Assembly: GCA_020344755.1 (NCBI GenBank)
Contig: CP070829.1
Location: 235,195 to 299,194 of the forward strand
Length of the DNA: 64,000 nucleotides
DNA from: Gemmatimonadales bacterium
GTDB lineage: Bacteria; Gemmatimonadota; Gemmatimonadetes; Longimicrobiales; Gaopeijiaceae
Reading direction: 5' to 3'
Shown: piece by piece, positions 1 through 64,000 of the stretch
Layout of the letters: each line of letters begins with the position of its first letter
Position numbering within the stretch: the stretch's first letter is position 1
The notes under the pieces: generated by a model
What the model was told of the DNA's origin: nothing
Database searches by the model: none
Seen by the model: the letters and a program-made list of their open reading frames with translations, nothing else
Position numbers and translations under genes: made by a program

Positions 1-1
1 C

Positions 2-1591
2 ATTCGGCTGCCAACATTCCCGGTCCAGGAGACGGATCCGGCGTTCATGACGGTGGTGGAAGCGGCCACGCTGCTGAGGGAGGGGTCGATGGGTGCCGGT
101 GAGCTGATGGAGGCATGCCTCGCCCGTGTCCGTTCCTACGAGTCCATCTATCAGGCGTTCAATACCGTCACCCGGGAGACCGCGCTGGAGCAGGCACACG
201 CGATCGAGGACAGGGCCGCGAGGGACGAGACATCGCCGCTGACGGGAATCCCGCTCGCGGTGAAGGACAACTTCTTCACCGCCGGCGTCCTGACCACGGC
301 GAACTCGCACCTCTTCAAGGAGTTCGTTCCGGACTTCGACGCGGAGGCGTGGGCACGACTCCGGGCCGCGGGAGGCATCCTGTTGGGCAAGACCCAGATG
401 GGCCCTCTGGCCACCTCCCGCGCCACGACCCCGGACGGGACCGTCACGACTCGCAATGCGTGGGCGCCCGGCAATCCCCGGATCAGTCCAGGCGGGTCCT
501 CGTCTGGGTCGGCGACGGCGGTGGCGGCTGGGATGGCACTCGCCGCCACGGGCACGCAGACCGGCGGGTCCATCACCAATCCTGCGGCTGCCCAGGGCCT
601 GACCGGGCTCAAGCCGACCATGGGCCGGGTGTCGCTCCGAGGCGTGATCCCCCTGTCGTACACCCGTGACCACCCCGGTCCCCTGGCCCGGGACGCCCAG
701 GACGTGGCTCTGCTCCTTCAGCTGATGGCCGGCCCCGACCCGGCGGACCCCCGGACCCTGGGGCAACCCTCCCTACCTGACCTGTTGACGGCAGCGATTC
801 CGTCCCTGACAACCGGGGGTTCGCCACGGTTGCGGTGGCCCACCCGGATCGGCGTTCCCCCGGATTACCTTCAGGAGCGGGGGGGCGAGCCTCCCCCCGA
901 GCCTCCCCCGGATGCCACCGCAGAGGACCGGGCACGATACGAGCGGATGAGGGAGGCCCGTGACCGTGCTGGTGGCGAAGTTCAGGCCCGACGGCGCATG
1001 CTGGAGACTTTCCGGGAGTTGGGGGCCGACATCGTGGAGGTCCCTCATCCCACCGACTGGGAGGTGCTGACGGGAGGGAGCTTCAACAACGCTCGCCTGC
1101 CCGAGCGATCCGAGATGTTCCTGGAGCACCTTCGATCGGACGTCCGGGGCTTTGGAGTCTCCCTCTCACCCTGGATCAACGGGCTCCTGCTTTCCGGGAC
1201 CGAGTACCTGCGTGGTCAGCGGGCCAAGCTGCTCCTCCTGGAGCGGGTCCTGGGGGAGATCTTCTCCCGGTGCGACGTGGTCGTGCAGACGCGGCCCATC
1301 CCCTTCGACATCATCGGGCTGCCCCTGATCTCCTTCCCCATCGGGGTCCGGGAGAGCGAGGATGGTGCGTTACCCGTAGGGGGGCTTCTGGGAGGCATGC
1401 CCTGGGCGGAGGATCGCCTGATCTCCATGGCCGCGGCCTTCCAGGCCGCCACGGACTGGCATCGGCGTCGTCCTCCCGAGCCCGAGGTGGCTGGGGACGG
1501 AATCGGCCCGGCGGCCCCGCGGGACGGTGCGGCCGACGGAGAGCCGGTGCTCCGGATGGATGTACTCGACGTCTGGGACGAGTGCCAGTAG
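2..1591 (+). CDS. Amidase-signature family hydrolase, 5'-truncated by the window edge
   Basis: Amidase-signature enzymes hydrolyse carbon-nitrogen bonds with a Ser-cisSer-Lys triad. All three residues are visible, counted from the Met at 47: Lys73 in AVKDN, cis-Ser151 in PGGSSSGSA and nucleophile Ser175 in GTQTGGSI. The 24-residue gap between the serines is the family spacing. The 15 codons before that Met (IRLPTFPVQETDPAF) are open to the window edge and read like the usual start of this fold, so the true start probably lies outside. A Pro/Glu-rich stretch near nt 880-930 looks like a flexible insertion. The substrate cannot be read: the family includes peptide, aryl and fatty-acid amidases. 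The usual GatB/GatC partners of an aminoacyl-tRNA amidotransferase subunit are not beside it, and the divergent C terminus argues against GatA. It is convergent with the MATE gene, 19 bp away. Confidence 0.9.
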   Translation: MRLPTFPVQETDPAFMTVVEAATLLREGSMGAGELMEACLARVRSYESIYQAFNTVTRETALEQAHAIEDRAARDETSPLTGIPLAVKDNFFTAGVLTTANSHLFKEFVPDFDAEAWARLRAAGGILLGKTQMGPLATSRATTPDGTVTTRNAWAPGNPRISPGGSSSGSATAVAAGMALAATGTQTGGSITNPAAAQGLTGLKPTMGRVSLRGVIPLSYTRDHPGPLARDAQDVALLLQLMAGPDPADPRTLGQPSLPDLLTAAIPSLTTGGSPRLRWPTRIGVPPDYLQERGGEPPPEPPPDATAEDRARYERMREARDRAGGEVQARRRMLETFRELGADIVEVPHPTDWEVLTGGSFNNARLPERSEMFLEHLRSDVRGFGVSLSPWINGLLLSGTEYLRGQRAKLLLLERVLGEIFSRCDVVVQTRPIPFDIIGLPLISFPIGVRESEDGALPVGGLLGGMPWAEDRLISMAAAFQAATDWHRRRPPEPEVAGDGIGPAAPRDGAADGEPVLRMDVLDVWDECQ

Positions 1592-1610
1592 GCCGAAACG
1601 GCAGCCCGCA

Positions 1611-3110
1611 CTAGACCGCCATGGCTTTCCAGCCTCCCCGGCGGAAGAAGATCGCGGCCACCACGGCCAGGGTGGAGAAGGCCACCGCGATGGCGACGAA
1701 TACCCCTTCGGGTCCCATCCCCAAGGGAAACGCCAGGAGCCAGGCGAGAGGGATCTCCAAGAACCAGAAGCAGCCCAGGTTCATCCAGGTGGGTGACCAC
1801 GCGTCCCCCGCTCCGTTGAAGGCCGCGGTGAGCACCATTCCGTAGGCGTAGAAGGGGAATCCGGCCGCCATGATCCGGAGTCCGTTCACTGCATACTCCG
1901 CGGTTACCGGGTCCACGGCGAACAGCCCGACGATGGGTCGGGCGAAGACGAGGAACACCAGTCCGACCGTCCCCAGGAAGGCCAGGTTCATCCGACCGGC
2001 CACCCAGGCCGACGCCTCGGCCCGGTCCGGCTGCTCCGCTCCGAGATTCTGCCCCACCATGGTGGAGGCGGCATTGCTCAGCCCCCACGCCGGGAGTAGG
2101 GCAAACAGGACGACCCGGACCGCCACCGTGTAGCCTGCGGTGGCCTCGCTGCCGAAGGAGGCGATGACCCGAACCAGCCCGATCCACGACGCGGTGCTCA
2201 CGAACACCTGGAAGGTGCCCGTCCCCGACAGACGGATCAGGCGGCCCATCACGTCCACCCGGACCCTCAGGTGCTCGATCCCCAGCCGCAGGCGGTCGGA
2301 GATCCGGAAGAGCGTCCACAGCTGGACCAGCACGGCGGTGCCGCGTCCCAGGGTCGTGGCCACGGCCGCCCCCGTGACGCCGAGCTCCGGGAACGGACCC
2401 AGCCCGAAAATCAGAAGGGGGTCCAGGACGATGTTGAGCCCGTTCGCCAACCAGAGCACGCGCATGGCGATCGCGGCGTCCCCCGCTCCCCGGAAGGCCG
2501 CATTCAGCAGGAACAGCAGGAAGATGACGCCGTTGAAGCCCAGGAGGGTGCGGGTGTAGCCCGTGCCCACGGCCACGACGGCCTCGCTTCCTCCCATGAG
2601 GCGCAGGAGGTTGGGTGCCTGCCAGGCTCCGAGCCCGCCCAGGATTGCCGCCAGCGCCCCCCCGAGAAGGATCCCCTGAACCGTGGCGTTGGCGGCGGCG
2701 TTCGCGTCTCCCTCCCCCGTCCGGCGGGAGACCGTGGCGGTGACCCCGATGGAGAGGCCCATGGCCGCCGTGTAGACGATGGCCATCATGGATTCGGTCA
2801 AACCCACCGAGGTGAGGGCGTCGGACCCGAGGCGTGAGACGAAGAAGACGTCCACCACGGCGAAGACCGACTCCATCGCCATTTCCAGGACCATGGGAAC
2901 CGCCAGCAGCACGATGGCGGGCCCGAGAGGACCGGAGGTGGGGTCTCCCCGGCCCCGGAGGGCATCCGCCACCAGGACGACGGCGCCTCGAACCCGGCCC
3001 GCTCCGGCCGATCGAGAGGGCGCTGGGGCGCTGGGGGGATCAGGAGGAGCCGAGTCGGCGTGCTGCGGACCTTCCGGGGGAGGCGGCGGGAAGGAGGAGT
3101 CGTGCGTCAT
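1611..3110 (-). CDS. MATE family multidrug/cation efflux transporter
   Basis: Inner-membrane antiporter of the MATE family, which expels drugs or metabolites using Na+ or H+ gradients. After about 55 Pro/Ala-rich residues the protein shows the two six-helix MatE halves (roughly residues 60-230 and 280-450). The first half opens with the typical LLAVPMVLEMAMES helix, followed by FFVSRLG and GLSIGVTATVSRRTG; the second half repeats the pattern (GQNLGAEQPDRAEAS). No Shine-Dalgarno sequence precedes the ATG at 3110, and the disordered N terminus is not needed for the fold, so a GTG near 2969 could be the real start. Upstream lies a promoter, a folded leader and an intrinsic terminator ending 15 bases before this ATG, so expression is probably set by transcription attenuation. 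The substrate is unknown. Confidence 0.93.
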   Translation of the reverse strand: MTHDSSFPPPPPEGPQHADSAPPDPPSAPAPSRSAGAGRVRGAVVLVADALRGRGDPTSGPLGPAIVLLAVPMVLEMAMESVFAVVDVFFVSRLGSDALTSVGLTESMMAIVYTAAMGLSIGVTATVSRRTGEGDANAAANATVQGILLGGALAAILGGLGAWQAPNLLRLMGGSEAVVAVGTGYTRTLLGFNGVIFLLFLLNAAFRGAGDAAIAMRVLWLANGLNIVLDPLLIFGLGPFPELGVTGAAVATTLGRGTAVLVQLWTLFRISDRLRLGIEHLRVRVDVMGRLIRLSGTGTFQVFVSTASWIGLVRVIASFGSEATAGYTVAVRVVLFALLPAWGLSNAASTMVGQNLGAEQPDRAEASAWVAGRMNLAFLGTVGLVFLVFARPIVGLFAVDPVTAEYAVNGLRIMAAGFPFYAYGMVLTAAFNGAGDAWSPTWMNLGCFWFLEIPLAWLLAFPLGMGPEGVFVAIAVAFSTLAVVAAIFFRRGGWKAMAV

Positions 3111-3125
3111 GGGTGTCCGGGACCG

Positions 3126-3163
3126 AAAAGAAAAACGGCTCCCCGGGCGCCGCCGGGAAGCCG
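3126..3163 (-). terminator. Intrinsic terminator/attenuator before the MATE gene
   Basis: Read on the minus strand, CGGCTTCCCGG pairs with CCGGGGAGCCG (11 pairs including one G-U) around a six-base loop, followed immediately by TTTTTCTTTT. This is the clearest intrinsic terminator in the window. It has no minus-strand gene upstream to end, because the neighbour is a divergent plus-strand gene. It sits inside the leader of the MATE transcript, which makes an attenuator the natural reading. Confidence 0.8.
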
Positions 3164-3305
3164 CTCACGCGCAATCTGTTGCGTCGGTCTCTCAGGCCCA
3201 CCCGGGGGAGATCGTAACGTGCCGGGAGGCGACCGATGGGAGATCGGTCGCTTCTCGGCTGAGGGTGGTCTTGCGCACGGGCGACTCCATCAGAGGGAAT
3301 CCAGC
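3126..3305 (-). promoter_or_regulatory. Structured leader RNA of the MATE gene, candidate riboswitch or attenuator
   Basis: About 180 bases separate the predicted transcription start from the terminator. The leader holds a perfect 9-bp hairpin with a CTCCC loop (3229-3251) and a 5-bp CGCAA/TTGCG hairpin (near 3170-3184). A CCACCC/GGGTGG pairing could enclose the 9-bp hairpin. The segment CTCCCCCGGG (3210-3201) is complementary to the 3' arm of the terminator (CCCGGGGAG), so it can act as an antiterminator by competing with the terminator stem. I do not recognise a known riboswitch consensus. Transcription-attenuation leaders before transporter genes are usually ligand sensors, but that is inference. 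Confidence 0.55.
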
Positions 3306-3311
3306 GCCTCC

Positions 3312-3340
3312 AGTCTACCCCGGATCCGAGAGCGAGACAA
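3312..3340 (-). promoter_or_regulatory. Sigma-70-type promoter for the MATE leader
   Basis: On the minus strand TTGTCT (3340-3335) and TAGACT (3317-3312) are separated by exactly 17 bases; each matches four of the six consensus bases. Transcription would start near 3305, about 195 bases before the MATE start codon, giving a long leader that contains the hairpins and terminator described here. Confidence 0.5.
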
Positions 3341-3460
3341 CGTCCTCGTGGCGGGATCCCAAGCGACCTCGTTATGGTATCAGGCTCGACGAATGACCCT
3401 TCGACGGCGCGTGGGACCCTCCCATGCCCCGAAATCCACGCAGAACCGCAAGGGATGAGG

Positions 3461-5818
3461 ATGAAGAAGCTCGGAAGTCTGATGCTGCTCGGTGCGGCGC
3501 TGGGGGCCCTCCTGGGACCGCGGCAGGTGCACGCCCAGTTCGGCGTCGCCCTGGAGGTCGGAGACGGCCAGGTCCTCGCCTCCGAACCCGGTCGAACCCT
3601 CGGGCCCGGAGCCGTGCTCGTTTACGAGAAGCGGGGCACGGCATGGATGCTGGCCGGGGAGTTCACCGCCTCGGACGGTGAGATCGGAGACCGCTTCGGC
3701 GCAGCCATGGCCCTGGACGGCGACCACCTTCTGGTAGCCGGGAGCAACGGAGTCTACGCCTTCCGAAACGACGGGGGCTCCTGGATCGAGACGGGTAAGC
3801 TGGTTGCCGCGGATGCCGGGGAAGCGGATGGATTCGGTCAGGCGCTGGCCCTGGCGGGGGACATGGCATTGGTGGGTGCCCCGGGCCAGATGGATGGAAA
3901 CGGGGCAGTCTACGTCTTCCATCGCGGTGACGACGGCTGGTCTCAGGTGGGCGAGAAGCTCACCGTCGCCGAGACGGGAACCGGCTTCGGCGCTTCCGTG
4001 GCTTTCGACGGGGGGAACGCTCTCGTGGGGGCTCCCATGGCGAACAATCGCGTCGGGGCCGCCCATGCCTTCAGGGCCGAGGGCATGACCCTGGAGCCCA
4101 TGGGGCAGCTCGAGGTCCAGGGACTCGCCGGGCGCAGCCAATTCGGGCAGGGGGTCTGGGTCGGAGGCGGTTGGGCCACGGTCCAGGCTCCCTTCGTCAA
4201 CGGGGCGACCGGGACCGTCTTCGTCTACGCCATGGGCGAGGAGGGCTGGGATCCGGTAGGGCAGCTCCAGGCCTTCGACGGCGGACTGAGGCACATCTTC
4301 GGCGCGGCCGTGGCCGTGAACGATGGGGAGGTCTGGGTCGGTGCCGCAGGGGCGAACGACTTCGCCGGCGCGGCCTACGTCTTCCGCGTCAACGAGGAAG
4401 GCACCGATATCACCAGCGTGCGGAAGATCACCCCCGGGGAAGGCTTCAGCGGCCGTACCCAGGCGGCGTCGACCCTGGCGGTGAACAACGACGTCGCGGT
4501 CATGGGCGTGCTCGGTGCCGACAACGGAGCTGGATCGGTGGTGGTCATGGAGCGAGGCGGCGACGGCGAGTGGGAGCGCTCGGCGGTACTCGAAACCCCC
4601 ATGGAGGGCTTCGATCCGGTCACCGGCGAAGAGGTAGCCTGCGAGAGTGGGAGCGCCGTCGGGTGGGACTGCTCGGAGGTCGACCTGGTGTCCTTCATTC
4701 CGGTATCCGAGTTGGCCGGGGAAGAGGGTGTGCGGGGGATTCGCACCAATGACAACTGGGGCTGGCAGGACCCGGAGACGGGCCGCTATTACGCACTGGT
4801 GGGGATGACGGACCGGGCCTCCTTCGTGGACATGACGGATCCGCTGAACCCCCGGGTTGTGGGGATCCTCCACATGACGGAAGGCGCGAACGGCAGCTCG
4901 TGGCGTGACATCAAGACCTATCAGAACCACGCCTTCATCGTCTCCGACGGTTCCGGGCAGCATGGGATGCAGGTGTTCGACCTGACCCGTCTCCGGGATC
5001 ACGCCAGCGGAGATCCGGTGGTCTTCGACGCCGATGCCCTCTACACCGAGATCGCTTCGGCGCACAACATCGTCATCAACGAGGAGAGCGGGTTCGCGTT
5101 CTCGGTCGGCAGCTCCTCGGGCGGGATCACCTGCGGCGGTGGGCTGCACATCATCGACATCCGCGAGCCGACGAATCCGACCTTCGCGGGTTGCTTCTCG
5201 GACCCCCAGACGGGGCGGGCCAGCACTGGGTACACCCACGACGCCCAGTGCGTCACCTACTCGGGTCCGGACGCGGATCACCAGGGGAAGGAGATCTGCT
5301 TCGGGGCGAACGAGACGATGCTCTCCATCGCCGACGTGACCGACAAGGAGAACACCGTGGCGCTCTCCCGGTCGGCGTATCCCTCGGTAGGGTACTCGCA
5401 CCAGGGGTGGCTCAGTGAGGACCAGGCCTGGTTCTTCATGAACGACGAGCTGGACGAGCTGCAAGGACTCGTTGGACAGACCCGTACCCTGGTGTGGGAC
5501 GTGTCGGATCTGGACGATCCGCAGTTGGTGGCGGAGCACCTCGGGACCCAGGAGTCGTCGGATCACAACCTCTACGTGGTCGGCGACCTGATGTACCAGT
5601 CCAACTACCAGAGCGGTCTGCGGATCCTGGACATCCAGGATCCCGCCAACCCGGTGGAGGTGGCCTTCTTCGACACCGTCCCCTACGGTGACAACGGTGC
5701 CGGTTTCGGGGGCTCCTGGTCCAACTACCCCTTCTTCGACAACGGGCTGGTCCTCGTCACCAGCGGTAATGAGGGGATGTTCCTGGTGCGCCCCACGATC
5801 CGGCGCACCGTCTTCTAG
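3461..5818 (+). CDS. Secreted choice-of-anchor B family beta-propeller protein
   Basis: Exported protein of 785 residues. The start at 3461 is chosen because AAGGG lies 7 bases upstream and the product then opens with a clean signal peptide (MKKLGSLMLLGAALGALL, cleavage after VHAQ); an ATG at 3455 is too close to that Shine-Dalgarno sequence. Residues about 30-400 contain FG-GAP-like propeller repeats (recurring DGDxxLVG, GAAYVFR and similar). Residues about 410-785 match the choice-of-anchor B family: VRGIRTNDNWGWQDPETGR, WRDIKTYQNHAFIVSDGSG, then LVIVD-like repeats with DITDP-type turns. The family is surface-associated, of unknown function and with variable C-terminal anchors; no sorting helix is visible here. 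It is followed by two more secreted repeat proteins, suggesting a common envelope role. Confidence 0.85.
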   Translation: MKKLGSLMLLGAALGALLGPRQVHAQFGVALEVGDGQVLASEPGRTLGPGAVLVYEKRGTAWMLAGEFTASDGEIGDRFGAAMALDGDHLLVAGSNGVYAFRNDGGSWIETGKLVAADAGEADGFGQALALAGDMALVGAPGQMDGNGAVYVFHRGDDGWSQVGEKLTVAETGTGFGASVAFDGGNALVGAPMANNRVGAAHAFRAEGMTLEPMGQLEVQGLAGRSQFGQGVWVGGGWATVQAPFVNGATGTVFVYAMGEEGWDPVGQLQAFDGGLRHIFGAAVAVNDGEVWVGAAGANDFAGAAYVFRVNEEGTDITSVRKITPGEGFSGRTQAASTLAVNNDVAVMGVLGADNGAGSVVVMERGGDGEWERSAVLETPMEGFDPVTGEEVACESGSAVGWDCSEVDLVSFIPVSELAGEEGVRGIRTNDNWGWQDPETGRYYALVGMTDRASFVDMTDPLNPRVVGILHMTEGANGSSWRDIKTYQNHAFIVSDGSGQHGMQVFDLTRLRDHASGDPVVFDADALYTEIASAHNIVINEESGFAFSVGSSSGGITCGGGLHIIDIREPTNPTFAGCFSDPQTGRASTGYTHDAQCVTYSGPDADHQGKEICFGANETMLSIADVTDKENTVALSRSAYPSVGYSHQGWLSEDQAWFFMNDELDELQGLVGQTRTLVWDVSDLDDPQLVAEHLGTQESSDHNLYVVGDLMYQSNYQSGLRILDIQDPANPVEVAFFDTVPYGDNGAGFGGSWSNYPFFDNGLVLVTSGNEGMFLVRPTIRRTVF

Positions 5819-5883
5819 GAACGTCACGGCGGCGCTTCGGCCGGCGGATCCGGATCGAAGTGCCGATGGTTGTTTACGATTCT

Positions 5884-5914
5884 GGGGAGGGGGGGCCGCG
5901 GCTCCCCCTCCCCC
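5884..5914. terminator. GC-rich hairpin after the choice-of-anchor B gene
   Basis: GGGGAGGGGG pairs perfectly with CCCCCTCCCC across a 10-base loop, about 65 bp after the stop codon at 5818. There is no T-run after it, so it may only weaken read-through or stabilise the mRNA end. Confidence 0.35.
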
Positions 5915-6019
5915 TTCGCAGGAGCTTCCCTCGCGGGGGCGCTGGTCGCGCTGACCGCTCGCTCGGGCGCGATCCCATCGGGAAGTCAATGAATGCAACT
6001 GATACCGCGGAGTGATTCG

Positions 6020-7123
6020 ATGAGGGTGAGTGTGAAGGAGATGCGGCGCGTGGGGCTGGTCGGACTGGGGATCCTGGGAATGGCCGCTGGCGGGGATCTT
6101 CAGGCCCAGGACCAGAGCCTCCTCTACGTTGCGGTACAGGGAGACGCGCAGGTGGCGATCGTGGACATGGCCGAGCTGGAGGAGGTGGCACGCATCGACC
6201 TGCAGACCCTGGGCTTCACCGCGAACGCCAAGCCGCACCACGTGGCCGTGGAGGCGGACGGGAGCCACTGGTACCTCTCGCTCATCGGTGAGAATCGGGT
6301 CCTCAAGTTCGACCGGGAGAACCGCCTGGTTGCGCAGGCGGAGTTCGAAGTCCCGGGAATGCTGGCGGTACATCCGAGCCGGGACCTCCTCCTGGTGGGA
6401 CGCTCCATGAGCGCTGTGAGCCCGCCCCAACGAATCGGGGCCATCACGCGGTCCACCATGGAGGTGGAAGAGGTGGACGTCTTCTTCCCCCGGCCCCACG
6501 CCATCGCGGTGTCTCCCGACGGCCAGCGGGTGTACACCGCTTCCCTCGCGGTGAACCAGATGGGGGCCGTGGACCTCGAGACGCTCGACCTCACCCTCAC
6601 GGACCTCGAGGGTCCCGTGCATACCCTCGTGCAGTTCGCGGTCTCGCCCGATGGCTCCACCCTGGTCGGCACGGCCCAGCTCACGGGCCGCCTCCTCATC
6701 TTCGACCTCACGGACCCGGAGCACCCCGCGTTGCGGGACCAGGTGGAGGTGGGGCGACAGCCATGGCACCCGGTGTTCGGTGCCGATGGGCGCACGGTCT
6801 ACTTCGGAGTGAAGCTGGACAACAGGGTGGTGGCCGTGGACGTGACCACCGGAGAAGTGGTGTGGAGTACCGATCATCCCGGGCTCAGCGCCCCCCACGG
6901 AGCGGCGGTCTCGCCCGACGGGCGGTTCCTCTTCGTCTCCAGCAACGGACCCGGTGGGATGGCCATGGATCCGGAGCATGAGATGCACGAGGGCGAGGAG
7001 CATGGCGCGATGCATCCCGCCGAGACCGGCACCATCACGGTGTTGGACACCTCCGACGGAACCGTGGTCAAGGTGCTGGAGATGGGAACGAACACCACGG
7101 GAGTGGGGGCCGCGAGCCGGTGA
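6020..7123 (+). CDS. YncE-like secreted beta-propeller protein
   Basis: Exported protein of 367 residues built almost wholly from YVTN/YncE-type blades: repeated SPDGxxVY, VDLETLDL and AVSPDGRFLFVSS segments form a seven-bladed-propeller pattern. The ATG at 6020 is used because GGAG lies 7 bases before it and the product begins with a signal peptide ending DLQAQ; an upstream ATG at 5993 lacks such a site. A His/Met/Glu-rich stretch near residues 310-335 (MDPEHEMHEGEEHGAMHP) interrupts the last blade and could bind a metal. The stop overlaps the next start (GTGA), so the two proteins are probably made together. Function unknown; relatives bind partners or redox cofactors in the periplasm. Confidence 0.85.
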   Translation: MRVSVKEMRRVGLVGLGILGMAAGGDLQAQDQSLLYVAVQGDAQVAIVDMAELEEVARIDLQTLGFTANAKPHHVAVEADGSHWYLSLIGENRVLKFDRENRLVAQAEFEVPGMLAVHPSRDLLLVGRSMSAVSPPQRIGAITRSTMEVEEVDVFFPRPHAIAVSPDGQRVYTASLAVNQMGAVDLETLDLTLTDLEGPVHTLVQFAVSPDGSTLVGTAQLTGRLLIFDLTDPEHPALRDQVEVGRQPWHPVFGADGRTVYFGVKLDNRVVAVDVTTGEVVWSTDHPGLSAPHGAAVSPDGRFLFVSSNGPGGMAMDPEHEMHEGEEHGAMHPAETGTITVLDTSDGTVVKVLEMGTNTTGVGAASR

Positions 7124-9105
7124 TCCCCTCGGTAGCATCCCGCGCGGGTGGCGCGCTTCTGGGTGGCCTTCTGGCCATGGGGTGCGCCGCCGGTCCCGCA
7201 GCCCCTCCCGATCCCGTCCGACCCTCCGACACCTTCCGCCGGGAGGTGACTCCGTTTCCGGTCCTGGATGAGAACGGGACCCCCTATGCGCACCCCTTCC
7301 TGGGCGGTTTGGACGTGCCGCGGCCGCAGTTCGCCGATCCGGACGGCGACGGGGATCCGGACCTCTTCATCCAGGAGCGTACGGACCAGCTCATGTTCTT
7401 CGAGAACGTGGGTACGGCAGCGGAGCCTCGATTCGTCTGGCGCACCGATCGTTGGCTGGATCTCGCCGTGGGGGAGTGGAGCCGCTTCTACGACATGGAC
7501 GGGGACGGGGACCTGGACCTCCTGGCCGAGTCCCCCTTCAGCTACATCCGGTACTTCCGAAACGACGGGAGCCCCACCTCCCCTCGGTACGTGGCTGCGG
7601 CGGACACGCTCCGGGAAAGCACGGGCAGGCCCGTCTTCTCGGACCGCCAGAACATCCCGAACCTCACCGACATCGACTGCGATGGCCGAGTCGACCTCTT
7701 CCTGGGTCGAGTGGACGGAACGGTCAGCCGCTTCGAGGAAGGAGCACGGGCGCCGGACGGCGTCCCGGTTTTCGACCTGGTCACGGAGCGCTTCGAGGAC
7801 ATCGAGATCGTGGCCGCCATCGCGGTGCCCGGTGGCATGGGAGCGGACGGCATGGCCCTGGGGTCGCAGGGAGCGCCGGAGGCGTCGCAGCCCGGTGGGA
7901 CCGATGGGTGGCCCGTGCGTCGCGCCATGGCGTGGCCGGCATCCCCGTCCGGCGCCCGGGGAACCGCCCTCCATGGGGCCAACTCCATGGTCTTCGCCGA
8001 TGTGGACGACGACGGTGACCAGGACTTCTTCTGGGGCGACTTCTTCGAGCCCGGTCTGCTCTGGATCGAGAACCTGGGAAGCTGCCAGCGGCCGGATCTG
8101 CGAGCCATGCCTCAGCCCGTGCCCGCCGACGAGCTGATCGCCACCAGCGGATACAACGCCGCTGCCATTCACGACCTGGACGGCGACGGCGACCAGGACC
8201 TTCTCATCGGCGTTTTGGGCGGCGCCTTCAACCCCAACACCACCGCCGCGGAGAACCTCATCTACCACGAGCGCCTCCCGTCCGGGCTCGTGACCCGGCG
8301 GACGGCGCGGTTCCTGGACGGGATCGACGTGGGGAGTGAGAGCACCGTCACTCTCGGCGACCTGGACGGCGACGGCGACCTGGACATGCTTCTCGGGAGC
8401 AAGCTGGATCCGCAGACGCTGAATGCGGCGAGGCTCTATCTCTTCGAGAACGTGGGCACGCGCAATGCTCCGTCGTACCTACTCAGCGACACCTTGGCGG
8501 TGGCTGAGACCTACCACCTGGCACCGTCCCTGGCGGACCTGGATGCGGACGGGGACCTGGACCTGGTCCTGGGGACCTGGAACCAGGACGTCCGCTACCT
8601 GAGGAACGAAGGCAGCGAAACGGACGCCCGCTTCCAGGCCGTGGGAGAGGAACCGCTGGCGGACCTGCCTCGGGGGAGCCACTCCACACCTGCCCTGGGC
8701 GATCTGGACGGGGATGGGGATCTGGACCTGCTGGTGGGGGAGTCTTCCGGCGAGATCAACCTCTTCATGAACGCTGGGACCCCCCAGGATCCCCGGTACG
8801 AGCTGGTGACGGAGCGACTCGGCGGGATCGACGTGGGCCGCAGGAGCGCCCCGGCCCTGGTGGACCTGGACGCCGACGGGGACCTGGATCTGCTCGTGGG
8901 TAGCGAGGACGGTGGGGCGGCGGTCTTCCTGAACACCGGTACGCCGCAGGAGCCGACCTTCGCCGCGGAGGACAGCCTGGCTGTGCCCCTTCCGGCCTAC
9001 GCCACCCCGGTCCTGGCGGACGTGGATGGCGACGGCGATCTCGACGTGGTGGCGGGAGGGCTGGGAGGTGGGGTCGTCTTCTTCAGGAACACTCGCACCC
9101 GCTGA
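7120..9105 (+). CDS. FG-GAP/VCBS-repeat lipoprotein
   Basis: Surface or periplasmic lipoprotein of 661 residues. The GTG at 7120 overlaps the preceding stop, and the product opens with a lipoprotein-type signal (GGLLAMGCAAG, lipidated Cys at 22). The body contains at least ten calcium-binding-type loops of the form DxDGDGDLDL (for example DPDGDGDPDLF, DMDGDGDLDLL, DADGDLDLVLG), the hallmark of FG-GAP/VCBS propeller repeats, separated by FFxNxGxxxxPxF strands. A low-complexity, Met/Gly/Pro-rich insertion lies near residues 240-285. Such proteins bind calcium and often act in adhesion or ligand binding at the cell surface; no catalytic motif is visible. Confidence 0.88.
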   Translation: MIPSVASRAGGALLGGLLAMGCAAGPAAPPDPVRPSDTFRREVTPFPVLDENGTPYAHPFLGGLDVPRPQFADPDGDGDPDLFIQERTDQLMFFENVGTAAEPRFVWRTDRWLDLAVGEWSRFYDMDGDGDLDLLAESPFSYIRYFRNDGSPTSPRYVAAADTLRESTGRPVFSDRQNIPNLTDIDCDGRVDLFLGRVDGTVSRFEEGARAPDGVPVFDLVTERFEDIEIVAAIAVPGGMGADGMALGSQGAPEASQPGGTDGWPVRRAMAWPASPSGARGTALHGANSMVFADVDDDGDQDFFWGDFFEPGLLWIENLGSCQRPDLRAMPQPVPADELIATSGYNAAAIHDLDGDGDQDLLIGVLGGAFNPNTTAAENLIYHERLPSGLVTRRTARFLDGIDVGSESTVTLGDLDGDGDLDMLLGSKLDPQTLNAARLYLFENVGTRNAPSYLLSDTLAVAETYHLAPSLADLDADGDLDLVLGTWNQDVRYLRNEGSETDARFQAVGEEPLADLPRGSHSTPALGDLDGDGDLDLLVGESSGEINLFMNAGTPQDPRYELVTERLGGIDVGRRSAPALVDLDADGDLDLLVGSEDGGAAVFLNTGTPQEPTFAAEDSLAVPLPAYATPVLADVDGDGDLDVVAGGLGGGVVFFRNTRTR

Positions 9106-9160
9106 TCCCGTGTCCCCCCGACGCGGCACTGGGTGGCGTGACGAGGCCGCCTCGGGCCTC

Positions 9161-10135
9161 ATGGCGACGACCCTCACCCACTTTCCGCTCGAGGGACCGG
9201 TCCTCGTGGTGGATGACCCCGAGGAGGACGCGGCCCAGGCCGTGAGGGCCCAGGGCCGGGACGTGGTTCGGTGGTCCCGGATGGACACGCCAGGGGGAGA
9301 AGTGGGGAGTCCCTGGCCTTCCCCCGGTCCGTTCGGCGCTGCACTCGTGCGTCTCCCACCGTCCCGGAACGCCCTGGACTTCCTTCTGCACGCCGTCGGC
9401 TCGGTGGTGGCTCCTGGGGGGCGGATCTTCGTGTACGGCTCCAAGGACGAGGGAATCGCCTCCACGGGCCGGAGGATGGAGCCGTGGGTAGAGACGGTAG
9501 CCGTGCGTGCGAATGCGCGCCGGTGCCGGGTGCTGGAGGGGCAGCTGAAGGGAACCGACTCCCGACCGGCCCATGGGGCGGAGCTCTCCGCCTGGCGGAC
9601 CGTCTCCACCGTCGACCTCGGGTGGGGTCCGGTGGATTGGGTGAGCTACCCGGGGACATTCGCGAAGGGTGGAGTGGATCCAGGCACGACCCTTCTCCTC
9701 ACAAACCTCCCACTCTGGCCCCGAGGCGGCCGTGTGCTGGACTTCGCGGCGGGCACCGGCGTGCTGGCGGCGGTGATGGCGCACCGAGATCCAACTGCGC
9801 AGGTCGTCATGGTGGAGCCCGATGCCCTGTCCCGGGAGGCCGCCGGAGAGAACGTTCCTGGGGGGTCGTTCGCGCCGCCGTACTCCTGGTGGGAGGCGGG
9901 TCCTTTTCACGCCATCGTGTCGAACCCACCGTATCACCGCGGGAAGGAGGAGAGCCTGGAGGTCCTGGCCTCACTGATCGCCCGTGCCCCGGGGGCGTTG
10001 GTGTCCGGGGGTGAGCTGCGGATCGTGGTTCAGCGGCGCCTCCCGGTGGAACCTCTGCTTCGGGAAGGCTTCCCCGCTCCCGAGGTGGTGGTGGACGAAG
10101 GCCCCTACCGCGTCTGGCGAGCCCTCCGTCTCTGA
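9161..10135 (+). CDS. RsmC-like class I SAM-dependent methyltransferase
   Basis: Cytoplasmic methyltransferase of 324 residues with the two-domain architecture of the RsmC/RlmG group. A degenerate N-terminal methyltransferase-like half (to about residue 160) is followed by an active Rossmann half with the SAM-binding LDFAAGTGVLAAVM segment, an acidic strand end (VMVEPD) and the catalytic SNPPYH motif. NPPY/F motifs methylate exocyclic amino groups; RsmC makes m2G in 16S rRNA, so an rRNA guanine N2 methyltransferase is the best guess. The ATG at 9161 has no clear Shine-Dalgarno; an in-frame GTG at 9110, five bases after the previous stop, would add 17 residues by coupling. It is oddly placed behind three exported proteins. 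Confidence 0.8.
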   Translation: MATTLTHFPLEGPVLVVDDPEEDAAQAVRAQGRDVVRWSRMDTPGGEVGSPWPSPGPFGAALVRLPPSRNALDFLLHAVGSVVAPGGRIFVYGSKDEGIASTGRRMEPWVETVAVRANARRCRVLEGQLKGTDSRPAHGAELSAWRTVSTVDLGWGPVDWVSYPGTFAKGGVDPGTTLLLTNLPLWPRGGRVLDFAAGTGVLAAVMAHRDPTAQVVMVEPDALSREAAGENVPGGSFAPPYSWWEAGPFHAIVSNPPYHRGKEESLEVLASLIARAPGALVSGGELRIVVQRRLPVEPLLREGFPAPEVVVDEGPYRVWRALRL

Positions 10136-10236
10136 TGGCGTCGGGTCCGCCGGGTCCCCTCGTCTCGGCGTCCACCTGCGGGGAACTGTCCTGGAGCGTC
10201 CATCCCGGTGACGAGGCTGGAGGGACGAACTGGAAC

Positions 10237-10264
10237 GGGCCCCCGGGGTGCGCCCCGGGAGCCC
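10237..10264. terminator. Bidirectional terminator hairpin between convergent genes
   Basis: A 12-position stem (11 pairs, one mismatch) GGGCCCCCGGGG / CCCCGGGAGCCC closes a TGCG tetraloop. It lies between the methyltransferase and the converging membrane-protein gene. No long T-run on either side. Confidence 0.5.
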
Positions 10265-10301
10265 GTCTTCGCTCCGTCCCTCCCTCTCGGCGGAAGGGAT
10301 C

Positions 10302-11036
10302 TCAAGAGGCGGCCAGCGTCTCCTCTCCAGCTTCCTTCGCCCGTCGCTGGTCGACCCCCGCCAGCTGGGGGCTCACGTTGTACCGGTATCCCGTCCAGAT
10401 CATCAGGAGCCCGACGAGCTCCATGACGTAGAGCACCTCGGTGTGCCCCATGCGCGTGGCCATTCCTCCGATCCCCGGAAGGAGTGCGCCCACGGCGATG
10501 AAGACGTTTCCGATGAAGCGGTGCTTGAGCGCGGCGTGCGTCCGGAACCGCCATGCGGAGAGCGCCGCACCCCCTACCAGGAAGACGAAGGCGTAGGTGT
10601 TGATGAAGGGCGAGAACAGGCGCACCCGCTGCCACTCCATGACGGAGCCGGTGAGGCGGTGCGTCTCCACGGCGGCCATGTCGATGGGAGTCATAAGCAC
10701 CCCCACCGAGGCCACCGCGACGAAGGCGACCAGTACCACCGTCAGCCGATCGGCGGTCTTCTTCGAGAGAAGCAGGTAGACGGTCCCCTGGGCCAGGGGC
10801 GCACCACCCAGCAGGGCTCCGGAGATGTACCAGGCCCGGAAGACGCCTTCATTCCAGCCAAAGAGCGTCGTGAACGCTTCGGTGAAGGTTCCCACTCCGA
10901 AGAGCAGGATGCCCGCGGACCACCAGAGAAGGTGGGGTGCCGGCCGCCGCTCCTTCCACCGGGCGTACACCCGCGGTGCGAAGAACAGCGCCACGATGGT
11001 GGTGATGATGGGAATGAAGTGGACGAACGATCGCAT
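10302..11036 (-). CDS. Seven-helix integral membrane protein of unknown function
   Basis: Protein of 244 residues with about seven hydrophobic segments: near residues 5-22, 38-58, 70-90, 98-118, 148-168, 180-200 and 208-228. The N terminus is immediately hydrophobic and the C-terminal 25 residues are charged and cytoplasmic in character. I do not recognise a family. The helix count resembles a rhodopsin-like fold, but the last helix (VLYVMELVGLLMIWTGYRYN) has no lysine to hold retinal. It is the last gene of a minus-strand run with a histidine kinase, a response regulator and a TonB-dependent receptor, starting 39 bp after the receptor stop. It could be an inner-membrane accessory for the receptor's substrate or a signalling component. 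Confidence 0.7.
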   Translation of the reverse strand: MRSFVHFIPIITTIVALFFAPRVYARWKERRPAPHLLWWSAGILLFGVGTFTEAFTTLFGWNEGVFRAWYISGALLGGAPLAQGTVYLLLSKKTADRLTVVLVAFVAVASVGVLMTPIDMAAVETHRLTGSVMEWQRVRLFSPFINTYAFVFLVGGAALSAWRFRTHAALKHRFIGNVFIAVGALLPGIGGMATRMGHTEVLYVMELVGLLMIWTGYRYNVSPQLAGVDQRRAKEAGEETLAAS

Positions 11037-11075
11037 GGCTGAAGGTCTTGTCGGGAGGGAGGGACGGCGACTCGG

Positions 11076-13274
11076 CTAGAAGACCACCTCGTAGGTGAGG
11101 CTGATGTTCCGGCCGGGTTCGGGTCGGAAGAACGAGGCGTTGGACGTCTCCGCGTAGAGGACGTCGGTGAGGTTCGTCACCGCCAGGTTGAGACCGTGGG
11201 TCACCCCGAAGACCTCGAAGAGACGGACGCCGCCCCGGAGGTTCATGACGTGGTAGGAGGGAATGACTTCGCCCAGCGGGTTGTCGGGTTCGACGAGACT
11301 CTGCTCATCGCTCCACCGCACGTCGTACTGTCCCCAGAACCGCCCGCCGGGGTGCTGATATCGGAGGCGGCCCGTCAGCTTTTTCGAGAAGCTCTCGCCC
11401 ACCGGGTTCTCCGGATCGATGGCGTCCTCCGCGTCCAGCTCGGAGTAGCCGGCGCCGACACTGAATCCCGGGAGCACGACCAGGTCATCGAGGTCGACGT
11501 TGGCGTTGAACTCGAACCCCTGGAAGATGATCTCGTCCAGGTTCACGTTCTGGTAGACGTCCAGGCCGTCCTGCTGCAAGGTGTCACCCTGGGCGTCGAG
11601 GACCGGGCGTCCACGGATCCCGTCGAAGATCCGATTCCGGAAGAAGAAAGCCTCGAAGAATATCCCTCCGTGCTGATAGCGGGCGCCCACATCCACGTTG
11701 AAGCTGGTCTCCGCCTTCAGGTCGGTGTTGGCCACCTGGTAGGCTCCGGCTTCCGCCACCGCGCCGTCGAAGAAGAGTTCCACCAGGTTCGGGGAGCGGA
11801 AGCCCCGTCCTGTGGAGACGACCAGGTCCAGCTCGTCCGTGACGCGGACGAGTCCATTCACCGCCGCCACGAAGGTGCTGTTGTCGGCGGAAACCGGCGC
11901 CACCCCGGGCATGGTCGGCGTGTCGAAGGTCTCGGCGGACACGCGCTGGTAGCGTCCGCCACCCACCAGGGAGACCCGGGAGCCCAGGTCGAATTCCGCC
12001 TGCACGAAGGAGCCCAGGCTGGTGAACTCGGCGTTCGGGATGCTCGGCCGGTCGGAGACCGTCACCATCGGAGGCATCCCTGGAGGCCCGAACCCGGACA
12101 TGGTGGTGGTGTTGTTGTCCGTCCCCTCGGCCTCGTCACGGAAGCCGTCGAGTCCGTATGTGAGGAGGACATCACCCGCCACGAGCTTTCGGGCCTCCGC
12201 CCGGAAGCCGTAGGTCCGGATGTCCGTGAAGTTGCGGTTGTCCAGCTCGATGCTGGCCCCGGGAAACGGGACGATCTGGGTGTTGAACACCAGGTCCCGC
12301 TCGTTGTCCTGACCGTACGCCAGCAGCTCGACGCGATCCGCGACGACGAAATCAAGCTCCTGACTCCTGAAGCCCAGCGTGGCCTTGTTGAAGCTCTGCT
12401 GTGGATAGGTGATGTCGATGGTGGGATCGCCCGGGTTGTACTCCGAGGGGTCCACATATCCGAACCCCGCGTCATCCGAGCGATAGGCCTCGAACTTCCC
12501 GAACACGCTGGTGTTGTCCGAGAAGTCCCACCCGAGCCGGAGGTCCAGGCTCCGATCCTCGAGGCCCGACCCGTTCACCGTGACCTCGTTGGCCAGTTCT
12601 ATGTCTCCGAAGGTGCCGCCCGGAGCGGTGTAGGCGTCGGTGGACCGGGTCATCCCGCCGGCGACGATGGAGAACGCCCCCGCCCGGCCCGAGATTCGGC
12701 CGGCGATCCGGCTCTGGCCATCTACGTCACCGTAGCGGTAGGAGGCGTTCCCGTGGAACCCGTCTCCCCCGGGCACCCGGGTGATGATGTTCACGACGCC
12801 GCCGATGGCGTCGGAGCCGTAGAGCACCGAGGCCGGACCCCGGACGATCTCCACCTGCTCCACCGCGCCCACGTCCACCAGGGCGGGCAGCTCACCGAAG
12901 TCCCGCTGCCGGCGGGAGTTGTTGATCCGGAGCCCGTCCGCAAGGAGGAGGATGCGCTGGCCCCGCTGGCCCCGAATGGCGGGCCGCGCCTGGTTCGGAC
13001 CCACGCCGGTGACGTCCAGACCCGGGATGTCGCGGAACAGGTCGCTGACGCTGTTTGGGGAGAGGAGCGCAAGTTGCGCCTGGTCCACCACCGAAACAGG
13101 ACGTGGGGTCTGGGTGATCTGGCGCGGGCCGCGGGTGGCGGTCACCAGAAGGGGATCGATCTTGAAGACGATGCTGTCACCGGTCTCGTCTCCGGCTCGC
13201 TGCATGCCCGAGGCCGGAACGGCAGCGAGGAGGAGGGTGAGCCCCGCGGCGGCAGTGGCGATGTAAGAGCGCAT
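11076..13274 (-). CDS. TonB-dependent outer-membrane receptor
   Basis: Outer-membrane receptor of 732 residues that takes up a bound ligand with TonB energy. It has a signal peptide (to about residue 25), a TonB-box-like DPLLVTATR, a plug with RPAIRGQRGQRILLLADG and VEIVRGPASVLYGSDAIGG (residues about 50-160), and a 22-strand-type barrel ending in the aromatic-terminated LTYEVVF. The YGSDAIGGVVN motif and overall size resemble the haem/transferrin receptor subgroup, but the ligand is not readable. The ATG at 13274 follows AAGGA by 10 bases; an upstream ATG at 13331 would put an inverted repeat inside the gene and gives no signal peptide at the N terminus. It lies directly downstream of the response regulator gene, so regulation by that system is likely. 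Confidence 0.92.
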   Translation of the reverse strand: MRSYIATAAAGLTLLLAAVPASGMQRAGDETGDSIVFKIDPLLVTATRGPRQITQTPRPVSVVDQAQLALLSPNSVSDLFRDIPGLDVTGVGPNQARPAIRGQRGQRILLLADGLRINNSRRQRDFGELPALVDVGAVEQVEIVRGPASVLYGSDAIGGVVNIITRVPGGDGFHGNASYRYGDVDGQSRIAGRISGRAGAFSIVAGGMTRSTDAYTAPGGTFGDIELANEVTVNGSGLEDRSLDLRLGWDFSDNTSVFGKFEAYRSDDAGFGYVDPSEYNPGDPTIDITYPQQSFNKATLGFRSQELDFVVADRVELLAYGQDNERDLVFNTQIVPFPGASIELDNRNFTDIRTYGFRAEARKLVAGDVLLTYGLDGFRDEAEGTDNNTTTMSGFGPPGMPPMVTVSDRPSIPNAEFTSLGSFVQAEFDLGSRVSLVGGGRYQRVSAETFDTPTMPGVAPVSADNSTFVAAVNGLVRVTDELDLVVSTGRGFRSPNLVELFFDGAVAEAGAYQVANTDLKAETSFNVDVGARYQHGGIFFEAFFFRNRIFDGIRGRPVLDAQGDTLQQDGLDVYQNVNLDEIIFQGFEFNANVDLDDLVVLPGFSVGAGYSELDAEDAIDPENPVGESFSKKLTGRLRYQHPGGRFWGQYDVRWSDEQSLVEPDNPLGEVIPSYHVMNLRGGVRLFEVFGVTHGLNLAVTNLTDVLYAETSNASFFRPEPGRNISLTYEVVF

Positions 13275-13294
13275 GGTCTCTCTGTCCTTCGGTG

Positions 13295-13332
13295 CGTGAA
13301 CGTACGTGTCGCTTGATTTGCGCACGTTCACG
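13295..13332. promoter_or_regulatory. Perfect 9-bp inverted repeat upstream of the receptor gene
   Basis: CGTGAACGT (13295-13303) and ACGTTCACG (13324-13332) form an exact inverted repeat with a 20-base spacer, 21 bases before the TonB-receptor start codon. The arms are about 29 bp centre to centre, close to three helical turns, so two protein subunits could bind the same face of the DNA. It lies in the 176-bp gap after a LuxR-type response regulator gene, making that regulator a plausible ligand. The regulator assignment is inference. Confidence 0.45.
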
Positions 13333-13450
13333 ATAGGCCCGATGGGACCGAGGCTTCAGTCGGGAGGTTGCCGAAGGTGCCCTCCGTAGATGTACCTAGG
13401 GCTCCTGTGGGTCGGCCCGTGGTGGTTCGTCCTGGGCCGGACCTCGAAGG

Positions 13451-14113
13451 TCAGTCCGGGGCCTCTCCCTCCAGCTCCAGCTCCACCACGAACCGGGTGA
13501 GATCGGCGACGCTCCGCATACGGAGTTTGGCCATCACCCGCTCACGGTGGGTCTCCACCGTGCGGTGACTGATGCCCAGTACCTCAGCGATCTCGCGGCT
13601 CGTCTTCCCGCTCGCGACGTGGAGCATCACCTCTCGCTCGCGGGGCGTCAGGCGCTCGAGGCGCCCCCGCTGCTTGTCCCGTTCCAGCTCGGCTCGCAGC
13701 GCGATGGAAAGTTGGTGGGTGACCCGGTCGCTGAGGTACTCCTTCCCGGACCCGACCACCTGCACGGCCTCGCGTAGCTCCGAGGGATCCGCATCCTTGA
13801 GCAGATACCCGTCGGCCCCTGCCCGGAGGGCTTCCAGGACGTACTCGGGATTGTCGTGCATGGAGAGGATCAAGATCCTGCAATCCCTCCCGGCCTCCCG
13901 AAGCGTCCGGGTGACCTCCAGACCGTCCATCTCCGGCATGTTCACGTCGAGCACGACCACGTCCGGTGAGGTCTCGTCCACGAGCCGTATGGCCTCCGCA
14001 CCACTCCCCGCATCGGCCACCACCTCCACGCCCTCGGAGCCATCCAGGACCGCACGGATCCCCTGGCGAACCACGGCGTGGTCGTCCACTACCATCAACT
14101 TCAGAGTGCTCAT
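13451..14113 (-). CDS. NarL/LuxR-type response regulator
   Basis: Two-component response regulator of 220 residues that should bind DNA when phosphorylated by the adjacent kinase. The receiver domain (1-125) has the acidic pocket D10/D11, phospho-acceptor Asp56 in VVVLDVNMPEMDG, the conserved Ser/Thr-bearing strand LILSMHD and the Lys in YLLKDA. The C-terminal GerE/LuxR helix-turn-helix (about 150-215) reads LTPREREVMLHVASGKTSRE then VLGISHRTVETHRERVMAKL. The kinase gene ends 9 bp upstream, so the two are co-transcribed. The receptor and seven-helix protein follow on the same strand. Confidence 0.95.
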   Translation of the reverse strand: MSTLKLMVVDDHAVVRQGIRAVLDGSEGVEVVADAGSGAEAIRLVDETSPDVVVLDVNMPEMDGLEVTRTLREAGRDCRILILSMHDNPEYVLEALRAGADGYLLKDADPSELREAVQVVGSGKEYLSDRVTHQLSIALRAELERDKQRGRLERLTPREREVMLHVASGKTSREIAEVLGISHRTVETHRERVMAKLRMRSVADLTRFVVELELEGEAPD

Positions 14114-14122
14114 GCCGTCTCC

Positions 14123-15904
14123 TCAGAGCTCCAAATCGATTTTCAGGGAAGCGCCCCCCAGGGCAGAGGACCCCAGCGACACCTCCCCTCCGAGCGCTGC
14201 AATCCGCTCCCTCATTCCCGCCAGCCCGGACGAGTGACGCAGTGAGCCCTCGAGAATGTGCTCGGGATAGCCCGTTCCATCGTCGAGGATCTCGATCGAA
14301 ACCATCCCGGGATCGGCACCCACCTTTACCACGACCTGCTCTGCGCCGGCGTGTCGCGCCGCGTTGGCCAGGCCCTCCTGTACGGTACGGTAGAGCGCCA
14401 GTTCCACCGCCGGCGGCAAATCGGGAAGGACCGGGGGGAGGTCTCCTCGTACCTTTAGCCCGCCCCCCGAGCCCAGATCACGGATGAGAGCCCGAAGGGC
14501 GCTGAGCAGCCCGAGATCATCCAGCGCCACGGGACGCAGGTTTCTGGCCACCTGCCGGATGCTCCGGATCCCGTCCCCCAGGAGAGCACGGGTCTGCTCG
14601 AGATTCGCCGCGTCCTCGGGTTCGACCTTCTCCTGGAGGAGACCCAGGCGGAGGTTCACCGCAGCCAGGACCTGCGCGGTCTCGTCGTGGAGTTCCCGGG
14701 AGATCCGATCCCGCTCCTCCTCGTGGCGCTGCACCATCCGCTCCTGGAGCTCCTCCAACTCCTGGGTACGGTCGGCCAGTCGCCGGTTCAGGTCGGCGTT
14801 CCACAGGGCCCCGCCCATCTGCTGGCCCAGCGCCACGAGAAAGGTGTCGTCCAGAGCCGTGAAGGGATCACGGGCCTCCCCCACAACGACCAGGGCGCCG
14901 GCCACGCGTTCGCGCTGCACGACCGGGAGCGCGGCTACGTAGTCGTGGGGAAAGTCCGTTCTTCCCAACTCCTTGGCGACCTTGGGCTCCCCGGTACGCA
15001 TCACCTCGGCGAGGAGCGGCGCCAGCACGACGTCGGGCGGCTCCTCGGTCCAGCCCTCGCACTCACCGGCAGCGGCCAGGATGAGCCCTCCCTGTCTGCT
15101 GTCCCCGGGAGGCGGGAGGGAGCTGACGCCGCCTGGATTCGCCCAGAAGAGTGCGCTCCCACTCACGGCGCGGAGCTCGAGCGCCCGTTCGATGAGCGCC
15201 TCCGGGAGCTCTTCCGGGGGGCGCCCGGACTGCAACTCCGCCGAGAGTGCGGAGAGCGCCTTGAGGCCCTCATCCAGGTCCTCCTGGACCAGGAGCAGGA
15301 TCCCGGCCCCCACCGACAGCTCGAAGAGCGCGTCGAGGTAATAGCCGTACGGGTTCCAGATTCCCCGGGCACGGAGGAACGGGTAGTCCAGGTGATGCAG
15401 GGCCCACAGCACGAGAAAAGCGGCCAGGAGCCGGGCCGCTCGGGAACCGGCCTCCCGGTGGTACTGGAAGAAGGCCCAAGCCGTGGCCAGTGTCGCCACG
15501 TGCAGAAAGAGCACCGCCGGAAGAGCGGCCAGCATGAAGTTGTCCAGCTCATAGATGGCCAGGTAGGACCAGACGGGCGGGAAGACGATGAGGATCCAGA
15601 ACCGCGGCTGCCAGCGGAGCTGCTGGGCGAACACCAGCGCTGCCCATAGGAGTGCCAGAGCCGTCCAGCCGGTGAAGACCTGGTGATAGTACAGCCAGAC
15701 CGGGAGGCCCGTGTGAAGGAAGACGATGATGGCGCCCATCCGCAGAGCGTAGACGCCCCAGGCCACGGCCCAGTCCCGGAAGTAGGACTTGCGGTACCGT
15801 CGGTGCAGGTGGAGGCAGAGGACCACGAGCCCAAGGGTGAGAACCGCCTGGAAATACGCTGCGGCGAGCTCGGTTCCGGTGAGCTGGGGTACGGAGAGGT
15901 CCAT
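14123..15904 (-). CDS. Membrane-bound HisKA_3 histidine kinase with GAF-like domain
   Basis: Sensor kinase of 593 residues. About seven transmembrane helices fill residues 13-205, with almost no periplasmic domain, so sensing is probably within the membrane. A GAF-like region (about 225-375) and a coiled coil (375-400) link to the HisKA_3 dimerisation domain, whose phospho-acceptor is His406 in RISRELHDETAQ. The ATPase domain has the N-box with Asn514 in QEGLANAARHA and the G1 box DDGTG at 541-545, all intact. This NarX/DegS-type architecture pairs with NarL-type regulators, and such a gene follows at once. The signal is unknown; since a TonB receptor lies in the same run, it may report on the receptor's substrate or on membrane state. 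Confidence 0.93.
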   Translation of the reverse strand: MDLSVPQLTGTELAAAYFQAVLTLGLVVLCLHLHRRYRKSYFRDWAVAWGVYALRMGAIIVFLHTGLPVWLYYHQVFTGWTALALLWAALVFAQQLRWQPRFWILIVFPPVWSYLAIYELDNFMLAALPAVLFLHVATLATAWAFFQYHREAGSRAARLLAAFLVLWALHHLDYPFLRARGIWNPYGYYLDALFELSVGAGILLLVQEDLDEGLKALSALSAELQSGRPPEELPEALIERALELRAVSGSALFWANPGGVSSLPPPGDSRQGGLILAAAGECEGWTEEPPDVVLAPLLAEVMRTGEPKVAKELGRTDFPHDYVAALPVVQRERVAGALVVVGEARDPFTALDDTFLVALGQQMGGALWNADLNRRLADRTQELEELQERMVQRHEEERDRISRELHDETAQVLAAVNLRLGLLQEKVEPEDAANLEQTRALLGDGIRSIRQVARNLRPVALDDLGLLSALRALIRDLGSGGGLKVRGDLPPVLPDLPPAVELALYRTVQEGLANAARHAGAEQVVVKVGADPGMVSIEILDDGTGYPEHILEGSLRHSSGLAGMRERIAALGGEVSLGSSALGGASLKIDLEL

Positions 15905-15976
15905 GGCTCAACAAGAAAACCGACCTGGATGGAGCCGGCAACGGCGCCAACTGTCCCTCACAGCGAGGCGTATCCG

Positions 15977-16696
15977 TCAGCGGACCGGGACCGGCGCTCC
16001 AAGTCGAAGCGCCTCCAGCCCCACGACGCAGCGCCGGCCCAGGACTCGGACCCCGGTCTCCCGGGCCTCCGAGAGCGCGCTGGCGAAGTCGGGGTCGATG
16101 CCAGGCGCGGCCTCGATGACGCGGGCGTCGTCCCGCTGGAGCACGAAGAGGACGGCCGCCTCGAACTCGCCGGATCCGACCATCTCGGTCAGCTCCCGGA
16201 CGTGCCTCGCGCCTCGGGCGGTGACAGCGTCGGGAAAGCGCGCGATCCCGCCCTCCACCAGCGTCACGCTCTTCACCTCCATGGCCAGGGGACGCCGCCC
16301 GGGTGCCTCGAGCAGGAAGTCGAACCGGGATCGCCCGTGGGCCCACTCGGCCCGCGCCAACCTCCAGGGGTGAAGCTCTCTCAGGGCATCGCGCTCGAGG
16401 GCGAAGCGGATGAGACGGTTCGGGAGCGACGTGTCGATGCTCACCACGCCCTCGCCGTCCGGTCTTTCCACCAGCACCGCGGACCAGCGGGTCTTCCGGC
16501 CCGGCCCGGCGGCGGGTCGGATCCACACCCGACGGCCGGGGATCAGGAGCTCCCGGAGCCGACCGGGATCCGCCATGTGCACCTCCTGCACCACCCTCTC
16601 ACCCGGGACCCGGCACCGGAGGAGGAAGCGGTTGGGCCGCTCGACGAACCTGGACTCGACGAGCGGCCCATCCAGGGGGATTCGGATGTCCCTCAC
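15977..16696 (-). CDS. sfsA: SfsA family protein
   Basis: SfsA (sugar fermentation stimulation protein) of 239 residues, close to the usual 230-250. Visible family features are the N-terminal OB-like part (ESRFVERPNRFLLRCRV, then HMADPGRLRELLIPG) and the nuclease-like core (RSRFDFLLE, then MEVKSVTLVEGGIARFPDA, then ARGARHVREL), whose D-E-K arrangement resembles PD-(D/E)XK nucleases. The GTG at 16696 is chosen because the fold begins immediately after it; the open frame runs further upstream but encodes Arg/Pro-rich residues unlike the family. The cellular role is unsettled: DNA binding and a nuclease activity have been proposed for the family. Confidence 0.88.
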   Translation of the reverse strand: MRDIRIPLDGPLVESRFVERPNRFLLRCRVPGERVVQEVHMADPGRLRELLIPGRRVWIRPAAGPGRKTRWSAVLVERPDGEGVVSIDTSLPNRLIRFALERDALRELHPWRLARAEWAHGRSRFDFLLEAPGRRPLAMEVKSVTLVEGGIARFPDAVTARGARHVRELTEMVGSGEFEAAVLFVLQRDDARVIEAAPGIDPDFASALSEARETGVRVLGRRCVVGLEALRLGAPVPVR

Positions 16697-16704
16697 CGAC
16701 GCGG

Positions 16705-16976
16705 TCAGCGGGCCCGCCCCTGCACTGCCAACATTTCCGAGTCGGCCCGGTCGTCGACGTTGGACGGAAACTCGCCGATCTTCACGCTCCGGATCACCAC
16801 GGGGGCACTCCCCGGGCCGGATCCGATGATCGTGGCGTCCTTGGCCGGGGTGCATCCCCCGGTCCGGGTGTCGGCCGGCTCCTGTGCAGCGTTCACGAAG
16901 CCGCCATTCGGTTGGGTGGCGGAGACGAGCAGGGGGCCAACGTGGCGGTGCGGGAGACGCGGCTGCGTCGGGTCAT
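16705..16976 (-). other. Two overlapping short reading frames, possibly one small frameshifted gene
   Basis: An ATG at 16976 sits behind a strong GGAGGAAGGAG site and opens a 27-codon frame that stops at 16893. The stop overlaps a GTG at 16896 that opens a second frame of 63 codons ending at 16705. Joining the two frames by a one-base slip in the CCCCC run near 16936 would give one protein of about 90 residues. The second frame has an even, protein-like composition (CTPAKDATIIGSGPGSAP). No family is recognised. It could be a small coupled gene pair, a frameshifted gene or chance. It fills the 298-bp space between sfsA and the photolyase gene. Confidence 0.3.
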
Positions 16977-16994
16977 GCTCCTTCCTCCGCGATG

Positions 16995-18560
16995 TCAGAG
17001 AGGCGGACCCGCCTGGAGCGCATCCCGGATCTCACCGGCACGAGTCCGGATGGCTTCCAGCTCCGCGTCCGTCTTTCTCTCCAGATTTCGCACCTGGAAG
17101 GTCATTCGGCGGTTGTCGCCGAAACGCCCCCGGTGTCGGTCCAGGAAATCCCAATAGAGGGTGGTGAAGGGACAGGCCTGCGGCCCCAACGCTTCGGCCG
17201 GGTCGTAGCGGCACCCGGCACAGTGATTTCCCTGCCGGTCAATGTACCGGCCGGAGGCGCAGTAGGGCTTGGTTCCCACCAGACCGCCATCGCCGAACTG
17301 GCTCATCCCCAGAGTGTTCGGGAGGGACACCCAGTCCACGGCATCGAGGTAGAGAGCCATGTGCCAGAGGTGGAAACGGTAGGGGTGGACCCCTGCCAGC
17401 TGGGCGAAGAGTCCCAACACCATGAGGCGCTGGATGTGGTGGGCGTATCCGTGGTCCAGGACGTTGCGCAGGGCATCGCGGACGCAGACCATCTCGGTCT
17501 CACCGGTCCAATAGAAGGCGGGGACCTGCACGTCGTCACAGTCCAGGGCGTTCCGCTCGGCGTATTCCGGCATGAAGGTCCAGTAGATTCCCCGGACGTA
17601 CTCCCTCCAGCCAAGAAGCTGCCGGACGAAGCCCTCCACGGAGTTCAGGGGAGCCCGGCCCGCGTCCAGCGCCCCCACCGCCGCCTCGAGGCAACGCTTC
17701 GGGGTAATCAGCTTGAGGTTCAGTGCCGTGGAAAGGCGGGAGTGGTAGAGGAACGGCTTCCCCTGCCAAAGGGCGTCCTGGTAGGTCCCGAACCTCGGGA
17801 GCCGGTCCCGAATGAACGCCTCGAGGGCCTCCTCCGCATGGGCTGGTGTTACCGCCTCGCCGAAGCCCGCCAGGTGGCCGGGATGGCTTGCGTACCGGGC
17901 GTCCACCAACGCCAGAACCTCGGCGGTGACGTCGTCCGGCTCGAAGGTGGGTGGGGCGGGAATGGGCCCCGGTCCATCCTTACCGAACGAGGCGCGGTTT
18001 GCCTTGTCGAAGTTCCACTCACCTCCCGCCGGGTGTCCTCCCTCGTCCATGAGCCACCCGGTACGCTTCCGCATCCACCGGTAGAAGTCCTCCATGAGGA
18101 AGCGCCGGCGTCCCGCAGCCCACGTCCGGAAGTCGTCCAGGGAGCAAAGGAAGTGGGGGTCCGGGAGGATCTCCAGGGGCAGGTCCGCATCCTGCCCTGC
18201 CCGAAGCAGTACCTCCCGCACGCGGTGGTCGCCGGGTTCAACAGCCACCACCCGCTCGGGGGCCAGTCTCCGGAGATCCGCAGCCAGGAGCGTGGCGAAG
18301 TCGGGGCACCTGTCCCCACCCGGGTCGGTGGTCAGCTCGTGGTAGTGGACATCGAACCCCTCCCCCCGTCGGGCGTCCCGATAGTGCCGCATGGCGGCCA
18401 GAAAGAGGGCGATGCGGCGTTTGTGGGAGGGGACCGCGGTGATCTCCTCGTCCACCTCGGCCATCCAAAGGGCATCCCGGTCCGGCTCCAGCCCCAGAAT
18501 CTCGGGGACGGACGGGTCGAGCTGGTCCCCGAAAACCACGAGCAGGGTGCGGATGGTCAC
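16995..18560 (-). CDS. Iron-sulfur bacterial (6-4) photolyase/cryptochrome (PhrB/CryB type)
   Basis: Light-driven DNA repair enzyme of 521 residues of the prokaryotic FeS-BCP group (DPRP family), which repairs (6-4) photoproducts using FAD. The N-terminal antenna domain opens with LLVVFGDQLDPS. The FAD domain includes LLGWREYVRGIYW and HHIQRLMVLG. The four cluster ligands are present as Cys359, Cys447, Cys450 and Cys463; the spacings of 88, 3 and 13 are those I recall for Agrobacterium PhrB. The GTG at 18560 overlaps the stop of the DUF427 gene (GTGA), so the two are translated together. The long Arg-rich frame upstream of this GTG is the shadow of that gene. Confidence 0.93.
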   Translation of the reverse strand: MTIRTLLVVFGDQLDPSVPEILGLEPDRDALWMAEVDEEITAVPSHKRRIALFLAAMRHYRDARRGEGFDVHYHELTTDPGGDRCPDFATLLAADLRRLAPERVVAVEPGDHRVREVLLRAGQDADLPLEILPDPHFLCSLDDFRTWAAGRRRFLMEDFYRWMRKRTGWLMDEGGHPAGGEWNFDKANRASFGKDGPGPIPAPPTFEPDDVTAEVLALVDARYASHPGHLAGFGEAVTPAHAEEALEAFIRDRLPRFGTYQDALWQGKPFLYHSRLSTALNLKLITPKRCLEAAVGALDAGRAPLNSVEGFVRQLLGWREYVRGIYWTFMPEYAERNALDCDDVQVPAFYWTGETEMVCVRDALRNVLDHGYAHHIQRLMVLGLFAQLAGVHPYRFHLWHMALYLDAVDWVSLPNTLGMSQFGDGGLVGTKPYCASGRYIDRQGNHCAGCRYDPAEALGPQACPFTTLYWDFLDRHRGRFGDNRRMTFQVRNLERKTDAELEAIRTRAGEIRDALQAGPPL

Positions 18561-19150
18561 CAGCCCCAGGTCCCCGGCCCTCCTTTGAAGGGCCCCTTGA
18601 TCTCCGGAGTGATCCAACCGCCGTAGAAGCCTCCGGGCTGGGGCTCCACCTCCACGCCGTCGACGGTACACGACTCCATGGGGCTGGCGTAGAAGGCGAT
18701 GAGGCCCTTCAGGGCCGTGAATCGGGGAGAGGGGTGGGGATAGCTCCACCCCACTCGCTCCGCCACGGCGTCCCCGACACGGAGGGTCCAGTAGCGGGCG
18801 GCGCCCTTCCACTCGCAGAGGGAGCCGCCGCCGGCTTCTTCCAGGAAGTCCATGCGCAGGTCCCCTTCCGGGAGGTAGTAGACGGGGGGGTGGCTGGTCT
18901 CAAGGACCCGCCAGGCGCCGCGGGTGTCCGCGACGACCTGACCGTTGAAGACCACTCGGATGCGCTTATCCACCGGCTCCAGGACGGGGGGGCGGGGATA
19001 CTGCCAGACGGACTCCTCGCCGGGGCGGACGGGGTCGGGGCGGACGAACGGATGGGGCACGGGGAGCTCGGTGTGAGAGTCGATCGGGGAGGGCGGACAT
19101 AGGGGAGTCGGGCGCAAACATGACCCCCGCACCCGACCGCAGGGTTCCAT
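18557..19150 (-). CDS. DUF427 domain protein, coupled to the photolyase
   Basis: Protein of 197 residues with a DUF427 fold: VFNGQVVADTRGAWRVLETS, then PVYYLPEGDLRMDFLE, SLCEWKGAARYWTLRVGD and FYASPMESCTVDGVEVEPQP are the recurring family segments. DUF427 proteins are small, soluble and of unknown biochemistry. The ATG at 19150 follows AGGGGAG by five bases; that site is inside a perfect hairpin. About 35 Pro-rich residues precede the domain, so a GTG at 19060 is a possible alternative start. Its end overlaps the photolyase start, which suggests a shared role in the light or DNA-damage response. Confidence 0.85.
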   Translation of the reverse strand: MEPCGRVRGSCLRPTPLCPPSPIDSHTELPVPHPFVRPDPVRPGEESVWQYPRPPVLEPVDKRIRVVFNGQVVADTRGAWRVLETSHPPVYYLPEGDLRMDFLEEAGGGSLCEWKGAARYWTLRVGDAVAERVGWSYPHPSPRFTALKGLIAFYASPMESCTVDGVEVEPQPGGFYGGWITPEIKGPFKGGPGTWGW

Positions 19151-19155
19151 CCTCA

Positions 19156-19178
19156 CTCCCCTTGCATTCCAAGGGGAG
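19156..19178 (-). promoter_or_regulatory. Hairpin enclosing the ribosome-binding site of the DUF427-photolyase operon
   Basis: On the minus strand CTCCCCTTG, loop GAATG and CAAGGGGAG form a perfect 9-bp hairpin, followed by TGAGG and the ATG at 19150. The 3' arm is itself the Shine-Dalgarno sequence (AAGGGGAG), so the fold would hide it from ribosomes. This looks like a translational switch, for example a thermometer or a protein-controlled site. The structure is seen; the function is inference. Confidence 0.5.
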
Positions 19179-19210
19179 AGTGGCCAACTTCCCCTGGTAT
19201 TGCTAGGGGA
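19169..19210. promoter_or_regulatory. Palindromic operator-like region between DUF427 and padR
   Basis: The divergent gap contains an imperfect 29-bp palindrome (19169-19197) with CCAAGGGGA on one arm and TCCCCTGG on the other, centred on TGGCCA. A second TCCCCT/AGGGGA inverted pair lies at 19190-19210. Three GGGGA-type boxes are thus spaced by about 17 bases. PadR proteins usually repress their own promoters through dyad sites, so this is a candidate autoregulatory operator for the gene starting at 19279. Confidence 0.35.
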
Positions 19211-19278
19211 CCGTCGTCCGACGGAGTGGCTGGATTCATCCGTGTGCCCAGTCAGGGAGGCGTTCCGGAACCGGAGCC

Positions 19279-19629
19279 ATGGCCATGACCGATACCAGCG
19301 TGACCCTCCTGAAGGGAACTGTCGACCTGTTGATTCTGGCGGCCCTGGGGGAGGGGGGTGCCAAGCACGGATATGGAATCGCCGAGTGGATCGAAACGAG
19401 CACGGCGGGCGACCTCCTCCTGGAAGAGGGGACGCTCTACCCGGCCCTTCACCGTCTCCAGCGGAAGGGGTTCCTGACGTCCGAGTGGGGGGCCAGCGAG
19501 AACAACCGGAGAGCGCGGTACTATCGGCTCACGCGGCAGGGCGTGGAAGCGCGGACAAAGGCGATGAAGGAGTGGGACCGGTATTCCAGGGCCGTGTCGG
19601 CGGCGCTGAAGCCTGGTGCAGCCCGGTGA
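19279..19629 (+). CDS. PadR family transcriptional regulator
   Basis: Winged-helix repressor of 116 residues of the short PadR class. Family landmarks are LLKGTVDLLILAAL, HGYGIAEWIE, the recognition region LEEGTLYPALHRLQRKGFL, then YYRLTRQGVEA in the wing and C-terminal helix. The ATG at 19279 follows GGAG; a second ATG two codons on is also possible. The stop overlaps the start of the ADOP permease gene (GTGA). PadR plus ADOP permease is a common operon type in Acidobacteria and Gemmatimonadota, where the regulator probably controls the permease in response to a small molecule. Confidence 0.93.
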   Translation: MAMTDTSVTLLKGTVDLLILAALGEGGAKHGYGIAEWIETSTAGDLLLEEGTLYPALHRLQRKGFLTSEWGASENNRRARYYRLTRQGVEARTKAMKEWDRYSRAVSAALKPGAAR

Positions 19630-22283
19630 CCCCAAGGATTGGAGGTCCCGACCTGGAGGGAGAGGAGGAGGCCCGGGACGAAGTGGAGTTCCACATCGAG
19701 TCGCGGGCCCGGCGGCTCATGTCGGAGGGCTGGTCCGAGGCAGGAGCTTGGCAGGAGGCCCGGCGGAGGTTCGGCGATCCCGACCGGGTCCGAGCGGCGG
19801 TCGAGCGTGAGATGAAGAGGAGGAGGTGGACGATGCGGATACGCGGGTGGCTCGACGGGTTCGGGACGGACCTCCGGGTTGGACTACGGCAGTGGCGGAG
19901 GGATCCTGGGACCCTCCTCGTGGCAGGACTCACGCTGGCGCTGGGCATCGGTGCCACCACCGCGATCTTCTCCCTGGTCTACGGAATCCTCCTTCGGCCC
20001 CTCCCGTTTCCCCAGCCGGACCGACTCGTGGCTCTGTGGGTCGACGTGACCGAGCGCGGCGGCCCGGAAAGGGAGTGGTGGGGGTATCCCAACATCCACG
20101 ACGTCCGGCAGGAGGTCGGAGCGTTCCACGAGGTGGGGATCTACACGGGATGGCTTCCCGTTCTTACCGGCCGCGGGACGCCCACCCAACTCTCGGGGAG
20201 CGTCGTCACGGCGGGAACCCTCGCCGAGGTCCTGGGCGGGGAGCCGGTACTCGGGCGCCTCTTTCTGCCGGAGGAGGACGTCGCCGGGGGGCCGAACGTG
20301 GTCGTGGTGTCCCACAGACTCTGGCAAGACGTCCTGGGCGCCCACCCTGATGCCGTGGGAGAGACCCTGGTCCTGAACGGGACCACGTTCGAGGTGATCG
20401 GCGTTCTTCCAGCGGGATTCGAGGCTCCGATCCAGGCTGGTTCCGAGATCTTCGGGCTGGCTCAGGTGGATGCGGCGGCCGTCGCGGACGTGCGTGGGAA
20501 CTTCTCCTGGCGTGCCATCGGGCGCCTTGCCCCGCAGGTGACTCTCGAGGCGGCTCAGGCGGAGCTCACGGCGCTGGCCACCCGCCTGGAGGGGGTATAC
20601 CCGGAGCACAACTCGGGGATGACCTTCACCGTCGCGGAGCTGCGAGGCGACATGGTAGCCCAGGCACGGACGGCCTTGGTCCTGGTCCTGGCTGCGGTGG
20701 TCCTGGTCCTTCTCCTGGCCTGTGTGAACGTCTCCAACCTCCTGCTCGCCAGGAACGCCACCCGCGAGGGCGCATTCGCGGTGCGGGCGGCGCTGGGCTC
20801 CGGCCGGGGGCGCGTCGTCCGGCTACTCGTGGTAGAAGCCGGGATCCTCGCCGGGGTCGGCGGGCTCGTCGGCCTCGGGTTGGGTGTCCTCGGGACGCGG
20901 GGACTCGTGGCGCTGGCTCCCAACGGGACTCCCCGCCTGGAATCGATCGCCGTCGACGTCCGCGTGATGGGGGCCGCGGCCCTCACCACCATCCTGGTTG
21001 CTGTCGTCACCGGGCTTCTCCCCGCGTTTCGAGCGGGCCGCGGCGACCTCCGGCGCGCCCTGACCAGCGGGGGGCGCGGCGGACCTGGATCTGGAGGACT
21101 CCACCTGCGCGGCGGGCTCGTGGTTGTGCAGGTGTCCCTGGCCGTAGCCCTCCTGTGCACCGCAGGCCTCCTCACACGTTCGCTCGCGCAGCTCCGCAGC
21201 GTGGACCTGGGATTCGAGCCGCGAGGGGTGTTGACCTTCTTCCTCGGTCTCCCGGGGGAGGCCTACCGGGACCGGAACACCCGGGCCGACTTCCTCCGGA
21301 CCCTGGAGGACCGCCTGCGTGCCCTCCCCGGCGTGGAGGGGGTGGGAGGTGTGACCGCTCTCCCTCTGGCCGGCTTCGACTCAGACGTGGACTTCCGCCT
21401 CGAAGGAGCCCCGGAGCCAGAGCCTGGGCGCCAACCTACGGCGTGGGTCCGGAGGGTGACGCCGACCTACATGGAGACCCTGGGGCTGAGGCTCCTGTCC
21501 GGGCGGGGGATCCAGGCCCGGGACGTGCCGGGAAGCCCCCCGGTGGTGGTCATCAACGAGACGCTGGCGCAGCGCTACTTCCCCGACATGAATCCCATCG
21601 GAAGCCGGCTGAATCTGGGGAGCGGTGAAGATCCGCTGTGGTTCGAGATCGTGGGGGTGGTCGAGAACATCCGGAACTTCGACGTCCGCGACGACTGGCG
21701 GTCCGCCTTCTATATCGCCAACGGGCAGTATCCCGGGGGCGCGCTCTTCTTCGCGCTTCGGGTCTCCGAGGGCCTGGTGCCCACTTCGCTGACGCCGGCG
21801 ATACGAGCCACGCTGGCGGAGATGGACCCGAACCTGGCCGCCACGGCCGTCACTCCCATGGAGGAGCAGGTCCGGGCTGCCCTCGGGCCCGACCGCTTTC
21901 TGGCCTGGCTTCTCGGTGGCTTCGCCGCTCTCGCCTTGACCCTTGCGGTGGTGGGGCTCTACGGCGTGGTGAGCTACGCGGTGGGGCAACGGATGCGGGA
22001 GGTGGCCGTGCGCATGGCCCTGGGTGCCGACGCCGGGAGCATCCATGGGCGGGTGCTGACGCGCAGCCTGGTACCGGTGGGTGCGGGGCTGCTCGCGGGA
22101 TTCGGACTGGCGTGGGCGGCCGGTCGTTTCGCATCGTCCCTCCTGTACCAGGTCGCTTCCACGGACCCGATGAGCTACGGAGGCACGGCCGTCCTCCTGG
22201 TGCTCACGGCCTTGGTGGCGGCCGGCATCCCGGCCTTCCGGGCCTCTCGGGCGGACCCCATGACCCTCCTGCGAGACGAGTAG
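19626..22283 (+). CDS. ADOP/MacB-type ABC transporter permease
   Basis: Inner-membrane permease of 885 residues. It has an N-terminal ADOP helical segment (EARDEVEFHIESRARRLM, AWQEARRRFGD), a first transmembrane helix near 105, a MacB-type periplasmic core, three helices of a FtsX domain (about 370-490), a second MacB core and a second FtsX domain at the C terminus (GFAALALTLAVVGLYGVVSY, ending RASRADPMTLLRDE). The double FtsX architecture is normal for ADOP permeases. No ATPase gene is adjacent, so the partner must be encoded elsewhere, as is usual for this group. The GTG at 19626 overlaps the padR stop. MacB relatives export peptides, antibiotics or lipoproteins by mechanotransmission; the substrate here is unknown. 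Confidence 0.93.
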   Translation: MTPRIGGPDLEGEEEARDEVEFHIESRARRLMSEGWSEAGAWQEARRRFGDPDRVRAAVEREMKRRRWTMRIRGWLDGFGTDLRVGLRQWRRDPGTLLVAGLTLALGIGATTAIFSLVYGILLRPLPFPQPDRLVALWVDVTERGGPEREWWGYPNIHDVRQEVGAFHEVGIYTGWLPVLTGRGTPTQLSGSVVTAGTLAEVLGGEPVLGRLFLPEEDVAGGPNVVVVSHRLWQDVLGAHPDAVGETLVLNGTTFEVIGVLPAGFEAPIQAGSEIFGLAQVDAAAVADVRGNFSWRAIGRLAPQVTLEAAQAELTALATRLEGVYPEHNSGMTFTVAELRGDMVAQARTALVLVLAAVVLVLLLACVNVSNLLLARNATREGAFAVRAALGSGRGRVVRLLVVEAGILAGVGGLVGLGLGVLGTRGLVALAPNGTPRLESIAVDVRVMGAAALTTILVAVVTGLLPAFRAGRGDLRRALTSGGRGGPGSGGLHLRGGLVVVQVSLAVALLCTAGLLTRSLAQLRSVDLGFEPRGVLTFFLGLPGEAYRDRNTRADFLRTLEDRLRALPGVEGVGGVTALPLAGFDSDVDFRLEGAPEPEPGRQPTAWVRRVTPTYMETLGLRLLSGRGIQARDVPGSPPVVVINETLAQRYFPDMNPIGSRLNLGSGEDPLWFEIVGVVENIRNFDVRDDWRSAFYIANGQYPGGALFFALRVSEGLVPTSLTPAIRATLAEMDPNLAATAVTPMEEQVRAALGPDRFLAWLLGGFAALALTLAVVGLYGVVSYAVGQRMREVAVRMALGADAGSIHGRVLTRSLVPVGAGLLAGFGLAWAAGRFASSLLYQVASTDPMSYGGTAVLLVLTALVAAGIPAFRASRADPMTLLRDE

Positions 22284-22288
22284 CACCG

Positions 22289-23224
22289 GTGACCCCTCCC
22301 CTGCTTCGCCTGGGCATCGACCTGGGTGGAACGAAGACGGAGATCGTCGCCCTCGGCCGTGCGGGGGAGGGCCTCTACCGCCGGAGGGTGTCCACGCCCA
22401 GGGACTACCGCGGAACCCTGTCCTGCATCGCCGGGTTGGTGGCCGAGGCGGAGCGGGCCCTGGCCGGCCACGGCACGGTGGGGGTGGGCATCCCAGGGAC
22501 GGTCTCTGCGGGGACCGGGCTGGTGAAGAACGCGAATTCCACCTGGCTCATCGGGCAGCCACTGGACAGGGACCTGGCCGACGTGCTGGAGCGCCCGGTG
22601 CGGGTGATGAACGATGCCAACTGCTTCGCCCTGAGCGAAGCGTCGGACGGCGCCGGCGCAGGAGCCGCCAGCGTCTTCGGAGTCATCCTGGGGACCGGAG
22701 TCGGAGGGGGCATCGTCCTGGACGGCAAGGTGGTGGCCGGGGCCAACCTCGTGGCGGGCGAATGGGGGCACATCCCGCTCCCGGCCCCGAGAGACGACGA
22801 GCGGCCCGGACCGCAGTGCTATTGCGGGCACCGTGGGTGTGTGGAGACCTGGCTGTCGGGACCTGGACTGGCGGCGGACCACGCGAGGATGACCGGGGAG
22901 GAGCTGACCGCGGCCGAGATCGGCCGACGTGCAGGAGAAGGGGAACCGGTCGCTGCCGCCACCCTGGAGCGCTACGTCGAGAGGCTCGGACGGGCACTGG
23001 CGGTGGTGGTGAACATCGTGGATCCCGAGGTGGTGGTACTGGGGGGCGGGGTCTCCAACCTCCCCGGGCTTCCTGAGAGGGTGGCCCGGGCCCTGCCCGC
23101 CCATGTCTTCTCGGACCAGGTGACGACCCGGGTGGTCCGACACGAGCACGGGGACTCCAGCGGTGTCCGGGGTGCCGCATGGCTCTGGACCGAGGCCGAG
23201 GCCCGGGCCGTGACCGGGGGCTGA
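22289..23224 (+). CDS. ROK family sugar kinase
   Basis: Cytoplasmic ATP-dependent sugar kinase of 311 residues. It shows the phosphate-1 motif LGIDLGGTKTE, the sugar-binding and catalytic MNDANCFALSE, GVILGTGVGGGIV, EWGHIPLP, and the ROK zinc site CYCGHRGCVE. VLGGGVSN is the adenosine motif. Members phosphorylate fructose, glucose, mannose or N-acetylhexosamines; the layout is most like fructokinase/Mak or NagK, but the substrate is not decided by sequence alone. The GTG at 22289 begins five bases after the permease stop, so it is probably in the same transcript, though the functional link to the permease is unclear. Confidence 0.9.
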   Translation: MTPPLLRLGIDLGGTKTEIVALGRAGEGLYRRRVSTPRDYRGTLSCIAGLVAEAERALAGHGTVGVGIPGTVSAGTGLVKNANSTWLIGQPLDRDLADVLERPVRVMNDANCFALSEASDGAGAGAASVFGVILGTGVGGGIVLDGKVVAGANLVAGEWGHIPLPAPRDDERPGPQCYCGHRGCVETWLSGPGLAADHARMTGEELTAAEIGRRAGEGEPVAAATLERYVERLGRALAVVVNIVDPEVVVLGGGVSNLPGLPERVARALPAHVFSDQVTTRVVRHEHGDSSGVRGAAWLWTEAEARAVTGG

Positions 23225-23345
23225 CACCGGATCGCCTCTGCCGGGGCGGGGGGCCGGGCCCAACGCGGGCGATACCTCGCGGGTCCTCGGTCATGACACC
23301 AGGTCGGAGCGACCCGCCCGAGAGGCCACCCACTGGGTCCGGACG

Positions 23346-23374
23346 TTGACCCCCGTGCCGGCGACGGGCAATCT
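23346..23374 (+). promoter_or_regulatory. Possible promoter for the BNR-repeat protein gene
   Basis: TTGACC (23346-23351) and CAATCT (23369-23374) are spaced by 17 bases and would give a leader of about 43 bases before the ATG at 23424. The -10 match is weak. Confidence 0.3.
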
Positions 23375-23423
23375 GTCGGTTCAGCCTGCTTGCGAACTTC
23401 AGCCGCAGACGGAGTCGAAGTCC

Positions 23424-26400
23424 ATGTTCCGGTTCTCTCGCGGCGCCACGCTCGGCGCCCTCGTCTCCCTCGGTCTTCTGGGTCTCGGGCCCTCGCCGGA
23501 CACGGCGGATCCCTCGGTCCTCCACTCGCTCTCCTACCGGCTCCTCGGGCCCACCCAGGGTGGCCGGGTGACCGCCGTCGCCGGGCACCGGTCGCACCCG
23601 GGCACCTTCTACATGGGAGCCACCGGGGGTGGGGTCTGGAAGACGGACGACTACGGTGCGAACTGGTACCCGGTCTCCGACGGGTACTTCGCCACGGGGT
23701 CCATCGGTGCGATTCGGGTCGCCCGGTCCGACGCGGACGTCGTGTATGTGGGCACGGGTTCCGACGGAATCCGGAGCAACGTGATCCTGGGACGGGGCGT
23801 CTACCGGTCCGACGATGCCGGAGCCACCTGGCGCTTCCTGGGGCTGCGGGAGTCCGGGCAGATCGGTGCAGTGGAGATCCATCCGCAGGATCCGGATGTC
23901 GCCTACGTGGCAGCGCTCGGGAATCCGTTCACGAAGAATCCCGAGCGAGGTGTGTTCCGCACCCGTGATGGTGGACGGAGCTGGGACCAGGTGCTCTTCA
24001 CCTCCGACTCGGTCGGCGCCATCGACCTGGAGTTCCACCCCACCAATCCCGACGTGATCTACGCCTCCATGTGGCGCGGTGAGCGGAAGCCCTGGACCAT
24101 CATTTCCGGGATGGCGGAGTCTGCCGAGGAAGACGGGATCTGGCGGTCCGAAGATGGTGGGGACACGTGGAACTACGTTCAGTTGAACCTCCCTTCCGGT
24201 CTCATCGGAAAGATCGACTTCGCCGTGACACCGGCGGATCCGGACCGGGTCTACGCGGTGGTGGAGACGAAGGAGCCCGAGGAGGGGCTGTATCGATCCG
24301 ACGACGCGGGACGCACCTGGCGCCTGGTGAGCAACCACAAGCCCCTCCTGGATCGCCCCTTCTATTACACCAACGTGGACGTGGACCCCACCGACCCCGA
24401 CAAGGTGTGGGTCAGCGCCACGCAGTTCTGGTACTCGGGGGATGGGGGCGAGAGCTGGGAGCGCCGGAGCACGCCTCACGGAGACAACCATGACCTTTGG
24501 ATCAATCCGGACGATCCCCGAATCATGGTTCAATCCAACGACGGCGGTGCGAACGTCACGCGAGACGGAGGACGAACCTGGTCGTCTCGCAACAACCAGC
24601 CCACCGCCGAGCTCTACTCCCTGGACTTCGACGACCGTTTCCCGCGGTGGCTCTACTCGGGCCAGCAGGACAACGGTACCGCCATCATGGTCCCCAGCGA
24701 CCGGCCCACGGAGGAGCTGCCGGCCTGGGCGGGGTGGAAGGATGCCGCCGGATGCGAGACCGGTCCGGCGGTGCCCAAGCCCGGGGAGCCGAACATCATC
24801 TACGCCAACTGCAAGGGACGCTTCGGGCGCTACAACACCGAGACCGGACAGGAGAAGCAGTATTACGTGGGCGCGTGGAACCTGTACGGGACGAATCCCG
24901 CCGAGCTGGAGTACCGGTTCCAGCGGGTGGTCCCCATCGAGGTTTCCCCTCACGATCCGGGAATCGTCTATCACGGCTCGCAGTTCGTGCATCGGACCAC
25001 CGACGAGGGCGTCACGTGGGAGACCATCTCTCCGGACCTCACCGCCTTCCGACCCGAGCGCCAGATGGTGTCCGGGGGACCCATTACCCGGGATGCCACT
25101 GGAGAGGAGCACTACTCGACCCTCTACGTGATCGAGGAGTCCCCGCTGGAGCAGGGGGTGATCTGGGTGGGTGCCAACGACGGCCCGGTACACGTCACCC
25201 GGGACGGGGGCAGCACGTGGACCGAGGTCACGCCACCGGACATGCCGCCGGAGGGCCGCATCCAGAACATCGATCCCTCCGCCCACGATCCGGCGAAGGC
25301 GTACGTGGCAGGGTACCGGTATCTGCTGGGGGACCTGCAGCCCTACATCTACCGGACCGAGGACTACGGCGAGACGTGGACCCGGCTCACCGACGGGACG
25401 AACGGGATTCCAGTGGATCATCCCACCCGCGTGGTACGGGAGGATCCGGACCGGGAGGGCCTTCTCTACGCGGGCACCGAGTTCGGCATGTTCGTGTCCA
25501 TGGACGACGGCGCAACCTGGGAGTCGTTCCAGCAGAACCTACCCGTGACGCCCGTCACGGACCTGAAGGTGGTGGACCAGAACCTCTACGTCTCCACCAT
25601 GGGACGGTCGTTCTGGGTCATGGACAACCTCACCCCGCTCCACGCCCTGGTCGACGGGATGAACCCGCAGTCGGTACAGCTCCTGGAGCCCCGTGACACG
25701 TACCGGGTCCGGGGCGGATTCCGCTTCGGTGGAGGGGCGGGAGGGGCCCAGGTAAGCCCCCAGTGGGCTCCCAGCGGAGTCATGGTGGACTACTGGATTC
25801 CGGAGGGATTCTCCGGTGACCTCTCTCTGGAAGTGCGCGACCGGGGTGGTCAGGTGCTGCGGACCTTCGAGGCGGGCGGTCCCGGACTGCGTCGAGAGCA
25901 GGACCAGGGGATGCGGGCTCCCTTCACGCGGGTGACCGGCACCGCGTCTCTCACCACCCGTCCCGGGATGAACCGGTTCGTGTGGGACTTCGGCGGTCTT
26001 GGCGAGGGACGCCGGGGCGGGCCCCCGGTACCGCCCGGCGTATATGAGATTCGGCTCTCGGCGGGGGGACGGGTGCTTTCCCGGGAGGCCCGCATCATCA
26101 TCGACCCGCGGGTCGCGGCGGACGGGGTGACCCAGCAGGACCTGCAGGAGCAGTACATCCTCTCGCTCTCGATCCAGCAGACCATGGCGGAGGAGCGGGC
26201 GGTGAACAACCGCGTGCAGCAGGGGATCCAGCGTGCCACGGGCGAGGCGAAGGCCGCCTTCGAATCCCTCGACCACCGTCTCAATACCCTGGAGGAGGGC
26301 AGCTACCAGACGCCCATGCTTCAGGCGCAGCTCTCCTACCTGTACAGCATGCTTCAGCGTGCGGACCAGAAGCCGGGCAGGGACGCGTACGTGCGGCACG

Positions 26401-26495
26401 ACCAGCTGAAGGCGGAGCTGACGGACATCGTGGCCGAGCTGGAACGGTTGGAGCGGCTGATCGCTCAACAGGACGGGGGACGGCCGGTCGGGTAG
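23424..26495 (+). CDS. Secreted sortilin/VPS10-like BNR-repeat protein
   Basis: Exported protein of 1023 residues with an N-terminal signal (GALVSLGLLGLG). The first 700 residues hold many BNR/Asp-box turns (SDDAGATWR, RDGGRSWDQ, SEDGGDTWN, SGDGGESWE, RDGGSTWTE, TEDYGETWT, SMDDGATWE), forming a double propeller like sortilin VPS10 or xyloglucanase-type propellers. Typical interblade phrases are HPTNPDVIYASMWRGE and LYAGTEFGMFVS. A beta-sandwich follows (about 790-910), then a helical tail (about 915-1020). Databases often call such proteins glycosyl hydrolases, but I see no clear catalytic pair, so binding or assembly roles are equally likely. GGAG lies 9 bases before the ATG at 23424; the frame extends upstream without a signal peptide. 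Confidence 0.88.
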   Translation: MFRFSRGATLGALVSLGLLGLGPSPDTADPSVLHSLSYRLLGPTQGGRVTAVAGHRSHPGTFYMGATGGGVWKTDDYGANWYPVSDGYFATGSIGAIRVARSDADVVYVGTGSDGIRSNVILGRGVYRSDDAGATWRFLGLRESGQIGAVEIHPQDPDVAYVAALGNPFTKNPERGVFRTRDGGRSWDQVLFTSDSVGAIDLEFHPTNPDVIYASMWRGERKPWTIISGMAESAEEDGIWRSEDGGDTWNYVQLNLPSGLIGKIDFAVTPADPDRVYAVVETKEPEEGLYRSDDAGRTWRLVSNHKPLLDRPFYYTNVDVDPTDPDKVWVSATQFWYSGDGGESWERRSTPHGDNHDLWINPDDPRIMVQSNDGGANVTRDGGRTWSSRNNQPTAELYSLDFDDRFPRWLYSGQQDNGTAIMVPSDRPTEELPAWAGWKDAAGCETGPAVPKPGEPNIIYANCKGRFGRYNTETGQEKQYYVGAWNLYGTNPAELEYRFQRVVPIEVSPHDPGIVYHGSQFVHRTTDEGVTWETISPDLTAFRPERQMVSGGPITRDATGEEHYSTLYVIEESPLEQGVIWVGANDGPVHVTRDGGSTWTEVTPPDMPPEGRIQNIDPSAHDPAKAYVAGYRYLLGDLQPYIYRTEDYGETWTRLTDGTNGIPVDHPTRVVREDPDREGLLYAGTEFGMFVSMDDGATWESFQQNLPVTPVTDLKVVDQNLYVSTMGRSFWVMDNLTPLHALVDGMNPQSVQLLEPRDTYRVRGGFRFGGGAGGAQVSPQWAPSGVMVDYWIPEGFSGDLSLEVRDRGGQVLRTFEAGGPGLRREQDQGMRAPFTRVTGTASLTTRPGMNRFVWDFGGLGEGRRGGPPVPPGVYEIRLSAGGRVLSREARIIIDPRVAADGVTQQDLQEQYILSLSIQQTMAEERAVNNRVQQGIQRATGEAKAAFESLDHRLNTLEEGSYQTPMLQAQLSYLYSMLQRADQKPGRDAYVRHDQLKAELTDIVAELERLERLIAQQDGGRPVG

Positions 26496-26519
26496 CGGCG
26501 GGCAATGTGGCAATGGGAT

Positions 26520-26554
26520 GCGGGGATCGGAGCCGGTGCGGCGCCGGTCCCCGC
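26520..26554. terminator. Bulged hairpin between convergent genes
   Basis: GCGGGGA pairs with TCCCCGC, and inside it CCGG pairs with CCGG after a six-base bulge. It lies between the BNR gene and the converging merR-type gene. No T-run. Confidence 0.35.
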
Positions 26555-26556
26555 GG

Positions 26557-27306
26557 TCACTCCCCCTCTGCCAACATCTCGGCAGCCTGCTGCATGTAGG
26601 TCCAGAGGCCCGGTGCCATGGTGATTCCTCGCTGGGCCATCATCCGTTCCGGCTCCTCGTTTCGGTACATGGTGTCCAGTGACGCCCGAAGGCCTTCGTC
26701 CCCCCCGGTGAAGAGTCCGATGAGATGGCGGGCGCGGCGGGCGAGAGACAGAACGTCGGGATGGTCGGGGGGCTTCCCCCGGCTCATGGCGGTCTCGAAG
26801 GCCTGGAAGAGCTCCACCCACTCCTGCTGGGCCACGCGGATCCGTTCCGGTCCCAGTTCGGTCTCGCGCCGCTCCAGCGCCTCGAGCTGTTCCCGCGTGT
26901 AGTAGCGCTCCATCCGCACCGTTCGGCCCACGGAGTCCGCCAACTCTCCGAGCCCCACGTCTTCGGTCCCCGACGCCAGCCGGCGGCTCAACGCTTCGAG
27001 TTCGCGACACAGCGCTTCCTCGGCGTGGATTCGATCACGGATACGCTGGATCTGGAGGTCGAGCATCTCCCGGAGCGACCGGTGGTCACCGTCCAGAGAG
27101 CTCTTGATCTCCTCCAGGGAAAGCCCGAGGTGCTTGAGGGACATGATCTGGTGAAGTCGCCGGACCTCGGGTCTGCCGTACAGCCGGTGCCCAGCCCGAT
27201 TGCGGCGGGCCGGGAGCAGAAGTCCGATCTCCTCGTAATGGTGGAGCGTACGCACGGTCAGCCCCGTGCGGCGGGCCAACTCCCCCACCTTCAATGACTC
27301 TTCCAC
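26557..27306 (-). CDS. MerR family regulator with TipAS-type ligand domain
   Basis: Transcription activator of 249 residues. The MerR helix-turn-helix and wing (about 5-75) read KVGELARRTGLTVRTLHHYEE and LYGRPEVRRLHQIMSLKHLG. A dimerisation coiled coil spans about 77-115. The C-terminal half (about 130-245: YYTREQLEALERRETELG, VELFQAFETAM, HPDVLSLARRARHLI, LWTYMQQAAEML) matches the TipAS antibiotic-recognition domain, which binds thiopeptides or similar drugs in TipA. A MerR-type operator with a 19-bp spacer lies 43-67 bp upstream, so it is very likely autoregulated. It may also act on the neighbouring BNR or pseudopilin genes. Confidence 0.93.
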   Translation of the reverse strand: MEESLKVGELARRTGLTVRTLHHYEEIGLLLPARRNRAGHRLYGRPEVRRLHQIMSLKHLGLSLEEIKSSLDGDHRSLREMLDLQIQRIRDRIHAEEALCRELEALSRRLASGTEDVGLGELADSVGRTVRMERYYTREQLEALERRETELGPERIRVAQQEWVELFQAFETAMSRGKPPDHPDVLSLARRARHLIGLFTGGDEGLRASLDTMYRNEEPERMMAQRGITMAPGLWTYMQQAAEMLAEGE

Positions 27307-27342
27307 GGCGTGGGATCCGGATCGAGAAACTCAGGGTGTCCC

Positions 27343-27373
27343 AAGTTGAACCCTCACGCTACGTGAGGTGCAA
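27343..27373 (-). promoter_or_regulatory. MerR-type promoter with 19-bp spacer and central dyad
   Basis: On the minus strand TTGCAC (27373-27368) and CAACTT (27348-27343) are separated by 19 bases. The spacer holds the perfect dyad CCTCACG-TAG-CGTGAGG (plus-strand 27352-27368). MerR activators bind such a dyad between -35 and -10 and untwist the overlong spacer. The -10 match is weak, as is common for activator-dependent promoters. Transcription would start about 30 bases before the regulator's ATG. Confidence 0.75.
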
Positions 27374-27376
27374 CCC

Positions 27377-27826
27377 TCACCGCTCCGGGAGCAGGAAGGC
27401 GAACCGGTCGTCGACCCGGTACCAGAGGGATGGTCGGACGAGTCGAAGGACGGCCTCCTGGAGCGCGGGGTCTGGGATCTCGACGACGACCGTCCCCACC
27501 GCATCGCCTTCCATGAGAGGACCGAGGCTCCGCCCGAGCGTCCAGTGACCCCAGCCCATGCGGAACCCGGGGCGAGTGAAGGTGAACTCGGAGGGAAGAA
27601 GATCGGCCAACTCCGAAGGGATCTCTCCCACGGGCGCACTGGAGTACTCCAGGTCCAGTCCACGGGCCTGGAGTGCGGCCGCCTCCACCGTGCGGATGGC
27701 CGTGACCACTTCCCGGGCGTCTCGTTGAAGACGGGCGGTCCGCAGGGCTGGAAGGGTGAGGGCGGCGCCGATGGCCAGGACCGAGAGCCCGATGACGACC
27801 TCCACCACCGTGTAGCCCCGCCTCAC
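27377..27826 (-). CDS. Type IV pilin-like (pseudopilin) protein
   Basis: Protein of 149 residues with a prepilin N terminus at the very start: VRRGYTVVEVVIGLSVLAIG, that is a short basic leader, a Gly followed by an aromatic residue, Glu at mature position 5 and a long hydrophobic helix ending near residue 28. Prepilin peptidase would cut after the Gly. The rest is a small globular head with predicted strands (VVVEIPDPALQE, LWYRVDDRFAFLL). The GTG at 27826 overlaps the upstream stop (GTGA), so it is coupled to the 203-residue membrane protein. No secretin, ATPase or peptidase gene is nearby, so this is an orphan pair that must use machinery encoded elsewhere. Confidence 0.82.
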   Translation of the reverse strand: MRRGYTVVEVVIGLSVLAIGAALTLPALRTARLQRDAREVVTAIRTVEAAALQARGLDLEYSSAPVGEIPSELADLLPSEFTFTRPGFRMGWGHWTLGRSLGPLMEGDAVGTVVVEIPDPALQEAVLRLVRPSLWYRVDDRFAFLLPER

Positions 27827-28434
27827 GGTGGGGTCTCCAACGTTCGAAGTGCCGGGGCGATGAACTCCGCCAGTGGCTGATCCGACCGGTACTCCACTTC
27901 GACGTCCCCGGCGCGCCCCAGCAGCAGGAAGGTTCCTCCGTCGAGCCGTCGGTAGAGGATCCCGGGCAGAGAGTCTCCCACCTCCCGGAGGAAGTCCGGG
28001 AGTCGGCGCACCTGGTCCCGGTGTGCGAAAATGCGCTCCGCTTGCAGCGCCACAGCCATGCGGAGTCCCGCCTCGATACGGGCGGTACTCATCTCCCCCC
28101 CCGGAGGTGGGCCGAGGAAGGCGGGAGGGAAGAGCCAGAGCCAACCGGCCACGGCGGTCGACAGGAGCGCGACGGCCAGGCGGAGGGGGGTCGTGGCGCG
28201 ACGCGGGCCGGTCGGTCGGCGGCCCACCTCACGGGCTTCGGAATCCCGGGCCACCTCCGCCAGCATGGCCTCCCGTTCCTGCTCCGAGCTCAGGGAGGGC
28301 GCATCGGGAGAAGGCTTGGCGGGTGCATCGGCCTGAGCCAGGATCTCCCCCAGGAGGGCTTCCCGCTCCTCCCGGGAGCTCAGTCCCGGTCCCTCGGGGG
28401 GGCCTTCGGCAGGTGGCTTGGGCTGATCGTCCAT
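27823..28434 (-). CDS. Single-helix membrane protein coupled to the pseudopilin
   Basis: Protein of 203 residues not assigned to a family. The first 80 residues are cytoplasmic in character with two similar charged motifs (LSSREEREALLGEIL and LSSEQEREAMLAEVA), so there is a short internal repeat. One transmembrane helix lies near 84-108 and is followed by a periplasmic domain with predicted helices and strands (YRRLDGGTFLLLG, DVEVEYRSDQPLAEF). The end overlaps the pseudopilin start, suggesting an assembly or anchoring partner. The start codon follows a promoter -10 by only nine bases, so the mRNA is probably leaderless; no Shine-Dalgarno is present. Confidence 0.72.
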   Translation of the reverse strand: MDDQPKPPAEGPPEGPGLSSREEREALLGEILAQADAPAKPSPDAPSLSSEQEREAMLAEVARDSEAREVGRRPTGPRRATTPLRLAVALLSTAVAGWLWLFPPAFLGPPPGGEMSTARIEAGLRMAVALQAERIFAHRDQVRRLPDFLREVGDSLPGILYRRLDGGTFLLLGRAGDVEVEYRSDQPLAEFIAPALRTLETPP

Positions 28435-28443
28435 GGCCCGAAG

Positions 28444-28473
28444 AATCTACGCAACCGAATGCGGTCTCCTCAA
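28444..28473 (-). promoter_or_regulatory. Promoter giving a near-leaderless mRNA
   Basis: On the minus strand TTGAGG (28473-28468) and TAGATT (28449-28444) are 18 bases apart. Transcription would begin near 28437, about three bases before the ATG at 28434 of the pseudopilin partner gene, which itself lacks a Shine-Dalgarno sequence. Confidence 0.45.
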
Positions 28474-28546
28474 TTCGGCCTCCGATCCCCGGAGGACCGG
28501 CGACAGGTCCGACACCGCTACAGCGCGTCCCTGCGTGGTGATCCCT

Positions 28547-31165
28547 TCAGGGCGTGAGCCAGTAGTTCACCTTGATCAGGAAGATGTTGTCCGGCGGGGC
28601 GTCGAAGAGTGCCCTCCGGTCGCGTCCGAACTCGAAGTCGCCCACTCCCGACGCGTAGTCCGTTCGGACCTGTTGCCAGGCCAGGTAGAGCGTGGAGCCG
28701 GGCCGCCACTCCCAACGGAGCACGGCGTTTCCGCGCAGGGAGCGAAGGTTGAAGTCGGGGTCGAAGGCGCCGGACTCGACCAGGTCCAGTCGGGGCGCGA
28801 AGTCGTAGCTCCCCGGCTGGACCAGCTGTGCGGGGGCCTTGTAGTCCCCGGAGGCGATGTAGGGCTGAACGTAGGTTTCGAGGGAGAGCCTGGGCGTGAA
28901 GGTGACGTTCAGCCTCGTGGTGAAGGAGACCTCGGTACGCTCGAGGGGGGCGAAAATGTAATCGGCTCCGTAGGTGGAGGCGTTCGCCTCGTTGGGAATC
29001 GTGGCCACATACTGTGCCTGCGTAAGGCCCCGAAAGACGGCGGGACCGGTGGTGACGTTCCACCGGTCGGAGCGGAACGAGATCCTCAACCCCCCTCCAG
29101 CACTCCACCCGTCGTATGCGTCCCGCGTTCCATTGAACAGGAGGCCGAAGGCCAACGCCCTCCGGGAGTCCGTGCCGAGGTGAAGGGTGGTGCCGGTGGT
29201 GGCGGGCCGCTCCATGAGGGGGCCGCCCCGGGTCGAGCGATCGTCCTGCGCCCGGTGGGACCGGCTCACCCCTACTTCCACGTTCCAGAAGTCCAGCGTT
29301 CGGAACGAGAAGCCCAGGGCGGTAACCGCCTGGATCCGCTCCCAGTCGAAGTTGTGCTCGAGCCGGTTGTCCAACGCGATGGAGTAGTTCCGGAAGAAAG
29401 CACCCGGCCGCGTCTGGACCCAGGAGAGGTTGGCCTGGAGGTCCCGCCGGTCGGTGCGGATCTGGAAGCCCAGATCGTTCACCTCGTACCCCGGAGACGT
29501 CTCCGCCACCGCGACCTCGCCGCGCCAATGCTCCCCCGCCTGGCGGGTGAGCGAGAGGCCCACCGAGTGCCCGGTCATGGAGGTCACGTCCGTCTCCACA
29601 TCGAGGTGGGAGGCGTCCGGCCGCTGGAAGAAGTGGTTCCCGGCGGTCTGGACCCGGACCAGCGCCTCCGGGCTCCCCCGGATGTGACTCCAGGCGGCGG
29701 ATCCTTGAAAGAGCCAGGCCCGATCCCCGAACTCATGACGGAAGTCCAGGCCGCCGCTGTAGGCCCCACTCCTCAGCCAGGCCTCCGACGCAGGGGAGCT
29801 CAGACGGCGGTTCACCGCCGTCAGCATGAACCCCAGCGCCGAGAGCCCCTGACGCAGATCCCGACGCCCTCGAGCCACCAGGTAGTTGGCCATGGGCTCG
29901 ACCGTGAAGTCCTGCTCGGCGCCCGTCGCCGGATCCATGAAGCGGGCCTTCTCCTCCTGGGTCACCGCCTCGATGAGTCCCAGGCTCCACCCGTTGGAGG
30001 TCTTCCCTGTGAACTTGCCGGCACCCAGGATCGTGGTTCCCTCCGGTGCGTCCGCGGGACCGGGAGGGGCCAGTTGGGGGGCCCGGCCCACCCGTCGGGA
30101 GTAGAACATCTGACCCCCCGACGTGTTGCGCCCGAAGTCGAAGATCTCGCTTCCTTCCACGAAGAAGGGTCGCTTCTCCTCGAAGAACGTCTCGTAGACC
30201 CCGAGGTTCACCACTGCCGGATCTACTTCCACCTGGCCGAAGTCGGGGTTCAGGGTTGCGTTGAGGGTGAGGGTCGACGTGGCTCTCCAGCGAAGATCCA
30301 GCCCCGCGGAGCCGAAGCTCTCCGAGTCCTCGCGAAAGGGATTGACGCCGGGATCGATCCGCTCGTTGCGGGCCACGACGTAGGGGAGGAGCTCGAGCCG
30401 GTTCCCCTGCTCGATGTCCGAGACTCCCAGGAGGTGTCCGAAGCTGGGGATTCCGCCCCGCTCGATCTTGGGGACGTACGTCGTGGTCGAGTACTCGGCC
30501 CGCCGCCCGATCATTCGCTCCAGGAGGATTCCCCAGGTCTGCTCCCGCTCCTGGGAGAACCGAATCTGGCTGAAGGGGATCCGGTACTCCGCCGTCCAGC
30601 CACCCTCGTCCACCGTGGTGGCCACATCCCACACGGCGTCCCATGAATTGTCGTCCGACTCCCTCCCCTCGGCGTTGACGGACTTCACCGCGTCACGCTG
30701 AACTCCCGCGGGGTTGACGTCGAAGGTGAACCCGGTCCGGTGGTCGTGGTACGAGTCGATCACCACACCCAGCCAGTCCGAGTCCAGGAGAGCCATGTCC
30801 CTCCGTCCCAGGCGGCTCTGCACCGGCTGCCGGTCGTGAAGGCGGACTCCGATGTAGAGGGCCTCGTCGTCGTAGAGGATCCGGGCTTCGGTCCGCTCGC
30901 TCGCCGGCTGGCCCTCCTCGGGGTCCACCTGAACGAACCGGTCGATGATGGGCGCCGCCGACCACGCCGCCTCGTCCAGGACCCCGTCCACGGCGATCTC
31001 GCCGGTGGCCCGGACGGCCCGATGAATCGGCCTGGCGGTCACGTGGTCTTCCAGCCCGTCCCCGGCCTCCTGGGCCATTGACGCGGTTCCGGTCAGGAAC
31101 AGACCGGCCAGGAGGAAGGTGAACACGCGTGCCGGATGCCCCGGCAGGGAGACGGTCTCGATCAT
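28547..31165 (-). CDS. DUF5916 outer-membrane protein with CBM9-like N-terminal domain
   Basis: Exported protein of 872 residues. After a signal peptide (VFTFLLAGLFLTGTASMA) comes a CBM9-like sandwich (about 40-235: IAVDGVLDEAAWSAAPII, ARILYDDEALYIGVRLHD). The DUF5916 part follows, with the characteristic NPDFGQVEVDPAVVNLGVYE and FFEEKRPFFVEGSEIFDFG, then a long run of amphipathic strands ending in an aromatic-rich IKVNYWLTP, as in an outer-membrane barrel. The family is widespread in Bacteroidota, Gemmatimonadota and Acidobacteria and is often found with peptidases; its substrate is unknown. The ATG at 31165 gives the signal peptide; an upstream ATG at 31198 is possible. Confidence 0.9.
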   Translation of the reverse strand: MIETVSLPGHPARVFTFLLAGLFLTGTASMAQEAGDGLEDHVTARPIHRAVRATGEIAVDGVLDEAAWSAAPIIDRFVQVDPEEGQPASERTEARILYDDEALYIGVRLHDRQPVQSRLGRRDMALLDSDWLGVVIDSYHDHRTGFTFDVNPAGVQRDAVKSVNAEGRESDDNSWDAVWDVATTVDEGGWTAEYRIPFSQIRFSQEREQTWGILLERMIGRRAEYSTTTYVPKIERGGIPSFGHLLGVSDIEQGNRLELLPYVVARNERIDPGVNPFREDSESFGSAGLDLRWRATSTLTLNATLNPDFGQVEVDPAVVNLGVYETFFEEKRPFFVEGSEIFDFGRNTSGGQMFYSRRVGRAPQLAPPGPADAPEGTTILGAGKFTGKTSNGWSLGLIEAVTQEEKARFMDPATGAEQDFTVEPMANYLVARGRRDLRQGLSALGFMLTAVNRRLSSPASEAWLRSGAYSGGLDFRHEFGDRAWLFQGSAAWSHIRGSPEALVRVQTAGNHFFQRPDASHLDVETDVTSMTGHSVGLSLTRQAGEHWRGEVAVAETSPGYEVNDLGFQIRTDRRDLQANLSWVQTRPGAFFRNYSIALDNRLEHNFDWERIQAVTALGFSFRTLDFWNVEVGVSRSHRAQDDRSTRGGPLMERPATTGTTLHLGTDSRRALAFGLLFNGTRDAYDGWSAGGGLRISFRSDRWNVTTGPAVFRGLTQAQYVATIPNEANASTYGADYIFAPLERTEVSFTTRLNVTFTPRLSLETYVQPYIASGDYKAPAQLVQPGSYDFAPRLDLVESGAFDPDFNLRSLRGNAVLRWEWRPGSTLYLAWQQVRTDYASGVGDFEFGRDRRALFDAPPDNIFLIKVNYWLTP

Positions 31166-31282
31166 CGTCGGGTGGGGTTCGGTGGCGGGCGGCCCCACTG
31201 GTCCGAGGGCCGGGAGCGGGCAGGATGATCCTACGTACCCCGTGGGACTATGGTTTCTGCGAGGGGGTTGCCCACCAGCTCA

Positions 31283-31620
31283 TCACGTCACCCTCAGCCG
31301 TTCCGCCACCGCTTCGTGCCCCTGAAAGCGCGCAACCTCCTCGGGGGTCCGGCCGTCTCCGTCGGTCGCGTCGACGTCGGTGCCGGCCTCCACCAGGAGG
31401 CCCACGACCGCCAAACGTCCGAACATGGCCGCGAAGTGGAGCGCCGTCGCGCCAGCCCCGTTCCGGGCGGAGAGGTCGGCACCGTTCTCCACTCTCCACC
31501 AGAACTCGCGCGACATTGGGGAAGCCCTTGAATCCCATTCCCATGAGGGGCGTGTCCCGCTGGGGTCCGAAAGATCGGGGTTCGCTCCATGGCCTCCGTG
31601 TCTCCCCGCTGCGCGGCCCC
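31283..31620 (-). pseudogene. Decayed ankyrin-repeat gene
   Basis: Three reading frames must be joined to read one ankyrin protein: AAQRGDTEAMER, then ANPDLSDPSG, then TPLMGMGFKGFPNVARVLVE, then NGADLSARNGAGATALHFAA and a last repeat ending in AERLRVT at the stop 31283. The lesions are visible. Sequence is missing between the first two pieces. One G appears lost at the CCC of 31557-31559. TCTCCAC is duplicated in tandem at 31486-31492 and 31493-31499, which shifts the frame by seven bases. Removing one copy restores VLVENGADL. A deletion plus a tandem duplication point to true decay rather than homopolymer sequencing error. No start codon is identifiable. Confidence 0.72.
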
Positions 31621-31826
31621 ATGAGGGGCCACCGGCGCGGGTCCGCCGGTGGCATGATGGGACCCTCGGGCTCGCCGCGCGAGGCGCCCGTCCACCCGCT
31701 GTCATGCCACCCCGCCCATACCCGGTGCCCCGACAACCACCATGGAGTCTCGTCCCCGCCGACCTTGACGCTGTCTGGGCGCTCGGCCAGCCTGAGCCTT
31801 CCGGTTTCCCTCCAACCCCCCACTCC
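31621..31826. other. Non-coding stretch before the M28 peptidase gene
   Basis: No convincing gene is seen. It holds a perfect 10-bp hairpin, GCCACCGGCG / CGCCGGTGGC with a six-base loop (31628-31653), and a TTGACG box at 31765-31770 that could be a -35 element of the peptidase gene, although the matching -10 is poor. Confidence 0.4.
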
Positions 31827-33215
31827 ATGACCTCCCAGGCCATCACCCGCCCCGACCGAAGCCTTGCGGCCCCGTGCGTCACCGCTGCGGCCCTGACGCT
31901 CCTCCTCCTCGCCCTTCCCTCGGCAGGGTGGTCGGCGCTGTCTGGCCAGGGGGTCCCGTCCCGCGATCCCAATATCGAAGCGATCCTCGACCAGGTGTCG
32001 CCCGAGCGGATGGAGGAGTACCTGGCAGTCCTGACCAGCTTCGGAACGCGGCACACGATGAGTGTGGACCTGGCCCCGGAGCGGGGAATCGTCCCGGCAC
32101 GCGAGTACATCCTGGAGCAGTTCCGCGGCTTCTCGCCCAGGCTCGAAGCGTCGCTCGACTGTTTCACGATTCCGGCACAGGGTCGGATCCCGGGGGAGGT
32201 GGAGCTGTGCAATGTCATGGCCGTCCTCCCGGGCCGGAGTCCGCGCCGGGTGTACGTGAGCGGCCACTACGACTCGGTAGCCCGTCGGAGGGACACCGGG
32301 CGCTTCGACTGGTCGCGCTGGGAAAACTCGGCCCCCGGGGCCAACGACGACGGAAGCGGGACGGTCCTGACCATGGAGTTGGCACGCGTCTTCGCACAGA
32401 GCGGGCTGGAGTTCGACGCCACCCTGGTCTTCATCGCCCTGGCCGCGGAGGAGGAAGGGTTGGTGGGTGCCACACTGCATGCCCAGAAGGCGGTACGGGA
32501 TTCCCTTCGCATCGAAGCGGTCTTCAACAACGACATCATCGGAAACTCGTCGGGAGGAAACGGGATCCTGGACAGCCGCACGGTGCGGGTCTTCTCCGAA
32601 GGGCCTATGGACTCCATGTCACGGCAGATGGCCCGGTTCATCCGGCGCTGGGGAACGCTCTACGTTCCAGGACATGAAGTCCGACTCATCGCCCGCGAGG
32701 ACCGGTTCGGCCGCGGCGGTGATCACACAGCCTTCAACCGGCTGGGCTTCCCCGGGGTGCGTTTCAGCGAGTCCCGGGAGAACTATTCGCGCCAGCATGA
32801 GCCAGCCGACACCCTGGGGGGGGTCGATTTCGCCTACCTCGCCCGGAACGCCCGGGTCAATGCCGCCGCCGTCGCCACGGTGGCCATGGCTCCGCCGGCT
32901 CCCATCGTGGACCTGGGGCGGGGACCCATGCTGGGCCGGGGTGAGTCCGGTTACGCGGCGCACCTCCGCTGGGAGGAGAGCCCGGGCGCGGCGGGTTACC
33001 GAATCGTCTGGAGGGAGGCCTGGTCCCCCGACTGGGCGCACGAGATCTACGTGGGGCCTGGATCCGAGTTCGTCATGGAGGACATCTCCATCGACGACCA
33101 CATCTTCGGCATCGCCGCGGTAGGTCCGGATGGCCACGAGAGCCTGGTCAGGCCCTACGTGCGGCCCCCGCGTCCCTTCACCCCGGTCCGGGAGGTGGGG
33201 GTGGGGCGGGAATGA
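31827..33215 (+). CDS. Secreted M28 family zinc aminopeptidase with C-terminal FnIII-like domain
   Basis: Exported metallopeptidase of 462 residues. After a signal peptide (AALTLLLLALPSAGWSA) the M28 core shows the dizinc ligands in order: His in VSGHYDSV, bridging Asp in GANDDGSG, catalytic Glu pair in AAEEEGLVG, Asp in NNDIIGN and His in GGDHTAFN. These enzymes remove N-terminal residues from peptides. A beta-sandwich of FnIII type follows (about 370-455: AAHLRWEESPGAAGYRIVWR). The ATG at 31827 gives the signal peptide directly. Together with the M20, M14 and S9 enzymes nearby it suggests extracellular peptide use. Confidence 0.92.
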   Translation: MTSQAITRPDRSLAAPCVTAAALTLLLLALPSAGWSALSGQGVPSRDPNIEAILDQVSPERMEEYLAVLTSFGTRHTMSVDLAPERGIVPAREYILEQFRGFSPRLEASLDCFTIPAQGRIPGEVELCNVMAVLPGRSPRRVYVSGHYDSVARRRDTGRFDWSRWENSAPGANDDGSGTVLTMELARVFAQSGLEFDATLVFIALAAEEEGLVGATLHAQKAVRDSLRIEAVFNNDIIGNSSGGNGILDSRTVRVFSEGPMDSMSRQMARFIRRWGTLYVPGHEVRLIAREDRFGRGGDHTAFNRLGFPGVRFSESRENYSRQHEPADTLGGVDFAYLARNARVNAAAVATVAMAPPAPIVDLGRGPMLGRGESGYAAHLRWEESPGAAGYRIVWREAWSPDWAHEIYVGPGSEFVMEDISIDDHIFGIAAVGPDGHESLVRPYVRPPRPFTPVREVGVGRE

Positions 33216-33288
33216 GTGTCATGCCCAGCAGTGCTCGGGGAGCCACCAGCGTCTACATTCGACGAAACCTCTGGGAGATGAACACGCC

Positions 33289-34308
33289 ATGAACGACCTC
33301 ACGCCTTCCTTCACCGCGGCATTCGAAGCGGTGCCCTCCCGCACCACTCCTGGCCTCGCATCGCTCCGGCTCCTCCTCCCGAGACTCGTCGCCCTGACGA
33401 CCGTCACCCTCCTGATCGCAGCCTGCGGGGGTACGGAGGAGGGCGGGATGCCGGAGGGGGAGGCCGATGTGTCGGCGGTCCCGGCGGCCGCCGAGCCTTC
33501 CGGCGCCATCACCGTGGCAGGGGTCGGTTTCGCGACTCCCGAGTCGGTCCTGCACGAGCGGGTCGGGGACGTCTACCTGGTCTCCAACATCAACGGGGCC
33601 GCCCTGGATAAGGACGGCAACGGCTTCATTTCGAAGCTCTCTCCGGAGGGAGAGGTCCTGGAGTTGAGGTGGATCGATGGCGCGGCGGATGGTGTGACGC
33701 TGAACGCCCCGAAGGGAATGGCCATCGACGACGAACTCCTGTACGTGGCGGATATCGACTGCGTACGGCTCTTCGAACTGGAGACGGGGGCACCCGCCGG
33801 GGAGGTCTGTCCTCCGGGGGCCACGTTCCTCAACGATGTGGCGCCCCACCCGGAGGCGGGAGTCCTGGTCACCGACAGCGGTTTGGACGCCACCTTCACG
33901 CCCGTCGGGGCCGACGCGGTCTACCACGTCCTCGGCACGCAAGCCGCTGCGGCAGTGCGGGATCCGGATTTCGGTGCACCCAACGGGGTGGCCATCTTCG
34001 GGGGAGAGGTCTACGTGGTGACCTTCATGTCCGGCCGGATCTTCCGGATCACCGGTCAGGATGAGAAGGAGGAGATCCTGGCCGTGGAGGGGGGGCAGTT
34101 GGACGGGATCCACTTCCTGACGGACGGACGGGCGCTGGTGTCCAACTGGGCTACCTCCTGCATTCACGCCCTCGACCCGGACGGGGGACTGGAATGCGTG
34201 ATGCCGGACCTGGAGGCACCTGCCGACATCGGCGTGGATCACACCCGAGACCGGGTCCTGGTCCCGCTCTTCAACGCGAACGAGGTGCGGATCCTCCCCG
34301 TGGGGTGA
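33289..34308 (+). CDS. SMP-30/NHL-like beta-propeller lipoprotein
   Basis: Lipoprotein of 339 residues. An unusually long N terminus precedes a lipobox in LLIAACGG (Cys near 45), so it should be anchored in the membrane. The body is a six-bladed propeller of SMP-30/gluconolactonase type: FATPESVLHER, DVYLVSNINGAALDKDGNGF, LNAPKGMAIDDELLYVADID, GAPNGVAIFGGEVYVVTF and ADIGVDHTRDRVLVPLFN. Relatives hydrolyse lactones or act as binding propellers. The usual metal ligands (Glu, Asn and Asp on the propeller axis) are plausible but cannot be confirmed without a structure. GGGAG lies upstream of the ATG at 33289. Confidence 0.85.
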   Translation: MNDLTPSFTAAFEAVPSRTTPGLASLRLLLPRLVALTTVTLLIAACGGTEEGGMPEGEADVSAVPAAAEPSGAITVAGVGFATPESVLHERVGDVYLVSNINGAALDKDGNGFISKLSPEGEVLELRWIDGAADGVTLNAPKGMAIDDELLYVADIDCVRLFELETGAPAGEVCPPGATFLNDVAPHPEAGVLVTDSGLDATFTPVGADAVYHVLGTQAAAAVRDPDFGAPNGVAIFGGEVYVVTFMSGRIFRITGQDEKEEILAVEGGQLDGIHFLTDGRALVSNWATSCIHALDPDGGLECVMPDLEAPADIGVDHTRDRVLVPLFNANEVRILPVG

Positions 34309-34324
34309 GGATCGTGTCCAAGTG

Positions 34325-34360
34325 GGCCGGTGGGTGTGCCGAGATGGGACCCCACCGGCC
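34325..34360. terminator. Bidirectional terminator hairpin
   Basis: GGCCGGTGGG and CCCACCGGCC pair perfectly over 10 bp with a 16-base loop, between the SMP-30-like gene and the converging serine hydrolase gene. No long T-run. Confidence 0.5.
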
Positions 34361-34390
34361 GATCTTCGCGCCGATCCGGCGGACGCTGAC

Positions 34391-35890
34391 CTAAGGCGCC
34401 GCCTCCACGCGCTGCAGTCGGGCTTGTCCCCCGGCGACCAGGGCCACGACCTCGCCCTCCTCGTCTCGTTCGAAGACGATGGTCTGGCCGTCTTCCAGGT
34501 CGAAGAAGGAATCGGGCGCTTCCGCATCGGCGTGGAGGGTGACCGTCCCCTGTCCCGGAACGTCGACCTCCAGCATCCCCTCCGCCGCCCGGACCCTCGC
34601 CTCGATCTCTCCGCCTTCCATGACGTAGCGTCCCTCGAAGACCGCGAGCTCCTCCCCTGAAGGGAACCGCGCAGTCCGGATCGTCGGCTTGTATCCGGGC
34701 CAGTCGTACGCCTGGGAGATCGACCGCAGGATCTCGGCGGCGAGGGCGCTTCCCTGATCTCCGTTGGTCATGACGGCGGCACCATCACCCCGGTCCCGAT
34801 AGACGACCCACTGGGCCTTGAATCCCTCGTTCGAGCCGCCGTGGCCGAAGGTGATGTCGTCTCCCTCCCGACCGATCCCGAATCCGAGTCCGTAGCTGTT
34901 GAAGCCCTCCTCACCCTCACGGTATGGCATGAACATCTCGGCCAGCGTCTCCGCCGAGACGACCCCCCCCGAGGCAGGGTCGGCGAGCACTGCGCGCAGA
35001 TGCGAAGAGAGGGTGAGCAATTCGGTGGGGGTGGTCCAAAGCCCTGCCGCAGCCTGCTCGGGGTAGTTGTGCCACTCCCCCTCCACCTCGGTCCCATCGG
35101 CCCGGTACCCCCGGGCGGCTTCGTCCCATCGACTCTCGGGCAGTGGCTGCGCGTAGGTGGAGATCCGCAGGCCTGCAGGGTCCAGGACCCGCTGCCGCAC
35201 CACCTCTTCGAAGGGCAGCCCCGCGAGGTCTTCCAGCATCTGCTCCATGACCGTGTAGCCACCGCCGGAGTATTGCCAGCTGACCCCTGGCTCCTTGTAG
35301 ACCCGTACGGCCGGAGTATTCCCAAGTCCATCCAGGACTTCGACGTTACTGGCGATCACCGCGTCGCCGAACGGCTCGTCCTTCCGATAGCCGGGGAACC
35401 CCCAGACCGTGAGCCCGGCGGTATGGCTGAGGAGGCCCCGTAAGGTCACGACCGAATCCGTGGTGAACTCGTTGTCCGGAACACGCCAACTGGTCATGTA
35501 GTCGTTCACGGGTGCGTCGAGTGCCACCCTCCCCTCCTCGACGAAGGTCATGGCGGCGAGGGCAGCCACCGGCTTGGAGATGGAAGCCGCCTGGAAGAGG
35601 GTCGTGGGTTCCACCGGCCGGCCCGTCTCCCGGTCCGCGACGCCCCAACCCCGTGCCCACACGACCTGCCCGTCGTCCATGACCGCCACACTCACCCCGG
35701 GCACGTTGTAGCGCTCCATGCGCTCCTCGAGCAGGTGGGTGTCGGGCTCCTCACCCTCGAGTTGGATCGCGGTGAGGAGTCCGGCGGCCACGTCGTCGGG
35801 CGTCGGAGTCGAAGGGCCGTCTACGGGCTCGCAGGCGACGAGCGCCGTGAGGAGTAGAATCAGCCAGGAGATGTTCGTACCGGAGCCCAT
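34391..35890 (-). CDS. Serine hydrolase lipoprotein, class C beta-lactamase fold
   Basis: Lipoprotein of 499 residues with a lipobox in LLTALVAC (Cys near 20). The penicillin-binding/class C motifs are present: SxxK as ASISKP, the Tyr motif in WQYSGGGY and a C-terminal HGGSNEG in the KTG position. YNVPGVSVAVMDDGQ and VVTLRGLLSHTAGL are family phrases. A small beta domain follows (about 420-495). Such proteins include D-amino-acid peptidases, esterases and transacylases; true beta-lactamase activity is not implied. It is divergent from the M20 peptidase gene. Confidence 0.92.
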   Translation of the reverse strand: MGSGTNISWLILLLTALVACEPVDGPSTPTPDDVAAGLLTAIQLEGEEPDTHLLEERMERYNVPGVSVAVMDDGQVVWARGWGVADRETGRPVEPTTLFQAASISKPVAALAAMTFVEEGRVALDAPVNDYMTSWRVPDNEFTTDSVVTLRGLLSHTAGLTVWGFPGYRKDEPFGDAVIASNVEVLDGLGNTPAVRVYKEPGVSWQYSGGGYTVMEQMLEDLAGLPFEEVVRQRVLDPAGLRISTYAQPLPESRWDEAARGYRADGTEVEGEWHNYPEQAAAGLWTTPTELLTLSSHLRAVLADPASGGVVSAETLAEMFMPYREGEEGFNSYGLGFGIGREGDDITFGHGGSNEGFKAQWVVYRDRGDGAAVMTNGDQGSALAAEILRSISQAYDWPGYKPTIRTARFPSGEELAVFEGRYVMEGGEIEARVRAAEGMLEVDVPGQGTVTLHADAEAPDSFFDLEDGQTIVFERDEEGEVVALVAGGQARLQRVEAAP

Positions 35891-36143
35891 GATGACCTGG
35901 TGTTGACGTAGAGGTGGGCGGTGGGTCCGCCGGGGACACGAAGGTGCCCGGGTGTGGCCCCGGGCGGGGGCCGAGGGACCCGGGGAAGTTAGCCAAGACG
36001 GACCTCGACTGCTGCCCGGGCCCCCGGATGCGTCCTTCCAGACAGCTGAGGAGAGCGCCGAGGCTGGGTCGGAGATTCGGGCATTCTTGCCCGCGGCGAG
36101 GGCCTGCGGGAGATTCCCGGCTCCCCTCACAATGGAAGAGCCC

Positions 36144-37592
36144 ATGCCCCGCACCCTTCCTCGGGCCGCTCGCCGGATCGCGGCCCACCTGGCAGCAGCG
36201 TTCGCGGTGCTGCCCATGCTCGCGCTCGCGGTAGAGCCTACCGCCGCCCAGGAGAACGTCTCGCCTCGTGAGTACCGGGACTTGGCTCGAGACCTCCTTC
36301 GGGAGCTGATCGAGATCGACACGAACGTCGACGACGGGAACATCACTGCCGCGGCGGAGGCGATGGCGGACCGCCTCCGCGCCGCCGGATTCCCGGAGGA
36401 GGACATCCTGGTGGACGGCCCGACTCCCACGAAGGGGAATCTCGTGGTGCGGTACCCGGGCCGGGACCCGGGTCTCAAGCCCCTGTTGGCGCTGGCTCAT
36501 ATCGACGTGGTAGCCGCCGACCCAGCGGATTGGAGCGTTCCGCCGTTCGAGTTCCTCGAGCGTGACGGCTACTTCTGGGGACGGGGCGTCACCGACGACA
36601 AGGACGAGGCGGCGATCTACATCGCGAACCTCATCCGCATGAGGGACCAGGGGTTCGTGCCGGAGCGGGGAATCGTGGTGGCCCTCACAGCCGACGAGGA
36701 AGGAGGTGACCACAACGGTGTCCAATGGCTCCTGGAGCACCGGCGAGACTGGATCGACGCCGCATATGCCCTGAATGAGGGGGGCGGCGGGATGGAGCGG
36801 GGCGGTCGCAGGATCTCCAACAACGTCCAGGCCAGCGAGAAGGTCTACCAGTCGTTCACCCTCGCAGCGACCAACCCCGGCGGGCACTCGTCCCTCCCGG
36901 TGAAGAAGAATGCCATCTACGATCTCTCCAGGGCTCTCCTGTCCATCCAGTCGTACGACTTCCCCGTCATGCTCAACGAGGTGACGACGGCGTACTTCAC
37001 CCGGACCGCGGAGATCGTCGGAGGGGAGATGGGTGAAGCCATGCGGGCCGTCCTGGCCGACGCGGGCGACAGCCACGCGCTGGGGGTCCTGGCCCCGCAG
37101 CCTCAGTACAACTCGCGTCTCCGGACCACCTGCGTGGCCACCCGTCTCCAGGGAGGGCATGCGGACAACGCCCTTCCCCAATTGGCGCAGGCGACCGTGA
37201 ACTGTCGGATCCTTCCGACCCACGACCCTGCGGATGTCCGGGCCCGGTTGCAGGAGTTGGCGGGTTCGGAAATCACCGTCACGCCCGTCGACGAGCCTCA
37301 ACCGTCGCCCCCCTCCCCCCTTACGGATGAAGTGCTGGGGGACATCGAGCGGATCACGGCGGCCATGTGGCCCGGCGTGCCGGTCCTTCCGGTCATGAGT
37401 ACGGGGGCCACCGATGCGCTCTACCTCCGGAATGCAGGGATTCCGGTCTACGGCGTGAGCGGGATCTTCCACGACGTGGATGATGTGCGCGCCCACGGCC
37501 AGGACGAGCGGATCCGGATCGAGCACTTCCATGAGGGACAGGAATTCCTGTACCGGCTCGTCCGGGCACTGACCGGGCGGAGGATCAGTTGA
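36144..37592 (+). CDS. Secreted M20 family dizinc peptidase
   Basis: Exported metallopeptidase of 482 residues. The ATG at 36144 is chosen because GGAAGAG lies three bases upstream and the product opens with a signal peptide ending PTAAQ. The M20 core shows His and Asp in [12 protein letters not shown], bridging Asp in [10 protein letters not shown], the catalytic Glu pair in [11 protein letters not shown], and a dimerisation domain with [10 protein letters not shown] and [13 protein letters not shown]. The last metal His lies in [16 protein letters not shown]. The family trims dipeptides or acylated amino acids. A long signal peptide with no lipobox suggests a periplasmic or secreted enzyme. 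Confidence 0.92.
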
Positions 37593-37976
37593 CCTCGCTC
37601 CGGAGCGGGATGACGGTCTGCTGCCAAGCCCGCGGAATGGTGCGACCGGCGGTTCCATGGACGGATTCTCCACGCCGCCGGTCCCCCCCCTGCGGTACGA
37701 CCGCCCCGTGAGGTCCCTTCGTCCGCCGGTTGGCCGGGTCGCAGGTCTCTTCAGCCGAGAGCTCGTGGACCGGTCACAGACCACGGCGTCCCTTCCTCCC
37801 GCTCTCCGCGGGTCCGGTCCCCAGACCTATGCGGGTCACCGGGTCGCGGCTCTCACGGAGGGTGCCGAACGGGGTGACAAGGACCCGTAGGACATCCGCG
37901 TTCACTGCGAGCGTTCCGTAACCCGGCGCTCGCCGCTCACCGCCCCGCTCCTCCCCCAACCCCACGGATCGGATCC
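37593..37976. other. Intergenic region without a recognisable gene
   Basis: This 384-bp gap between the M20 peptidase and DinB genes has only short open frames with no family resemblance and no ribosome-binding sites. A 9-bp inverted repeat, GACCGGCGG (37644-37652) and CCGCCGGTC (37675-37683), lies about 50 bp after the peptidase stop and may be its terminator. Nothing else stands out. Confidence 0.4.
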
Positions 37977-38543
37977 ATGGACGCCCAACTCCAAGCCGTA
38001 CGGCAGGATCTCCGCGCCGCCTCCCAGCGCCTGGATCGCCTCTTGAAGGGCCTCTCGGACGAAGGGTGGCGCCGCCGGCCGCAGACGGGGTCCTGGTCCG
38101 CCGCCGAATGCGTGGCCCACCTGAACATCACGCACGAGGCCTACCTCCCCCGCCTCCGCACCGGGCTCGAGGCGGTCCCTACCTCCGGGGAGCGGGGGAG
38201 CGGCCGGCTGCGGAAGGGTCCCCTGGGCTGGATGTTCGGACGGATGGTGGGGCCACTCCCCCGCGTGGCCGGGAGACGGCGGGGGCGGGTGAAGGCTCCC
38301 GCCGCGTTCGTTCCCGGGGGTGAGCTTCCCAGGTCCGAGGTGGTCGAGCGGTTTCGCACCCTCCAGTCGGAGCTGATGGAGTTCGTGGAGGCGTGCGAGG
38401 GGCGCCCCATCGATGGGGTGAGGATCCAGTCCCCCTTCGTGGAATCGGTCTCCTTCAACCTCTTCGCGACGCTGGTCATCATCGCCCGACATCAGCACCG
38501 GCACCTCCAGCAGGCGGAGGAAGCGGCCGGCGGGACCGGGTAG
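37977..38543 (+). CDS. DinB family protein
   Basis: Cytoplasmic four-helix-bundle protein of 188 residues of the DinB/YfiT superfamily, whose members are metal-dependent thiol transferases or stress proteins. Visible landmarks are WSAAECVAHLNITHEAYLPR after the first helix and IIARHQHRHLQQAEEA near the end; the His residues in AHLN and in RHQHRH are the expected metal ligands. An Arg/Gly-rich loop separates the two halves (about 70-115). It is divergent in setting from its neighbours and apparently monocistronic. Confidence 0.88.
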   Translation: MDAQLQAVRQDLRAASQRLDRLLKGLSDEGWRRRPQTGSWSAAECVAHLNITHEAYLPRLRTGLEAVPTSGERGSGRLRKGPLGWMFGRMVGPLPRVAGRRRGRVKAPAAFVPGGELPRSEVVERFRTLQSELMEFVEACEGRPIDGVRIQSPFVESVSFNLFATLVIIARHQHRHLQQAEEAAGGTG

Positions 38544-38564
38544 CTCCGGCGCCGATGGCCCTCG

Positions 38565-39218
38565 TCAGTACCCCGACGCCCGGCGGTTCTGGAACGGGAC
38601 GCGGTCGGGGCCCCACATCCAGGAGAGTCCGAGCTTCACCCAATAACGCCATGCGGACCCGCCCGAGTCCTCGAATCGGATATCGTCGAGGAAGATCTCC
38701 GCGTCGCCGTAGTTCTGGAAGAGAGCCTCGCCGGTCAAGGCCAGCATGAGCCGCCCCGACAGCAGCGCCTCGACTCCCAGGGCCGGTCCAACCAGGACGC
38801 CATTCTGCTCGAGCCGGAGCGTCGCCACCGTGGCGGAGGTCCGAGTGTATCCCACCCGGGCGCCGAGGAAGGGGTAGATCCGGGGGAAGGACCCGAGTCT
38901 CCGCCGTACGACCCCGCTGGCCGTGAACTCGTCCACGTCGAACTCCGACTGATCTCCAATGGTCACGTCGGTCTTGAACCGGCTGGAGGTCAGGTCGAAC
39001 CCGACCTGAACGGGCCACCCCACGTTGAAGAGGGCGGTGGCTCCGGTCCCGGCCCCGGCCCTGTAACTCTCCGCCTCCTCGCCCGACCACCACCCGCCAC
39101 CGCCCCAGATCTCAATGGTGTGGGGAAAGCCTGCGGACTGCGCCCTCGCAGTACTCGGGGGCGTCAAGAGGCCTGCCACGCAGAGAAGACCTGCAACCGT
39201 GAGGAGTCGATGTGACAT
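38565..39218 (-). CDS. Small outer-membrane beta-barrel protein
   Basis: Exported protein of 217 residues with a signal peptide (LLTVAGLLCVAGLLTPPSTARA). The rest is alternating amphipathic strands (IEIWGGGGWWSG, ALFNVGWPVQVGFDLTSS, SGVVRRRLGSFPRIYPFLG, WRYWVKLGLSWMWG), consistent with an eight-stranded OmpX/OmpA-type barrel. The last strand is followed by about 15 residues rather than ending in Phe, so the terminal signal is atypical. Function unknown. It is divergent from the PLD-like gene, which begins with a similar barrel-like segment. Confidence 0.75.
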   Translation of the reverse strand: MSHRLLTVAGLLCVAGLLTPPSTARAQSAGFPHTIEIWGGGGWWSGEEAESYRAGAGTGATALFNVGWPVQVGFDLTSSRFKTDVTIGDQSEFDVDEFTASGVVRRRLGSFPRIYPFLGARVGYTRTSATVATLRLEQNGVLVGPALGVEALLSGRLMLALTGEALFQNYGDAEIFLDDIRFEDSGGSAWRYWVKLGLSWMWGPDRVPFQNRRASGY

Positions 39219-39330
39219 GAGGGGCCCTGCCCGAGGCGTTGCGGATGGAGCACGATGACCTCCACCCGGGACGGGGGCGGTAGTACATTCGGGACTCTGA
39301 AAAGCCCGACGTGCTCAAGGTCTCGAAACA

Positions 39331-42300
39331 ATGATCCTACCCCCCCAGGTCGTCAACGCCCGCGCCGCGGGTCTGCTCGTCGCAGCGCTGCTCCTCTCGG
39401 GCGCCCCGCTCCACGGACAGGATCCCTCAAGTCGCCGCCCGGCGGATCGGGGCCGGCAGATCGTCTCCATGGGACAGCCGGACGCGTTCAGGTACTACGC
39501 CAATGGCGAAGTGGGGCTGGCCCCCATCGACGACCGGGAGTTCATCGGACGATTCGCACTGGGGATCGAGAAGGACCTCTTCAATCCCCTGACGCATGTC
39601 CTGTCGGTGAATGGCGAGTACTACATGGGAATCTCGGGAGAGGGTGCGGGCGCAGTCGGGGTCCGGGCCGGGCTGTTGAGCCCTCTCCTCCGCTTCGGTG
39701 GAGGGATCCAGTACGACTTCAAGGACGAGCGTGGGCGGGGTTTCGTGCAGTTCCGTCATCCTATCCGGCGTTCCGGTGTCTTCTGGCCGGGAGGTCAGTT
39801 CCGCATCCTGTGGGCACCGGGCGCCGAGCAGTCCCTGACCTTCGGGGTGAGCGTGCCCCTGGGTCAGCCCTTCGCGGGCCGTACCCGCCCCCGGAGAGCC
39901 AGGGCAGAAGTGGCCCTTCCCGTCGGACGGAAGGAGGCGGCCGTCCAGGACCCGCCGAGCGAGACGAGACCCATCCTGGCGCAGGCTCGGCACGATGCCG
40001 AGTTGATCGGCCGCATGTACGTCCCCTTCGTCGACCACTCCGGGGGGGACCTGGACGCGGCGGCACAGCGGTTCGCACAGGATATGGCTCGCCTCGCCGA
40101 GGATGCGATGGCCGTGGAGCCCGAGTCCACCAGCCCGTCCGGACGGATGGATACGCCTCCGGAGGCCGTGGTGCGGCGGTTTCACCACTCCATGCACCGA
40201 GCCTTCGAGGTGGCGTGCGGACCCTGTGTCCGTGACGCCGACGCCATGTACGACGCCGCACACGCGGCCCTCCTGGACGAGCTGATCTTTCCTTTCAACC
40301 GGATGCTCGGCCAGAAGAAGGCTCCCACCGTTTTCGACGAGCTCGCCGCCCGAGCGCGGGTGGCCTTCGCCCGGGCCCTGGTGTTGGACCACGGGGTTCC
40401 GCCCCGGGAGGCGGTCCCGGCAGAGGCGGTGTTCGCCGAGCTGGTCGAGATCGTCCGCGGTGTCGCGGAAGCTTCGGAAGCGGCTTGGCGGGACGACCGG
40501 ATGGTCTTCCTTCCCATCCAGCTCGGCCTCCTTCCCGAGGACCACGACGGCCAGGCGAAGATCGACGCCCTGGTGGAGCGCGCCCTGGATCGTCCGCTTC
40601 TGGAGGGCAACGAAGTCTGGTACGTCGTGGCGGAACAATTCCAGTACGAGCTCCTGCGGATGATCCACGCCGCAGAGAGATACCACGTCCTCTGGATTCA
40701 TGACTTCCGGGGCTACGACGGTCAGGGCGACCCGGACGCGGTGGCATACAGGATCGTGCTCGACGGATACCTCCGAGCCCTGGCCGAGCGTCTGGAAGCC
40801 TTCGATCGCGAAGGCCACCTCCCGGTCTACATGATCTTCATCGACCAGTGGTTCTACCAGGCGAATCGAGGTCGGTTGTGGCTCACCCTCCTGGAGAATC
40901 CCCTCACACACCAGCTGAACCTGCCCGAGGGGTTCGAGGAATGGGAGGTCCGGATCCGGGAGATGCAGGATCGGATCCGGCGGGCGATCGAGAACTCCGA
41001 TCTTCTCCAGACCGAGATCCGCGAGTATGGCGAGGATTGGCTTTTCAACCGCGTGAAGGTCCACGTCAACGTCACCGATCCGGCGGACGTGACCTTCTGG
41101 ACGGACGAGCTGGTCCCGTGGATCGGCATGCCGGACGCGTTGATGCGGGATCACCGGAAGATCGCCTTCTACGACGTCCATCCCGACGATCCAGAGGCGG
41201 GGATGGCCCTGTACACCGGGATGGGGGTGGGGGAGCACTACACCGGCCCGACGTGGGATGACCGTGCCGTCCTGGTCCGGGGCCCGGCTCTTCTGTACCT
41301 CCGGACCGAGGCCCGCGACCTCCTCCTCCAGCAGGGCTTTCGACCGGATCAGATCCCGTTCCCGCTCCAGGAAGAGGAGAACGAGCACCGGTTGGACTAC
41401 ACGTCACCCTCCGGCCCACCGGCGGACGTGGCCTCTCGGGCGATCCAGGTCCACAACCACATCGGCTATGGACCCAAGGAAGCCACCGTCCTGAAGGCGA
41501 CCCTCTACAACCTCATGCCGTCCGGTGCGGTGTCCAAGTCACCGGATTCGCTGTGGAATCTTCCCCTCTGGAGCTCGCTGCTCCTGGGGCACGCTCTCCG
41601 CGGAGGACAGGTGGCCATCGTGGCGCCGCGCGACGACACGGCGCCGGCGAGGAGTTCCATCTCGCTCTCGCGAGCGCAGGAGGTGCTGGCACGAACGGTC
41701 TGGGCGGCGCGACTTCTGGAGGCTCCCCTGGACCGCGCGGGGGGTGCGATCCGGGTCGGATTCTACGACCCCAGGAGCGGGGTGGGGGACATTCCCTCCC
41801 GCTTGAGGCAGCTGGCGCAGACCTTCCGGGCCGAGAGGTGGCTCAGGGATCTGCACCGGCTGAGTGAGGAGGACCTCTCGGCCTTCGAGACGCTCGCGGA
41901 TTCCCTGGTCGACTCCGGCTTCGATGCCCTCTACCTGGAGAGCGACGAACTGGATCGGCCGAAGCTTCACATGAAAGCGCACCTCTTCATGACGGAGGAG
42001 GCGTGGGCGCCGCTCCTGGACCAGCCCGACATCCTGGAGTTCCTCCTGGAGTACGCCCGGGAGCGAGCCCGCCAGGTCGGTCTGCCCGGTGAGGAGCGCG
42101 ACCTCCGTGCCCTGAGCAACCGCCTGGCCCCCATCCGCCGCCGGCTCTTGGCAGGATACGAGGCATCGGTCTCACCCAGCGAGCGCGAGCGGTCGGGGCT
42201 CTACCTGGTCGTGGGTTCACACAACCAGAATTACCGCAGCATGGCCCTCGATGGAGAGGTGCTGTTGGCGGTGGCCGGGCCCCAGGCGGCGGTGGGTCTG

Positions 42301-42426
42301 GCGGACTTCATCCTCATTCTGGGGCTCAGCGACTGGGTCAGCACACCCGACGAGATCGAACGGCACCTCCCGGAGGCGGGTCACTTCTTCCGCCGCCTGG
42401 CCCGCTGGGCTCAGATCGTGAGCTGA
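39331..42426 (+). CDS. Exported phospholipase-D-like protein with barrel-like N-terminal domain
   Basis: Protein of 1031 residues. A signal peptide (LLVAALLLSGAPLHGQ) leads to a strand-rich domain (about 30-190: FRYYANGEVGLAP, FIGRFALGIEKDLF, GVRAGLLSPLLRFGGGIQYDF, SLTFGVSVPLG) that looks like a small outer-membrane barrel. A helical domain follows (about 215-400), then two PLD halves. The first catalytic motif is intact: His608, Lys610 and Asp615 in DHRKIAFYD, followed by YTGMGVGEHYTGPTWDD. The second has His880 and Lys882 (LHMKAHLF) but no Asp at the usual place, and about 80 residues are inserted before GSHNQNYRSMALDGE (962-976). PLD enzymes cut or transfer phosphodiesters through a His pair, so a phospholipase or cardiolipin-synthase-like activity on the outside is plausible. 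Confidence 0.83.
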   Translation: MILPPQVVNARAAGLLVAALLLSGAPLHGQDPSSRRPADRGRQIVSMGQPDAFRYYANGEVGLAPIDDREFIGRFALGIEKDLFNPLTHVLSVNGEYYMGISGEGAGAVGVRAGLLSPLLRFGGGIQYDFKDERGRGFVQFRHPIRRSGVFWPGGQFRILWAPGAEQSLTFGVSVPLGQPFAGRTRPRRARAEVALPVGRKEAAVQDPPSETRPILAQARHDAELIGRMYVPFVDHSGGDLDAAAQRFAQDMARLAEDAMAVEPESTSPSGRMDTPPEAVVRRFHHSMHRAFEVACGPCVRDADAMYDAAHAALLDELIFPFNRMLGQKKAPTVFDELAARARVAFARALVLDHGVPPREAVPAEAVFAELVEIVRGVAEASEAAWRDDRMVFLPIQLGLLPEDHDGQAKIDALVERALDRPLLEGNEVWYVVAEQFQYELLRMIHAAERYHVLWIHDFRGYDGQGDPDAVAYRIVLDGYLRALAERLEAFDREGHLPVYMIFIDQWFYQANRGRLWLTLLENPLTHQLNLPEGFEEWEVRIREMQDRIRRAIENSDLLQTEIREYGEDWLFNRVKVHVNVTDPADVTFWTDELVPWIGMPDALMRDHRKIAFYDVHPDDPEAGMALYTGMGVGEHYTGPTWDDRAVLVRGPALLYLRTEARDLLLQQGFRPDQIPFPLQEEENEHRLDYTSPSGPPADVASRAIQVHNHIGYGPKEATVLKATLYNLMPSGAVSKSPDSLWNLPLWSSLLLGHALRGGQVAIVAPRDDTAPARSSISLSRAQEVLARTVWAARLLEAPLDRAGGAIRVGFYDPRSGVGDIPSRLRQLAQTFRAERWLRDLHRLSEEDLSAFETLADSLVDSGFDALYLESDELDRPKLHMKAHLFMTEEAWAPLLDQPDILEFLLEYARERARQVGLPGEERDLRALSNRLAPIRRRLLAGYEASVSPSERERSGLYLVVGSHNQNYRSMALDGEVLLAVAGPQAAVGLADFILILGLSDWVSTPDEIERHLPEAGHFFRRLARWAQIVS

Positions 42427-42436
42427 GCCCAGCGGG
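42401..42436. terminator. Perfect 14-bp inverted repeat spanning the PLD stop codon
   Basis: CCCGCTGGGCTCAG and CTGAGCCCAGCGGG pair perfectly around an eight-base loop, with the TGA at 42424-42426 inside the second arm. It separates convergent genes and can act in either direction. A second small palindrome, CCAGGG/CCCTGG, follows near 42447-42459. Confidence 0.6.
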
Positions 42437-42460
42437 CGAGAGGGGCCAGGGGCCCTGGGA

Positions 42461-43270
42461 TCAGCGTGATCCCGTCCGAACCGCCATTCCAACCCCCACG
42501 AACCACCGGTCGGTGTCCGGCGAGATGGCCCCGTTGAGGTCCAGTTGCAGGTCCGGCCCCGACAGGTACGCGAGACCCGCCTCGAGCCAGTCCGACTGCG
42601 TGCCGTCGACGAAGCTCCCGGCCCACCCGGCGTAGGCGCTCAGGGACGCCGTGAGACCCACGGAAGGGGTCACGGATGCGGTGACCTGGTCCTCCACGGC
42701 TCCCGATCCCTTGCTGAATCCAAGGTTCACACCGAGGGCCGCGGCCTCCCCCAACGCCACGTCCGCCAGGGCCACCACCGTCGGGATCCACTCGTCGGAT
42801 CCCAAGCCCTCACTCCCCGTGGGTACGGTGAGGAGCCCCTGGAGGGAAAGGTCCGCGCGGTCGCCGATCCCCCTCGCGACGGGGACCTTCACCCCCACCG
42901 CCGCGTCCTCGAATCCGTCCGCGCCGTTCGCTCCCTCACCTCGGCTGTTCACCCAGGAATTCCCGAGGAATTCCAGCTCGACCCCTGCGATGCCGTATCG
43001 TACCAGGAGCTGGCCGATCGCCAGAGCGTCGGGTCCGGGGCCACCGGCCCAGGCAGTCCCGAACTCGGCCTGCAGGACCCCGGGCGCCACTACCACCGAT
43101 GCGCTCCCGATGCCCGGCCGATCCGATGCGATGGTCTCCTGGGCGCCCCCCGGAACGGCTGCGGCGAGGCCAAGGGCCACGGCAATCCAACGAGCAGGCG
43201 CGGCACCCGGGCCCCGAGGCCGCCGAACGGGACTCCAGGAGCCGATCATCCGGCCCGGGAGCCCGGTCAT
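42461..43270 (-). CDS. Transporter-like outer-membrane beta-barrel (Phenol_MetA_deg-like)
   Basis: Exported protein of 269 residues. After a signal peptide (WIAVALGLAAAVPGGAQE) it shows the typical opening ASDRPGIGSASVVVAPGVLQAEFG of barrel proteins annotated as transporter (MetA-pathway of phenol degradation family), then amphipathic strands to GVGMAVRTGSR. The ATG at 43270 overlaps the stop of the M14 peptidase gene (ATGA), so the two are translationally coupled. It may pass peptides or other products of that enzyme, which is inference. Confidence 0.75.
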   Translation of the reverse strand: MTGLPGRMIGSWSPVRRPRGPGAAPARWIAVALGLAAAVPGGAQETIASDRPGIGSASVVVAPGVLQAEFGTAWAGGPGPDALAIGQLLVRYGIAGVELEFLGNSWVNSRGEGANGADGFEDAAVGVKVPVARGIGDRADLSLQGLLTVPTGSEGLGSDEWIPTVVALADVALGEAAALGVNLGFSKGSGAVEDQVTASVTPSVGLTASLSAYAGWAGSFVDGTQSDWLEAGLAYLSGPDLQLDLNGAISPDTDRWFVGVGMAVRTGSR

Positions 43271-45021
43271 CGCCAGAAGACGTTCTGCCGGGCTCCGGCC
43301 CCTGGGGCCACCCGGATCACCGGCAGCGACTGGTGATGCATCACCCTCATCATCGGCACCTGTTGCCGCCGGTCCATGATGCGTTGGGCGCGCTCCTGGA
43401 TCTGCTCCCGCTGCTGTTCGGAGAGTTCCGACATGGATCGTCCCTGGAGCATCGCCTCGATCACCTCCTCCACGGACTCCGGTGTTTCCTCGAGCACGTG
43501 GTCCGTCCAACCCCAGGTGATGAGGTTGTCATCCGTCTCCGGCTCCATGAGGTAGGTGATCAGGTTGCCCATGGACTGGGCCGAGGGCACCCAGAACCAC
43601 CCTTCCGCCACCTCCACGGTCTCCATCTCCTTCTCCACCTCGACGGATCGGAGGTAGTGCCCCTGGAAGTAGGAGTCGGTCCGTACACCCGTGGCGTAGT
43701 AGACCTCCGCGTCGATCTCCGCAGTGCCGCGGAACCGATAGACCGCGATGTCGTGATCCATGAGAAGCGGCACCACGGAGGCCATGGCCGGAGGGAGCAG
43801 ATAACCCACGGGCCGGGACGTGGTGCGGGTGGGGGTGTAGCGCAGCCAGACCGGGACCTCCTGGAGCGCGTACCCTCCGGGGGCGTCTTCGTCCGGCATC
43901 CACACGGGTTCGTTTCCCCGGTTCACCAGATCGTAGTCGAGGACCACCTCACCCCCGCCTGCGTGTCCCGCCTGAATCGCACGCATTCGCGAGGCGGTGG
44001 TGAGGCCGCGGATCTCGTCGCGTCGTTCGGCCGCTACCTCCAGGATCGCACCGAGGGCCAGCACTCCGCCTCGGATCTGGTGATAGTAGCGCTCTTCCTC
44101 GGGAATCTCCGCCAACTGGCCGTCCCTCATGACCCGACGCGAGTTCCGCGGCGTCTCCAGAAGAATCCCGATGGAGTTGGTGAGACCCGTGTAGACGTGG
44201 TGCTTTCGCGGCTCGACGGAGGTGGAGCCCCATCCCCTCTGCCCATCGATGGTTCTAGCACCGGAGTAATCGAAGGCCGCGTAGTCCTCGGCCGCCACCG
44301 CCTCCCTGATCCGAGGGAAGATCTGCTCATACGGGTAGGCCCGAAGCTGCGGATCCGCGGCCGGGTTCAGAGTTCCCTGGTAGGTGATGACGTAGGGGTC
44401 GGAGCCTCCATGGTGGCCATCGACGTGAATGTCCGGAGTCCACTCCGTCATCACCTGGGTTACGTAGGCGTGGATCTCCTGCGACTCGAGCTTGAGGTAG
44501 TCCCGGTTCATGTCGTACCCGGCCTCGTTGGTGCGCCGGTCCGCCTCCCCTCCATCCGGGTTGGTGAGAGGCGTGCCGATGACGATGACGTCCTCCAGGA
44601 CGTGCCGGAGATCTCCCGCGACCAACTCCCTCGCAACCAGTTGAAAGGCCTCCTTGGGAGAGACCTCGTTTCCGTGGACGGAGGGAGCCACGAAGACGAT
44701 GGTCTTGCCGGACCGGATGGCGTCCTGGGCGTTCACGATCGGGTCTTCGGCGATCACGATGAGGTTCATCTCCCGCCCCATGATGGTCTCGGTGAGCGGT
44801 TGCATGCTCACCAGTTCGCTCATGGCGTCGAGCTCGTACCAGAACTCCATGAGAGGCTCGAATGGGGTGGGCCCCGCGCGGAAACTCTGCCGTTCCTGCC
44901 AGGTCTGGGGAAGCTCCTGAGAGGAGAGGGCACCGACCCCCGGAACCGGGAGCAGGGCGAGAAGGGCGGAAACCGGAAGAAGGGCGTGGGTGAGCCGGAG
45001 TCGGCGGGTGACGTGCGTCAT
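43267..45021 (-). CDS. Secreted M14 family zinc carboxypeptidase
   Basis: Exported metallopeptidase of 584 residues. Signal peptide in ALLPVSALLALLPVPGVGA. Zinc ligands are His and Glu in PSVHGNEVSPKE and the later His in DIHVDGHHGG; the catalytic Glu is in GILLETPRNSRRV. The substrate Arg/Asn region is NPDGGEADRRTNEAGYDMNRD. This large M14 type, with a long C-terminal extension (about 350-584), is common in Bacteroidota and Gemmatimonadota and cuts C-terminal residues or amidated murein peptides. The ATG at 45021 is used; an ATG at 45045 adds eight residues. It is followed by a coupled outer-membrane barrel gene. Confidence 0.9.
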   Translation of the reverse strand: MTHVTRRLRLTHALLPVSALLALLPVPGVGALSSQELPQTWQERQSFRAGPTPFEPLMEFWYELDAMSELVSMQPLTETIMGREMNLIVIAEDPIVNAQDAIRSGKTIVFVAPSVHGNEVSPKEAFQLVARELVAGDLRHVLEDVIVIGTPLTNPDGGEADRRTNEAGYDMNRDYLKLESQEIHAYVTQVMTEWTPDIHVDGHHGGSDPYVITYQGTLNPAADPQLRAYPYEQIFPRIREAVAAEDYAAFDYSGARTIDGQRGWGSTSVEPRKHHVYTGLTNSIGILLETPRNSRRVMRDGQLAEIPEEERYYHQIRGGVLALGAILEVAAERRDEIRGLTTASRMRAIQAGHAGGGEVVLDYDLVNRGNEPVWMPDEDAPGGYALQEVPVWLRYTPTRTTSRPVGYLLPPAMASVVPLLMDHDIAVYRFRGTAEIDAEVYYATGVRTDSYFQGHYLRSVEVEKEMETVEVAEGWFWVPSAQSMGNLITYLMEPETDDNLITWGWTDHVLEETPESVEEVIEAMLQGRSMSELSEQQREQIQERAQRIMDRRQQVPMMRVMHHQSLPVIRVAPGAGARQNVFWR

Positions 45022-45136
45022 GATCGGCGTGGGTTGAAGGCCCATACGTGATACCGAGGGACAGAGTAGAGCCTTCGGCCTCGAGGGGCACCCCCGAGGA
45101 GGCCGGACCGGCCCGCGCGCAGCGGCTGCCCCGCTG

Positions 45137-46324
45137 CTACCCGTTCCGTCGGTGCCAGGCCTGAAGGACCTGGGCTTCCCGCTCCCGGCTGATGCCGAAG
45201 GGAATGCCGTCTCGAGGAAGACGTTCCTCCGAGGGGCGCGTCAGGTTCCACGCCGCCGTGTCCGCGGCGGTCACCGCCAGGGGTCGGAAGGTGAGTCCCG
45301 AGGCGATGGCGGGCACGTTGTCCACATACATGAGCGGGTCCCCGGGGATCCAGGACGGAAGGTTCTGCCAGGGCGTGACCTCCTGCTCCTGCAGGAAGTC
45401 CAGCGGAAGCCAGGTGAAGTGCACCGCGACCCCGAAGGCCGCGCGGATTCCATAGAGCATCTCGGCCATGGACAAGCGAGCTGCCGGTCCCACGCCATTG
45501 AAGACGCCCGCCGTCCCATTCTCGGCCAAGCGCACCACCCACTCCGTGAGATCCCGCTGATCGATGATCTGATTCGCGTGGTCCGGGTTGCCCGGCGCCA
45601 GGACCTCTCCTCCCTCCGCGACCCGGACCGGCCAGTAGGTGAAGCGTTCCGTGGGATCGCCCGGACCGACGATCAGACCGGGCCGCACCACGGTGGAGCG
45701 GCCCGGGAAGGCCGCCTGAACGATCTCCTCCGCATACGCCTTCATGGGGCCGTATTCCAGCGGCTCTCCATCCGTCCATCCGTCGGGTCGGGGCATGAGG
45801 GCGTAGTCGCTGCCCACGATGGGCTCCCTGAGGATCCGGTCCGGTCGGCTCAGGGCGGGGTCGATCTGGTAGGCCGAGATGGACGAGACGAAGATGTAGT
45901 GGTCTGCCGCGTCCCTGAGGATCTCCGTGCTACGCTGGACCCACCGGTAGTCGCGGCTCGTATTGTTGTCGATCACCACGTCCCACGTCCGTCCCAGGAT
46001 GGCGTCGTGGTTGTCGTTCCGGTCTCCGATGAGGTGCTCCACCTCCGGAAGGTCCGCCTGGGACCGCCCCCGGGTGAAGATGGACACCTGGTGCCCCCGC
46101 TCTACCGCGTACCGCACCGTATGGGGCCCGATGAACCCGGTGCCGCCGAAGATGAGGATTCTCTTGGACTCCGGGGCTTCCTGGACCCCGGCCCGCACCG
46201 CGGCCTCGATCCCGGGGGTCCGGACGCCGGTCAGCGCCTGTGCGGATGCAGACAGGGGGTCCACCGCCATGCCTGCACCCACCACTCCGACGGTCCTGAG
46301 GAAGTCTCTGCGATTCGGGGTCAT
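45137..46324 (-). CDS. Tat-exported extended SDR (NAD-dependent epimerase/dehydratase)
   Basis: Oxidoreductase or epimerase of 395 residues. The N terminus carries a Tat signal (NRRDFLRT followed by VGVVGAGMAVDPLSASA), so it is exported folded with its cofactor. The Rossmann core starts KRILIFGGTGFIGPHTV, and the catalytic YxxxK is in YGPMKAYAEE, with the upstream Ser in FVSSISAYQ. The substrate-binding half includes RPGLIVGPGDPTERFTYWPV. A sugar-nucleotide or isoflavone-reductase-like substrate is possible. The ATG at 46324 has CAGGAG six bases upstream. Periplasmic NAD-dependent SDRs are unusual but known in these phyla, and tightly bound NAD would explain Tat use. Confidence 0.88.
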   Translation of the reverse strand: MTPNRRDFLRTVGVVGAGMAVDPLSASAQALTGVRTPGIEAAVRAGVQEAPESKRILIFGGTGFIGPHTVRYAVERGHQVSIFTRGRSQADLPEVEHLIGDRNDNHDAILGRTWDVVIDNNTSRDYRWVQRSTEILRDAADHYIFVSSISAYQIDPALSRPDRILREPIVGSDYALMPRPDGWTDGEPLEYGPMKAYAEEIVQAAFPGRSTVVRPGLIVGPGDPTERFTYWPVRVAEGGEVLAPGNPDHANQIIDQRDLTEWVVRLAENGTAGVFNGVGPAARLSMAEMLYGIRAAFGVAVHFTWLPLDFLQEQEVTPWQNLPSWIPGDPLMYVDNVPAIASGLTFRPLAVTAADTAAWNLTRPSEERLPRDGIPFGISREREAQVLQAWHRRNG

Positions 46325-46407
46325 GCGCTCCTGAGCCTCCGTTTGAGGGAGCCCCCACTCTCGTTACCCCGCGTCCCGGGCGCAACAGGGATCAGCTACC
46401 GAGTTGC

Positions 46408-46527
46408 TCAAGTGCGGTGGTCCGGCTCACGCGACCCAGTCGAAGGCGATGGATCGGCCAGGCGCAGGACCTCGTACTCCCAGCGGCGGACCTGTCGACG
46501 CATGCGGTCCAGGACCGGGGCGTGCAC
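46408..46527 (-). CDS. Possible small protein of 39 residues
   Basis: A GTG at 46527 opens a 39-codon frame 13 bases after the S9 peptidase stop, ending at 46408. The product (central part RMRRQVRRWEYEVLRL) is basic with one short amphipathic helix, and an internal ATG at 46503 could also start it. No family is recognised and the ribosome-binding site is weak. It fills the gap before the SDR gene on the same strand. It could be chance. Confidence 0.25.
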   Translation of the reverse strand: MHAPVLDRMRRQVRRWEYEVLRLADPSPSTGSREPDHRT

Positions 46528-46540
46528 GGCCGGCGCCTGC

Positions 46541-48670
46541 CTACGGGGTCTGTGAGGGCATCGACAGGCCGAGCTGCTGGGCCATGAAGGCCAGCTCGCG
46601 GGCCGAGTCCTCGATTCTGAGCGACGTGGGCCTACCCCGTCCTGCCGCGTGCCCGCCCATTTCGTCGTACCACAGCACGACCGGCAGTCCGGAGGCGCTG
46701 GCCGCCTGGAGTCGGGCTGTCAGCTTCCGGGCCTGGAGCGGAGGGACCCGGGTGTCCAGGTCGCCGGTGGTGAGCATGATGGCCGGATACTCCACACCGT
46801 CCGTGACCGCCTGGTAGGGGGAGTAGGTCTGCATGGCCTCGAAGTGCTCTGGAATGCGGGCGTCACCGTACTCCAGGAGGGCGGGCATGTTGTTGGCGTC
46901 CTGGAAGCTCCAGAACCGGATCATGTCCAGGTCGGGATACGTGCAGAGGACGGCCCGGAAAAGGTCCGGACGGAGCGTCATGGCAGAGGCGACCAGGAGA
47001 CCCCCGTTGCTTCCCCCACTGATGCCCAGGCGGTCCGGGGAGGTGTAGCCCTCCGCGATGAGGTGCTCCGCTGCGGCGATGAAGTCGGCGAAGACGTTGG
47101 GCTTGTTCTCGAGCATTCCCCCACGGTGCCAATCCTCCCCGAACTCGCTCCCCCCCCGGAGCGTGGCAACGGCCCAGACCCCTCCCATCTCCACCCAGGT
47201 GGCTCGCGTGGTGGAGAACCCGGGCTTGAGGGACACGTTGAAGCCGCCGTAGCCGCCCAGGATGGTGGGATGACTCCCGTCGAGCTCGATGCCCTCCCGA
47301 TGCATGACGTAAAGAGGAGCTCGGGTCCCGTCGGCGGAGGTGAACCAGAGCTGCCGCACCACCATCCCCGCGGTATCGAAGGGCACATCGGCCGAGTCCG
47401 TCAGAGTCCGCTCGCCGGTTTCCAGGTCGAGGGCCCAGGTCCGAGACGGCTGAAGGTATCCGGTGGAGGTGAGCTCCAGGCTTCCCTCTTCCTCTCCTCG
47501 AGAAACCCGCACGGACGAGTGGTCCGGCACATCGATCTCACCTGCAGGCGTTCCGTCCATCTCGAAGACGCGGATCCGATCGGCGACGTCGTGCAGGTAG
47601 GTGGCGTAGATCCGCCCGTCGACGAAGGTGTAGCTCTGCAGGACGTCCTCTCCCTCGGGGAGCCGCTCTTCCCAGTGCTCCGGGTCCGGATCCGCCGGAT
47701 CCGCCACCATGAGCCGGTAGTTCGACGCGTTCCAGTCCGTGAGGATCAAGAGATCTCCCTCCCGGTACCGGACCTGGAAGTGAGCGGCGACTCCCTCCAC
47801 GATGGGACGGAGGGGGCCCCGGCTGCGGGCATCCTGGATGAACCAGTCCGCCCGGGCCCAACCGTGGTTGGCGTTGTAGAGGATCCACCGCCCGTCCGGG
47901 GTCTCGTTCCTCCCGATGAACACCTCGGGGCCGTACCCGTCGCCCCAGAGGACTGGATCCTCGGCCACATCGGATCCCAGGGCATGGTGCCGGAGCCGGG
48001 GGCCGATGTAACGGTCCCGATGGACGTAGGTGAACCCCTGGCTGTCATCGTCCCAGTCGATGCCTCCGTACAGTGCCGAAGGAAGACGGTCCGGCAGGTC
48101 CTGACCCGTCTCCAGGTCCCGGATCCGAAGTTCGATTTCGTCCGCGCCACCCTGCCGCACCGTGTACATCATGTAGCGCTCGTCTGGAGAGACGTCCCCC
48201 AGGCTCACGGGCACCCGGTACTCCGGGTGGAAGTCGGCGGGATCGAGAAAGACGTCGTAGTCCCCGTCCGGGGACGGCTCTTCCTCGGTCTCGTCGTCCT
48301 GGGCGGGTCGCCGGTAGATGCGCCCCATCTCCTCGCCTTCCCGGCGCATGGTGAAGTACTCCCAATCCCCCACTTCCCGGGTACTCCCCACGTCTTCGCG
48401 GTCCATGAATCGAGCGAGCCGGCCCCGGAGGGAGTCCCGGAGGGCCGAACTCCCCACCACCACCTCGGCGTACGCATTCTGTGCAGCGATCCACTCACGT
48501 GTCTCCGTGGCCGCCTGGTCTTCGAGCCATCGGTAGTCATCGGCGAAGACCACCCCGTGCAGTGTGTCGTAGACCGTCTCGATCCGGGTGTCCGGAGGCT
48601 CGGGGTAGGGAGGTGCGCAGGCTGCAAGCCCGAGGAGTCCGGCCGAGAGGAGGGATAAGCAGAGGCGCAT
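46541..48670 (-). CDS. S9A prolyl oligopeptidase family lipoprotein
   Basis: Serine peptidase of 709 residues that should cut after proline in short peptides. A lipobox (LLGLAAC, Cys near 18) anchors it to the membrane. The N-terminal opening TVYDTLHGVVFADDYRWLED is diagnostic for the S9A family, a seven-bladed propeller covers about 75-420, and the alpha/beta-hydrolase domain has the nucleophile in GISGGSNGGLLVA, the Asp in LTTGDLDTRVPP and the His in MGGHAAGRG. The ATG at 48670 gives the lipoprotein signal; the frame is open far upstream but reads as shadow of the preceding gene. It lies 74 bp after a serine hydrolase gene and is probably co-transcribed. Confidence 0.93.
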   Translation of the reverse strand: MRLCLSLLSAGLLGLAACAPPYPEPPDTRIETVYDTLHGVVFADDYRWLEDQAATETREWIAAQNAYAEVVVGSSALRDSLRGRLARFMDREDVGSTREVGDWEYFTMRREGEEMGRIYRRPAQDDETEEEPSPDGDYDVFLDPADFHPEYRVPVSLGDVSPDERYMMYTVRQGGADEIELRIRDLETGQDLPDRLPSALYGGIDWDDDSQGFTYVHRDRYIGPRLRHHALGSDVAEDPVLWGDGYGPEVFIGRNETPDGRWILYNANHGWARADWFIQDARSRGPLRPIVEGVAAHFQVRYREGDLLILTDWNASNYRLMVADPADPDPEHWEERLPEGEDVLQSYTFVDGRIYATYLHDVADRIRVFEMDGTPAGEIDVPDHSSVRVSRGEEEGSLELTSTGYLQPSRTWALDLETGERTLTDSADVPFDTAGMVVRQLWFTSADGTRAPLYVMHREGIELDGSHPTILGGYGGFNVSLKPGFSTTRATWVEMGGVWAVATLRGGSEFGEDWHRGGMLENKPNVFADFIAAAEHLIAEGYTSPDRLGISGGSNGGLLVASAMTLRPDLFRAVLCTYPDLDMIRFWSFQDANNMPALLEYGDARIPEHFEAMQTYSPYQAVTDGVEYPAIMLTTGDLDTRVPPLQARKLTARLQAASASGLPVVLWYDEMGGHAAGRGRPTSLRIEDSARELAFMAQQLGLSMPSQTP

Positions 48671-48744
48671 GGTCGTTCTCGGGAGGTAGGGAGTGACGAC
48701 GGGGAGGGCCCAAGCGGATCCGAGTACCCGGAAGAGCGGGGAGG

Positions 48745-50370
48745 TCATGGGCCGTCCTCCAGCGGTGGAACCGCATCCATGAAGAGCTCGAAGGCACGAT
48801 TCAGGGCCCGTGCCCCTGCTCGGGAACCCGTGTACTTGCCGAGGCGGACCACCACCAGACCGTGGGACGGGACGACGGTGGCGCTCTGCCCACCGGCCCC
48901 GCGCATTCCGTACGCGGTGGTGGGGAGGGGCCAACCCCCGTCCCCGTTCACCCACAGGAAGGCACCGCCGTAGATGGGCCGCCCGTCCGCCACCCAGGCC
49001 GGGGCGAGCTCCGTGGCGTACGCCACGTACCCCTCGGGGAGGATGCGCTCGCCATTCCACATGCCGTCCTGGAGGTAGAGGTTCCCCAGTCGCGCCCAAT
49101 CCCTTGCGGGCAGGAACTCATACCCCTGGGTCAGGAAGTTGCCGTACGGATCCGTCTCCAGGATGGCATCACGGATCCCGATGCGGTCAAAGAGGGCCCG
49201 CTGGGGAAAGGAGTGATAGTCCTCCCCCCGGTCCTCGACACCCAGGCGAATGAGATAGTTGGTGAGAACCGGATCGGTATTTCGGTAGCGACCCACCGTG
49301 TTGGGGGGCCACTGGGGTGGGCGGGTGGCGGCGTACTCGAAGGAGTTCACCGTTCCCGTGTAGAGGTAGACGTGGTCCGGGTACCCCACATCGGGGTCGT
49401 AGTCGGGATCCTGGGGTGCCCGGATCCGGATCCCGGAGGACATGCGCATGATGTCCCCGATCCGGATGTCCTTCCTCGGGTCTCCCTCGGCTTGCCACTC
49501 CGGAACCGGTGCGGGCTGCCAGAGGTCGTAGACTCCCTGCTGGATCAGGACCCCCATGAGGCTTCCGGTGAGGCTCTTTCCCATGGACCAGCTCTCCAAC
49601 GGGGTGTGGATGCCCACCTCGTCGCTGTATCGCTCGCCCAGGATTCGCCCCTTGTAGGTCACGACCAGGGCCAGGGTCCGTGCCTCCAGCGGACCGAAGC
49701 CCGCGTCCAACGCTTCGTCCACCTTGGCCCGGTCCACCTCGGCGGGCCACGGGTCGTCCGGGAGCACGTCTCCCATGGGCCAGGGAGTCGACTCCGCCGG
49801 CGGGAGTCGGCGTGGCACGTCGGTGGGCGTGAAGAACACCGAGTCCTCCCCCAGGGGCGAAGTCACGCACCCCTGGTTTCGGTAGCGCTTCGCGGTCCGC
49901 ACGACCCCGTCCGGGAGGGTGAGGCTGACCCTCTGGGCCTGGACGTCCACCACCGTATCCACCACATGTGCCCGCTCCTCGAAGGGCGAGGTGAAGCCGC
50001 CCACGTTCGCCGCCGCGTCCTCCGGGTCCAGGCCCGTGATGAAGACGGCGGAGCAGAGCACCTTGGCAAAGCCGGAGGTGTGGTGGTGAAGCGGTTCACC
50101 CGGTGGGGGAACGTACTCCGTGTCCAGTTCGAGGGAGTCACCACGGGCCAGGAGTATGGACAGGGGTCCGGGGGTCTCCGCCTCCCCTGTATCTCCGCCG
50201 GACTCGGAACCCTCGCCACCACAGCCCGCCAACAGCATGCTGAGCGCGATCCCAGCCAGGGCCGAGCCACATCGGGACCGGGCCGGGTGACCGGAACGGG
50301 ACCGGCCCAGGTACTGCTGCCGGAAAGAGCTGAAGACCGAGACGACGGGGAGGGCGAGCGGTCCCTTCAT
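48745..50370 (-). CDS. Serine hydrolase lipoprotein, class C beta-lactamase-related
   Basis: Lipoprotein of 541 residues. The ATG at 50370 is preceded by GGAGGAACCC, a strong ribosome-binding site, and the lipobox is LSMLLAGC (Cys near 50). After about 200 residues of unassigned sequence comes the hydrolase: SxxK in SWSMGKSLTG, Tyr motif YRNTD and GAGGQSATVVP near the C terminus, where KTG would be. The group is often annotated as 6-aminohexanoate hydrolase-like or beta-lactamase-related. Long N-terminal extension and Cys-containing loops are unusual. It heads a run with the S9 peptidase and is divergent from the serpin gene. Confidence 0.88.
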   Translation of the reverse strand: MKGPLALPVVSVFSSFRQQYLGRSRSGHPARSRCGSALAGIALSMLLAGCGGEGSESGGDTGEAETPGPLSILLARGDSLELDTEYVPPPGEPLHHHTSGFAKVLCSAVFITGLDPEDAAANVGGFTSPFEERAHVVDTVVDVQAQRVSLTLPDGVVRTAKRYRNQGCVTSPLGEDSVFFTPTDVPRRLPPAESTPWPMGDVLPDDPWPAEVDRAKVDEALDAGFGPLEARTLALVVTYKGRILGERYSDEVGIHTPLESWSMGKSLTGSLMGVLIQQGVYDLWQPAPVPEWQAEGDPRKDIRIGDIMRMSSGIRIRAPQDPDYDPDVGYPDHVYLYTGTVNSFEYAATRPPQWPPNTVGRYRNTDPVLTNYLIRLGVEDRGEDYHSFPQRALFDRIGIRDAILETDPYGNFLTQGYEFLPARDWARLGNLYLQDGMWNGERILPEGYVAYATELAPAWVADGRPIYGGAFLWVNGDGGWPLPTTAYGMRGAGGQSATVVPSHGLVVVRLGKYTGSRAGARALNRAFELFMDAVPPLEDGP

Positions 50371-50585
50371 GGGTTCCTCCGTGGGGTCGACATGGCTGAC
50401 CGGGTCGGGACAGAATCGGGGCGATGCACCTTGGGCACAACTGCCGGACAGTCCATTCTTCAGACCCGCGGGTAGATAGGATGGACTCCCCGACCGCCCG
50501 GCGTCCGCAAAGGCACATGCGAGGGCCCGGGAGTGACGCGGGAGTGGAGTACGCCTGACGCACCACGAGAAGGAGGGGGTTTCCG

Positions 50586-51839
50586 ATGAGGTTCCCGGCA
50601 CGCCGAGACGCGACGGTCTTGCTCACGACCTTGGCGCTGACCGCCGCCTGCAACGATCCCACGGGCCCGGGCGTCGATCCCATCACAGAGCTTCCGCGCC
50701 AGCTCAGTACGGCTGAGAGGACGCTCATCGAAGCAGGGAACGGGTTCGGCCTGGAGCTCATGCGCCAGGTCACCCAGGCGGAGGAGGGGCCCAACGTCGT
50801 GATCTCGCCACTGAGCGCATCCATGGCGCTGGGAATGACGTTGAACGGCGCCGCGGGAAGTACCTTCGAAGCCATGCGCGCCACCCTGGGGTACGGGGTG
50901 CTGACCCAGGAGGAGATCAACACCGGTTACCACGATCTCCTGGAGCTACTTCGGGGCCTGGACGGAACGGTGGAGTTCTCGGTGGCGAACTCGGTCTGGT
51001 CCCGGGACGGCTTTCCCTTCCACGACGCCTTCTTCCAGCAGGTCTCCGGCGCGTTCGATGCTCACCTGGAGACCCGGGACTTCGGTGATCCGGCCACGCT
51101 CGATGCCATCAACGGCTGGGTGTCGGAAGAGACCAACGGCTACATCCCTCGTCTCCTCGACGGCATCGATCCGCAGATGGTGATGTTCCTTGTGAACGCC
51201 ATCTACTTCGATGGGCGGTGGACGACGCGCTTCGATGCCGGGGAGACGATGGCGTGGGACTTCCGTCGCGCCGATGGAAGTACCGTGGCGGTGGACATGA
51301 TGACCCTCCGGGAACACACCGTTCCCACGCTCCGGACCGAGGCCTTTACGGCTGCGGAGCTGACCTACGGCGGGGGTGCATTCGGGATGGTGGTCGTGGT
51401 ACCGGAGGGGGAGACCACCGCCCACGACCTGGCGTCGGGAATGGACGCGGAGTGGTGGAACTCACTCACTGGCGGTCTGGAGGACTTCGAGCTGGCGCGC
51501 ATCTCCCTGCCGCGTTTCACTCTGTCCTACGGCACCACCTTGAACGAAGCGCTGAAGGCCATGGGGATGGAGGTGGCCTTCTCGGAGACGGAGGCGGACT
51601 TCACCAACCTGTCACCCGAGGGGGACCGGCTCTACATCGACGAGGTCCGCCAGAAGACCTTCATCCAGGTGGATGAGGCCGGTACGAAGGCTGCTGCCGC
51701 CACTTCGGTGGGGATCGGCGTCACCTCCCTGCCGCCCATGCTGGTGGCGGACCGGCCCTTTCTCTTCGCCATCCGGGAGCGGCTCAGCGGCACCCTCCTC
51801 TTCACGGGCCTGGTGGGCGATCCCACGGTGGAGGAGTAG
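50586..51839 (+). CDS. Serpin lipoprotein
   Basis: Serine-protease inhibitor of 417 residues that acts by trapping proteases. AGGAGGGGG precedes the ATG at 50586. The lipobox (LALTAAC, Cys22) places it on the membrane. Serpin landmarks are NVVISPLSASMALGM, FLVNAIYFDGRW, then the reactive-loop hinge DEAGTKAAAAT and the C-terminal RPFLFAIRE. The hinge has the small residues that inhibitory serpins need. Counting from the Gly-Thr hinge, P1-P1' falls at or next to Thr-Ser in GVTSLPP, but a one-residue error is possible. It lies among four peptidase genes, so it may guard the cell against its own or foreign proteases. Confidence 0.93.
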   Translation: MRFPARRDATVLLTTLALTAACNDPTGPGVDPITELPRQLSTAERTLIEAGNGFGLELMRQVTQAEEGPNVVISPLSASMALGMTLNGAAGSTFEAMRATLGYGVLTQEEINTGYHDLLELLRGLDGTVEFSVANSVWSRDGFPFHDAFFQQVSGAFDAHLETRDFGDPATLDAINGWVSEETNGYIPRLLDGIDPQMVMFLVNAIYFDGRWTTRFDAGETMAWDFRRADGSTVAVDMMTLREHTVPTLRTEAFTAAELTYGGGAFGMVVVVPEGETTAHDLASGMDAEWWNSLTGGLEDFELARISLPRFTLSYGTTLNEALKAMGMEVAFSETEADFTNLSPEGDRLYIDEVRQKTFIQVDEAGTKAAAATSVGIGVTSLPPMLVADRPFLFAIRERLSGTLLFTGLVGDPTVEE

Positions 51840-52066
51840 GACCGGGATCCGGGCCCGCTCCATCCGGATCTCCGCTCGCGGTAATCGAGGGCGATTCGAC
51901 CCGTGTGGACTCCGAGGCGACGCTCCGGCCCTGCAGGAGGGCCTGGGCATCGACGCCCCGGACGCCGCCACGCTGCCCCCGCGTGGGGGAAGCCCACGAG
52001 CGCAGGTGAAGAGCCCTCGTCCGGCTGCGCCGATCGGGCGGAGGTGACGATCCGCCCGGATGCAGG

Positions 52067-52876
52067 TCAGGATCCGGTGGGCACGAAGGCCACGATGCGG
52101 AGCGGTCCCCCGCTCCCACCCTCGATCTTCATCGGAAGAGCGACGACAAAGGCGCCGGACTCCGGGAGGCGCTCCAGGTTCGCCACGTTCTCGAAGCCGG
52201 CGAGGTCCGCTGAGTACAGCGTCACGTGGGACTGGAAATCTTCGGACTGGCCGTAGTCGATGCTGGGCGTGTCGATGCCTACGGCGGCGAGATTCCTGTT
52301 CTCCACGAGCCACGTTGCCGCCTCCGGCGCCAGTCCCGGGAAGTGCAATTCCGGCACGGCATCGGGCCCGATGAGAGCTGTGCCGAGGTAGTCGACGCGG
52401 TCACTCCACTTCTCACCCCAGCCGGTTCGGAGGAGGAGGATTCCACCGTCCGGCAGCGTCCCGTGAGCCACTTCCCACGCTTCGAGGTCGGCCACGGTCA
52501 CCAGGTAGTCGGCGTGTGCCCGGGACGATACGTCCACCACCGCCGCGGGCCCCATGAGGTCGCTGAGGGGGATCTGGTCCGTCGTCCGCCGCCCCTCCGC
52601 GAAGTGGATGGGTGCGTCGAGGTGGGTTCCACCGTGCTCGGCCGTGGCGAACTCGTAGGAGGAGTAGAAGAAGCCTCCGTCCGTGGGTCCATACGCCAAC
52701 TGGGTGAGGCGAAATCCCGCCGTGTCGGTAGGCCAGTAGATGGTGGAGGGTCCGTAGGCGTGGGTCAGGTCGATCCACTCACCGGTCGCTCCGGCGAAGA
52801 CCTGGGCGTAATCGGGTCCGGGTCCGTTGCACGCGGCCAGGAAGACCACGGGTACCAGCCGAGATGTGAGGCGCAT
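52067..52876 (-). CDS. Cyclase family (kynurenine formamidase-like) lipoprotein
   Basis: Metal-dependent amide or lactone hydrolase of 269 residues. A lipobox (VVFLAAC, Cys16) makes it a lipoprotein, while typical members are cytoplasmic. The family motif HGGTHLDAPIHF (HxGTHxDxPxH) holds the metal and catalytic residues. Further landmarks are WIDLTHAYGPSTIYWP at the start, LLLRTGWGEKW, and GIDTPSIDYGQS. Family members hydrolyse N-formylkynurenine, isatin or cyclic imides. It has its own 200-bp upstream region and no obvious partner. Confidence 0.9.
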   Translation of the reverse strand: MRLTSRLVPVVFLAACNGPGPDYAQVFAGATGEWIDLTHAYGPSTIYWPTDTAGFRLTQLAYGPTDGGFFYSSYEFATAEHGGTHLDAPIHFAEGRRTTDQIPLSDLMGPAAVVDVSSRAHADYLVTVADLEAWEVAHGTLPDGGILLLRTGWGEKWSDRVDYLGTALIGPDAVPELHFPGLAPEAATWLVENRNLAAVGIDTPSIDYGQSEDFQSHVTLYSADLAGFENVANLERLPESGAFVVALPMKIEGGSGGPLRIVAFVPTGS

Positions 52877-53087
52877 GAATGTGGCGTCTCCAGGATACTG
52901 GGGGAGCCCGGGGCCGCCACTTGGCTAGCGGTGGAACCCCGGGGGCGGGTGGAGCGGAGACAATGCGCCGCGGGAGAGTCGACACGCAAGCGATGGATCG
53001 GACAGTGGGGGCGGGGCCGTGGAGGCCCGGGACAGGACTACGGGTGGGGCCGCGGACGTCGGGGACGACGTGGAGATGGCAGGTGCG

Positions 53088-53603
53088 CTAGCGCCGAGGA
53101 CCCAGGGCTCCACGAAGGACGTCGACCATGGAGCTGGTGACCTCCTCGAGGCTCTTCGCCAGGTTCTCCAGAGCGACCCGGTCCGCCGATTCTCCGGCTC
53201 CGCGGGCGTCCGACTCGGAGGCCTTCGCGTCATCGGATTCGGCATCCGAGACCGGCGGGTCCGCGGCGGCCGTGGTGGACGGCTTGGCGGACAGCCGACC
53301 GCTGTCGGAGCGGAATTGCTGGGCCAGCTTTCGGGCCGTCCGGCCCATCTCCAGGAAGAAGGTGGAGTATCCCTGAACGACACTTCTGACAACGGCCTGT
53401 GGTTCAGGACCCTTCCCGTCCTCCCGCCTGGAAAGGCCCCGCTCCACCTCCCCGAGGGCGGCCCGGCCAGATTCCACGAGGCCCTCGAGGAGACCGACAC
53501 CGGCTCGCAGCGAGTTCAGGCCTGTCTCCGAGAGCGAAGCCGAGTCCGCCGAATCGGGCGCATCGGTAGGAGGGGTGGTTTCCGAAGGATCCTGGGGGCT
53601 CAT
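53088..53603 (-). CDS. Unrecognised helical protein with low-complexity linker
   Basis: Protein of 171 residues with no family that I can name. A disordered acidic start (about 1-25) leads to amphipathic helices (about 27-105: AGVGLLEGLVESGRAALGEV, YSTFFLEMGRTARKLAQQF), a Ser/Asp/Ala-rich linker (about 105-145) and a last helix (ENLAKSLEEVTSSMVDVLRG). The pattern is phasin-like, that is amphipathic helices suited to coat a lipid or polymer surface, but no signature is visible. It lies 31 bp after the 65-residue small protein and in the run led by the ABC1 kinase gene. Confidence 0.6.
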   Translation of the reverse strand: MSPQDPSETTPPTDAPDSADSASLSETGLNSLRAGVGLLEGLVESGRAALGEVERGLSRREDGKGPEPQAVVRSVVQGYSTFFLEMGRTARKLAQQFRSDSGRLSAKPSTTAAADPPVSDAESDDAKASESDARGAGESADRVALENLAKSLEEVTSSMVDVLRGALGPRR

Positions 53604-53634
53604 GATCGGACTCGTGAGCGCCGAAGTTGATGGA

Positions 53635-53832
53635 TCACGTACTCTCGGTGCGCTCGGAACCCTTCAGGTCCTCGCCGAACTTCTCGAGCTCGTGCCCCAG
53701 GGCGGACAAGCCCTTTCCCCAGCCCTTTGCCGTCCCGCGGATCATGGCGAGCATGAAGTCGGTGGTCGCGTCGAAGATGTCCTTCGTCGCGTCGGTGACC
53801 CCCGAGGTCTTCGATTCCTTGGCGCTACCCAT
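53635..53832 (-). CDS. Small amphipathic helical protein
   Basis: Protein of 65 residues behind a strong AGGAGAACACC ribosome-binding site. It has one long amphipathic helix (DIFDATTDFMLAMIRGTAKG) with a basic face and a charged C-terminal helix (LSALGHELEKFGEDLK). No family is recognised. It sits between the ABC1 kinase gene (63 bp upstream) and the 171-residue helical protein on the same strand, so the three are probably one operon. The helix could lie on a membrane or bind the kinase, which is inference. Confidence 0.62.
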   Translation of the reverse strand: MGSAKESKTSGVTDATKDIFDATTDFMLAMIRGTAKGWGKGLSALGHELEKFGEDLKGSERTEST

Positions 53833-53895
53833 GGTGTTCTCCTTGTCGATGCGACCCGCCCCGCGCTCGGAGCCGGGGCTCGGTCCCTGGACCTG

Positions 53896-55824
53896 CTAGA
53901 GGTCGTCGAAGTCCTGCTCCACCTGCGCCAGGGACCAGACCAGCAGCGCTCCGGCGCCCAAGACCCACCAGGTGTACGGTTGCAGGGCCGCGGCCATCGA
54001 ATTGAGAAGACCAGGTCTCCAGCCCGATGGGAGTCGCGGCAGGGCTAACAATAGGACGGTGCCGGCGGCCGCCGCCAGCTTCATCTGACGGGCCAGGCCG
54101 GCCAGCACCCGCTCGGTGCGGGTCGCGGGCCGGGTGCGCCGCGACGCGGGCTCGTCCGGCTCTGCGGCGCGTGAGAGTGCCTCCATGAGGGCCCCGGGCC
54201 CTTCCACGAGCAATTGGAGGACCGCCCCCACCTTGGGCACGGTAGCCCCGCTCTCCACCATCTCCACCGTCCTCCGGAGCCGCTCGTCACTGACGAATTC
54301 TCGGATCAGGCGCTGCCAGTTCACGCTGGGATCCAGTTGGAGGACCACCATGTCGCCGATGATGATGGTCCGGTACAAACGGACCAGCGGCGCGGGCAGC
54401 CGGAGGCCGGCGCGCCGAACCGCTCCGAGGGTCTGGGTGAAGAGGTTGAAGTTACTGCGGCGGGACACGTTGGAGGTTCCAGGGGCCACGCCGGGCTGTT
54501 CCACCTCGGCGAGCCAGTCCCGCAGAATGCGCTTGAACTCGGCCTCGAAGTCCGTCAGGTCCCGAGCCGGAAGCGGCTCCATGGTGGCGACAAGGTGACG
54601 ATAGGCGGCGTCCAACCGACCCTCTGCGATGGCCTCGCGCATCTTGAACTCGTGGGTCCAGAGACGCTCATCCAGCCACCCGACCATCCCCAGGTCGATC
54701 CAGGCCAGGGTGCCTCCCTTCATCACGATGAGATTCGCCGCGTGCGGATCGGCGTGGAACAGGCGGTGACGCATCGCCTGGTCCAGGAATGAGCGCACCA
54801 TGAGGCACGCCGTCCGGTGGGGGGTGATTCCGTCCTCCTCCCAACGAGCGAGTTGCTCCACGGCCGCGGACCGGATCGGCCCCATGGCCGCGGCATCGCC
54901 GCCTCCCCCTTCCCGGGCGACCCTGGCGACGCGCATGAGCTCCTTGACCGTCACCCCGGTGATCTCTTCCATGGTGACGACGCCCGAAGAACTGAACCGG
55001 GGAAAGACCTTGGGGCAGGTGTGATCCGTATCGTCCCGCAACATGCGGTCTCGAAGCTGACGCAGGTTGCGGACCTCCCGTCTGAAGTCCAATTCCTCCC
55101 GCGTGAGCATCTGGAGTTCCCGGGCCAGGGACCGGACCCCCATCCGCCGGAATGGCCGCAGCGTCCCCAATGCCCGGGCAAGGGCGCCCACGAGGGCGAG
55201 ATCCACCCGGAAACGCTTCTCCACCCCCGGGCGGATCACCTTCACCACCACCGGTGTGCCGTCCAGGAGGCGGGCCCGGTGAACCTGCGCCACCGACGCG
55301 GCGCTCAGCGGGAGATCTTCGAACTCGGAGAAGGCCTCACCGACCGATCCGATGCGGAGCTCCCGCTCCATCCGTCGAGTGATCAGACGCGTCGGGACCC
55401 GCGGTAGGTCATCGAGCATGCTCGCCAACTCACCGCAGAACCGGTCCGGGAGCACATCGTGCCGGTGAGCCAGGAGTTGACCGACCTTGGCGAAGCCCGC
55501 TCCAGCGGCTTCCAACCGCTTACGGAGAAGACGTGGCCCGAACCCCGGGAATCGCCTCCGTACAAAGGGTTCGGAGAGACGCAGGAGAAGGATGACTCCC
55601 AGGAGCTCGACGGCCCGGGTGAGCCGAGCCAGGAAGACCACCGGCGTCGGGAGGTGGCTGATGGCGGAGGCTCGCAGGAGTCCCAGGGAGCGGTCGACGC
55701 TGGGAGGGCGAGAGCCTTGTTGCCCGGAGGTCGACGGCTCGGGCGCGCGTGACGCCTCGGACCCGACCGTCTCCCGTCCGGTCCCGTCCAGGGGGGCCTC
55801 CACTTCCGCGCGTTGTCGAGCCAC
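53896..55824 (-). CDS. ABC1 (UbiB/AarF/Coq8-type) atypical kinase
   Basis: Membrane-linked protein-kinase-like ATPase of 642 residues. The family motifs are present: KxGQ in GAGFAKVGQLLAHRHD, Ala-rich loop SAASVAQVHRA, ATP-binding Lys in VVVKVIRPG, catalytic HADPHAANLIV and metal-binding IDLGMVG. Two C-terminal transmembrane segments lie near 590-615 and 615-638. Coq8/UbiB proteins support isoprenoid quinone biosynthesis and lipid homeostasis by an unclear mechanism. The GTG at 55824 is chosen because GGAGGG lies five bases upstream; the upstream open frame to 55971 lacks such a site. It shares its upstream region with the divergent FAD oxidoreductase gene. Confidence 0.9.
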   Translation of the reverse strand: MARQRAEVEAPLDGTGRETVGSEASRAPEPSTSGQQGSRPPSVDRSLGLLRASAISHLPTPVVFLARLTRAVELLGVILLLRLSEPFVRRRFPGFGPRLLRKRLEAAGAGFAKVGQLLAHRHDVLPDRFCGELASMLDDLPRVPTRLITRRMERELRIGSVGEAFSEFEDLPLSAASVAQVHRARLLDGTPVVVKVIRPGVEKRFRVDLALVGALARALGTLRPFRRMGVRSLARELQMLTREELDFRREVRNLRQLRDRMLRDDTDHTCPKVFPRFSSSGVVTMEEITGVTVKELMRVARVAREGGGGDAAAMGPIRSAAVEQLARWEEDGITPHRTACLMVRSFLDQAMRHRLFHADPHAANLIVMKGGTLAWIDLGMVGWLDERLWTHEFKMREAIAEGRLDAAYRHLVATMEPLPARDLTDFEAEFKRILRDWLAEVEQPGVAPGTSNVSRRSNFNLFTQTLGAVRRAGLRLPAPLVRLYRTIIIGDMVVLQLDPSVNWQRLIREFVSDERLRRTVEMVESGATVPKVGAVLQLLVEGPGALMEALSRAAEPDEPASRRTRPATRTERVLAGLARQMKLAAAAGTVLLLALPRLPSGWRPGLLNSMAAALQPYTWWVLGAGALLVWSLAQVEQDFDDL

Positions 55825-56059
55825 TCGACCCTCCGGTCTAGGTCGCCTCCCACGGGAAATCCCCGGCAACCGGGCCGTGAGGCTCGACGGATGATACGGG
55901 ATGGCCCAAGCATGGACCAGCACATCAGTCCAAGTCGTCTGGACCTTCAACGCCCGCCACCGTATTCTCACCGCCGCCCAGCACTCCTGGCGCCGGATCC
56001 GGGCCTTCCCCTGTCGGCCCTCTCCACGCTCCGAATGCCTTCACCGCCTGATTCCCGCC

Positions 56060-58192
56060 GTGACGAACGACACCCGAGAAAGCGAGAAGCAGAAGGTCGT
56101 GGTTCTGGGCGGTGGCGTCGGCGCCATGGCCGCTGTCTTCGCACTCACCTCACCGGACAACCCCCGGCGGGACGACTACGACGTCACCGTGTACCAGATG
56201 GGGTGGAGGCTCGGGGGTAAGGGTGCGAGTGGCCGGAATGCCCGGTACCACCAACGCATCGAGGAGCACGGGCTCCACATCTGGATGGGCTGGTACCACA
56301 ACGCATTCCGGCTGCTCCGCGAGTGCTACGACCAGTTGGGCCGCGCACCCACGGAGCCACTGGCCCTGTGGAGCGACGCGTTCAAGGCACACCGGCTCGT
56401 CACACTCATGGACCGGCACGACGGACTCTGGAAGCCGTGGCACGTCCGTTTTCCGCTCACCAGCGACGAGCCGGGTGGAGGCTATCCATCCATCTCAGGG
56501 CAAGTCCAGCTTCTGCTGGGCTGGGGGCGGGTGATTCGGTCCGTCCTGCGTGAGAAAGGGGACGCCGGAGTTCGGTTCCTGCGGGACGTCCTCGGCGCGG
56601 GATCCATCCTGGGGCTGGCATCGAGCGGCCTCCCCGGGCTCCTTCTCTTCCTTCGCGCCACCGCCCTGGACAGGACGGTGGGGGCGTCGCGGTGTCGGCG
56701 GGTCCGGCGAACGGCGCAGCGTCTTCGCAGCAGGGTCCACGCGGCCATGGGCTCCGGGGTCTACGATGACGACGATACCCTGCGCCGATCCACCGAGATG
56801 CTGGACCTGGTGTGTACCGTGGTGATGGGCCTGATCGACGAAGGGGTTGCAGCGGGGACGTCGACCTTCAACGACCTGGATGAGCAGGAGTTGAGAGGCT
56901 TTCTCCGCAAGCACGGATGCCGTCCGGAACTCCTGGATTGTGCCTTCCTGAGAGCCTACTACAACCTCGCCCTGGCCTATCGGAGCGGAGACTCCACGGA
57001 CCCGGCCAACGAAGACGCCGCCGCCGGGGTGGCCGTCAACATCATGCTCCGGGCGTGCTGTGGTTACCGCGGCGCCTTCATGTGGGAGATGCAGGCGGGG
57101 ATGGGGGACACGATCTTCGCACCGTTCTACCAGGTGTTGCGGAGCCGAGGGGTCCGGTTCGAGTTCTTCCACACAGTGCGTGCGCTTCGGCCGTCGAAGG
57201 ATGGTGGCTCGGTCACCGAGATCCACCTGGAGAGGCAGGTCGATCTCGTGCACGACGAATACCAACCCCTCGTCGATGTCCAGGGACTCCCCTGTTGGCC
57301 AGCGGAGCCCCTGTACGACCAGATCGTCCGGGGAGACCTGCTCAAGGCCGGCGCCGAGGGTCATCGGTACGATCTGGAGTCACTGGAGAGCGGATGGTCT
57401 CCAGCCGGGGAGGTGACGCTTCGGAAAGGTGAGGACTTCCAACACGTGATCCTGGGCATACCCGCCATGGCCCAGTCCTTCGCGCTCCCGCTGGCTGAAA
57501 GGAACGCCAGCTGGAGGACGATGATGGACCAGGTGGAGACGGTCGCGACCCAGGCCGTACAGTTGTGGCTGGGGCCGTCCGCGCCGGACCTGGGCTGGCA
57601 GTCACCGCGGGACGAGCTCCATACGCCTCCCCCGAGAACGGTGCTGGGTGCCTTTGCCCAGCCGTTTCATACCTGGGCCGACTTCAGTCACCTGGCGTCC
57701 AGTGAGGCGTGGCCGGATGGACTGCGACCTGGCTCCATCGCCTACCTCCTGGGCACCATTCCCGCGGCGATGGAGGAGGCCGCCGAGGCTTCGCGCTCCG
57801 AGGGCAACAGCAGCTACGTGCGCGCCGCCTCCCTGGAGTGGCTGTCTCGCTACGCACGGATTCTTTGGCCGGCGCTCTGCCGTGAGGACGGGAGTCTGCG
57901 TTGGGACTTGCTGGTGGATCCGTACGAACGGTCCGGAGCTGAGCGGGCTTGTTCCCAGTATTATCGGGCCAATACGGAGGGCAGTGAGCGTTACGTTCAG
58001 CACAGTTCCGGCACGACGAAGTTCCGCCTTCGCGCCGGGGAGTCCGGATTCCGCAACCTGATCCTGGCCGGTGACTGGATCGACACGGGGATCTGTGGGG
58101 GCTGTGTGGAGACGGCGACCATGTCCGGACTTCAAGCGGCGCGAGCCATCTCCGGGCATCCCCGCGTGGTACCCGGCGAGTCGCGACGGTAG
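56060..58192 (+). CDS. FAD-dependent desaturase/oxidoreductase of the phytoene-desaturase superfamily (COG3349-like)
   Basis: Flavoprotein of 710 residues. The N-terminal dinucleotide-binding fold reads KVVVLGGGVGAMAAVF, followed by the YQMGWRLGGKGASGRN segment of the amine-oxidase/desaturase superfamily. The C terminus has the FAD-binding LILAGDWIDTGICGGCVETA. Cys residues occur near LRACCGYRG and GGCVE; COG3349 proteins have been described as containing an Fe-S cluster, but I cannot confirm one here. Large insertions (about 190-260, 420-470) exceed a normal carotenoid desaturase. The GTG at 56060 lacks a Shine-Dalgarno, so the start is uncertain. The substrate is probably a hydrophobic isoprenoid, by family analogy. 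Confidence 0.83.
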   Translation: MTNDTRESEKQKVVVLGGGVGAMAAVFALTSPDNPRRDDYDVTVYQMGWRLGGKGASGRNARYHQRIEEHGLHIWMGWYHNAFRLLRECYDQLGRAPTEPLALWSDAFKAHRLVTLMDRHDGLWKPWHVRFPLTSDEPGGGYPSISGQVQLLLGWGRVIRSVLREKGDAGVRFLRDVLGAGSILGLASSGLPGLLLFLRATALDRTVGASRCRRVRRTAQRLRSRVHAAMGSGVYDDDDTLRRSTEMLDLVCTVVMGLIDEGVAAGTSTFNDLDEQELRGFLRKHGCRPELLDCAFLRAYYNLALAYRSGDSTDPANEDAAAGVAVNIMLRACCGYRGAFMWEMQAGMGDTIFAPFYQVLRSRGVRFEFFHTVRALRPSKDGGSVTEIHLERQVDLVHDEYQPLVDVQGLPCWPAEPLYDQIVRGDLLKAGAEGHRYDLESLESGWSPAGEVTLRKGEDFQHVILGIPAMAQSFALPLAERNASWRTMMDQVETVATQAVQLWLGPSAPDLGWQSPRDELHTPPPRTVLGAFAQPFHTWADFSHLASSEAWPDGLRPGSIAYLLGTIPAAMEEAAEASRSEGNSSYVRAASLEWLSRYARILWPALCREDGSLRWDLLVDPYERSGAERACSQYYRANTEGSERYVQHSSGTTKFRLRAGESGFRNLILAGDWIDTGICGGCVETATMSGLQAARAISGHPRVVPGESRR

Positions 58193-58214
58193 CCGGGGGA
58201 AGTCCCTTCTGGCG

Positions 58215-60764
58215 TCAGAAGTAGGCCGTCAGCCCCACCAGGATGCGACGTCGATCCACCGAGCCCCCGTAGATGTGATAGGTGGCTTCGTCCAGGAGAT
58301 TCGTCGCCACGGCGTGGACCCGCACGCGAGGCAGCACGAGGTATCCGACTCCGGCGTCGATCCGTTGGCTGGAGGGCACCCGACCCTGAAAGAACCCCGA
58401 TGACCAGTCATGGGCCGTCTTCACATTCGCGCCGGCCCAGGCGTCGAACTGGCTGCCCGTGTACCCGATCCGGACGTTCGCCTTGTGCCTCGGGGTGTTG
58501 GGTACGATCAGATCACCGGGCACCAGCGGCACACCGGCATCCACTTCGTACTCGAAGTAGGTGTAGTTGCCCTCGACGTGCATGCGTGGCGTGACCTCCA
58601 CCGCAGCGGAGAGTTCGACTCCCCACTCGGTGGCCCGGCCGGCATTGCCGTAGGAGTAGGCGATGACCGTGGTCTCACTCGCATCATTCAGCCGCGTCAG
58701 CCCGGAGGCAGGTCCGAGCGCGGACAGGACTGCGTCTTCCAGGGCTTCCCGCACCGCGGGGTCCTGCACCGCGGCCGGCGCGGTCCAGGGACCCAGCGCG
58801 GGGTTGGCGTACGGTAGCAGGGCGCTGACGAAATCCCGGACGACGGAGTAATAGGCGTCCACCGACAGCTGGAGCCGCTCCCGGACTTCTCCGCGATAGC
58901 CCACCTCGTAGCTGGTGACGTATTCCACGTCCAGGTCCGGGTTCCCGAGAGCCAACGCCGGCACGGCCGCGGATTGGGTGAAGAGCGTGCCTTCGGGTAC
59001 GGCGGAGAGCGCGGGGCCGAAGGCGTCCCTGAGCGCCGCTTCCAGAGGCGAGAGGTCCGCGGGAAGCCCCAGAGGCACGTTCAGGAAGAAGTTCGTCATA
59101 CGGGGGGTCTGAAAGGCCCGGCCCGCCGACAGACGAAGCGAGTGGGTCTCCCAGGGTGAATACACCAGCGCCACCTTCGGAGAGACCTGGGTATCGTAGA
59201 GGTTCGACCCGTCGACCCGGCCAGCCAGGACAAGGCTCAGACCCGAGGTGAGTCGGGCCTGTACCTGGCCGAATGCACCCGACGCCCAGTCGTTTCGCGC
59301 GTCATCCTCCGGCGCCACCAGGGTCCCTCTCGAATCGACGAGGCTCCGTCGATACGACCCCCCCGCCACCAGGTGCACGCGCCCGTCCAGGACCGCCTGA
59401 TTCCACTGGGACTCCACGTGAAGGATGCTGGACTTCTCCTCGATGGGCGCACCGCTGGCCAGGGATTTCTGCTCCGACACGCGGCCCGAGTACCACGCCA
59501 TGACGTCGAGACGGTCGTCGTGCCAGGCAATGCGAGCCCAGGGCCGCAGCGCGTGGTCGACCTGGAACCGTCCCACGTTGGTCATGAAGACCTGATTGGT
59601 GGCCCGGGCGGCTCCGGCCTCCACGGTTCCGGTCCCTCCCCCGGGGTGGTAGTAGTCCAGACGCGCCGACCCGTAGACGTTCTGGACGGGATCCGGCTCC
59701 CCCTCGGCAGCGCTGGCGGGACCGCTGGTGGTCTGACCGTTCAGCGGCACCGCCTCGAACCCGGGCGGTGGGGCGTTGACGGTGAACTCACTGGTATCGA
59801 CGGCGGCAGCGTATTCCGCGTCCAGGTCACCGGGTGCGGTGCGCGATACATGCCAATCCCGGCTTCTGTAGAAACCGACGTTCGCACGGATCCCGAACCG
59901 TTCGTCCTGTCCGAAGACGCTGGCGTGCCGGAGGTCGCCCCGGACGGTCCCCAACTCCCCGCCGGCAAGAGACATCTTGTTGCCCACCACGTCCCGCGCG
60001 TAGGGTGTGAGAATGTTGATGACGCCATTGTAGGCGTTGGCGCCGTACAGGGCCGAGCCCGGCCCGCGAACCACCTCCAGGCGCGCGATGTCTTCCAGGG
60101 GCAGGCTGAGCGCGCTCCACTCCTGGGCAGCGAGAAACGGGATGGCGAGGTCCCGGCCGTCCATGAGGACCAGGAGTCGCTGAGAGAGGTCGGCGTTGAA
60201 CCCGCGAGTGTTCACGTTGAAGTCGTGAATGCCGTTGGACGACACGTCCATGCCGGCCAGTCCCTGGATGACCTGGGGGTGCTGGCCCGTCACCGAGTAG
60301 CTTCGGGACTGAAGGCGATCGGCCACGGCGATGGCCACGGGTGCCTCCACCAGGCTCTCGGACACGCGCGAACCGCCGGAGACGATGATCTCGCTCAACG
60401 CGAAGGGCACCGGCCGGTATTCGATGCGGAGCTCCAACTCGCTCCCCCCCAGTACCTGAATGGGCACCCGCTGACCACCGGTGGACATCCACGACACGAT
60501 GAGGACCTGGGCACCCACCGGCACGTCGACAATGCGGAATCGACCTTCATCATCAGTGAAGGCGCCGAGTCCGGTGCTCTCGACCTCCACCCGCGCCCAC
60601 GCCAGGGGCGAAGCGTCGTCGACCTGCTGGACCACCCCCGAGACGATGCCCACTTCCTGGGCGAGCAAGCTCGGGGCACAGAGGCCCAAGCAGCCGAGCC
60701 AGACGGACGAGAGAACGGCACGGAGCGGACCACTGATCCGGGATTTCGGCACAGGTCGCAACAC
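58215..60764 (-). CDS. TonB-dependent receptor with N-terminal carboxypeptidase-regulatory-like domain
   Basis: Outer-membrane receptor of 849 residues. The GTG at 60764 has GGAGG five bases upstream. A signal peptide (AVLSSVWLGCLGLCAPSLLAQ) is followed by a CarboxypepD_reg-like beta-sandwich (about 35-125: VSGVVQQVDDASPLAWARVEV), then the plug (TRGFNADLSQRLLVLMDGRD, LEVVRGPGSALYGANAYNGV) and a barrel ending RRRILVGLTAYF with a C-terminal Phe. This SusC-like N-terminal extension without a SusD partner is frequent in Gemmatimonadota. Ligand unknown. It lies 60 bp after the cyclase gene on the same strand. Confidence 0.92.
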   Translation of the reverse strand: MLRPVPKSRISGPLRAVLSSVWLGCLGLCAPSLLAQEVGIVSGVVQQVDDASPLAWARVEVESTGLGAFTDDEGRFRIVDVPVGAQVLIVSWMSTGGQRVPIQVLGGSELELRIEYRPVPFALSEIIVSGGSRVSESLVEAPVAIAVADRLQSRSYSVTGQHPQVIQGLAGMDVSSNGIHDFNVNTRGFNADLSQRLLVLMDGRDLAIPFLAAQEWSALSLPLEDIARLEVVRGPGSALYGANAYNGVINILTPYARDVVGNKMSLAGGELGTVRGDLRHASVFGQDERFGIRANVGFYRSRDWHVSRTAPGDLDAEYAAAVDTSEFTVNAPPPGFEAVPLNGQTTSGPASAAEGEPDPVQNVYGSARLDYYHPGGGTGTVEAGAARATNQVFMTNVGRFQVDHALRPWARIAWHDDRLDVMAWYSGRVSEQKSLASGAPIEEKSSILHVESQWNQAVLDGRVHLVAGGSYRRSLVDSRGTLVAPEDDARNDWASGAFGQVQARLTSGLSLVLAGRVDGSNLYDTQVSPKVALVYSPWETHSLRLSAGRAFQTPRMTNFFLNVPLGLPADLSPLEAALRDAFGPALSAVPEGTLFTQSAAVPALALGNPDLDVEYVTSYEVGYRGEVRERLQLSVDAYYSVVRDFVSALLPYANPALGPWTAPAAVQDPAVREALEDAVLSALGPASGLTRLNDASETTVIAYSYGNAGRATEWGVELSAAVEVTPRMHVEGNYTYFEYEVDAGVPLVPGDLIVPNTPRHKANVRIGYTGSQFDAWAGANVKTAHDWSSGFFQGRVPSSQRIDAGVGYLVLPRVRVHAVATNLLDEATYHIYGGSVDRRRILVGLTAYF

Positions 60765-60845
60765 TATTCCCTCCTCACTACGCACTCGGGGGACCCATCA
60801 CGGGAGATCCTCGACAGGCACAAAGGCACCCGCCCCCGGACCGCG

Positions 60846-63800
60846 TCAAGGGATTCGATCGTCCTCCAGGGCGAAGACCCGTATCGGCTCGGCAACGTTC
60901 TTCAGGGTGTGCGACCCTCGATCGGCAAGGGCGAACTCGGTCTGGATCCGCTCGGCGGTCTCGGCCGTCACGAGAATCTCTCCTCCCACCGCCGACGCGC
61001 CCACCCGGGCTGCGATGTTGGTCGTGGAGCCTGTTGCGGTATAGGTGTAGCGAGTCCCGGCTGCGCTCTCGAACTTGCTGGCGCCGAGGGAGGCCGGACC
61101 CGAATTGATTCCCACGTTCACCACCACCGCCTCTTCCGGGGGGCCGTTCGAGTTCAACTCCAGCGTCTTCCTTCGAATGGCCAGGGCCGCGGCGGCTGCG
61201 TTACTCGCGTTCACCGCGGGATCCGGATCCTGAAAGAGGATCATCAGGCCGTCGCCGGCGGTCTCCGCGATCTCTCCCCCATTGGCCACAACTTCTCCCA
61301 GGTAGCTGGAGAAATACCGTTGTACGGCCTGGTGGGCGCGGTCCGTTCCCAGGGTCTCGCACATCCGGGTATAGCCGGCGATATCCAGGAAGAGCACCGA
61401 GACATCCGCCAGCCGCTTGGACAGCTGGGGTGCGTCCGGGTTCTCGTCGATGGCTCGCTGCACGGATTCGGGTACGAACTTGGCCAGTTCGAGCTTGGCC
61501 TTCTCCAGCAGATCCAACTTGCTGCGCGCGGCATCGAGATCTTGCGAGCTCTGCGCCAGGGTCTCGCTGAGCCGGGCGTTCTCGATGGCGATGGACACCT
61601 CCGATGCGATGAGCTGGAGCACCTGCAACCGCTGTGGGGTGAAGGCACCCACGGTGAGGTTGTTCTCCAGGTAGAGGACGCCGATGAGTTCCCCTTGCTT
61701 GAGCACCGGCGAGCAGAGCACCGACTTGGGCTGGGTCCGGACCACGTAGGGGTCCGAGAGAAACCGGGCGTCGGCCCGAGCGTCGGGGATCACGAGGTCG
61801 CTGCGGGTCCGGGCCACGTACTGGACGATGGGGAAACAGAGGTCCGGACTGGTATTGGCCGGTTCCGCCGTGAGGACCGCAATGGTCTCGTCCTCGACGG
61901 ATCCCCGGGCCTCGATGAGCAGGTTCCCGTCCAGGGAGACGAGGACGCATCCACGCTGAGCTCCTGCGTTCTCGAGGACGAGACGGAGGAGCCGATCCAG
62001 AAGACGTCGCAGGTCGGTCTCGCCGGAGATGGTCTGAGCGGTCTTCAGGACCGAAGCCAGATCCATGGCGTCCTCGGCACGGACCTGGGCAAGGTGAGGT
62101 GTCTCGACCGGCCGTTCCCCGTGCGCCGAGCTGGGCGCGAGATCCATCTCCGGGAATTCGGAGGCCAGCAAGGCCACCTTCTGGCCGGCGCCCCAACGAT
62201 TGTACGCCTGAGCCGCCGCCTTCAGGTACACGGACGCGACGGTCTGGCGGCCAATCGCGAGACAGGTCCTGCCGGCTCGCTCATTGGTGATGCCCACGGT
62301 CTGCACGAACCCGGCCGACCCGCCGGCTTCGAGGGCGGCATCGTACTTCGCGAGAGACGCCTCGGGATTCTTGAGTCCCAATAGCTCGGCTTCCAACAGG
62401 TGGAGTCGGCCCTCGAAGTTGTCGGGACAGGCGGCGGCCCACTTCTTGAACTTGCGAATGCTTCGGCGGAGCACCCTGACCCATCGGCGGCTGCCGGAGG
62501 GGGATGTCCGGGCCATGGCACCGGCCGCGAGGCCGTAGAAGAAGACGTGGTCCGCCACATTGATCTGACCGACCACATGCTCCACGAGCTCGTCGGCCTC
62601 CGCCCCGGTGGCGCCCGCGAGTTCGAATTCGCCCAGGTGGTATGCGAGTTGGAGCTTGTAGATCAAGAACTCCACCAGGCGAGTCACGTTGTCACCGCCG
62701 GTGATCTCCATGGCATCGGAAGATCCACCGAATGCGGCTGTGGTGGCAGGACCTTGCTCCTCTCGGCCAGACAGGATGCGAATCCAGTGCCCGATGGCGT
62801 CCAGCAGCACCGAGAAGTCGTTGTTCGAGGAATGGACGAAGTCCTGGTACCGATCGACCACCGACTCCATCTCACTCAGCGGCGTGCCGAGGTAGGTATG
62901 GGTGAAGAGCTCCGAGAGTGCTGCGTACACTGCGTAGTCGGCATGGCCCGCATTCACTGCCAGCTTGTGGGCCTCACGAAGAAGCGCGAGGCTCGTGCTC
63001 AACGGCTCCGTCCAGTGGTTGATGAAGCCGGCAAAGACGTAGAGCGCGTTGCATCGGACGCCAATGTCATCGAAGCGATTGGAGAGGGTCACTGCAGTCT
63101 GGCCGAACTCTTGACCGGCCCGGTGGTCCCCCACCAGCGAGCCCACGACGAGGCCGTGGAGGACATATCCCTGCGGAGAAGCCGGCCCGTTTCCGAATCG
63201 GATCGACATGTTCGCGATTCGCCCCGACACCAGCGCCATGAGATAGGGGTTCCGGATGTAGGCAGGGACCGAGATCACCTTCAGGATCTGGAGCGCCGCG
63301 TTTCGGACCGGGTCCATCATCTCCGGGAGGTCCACGAGCGCGGTCGGCCGGCGGCGACCTACCAGGATCCGGTTCTTCGCGATCTCCAGAAGCACATGGA
63401 GGGCGTTGGTCTTGGAGGGAATTCGGACTCCGAGCTCCCGGAGGGAGCGGATTCCCAGCTCGATGGCTGCGTCACTTCGGTCCGACGCTGTGTCGATCAA
63501 CATTTTCTGAGTCGACACGTAAGCCCGGTCCACCGGGTCTGACACGCGCTCATCCAGAATGGCGAAATCGGCGTCTGCATCCGGAAACGCGCCGGTGACG
63601 AAGTGGACCTGGAGACGCCGCAGATGCAGCTCGTACGCCAGGGCGTAGTCGTTCTCCCACGCGTCGGTGCCCAACAACGAGACCCCCGCCGCCAGGCACT
63701 CGAGCGCCGCCTCGTAGGCTGCCGTCGCCTGAGCCTTCCGGGCGGCAACGAGGTTCAACTCGGACAGGTCACGTCTCTCCTCGGAGTCGAGAATGAGTTC

Positions 63801-63998
63801 GAGTCCTCGGTTGAGATTGTTCACGATCTCGAAGGGGGCCTGTCTCAACTCCTCCAGCGACGTGGCCGCGCGAAGCCGCCGTCCAATATCGAGGTGGGTC
63901 CGCGCGCGATCGGCGTGAGGGGTCAGCGCGTACGCGGCCTGTTGAACGCGATCGTGCAAGAACCGATAGGCGTCCCGTTCAACCGGGGGCTCGGACCC
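60846..63998 (-). CDS. Large signalling protein with GAF and class III nucleotidyl cyclase domains, N terminus outside the window
   Basis: The last 1050 codons of a protein that runs off the window; the frame is open to its edge (the first in-window residues include AYRFLHDRVQQAAYAL). Residues about 1-640 are helical repeats like those that follow the AAA/NACHT-type ATPase of PknK-like or MalT-like sensors. A GAF domain spans about 655-805 (GCVLVSLDGNLLIEARG, CSPVLKQGELIGVLYLENN). A short coiled coil leads to the cyclase domain (866-1045): metal Asp in VLFLDIAGYT and in AGDGLMILF, and the Arg-bearing GSTTNIAARVG. The position that is Lys in adenylyl cyclases is Glu here (AETAGDG), and the second specificity position is Thr. 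It probably makes a cyclic nucleotide in response to ligands or partner signals. Confidence 0.88.
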   Translation of the reverse strand, partial: GSEPPVERDAYRFLHDRVQQAAYALTPHADRARTHLDIGRRLRAATSLEELRQAPFEIVNNLNRGLELILDSEERRDLSELNLVAARKAQATAAYEAALECLAAGVSLLGTDAWENDYALAYELHLRRLQVHFVTGAFPDADADFAILDERVSDPVDRAYVSTQKMLIDTASDRSDAAIELGIRSLRELGVRIPSKTNALHVLLEIAKNRILVGRRRPTALVDLPEMMDPVRNAALQILKVISVPAYIRNPYLMALVSGRIANMSIRFGNGPASPQGYVLHGLVVGSLVGDHRAGQEFGQTAVTLSNRFDDIGVRCNALYVFAGFINHWTEPLSTSLALLREAHKLAVNAGHADYAVYAALSELFTHTYLGTPLSEMESVVDRYQDFVHSSNNDFSVLLDAIGHWIRILSGREEQGPATTAAFGGSSDAMEITGGDNVTRLVEFLIYKLQLAYHLGEFELAGATGAEADELVEHVVGQINVADHVFFYGLAAGAMARTSPSGSRRWVRVLRRSIRKFKKWAAACPDNFEGRLHLLEAELLGLKNPEASLAKYDAALEAGGSAGFVQTVGITNERAGRTCLAIGRQTVASVYLKAAAQAYNRWGAGQKVALLASEFPEMDLAPSSAHGERPVETPHLAQVRAEDAMDLASVLKTAQTISGETDLRRLLDRLLRLVLENAGAQRGCVLVSLDGNLLIEARGSVEDETIAVLTAEPANTSPDLCFPIVQYVARTRSDLVIPDARADARFLSDPYVVRTQPKSVLCSPVLKQGELIGVLYLENNLTVGAFTPQRLQVLQLIASEVSIAIENARLSETLAQSSQDLDAARSKLDLLEKAKLELAKFVPESVQRAIDENPDAPQLSKRLADVSVLFLDIAGYTRMCETLGTDRAHQAVQRYFSSYLGEVVANGGEIAETAGDGLMILFQDPDPAVNASNAAAAALAIRRKTLELNSNGPPEEAVVVNVGINSGPASLGASKFESAAGTRYTYTATGSTTNIAARVGASAVGGEILVTAETAERIQTEFALADRGSHTLKNVAEPIRVFALEDDRIP

Positions 63999-64000
63999 TT

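Follow-up and report, generated by a model that had tools for sequence, protein, structure and literature searches.

The DNA analysed here (the window) is a 64,000-nucleotide stretch of contig CP070829.1 from a Gemmatimonadales bacterium. It carries on its minus strand a gene for a MATE family efflux transporter (1611–3110), the proposed target of the leader described below. The family identity of the product is firm at the sequence level, with matches to Pfam MatE (9e-54), NCBIfam TIGR00797 (6.9e-76) and MATE structures in the PDB. Membership of MatE/TIGR00797 places the gene among targets of the drug resistance/export type, at the level of the family only. The neighbours on the other side of the leader (3374–5818 and 5993–9105, both plus strand) are divergent and encode FG-GAP/LVIVD and beta-propeller repeat proteins, which have no apparent functional link to the pump.

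The leader has a −35 box TTGTCT (3335–3340) and a −10 box TAGACT (3312–3317), on the minus strand like all its other features and separated by a spacer of 17 bases. From the position of this promoter, transcription would be expected to start near 3305. A Shine-Dalgarno sequence, GGAG (3285–3288), lies 6 nt 5' of the GTG start of a short upstream ORF (uORF) of 28 codons (3192–3278, MRKTTLSREATDLPSVASRHVTISPGWA), which ends with a TGA stop at 3194–3192. The uORF includes a perfect 9-bp hairpin (3229–3251), and its end, region 2 (CCGGGTGGGCC, 3195–3205), is the proposed antiterminator strand with 3163–3153 as its partner. The stop codon lies 25 nt before a terminator hairpin (3133–3166), recognized by a terminator scan and by folding, whose 5' arm (3166–3153) and 3' arm (3146–3133) form a stem of 14 pairs closed by a loop. 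Its U-tract, TTTTTCTTTT (3126–3135), ends 15 bases before the MATE ATG (3110). This is the strongest of four terminator-like sites in 1500–7200, where 1.8 are expected, and it serves no upstream gene because the gene upstream of the leader is divergent. The original prediction had named the promoter with its exact 17-base spacing, the terminator with its U-tract 15 bases before the MATE start and the lack of an upstream gene needing it, all of which hold. It had also described a folded leader; taken whole, the leader is only a little better folded than shuffled sequence (z -2.3). It overlooked the uORF, which organises the element.

MATE orthologs were gathered from the genus, the family and the order (the clade being Longimicrobiales, Gemmatimonadota) and from named genomes. 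A promoter, a uORF of 15–44 codons and a terminator were found just 5' of the MATE gene in the window and in 11 other Longimicrobiales genomes. This set of 12 leaders, in which the window's own is L009, covers all six species of the genus that the analysis included and six further genomes (L015, L025, L119, L120, L124, and L127). L025 entered the set by eye, its short U-tract having been missed by the terminator scan. L022 (G034) was not counted because its terminator stands directly behind a long upstream gene, and L017 (G056) is cut by a contig end. Most MATE orthologs outside the set have no leader; in leaderless ones (e.g., in genera g11 and g25) the ATG is immediately preceded by a TAGCTT-type box. 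The leader is thus restricted to some lineages, and the pump does not always come with it.

A promoter like that of the window (TTGNNN-17-TANNNT) recurs in nearly all 12 leaders, with 28–58 nt from its −10 box to the start of the uORF; the exceptions are one spacer of 18 and poor −10 boxes in L014 and L127. All 12 have a short uORF with a ribosome-binding site; the Shine-Dalgarno sequence is clear in most and weak in L025. The uORF stop is always 22–30 nt before the terminator stem (12/12), despite a threefold range of uORF length. To avoid choice by eye, a script also took the ORF with the best Shine-Dalgarno score in the 260 nt before each terminator. This blind caller placed the stop 20–32 nt from the terminator in every leader, against a mean of 0.93 and a maximum of 5 out of 12 in 500 shuffled sets, although such shuffles do not model relatedness and the sequences are not independent. 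It chose the same uORF or its frame in 10 of the 12 leaders, among them the window's; the exceptions are L012 and L013, where its choice fell on an overlapping frame that starts at or upstream of the promoter. Judged from the sequences, the constant spacing between stop and terminator is hard to explain by descent alone, since the uORF bodies have diverged so far.

Residues outside the two ends of the uORF differ among the relatives and are not conserved, and the only match to a fragment of the L015 uORF was that fragment itself. Most members end in Pro-Gly-Trp, encoded by CCC GGG TGG just before the stop; L120 has an in-frame insertion here (CCC GGG GGG TGG) that keeps the reading frame to the stop. 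At the other end, Arg is found at codon 2 in 8/12 and Thr at codon 5 in 7/12 (P 0.006 over six columns). None of the 12 uORFs encodes a run of one amino acid. In several leaders the uORF start (ATGCGC) seemed by eye to form a helix with GCGCAY upstream of the terminator; this helix was rejected, as it is broken in L012 and L119.

The end of the uORF can pair with either arm of the terminator. The original prediction had pointed to a segment complementary to the 3' arm, and this segment exists (CCCCCGGG, 3208–3201), but across the 12 leaders the uORF end shows no excess of pairing with the 3' arm over dinucleotide shuffles (P 0.18). Pairing with the 5' arm does beat such shuffles (combined Fisher P 6e-5 for the 12 leaders), and the uORF end is the best partner of the 5' arm within the leader in 8 of 12 (P 8e-4). 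An antiterminator exclusive with the terminator and formed from the uORF end is therefore seen for the group, and is weak in single leaders: L014, L015, L124, and L127 do not exceed chance in 5'-arm pairing, and L009 by itself gives a P of 0.12. In folds of the transcript as it stands prior to synthesis of the 3' arm, region 2 paired with the 5' arm at a mean of 0.58 if a ribosome occupied the uORF start, compared with 0.13 if none was placed; a ribosome modelled at the uORF stop removes region 2 by construction. The terminator is kept in the relatives, and covariation is uninformative here because most of its pairs are invariant (7 of 12 stem pairs never vary).

We consider it probable (about 0.85), from these sequence comparisons, that the leader is a ribosome-mediated transcription attenuator of the leader-peptide type, proposed to control the MATE efflux pump. 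A sigma-70-type promoter would produce a leader RNA that encodes the 28-codon uORF. During normal translation the ribosome would proceed to the uORF stop and cover the last codons (region 2), so that the terminator 25 nt downstream could form and transcription would end before MATE. If the ribosome instead stalled or slowed early in the uORF, region 2 would be left free to pair with the 5' arm and pre-empt the terminator, and the pump would be made. Under the model a stall at Pro-Gly-Trp would keep the pump off, so what preserves these codons may be the RNA pairing, a slow release at the stop, or both.

The inducing signal would most likely be inhibition of translation, for example by a ribosome-targeting drug. 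Such inhibition would be a natural signal because the target is an efflux pump, as has been shown for BmrB/BmrCD (PMC4191407). By this analogy, and given the attenuator, we put drug-type inhibition at slightly better than even odds. The same attenuator could also respond when an amino acid or charged tRNA (e.g., Thr, Pro, or Arg) runs short, in the manner of trp, and the biased codons 2 and 5 as well as other attenuators of the clade are consistent with this.

These other attenuators came from a covariance model built from nine of the leaders. Searched against the order, the model recovered all nine source MATE leaders plus two MATE leaders that had been left out of it, L124 (E 3e-5) and L015 (E 0.007), and its top matches were MATE leaders. 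Beyond the order, in the phylum, it matched mostly ordinary gene-end terminators. Within the order, further matches lay before asnB, where the leader peptides are MSFVSLNGNNSLNPLSTGSRGSGVLLP and MRCACANRQNSNNPRTPRSRGAGMPLS, and before DAHP synthase, where they are MRHEWINAAPEYSYWYWSGPWAGSQRSVRA and MFKLGASTYAPVYSYPLPHGRSGGSGV (peptides taken from the sequence, gene names by NCBIfam). In Longimicrobiales, a terminator and a short ORF rich in Asn stand ahead of asnB (asparagine synthase B) in L150 (G046:C155:6824-6910), L161 (G048:C474), L194, and L197, likely an asparagine attenuator. Upstream of DAHP synthase, a terminator is accompanied by short ORFs with many Trp, Tyr, and Phe codons (e.g., YSYWYW and RYWYF) in L157 (G025:C138), L163 (G020:C79), and L186–L189, likely attenuators for aromatic amino acids. 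Leaders of this kind with RYWYF, RYWF, or RYWTW could be read from sequences of the window's own genus, while at the DAHP synthase copy of the window's own genome (L190) the aromatic leader is absent. Two further loci may have a leader of this layout. In L164 (G036:C4:61638-61672) a threonyl-tRNA-synthetase-like gene, named by eye from the sequence (NCBIfam gave no match to the fragment), has a terminator ∼50 nt upstream and, ahead of this terminator, a short ORF with several Thr codons; this is possibly a Thr attenuator. L173 (G370:C36:80461-80546), from another family of the class, has a terminator and a possible short ORF before an ABC-transporter ATPase-like gene and could be a similar leader. 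The MATE, asnB and DAHP synthase leaders indicate that the Longimicrobiales clade uses leader-peptide attenuation for several genes, and by analogy the amino-acid leaders of the same layout support ribosome-mediated attenuation as an active mechanism in the clade.

Even so, a trp-type signal for the MATE leader seems unlikely. In such an attenuator the peptide is rich in the amino acid that matches the downstream pathway, and apart from Thr at codon 5 no such enrichment was found in the 12 MATE uORFs, which lack the runs of the aromatic and Asn leaders. Nor is a MATE pump a biosynthetic gene, and only the ends of the uORF are conserved. A more speculative idea, to which we give little credence, is that the uORF ending in Pro-Gly-Trp encodes a sensor that works as a nascent peptide: inside the exit tunnel, and jointly with a specific drug or metabolite, it would hold or release the ribosome at the uORF end and so set pump expression. 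If true, the phylum, in which no arrest peptides have been studied, would have an undescribed one.

It is quite improbable that the element instead yields a short independent transcript, such as a small RNA or the message for a secreted or regulatory small peptide, that ends before a MATE gene with its own downstream promoter. The element does have its own promoter, its own terminator and an ORF with a recurrent Pro-Gly-Trp end, and there is a weak likeness to plasmid ctRNAs (24 bits, cut-off 50). This likeness reflects a GC hairpin and a U-tract, and the ctRNA assignment was rejected with a score below the threshold. The peptide body, however, diverges freely, and the element stands directly before MATE in the relatives, as do the top model matches in the order. 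Furthermore, the ∼15 nt from the U-tract to the MATE ATG in the window are too little for another promoter. A repeated or mobile element was likewise rejected, since the leader is single copy in its genome and absent from plasmids.

Known riboswitches do control efflux pumps, and the original prediction had left the choice between riboswitch and attenuator open. A true riboswitch, in which the leader RNA would bind a ligand without ribosomes and toggle terminator and antiterminator, would fit the folded leader and the mutually exclusive pairings, but we regard it as very improbable: Rfam gave no match at the gathering score and no riboswitch at E up to 10, and in the 12 leaders no conserved aptamer was found between promoter and terminator, where only the uORF start and uORF end are kept in addition to the terminator, while leader length and 5' hairpins vary freely, so that a common aptamer has no place there. 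The perfect 9-bp hairpin does exist; it lies inside the uORF, is peculiar to the window's genome and was discarded as an aptamer. The CTGAGA near 3190, already noted as lacking the rest of the TPP consensus, is not set in any TPP context and shares bases with the stop codon of the uORF; TPP and other riboswitches were rejected with no Rfam match. It is the attenuator half of the original prediction that stands, with promoter, uORF and terminator conserved together and the distance from uORF stop to terminator tightly fixed.

The leader-peptide attenuator proposed here is of a known kind, while the phylum, the MATE target and the uORF family appear to be undescribed within the literature searched. 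There we found no clear precedent for translation-coupled transcription attenuation of a MATE exporter, an absence that is not proof, and the combination of Gemmatimonadetes, leader peptide and attenuation was not found either. The leader offers a testable candidate for the control of an efflux pump in an environmental phylum that has received little study, and would add the MATE family to the exporters under translation-coupled transcription attenuation.

Trp-type amino-acid attenuators, including the DAHP synthase and asnB leaders of Longimicrobiales, likewise have a short uORF with its stop close before a terminator, an antiterminator from the uORF end and the gene directly downstream, but the MATE uORF is without their run of regulatory codons. 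The toiL uORF of Escherichia coli topAI, which is also short, can sense several classes of ribosome-targeting antibiotics via stalling at different codons (PMC12121999); it acts on a ribosome-binding site and Rho-dependent termination, whereas the MATE leader has an intrinsic terminator. A short uORF and a terminator/antiterminator precede antibiotic resistance genes in Rli53/lmo0919 of Listeria (PMC8079631) and in vmlR of Bacillus subtilis (PMC9226507). Both are ABC-F genes of Bacillota and the Rli53 uORF has three codons, compared with a MATE gene and 28 codons here. The BmrB leader of bmrCD in B. subtilis, a translated leader ORF with a terminator, places a multidrug exporter under ribosome-mediated transcription attenuation and is induced by ribosome-targeting antibiotics (PMC4191407). 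Its target is an ABC transporter rather than a MATE protein, and its 53-codon ORF contains the terminator, whereas here the stop lies ahead of it. Expression falls when bmrB translation is lost (PMC4191407). The likeness of the MATE leader to it is one of layout: in both, a leader ORF (its translation being predicted here) and a terminator stand before an exporter gene.
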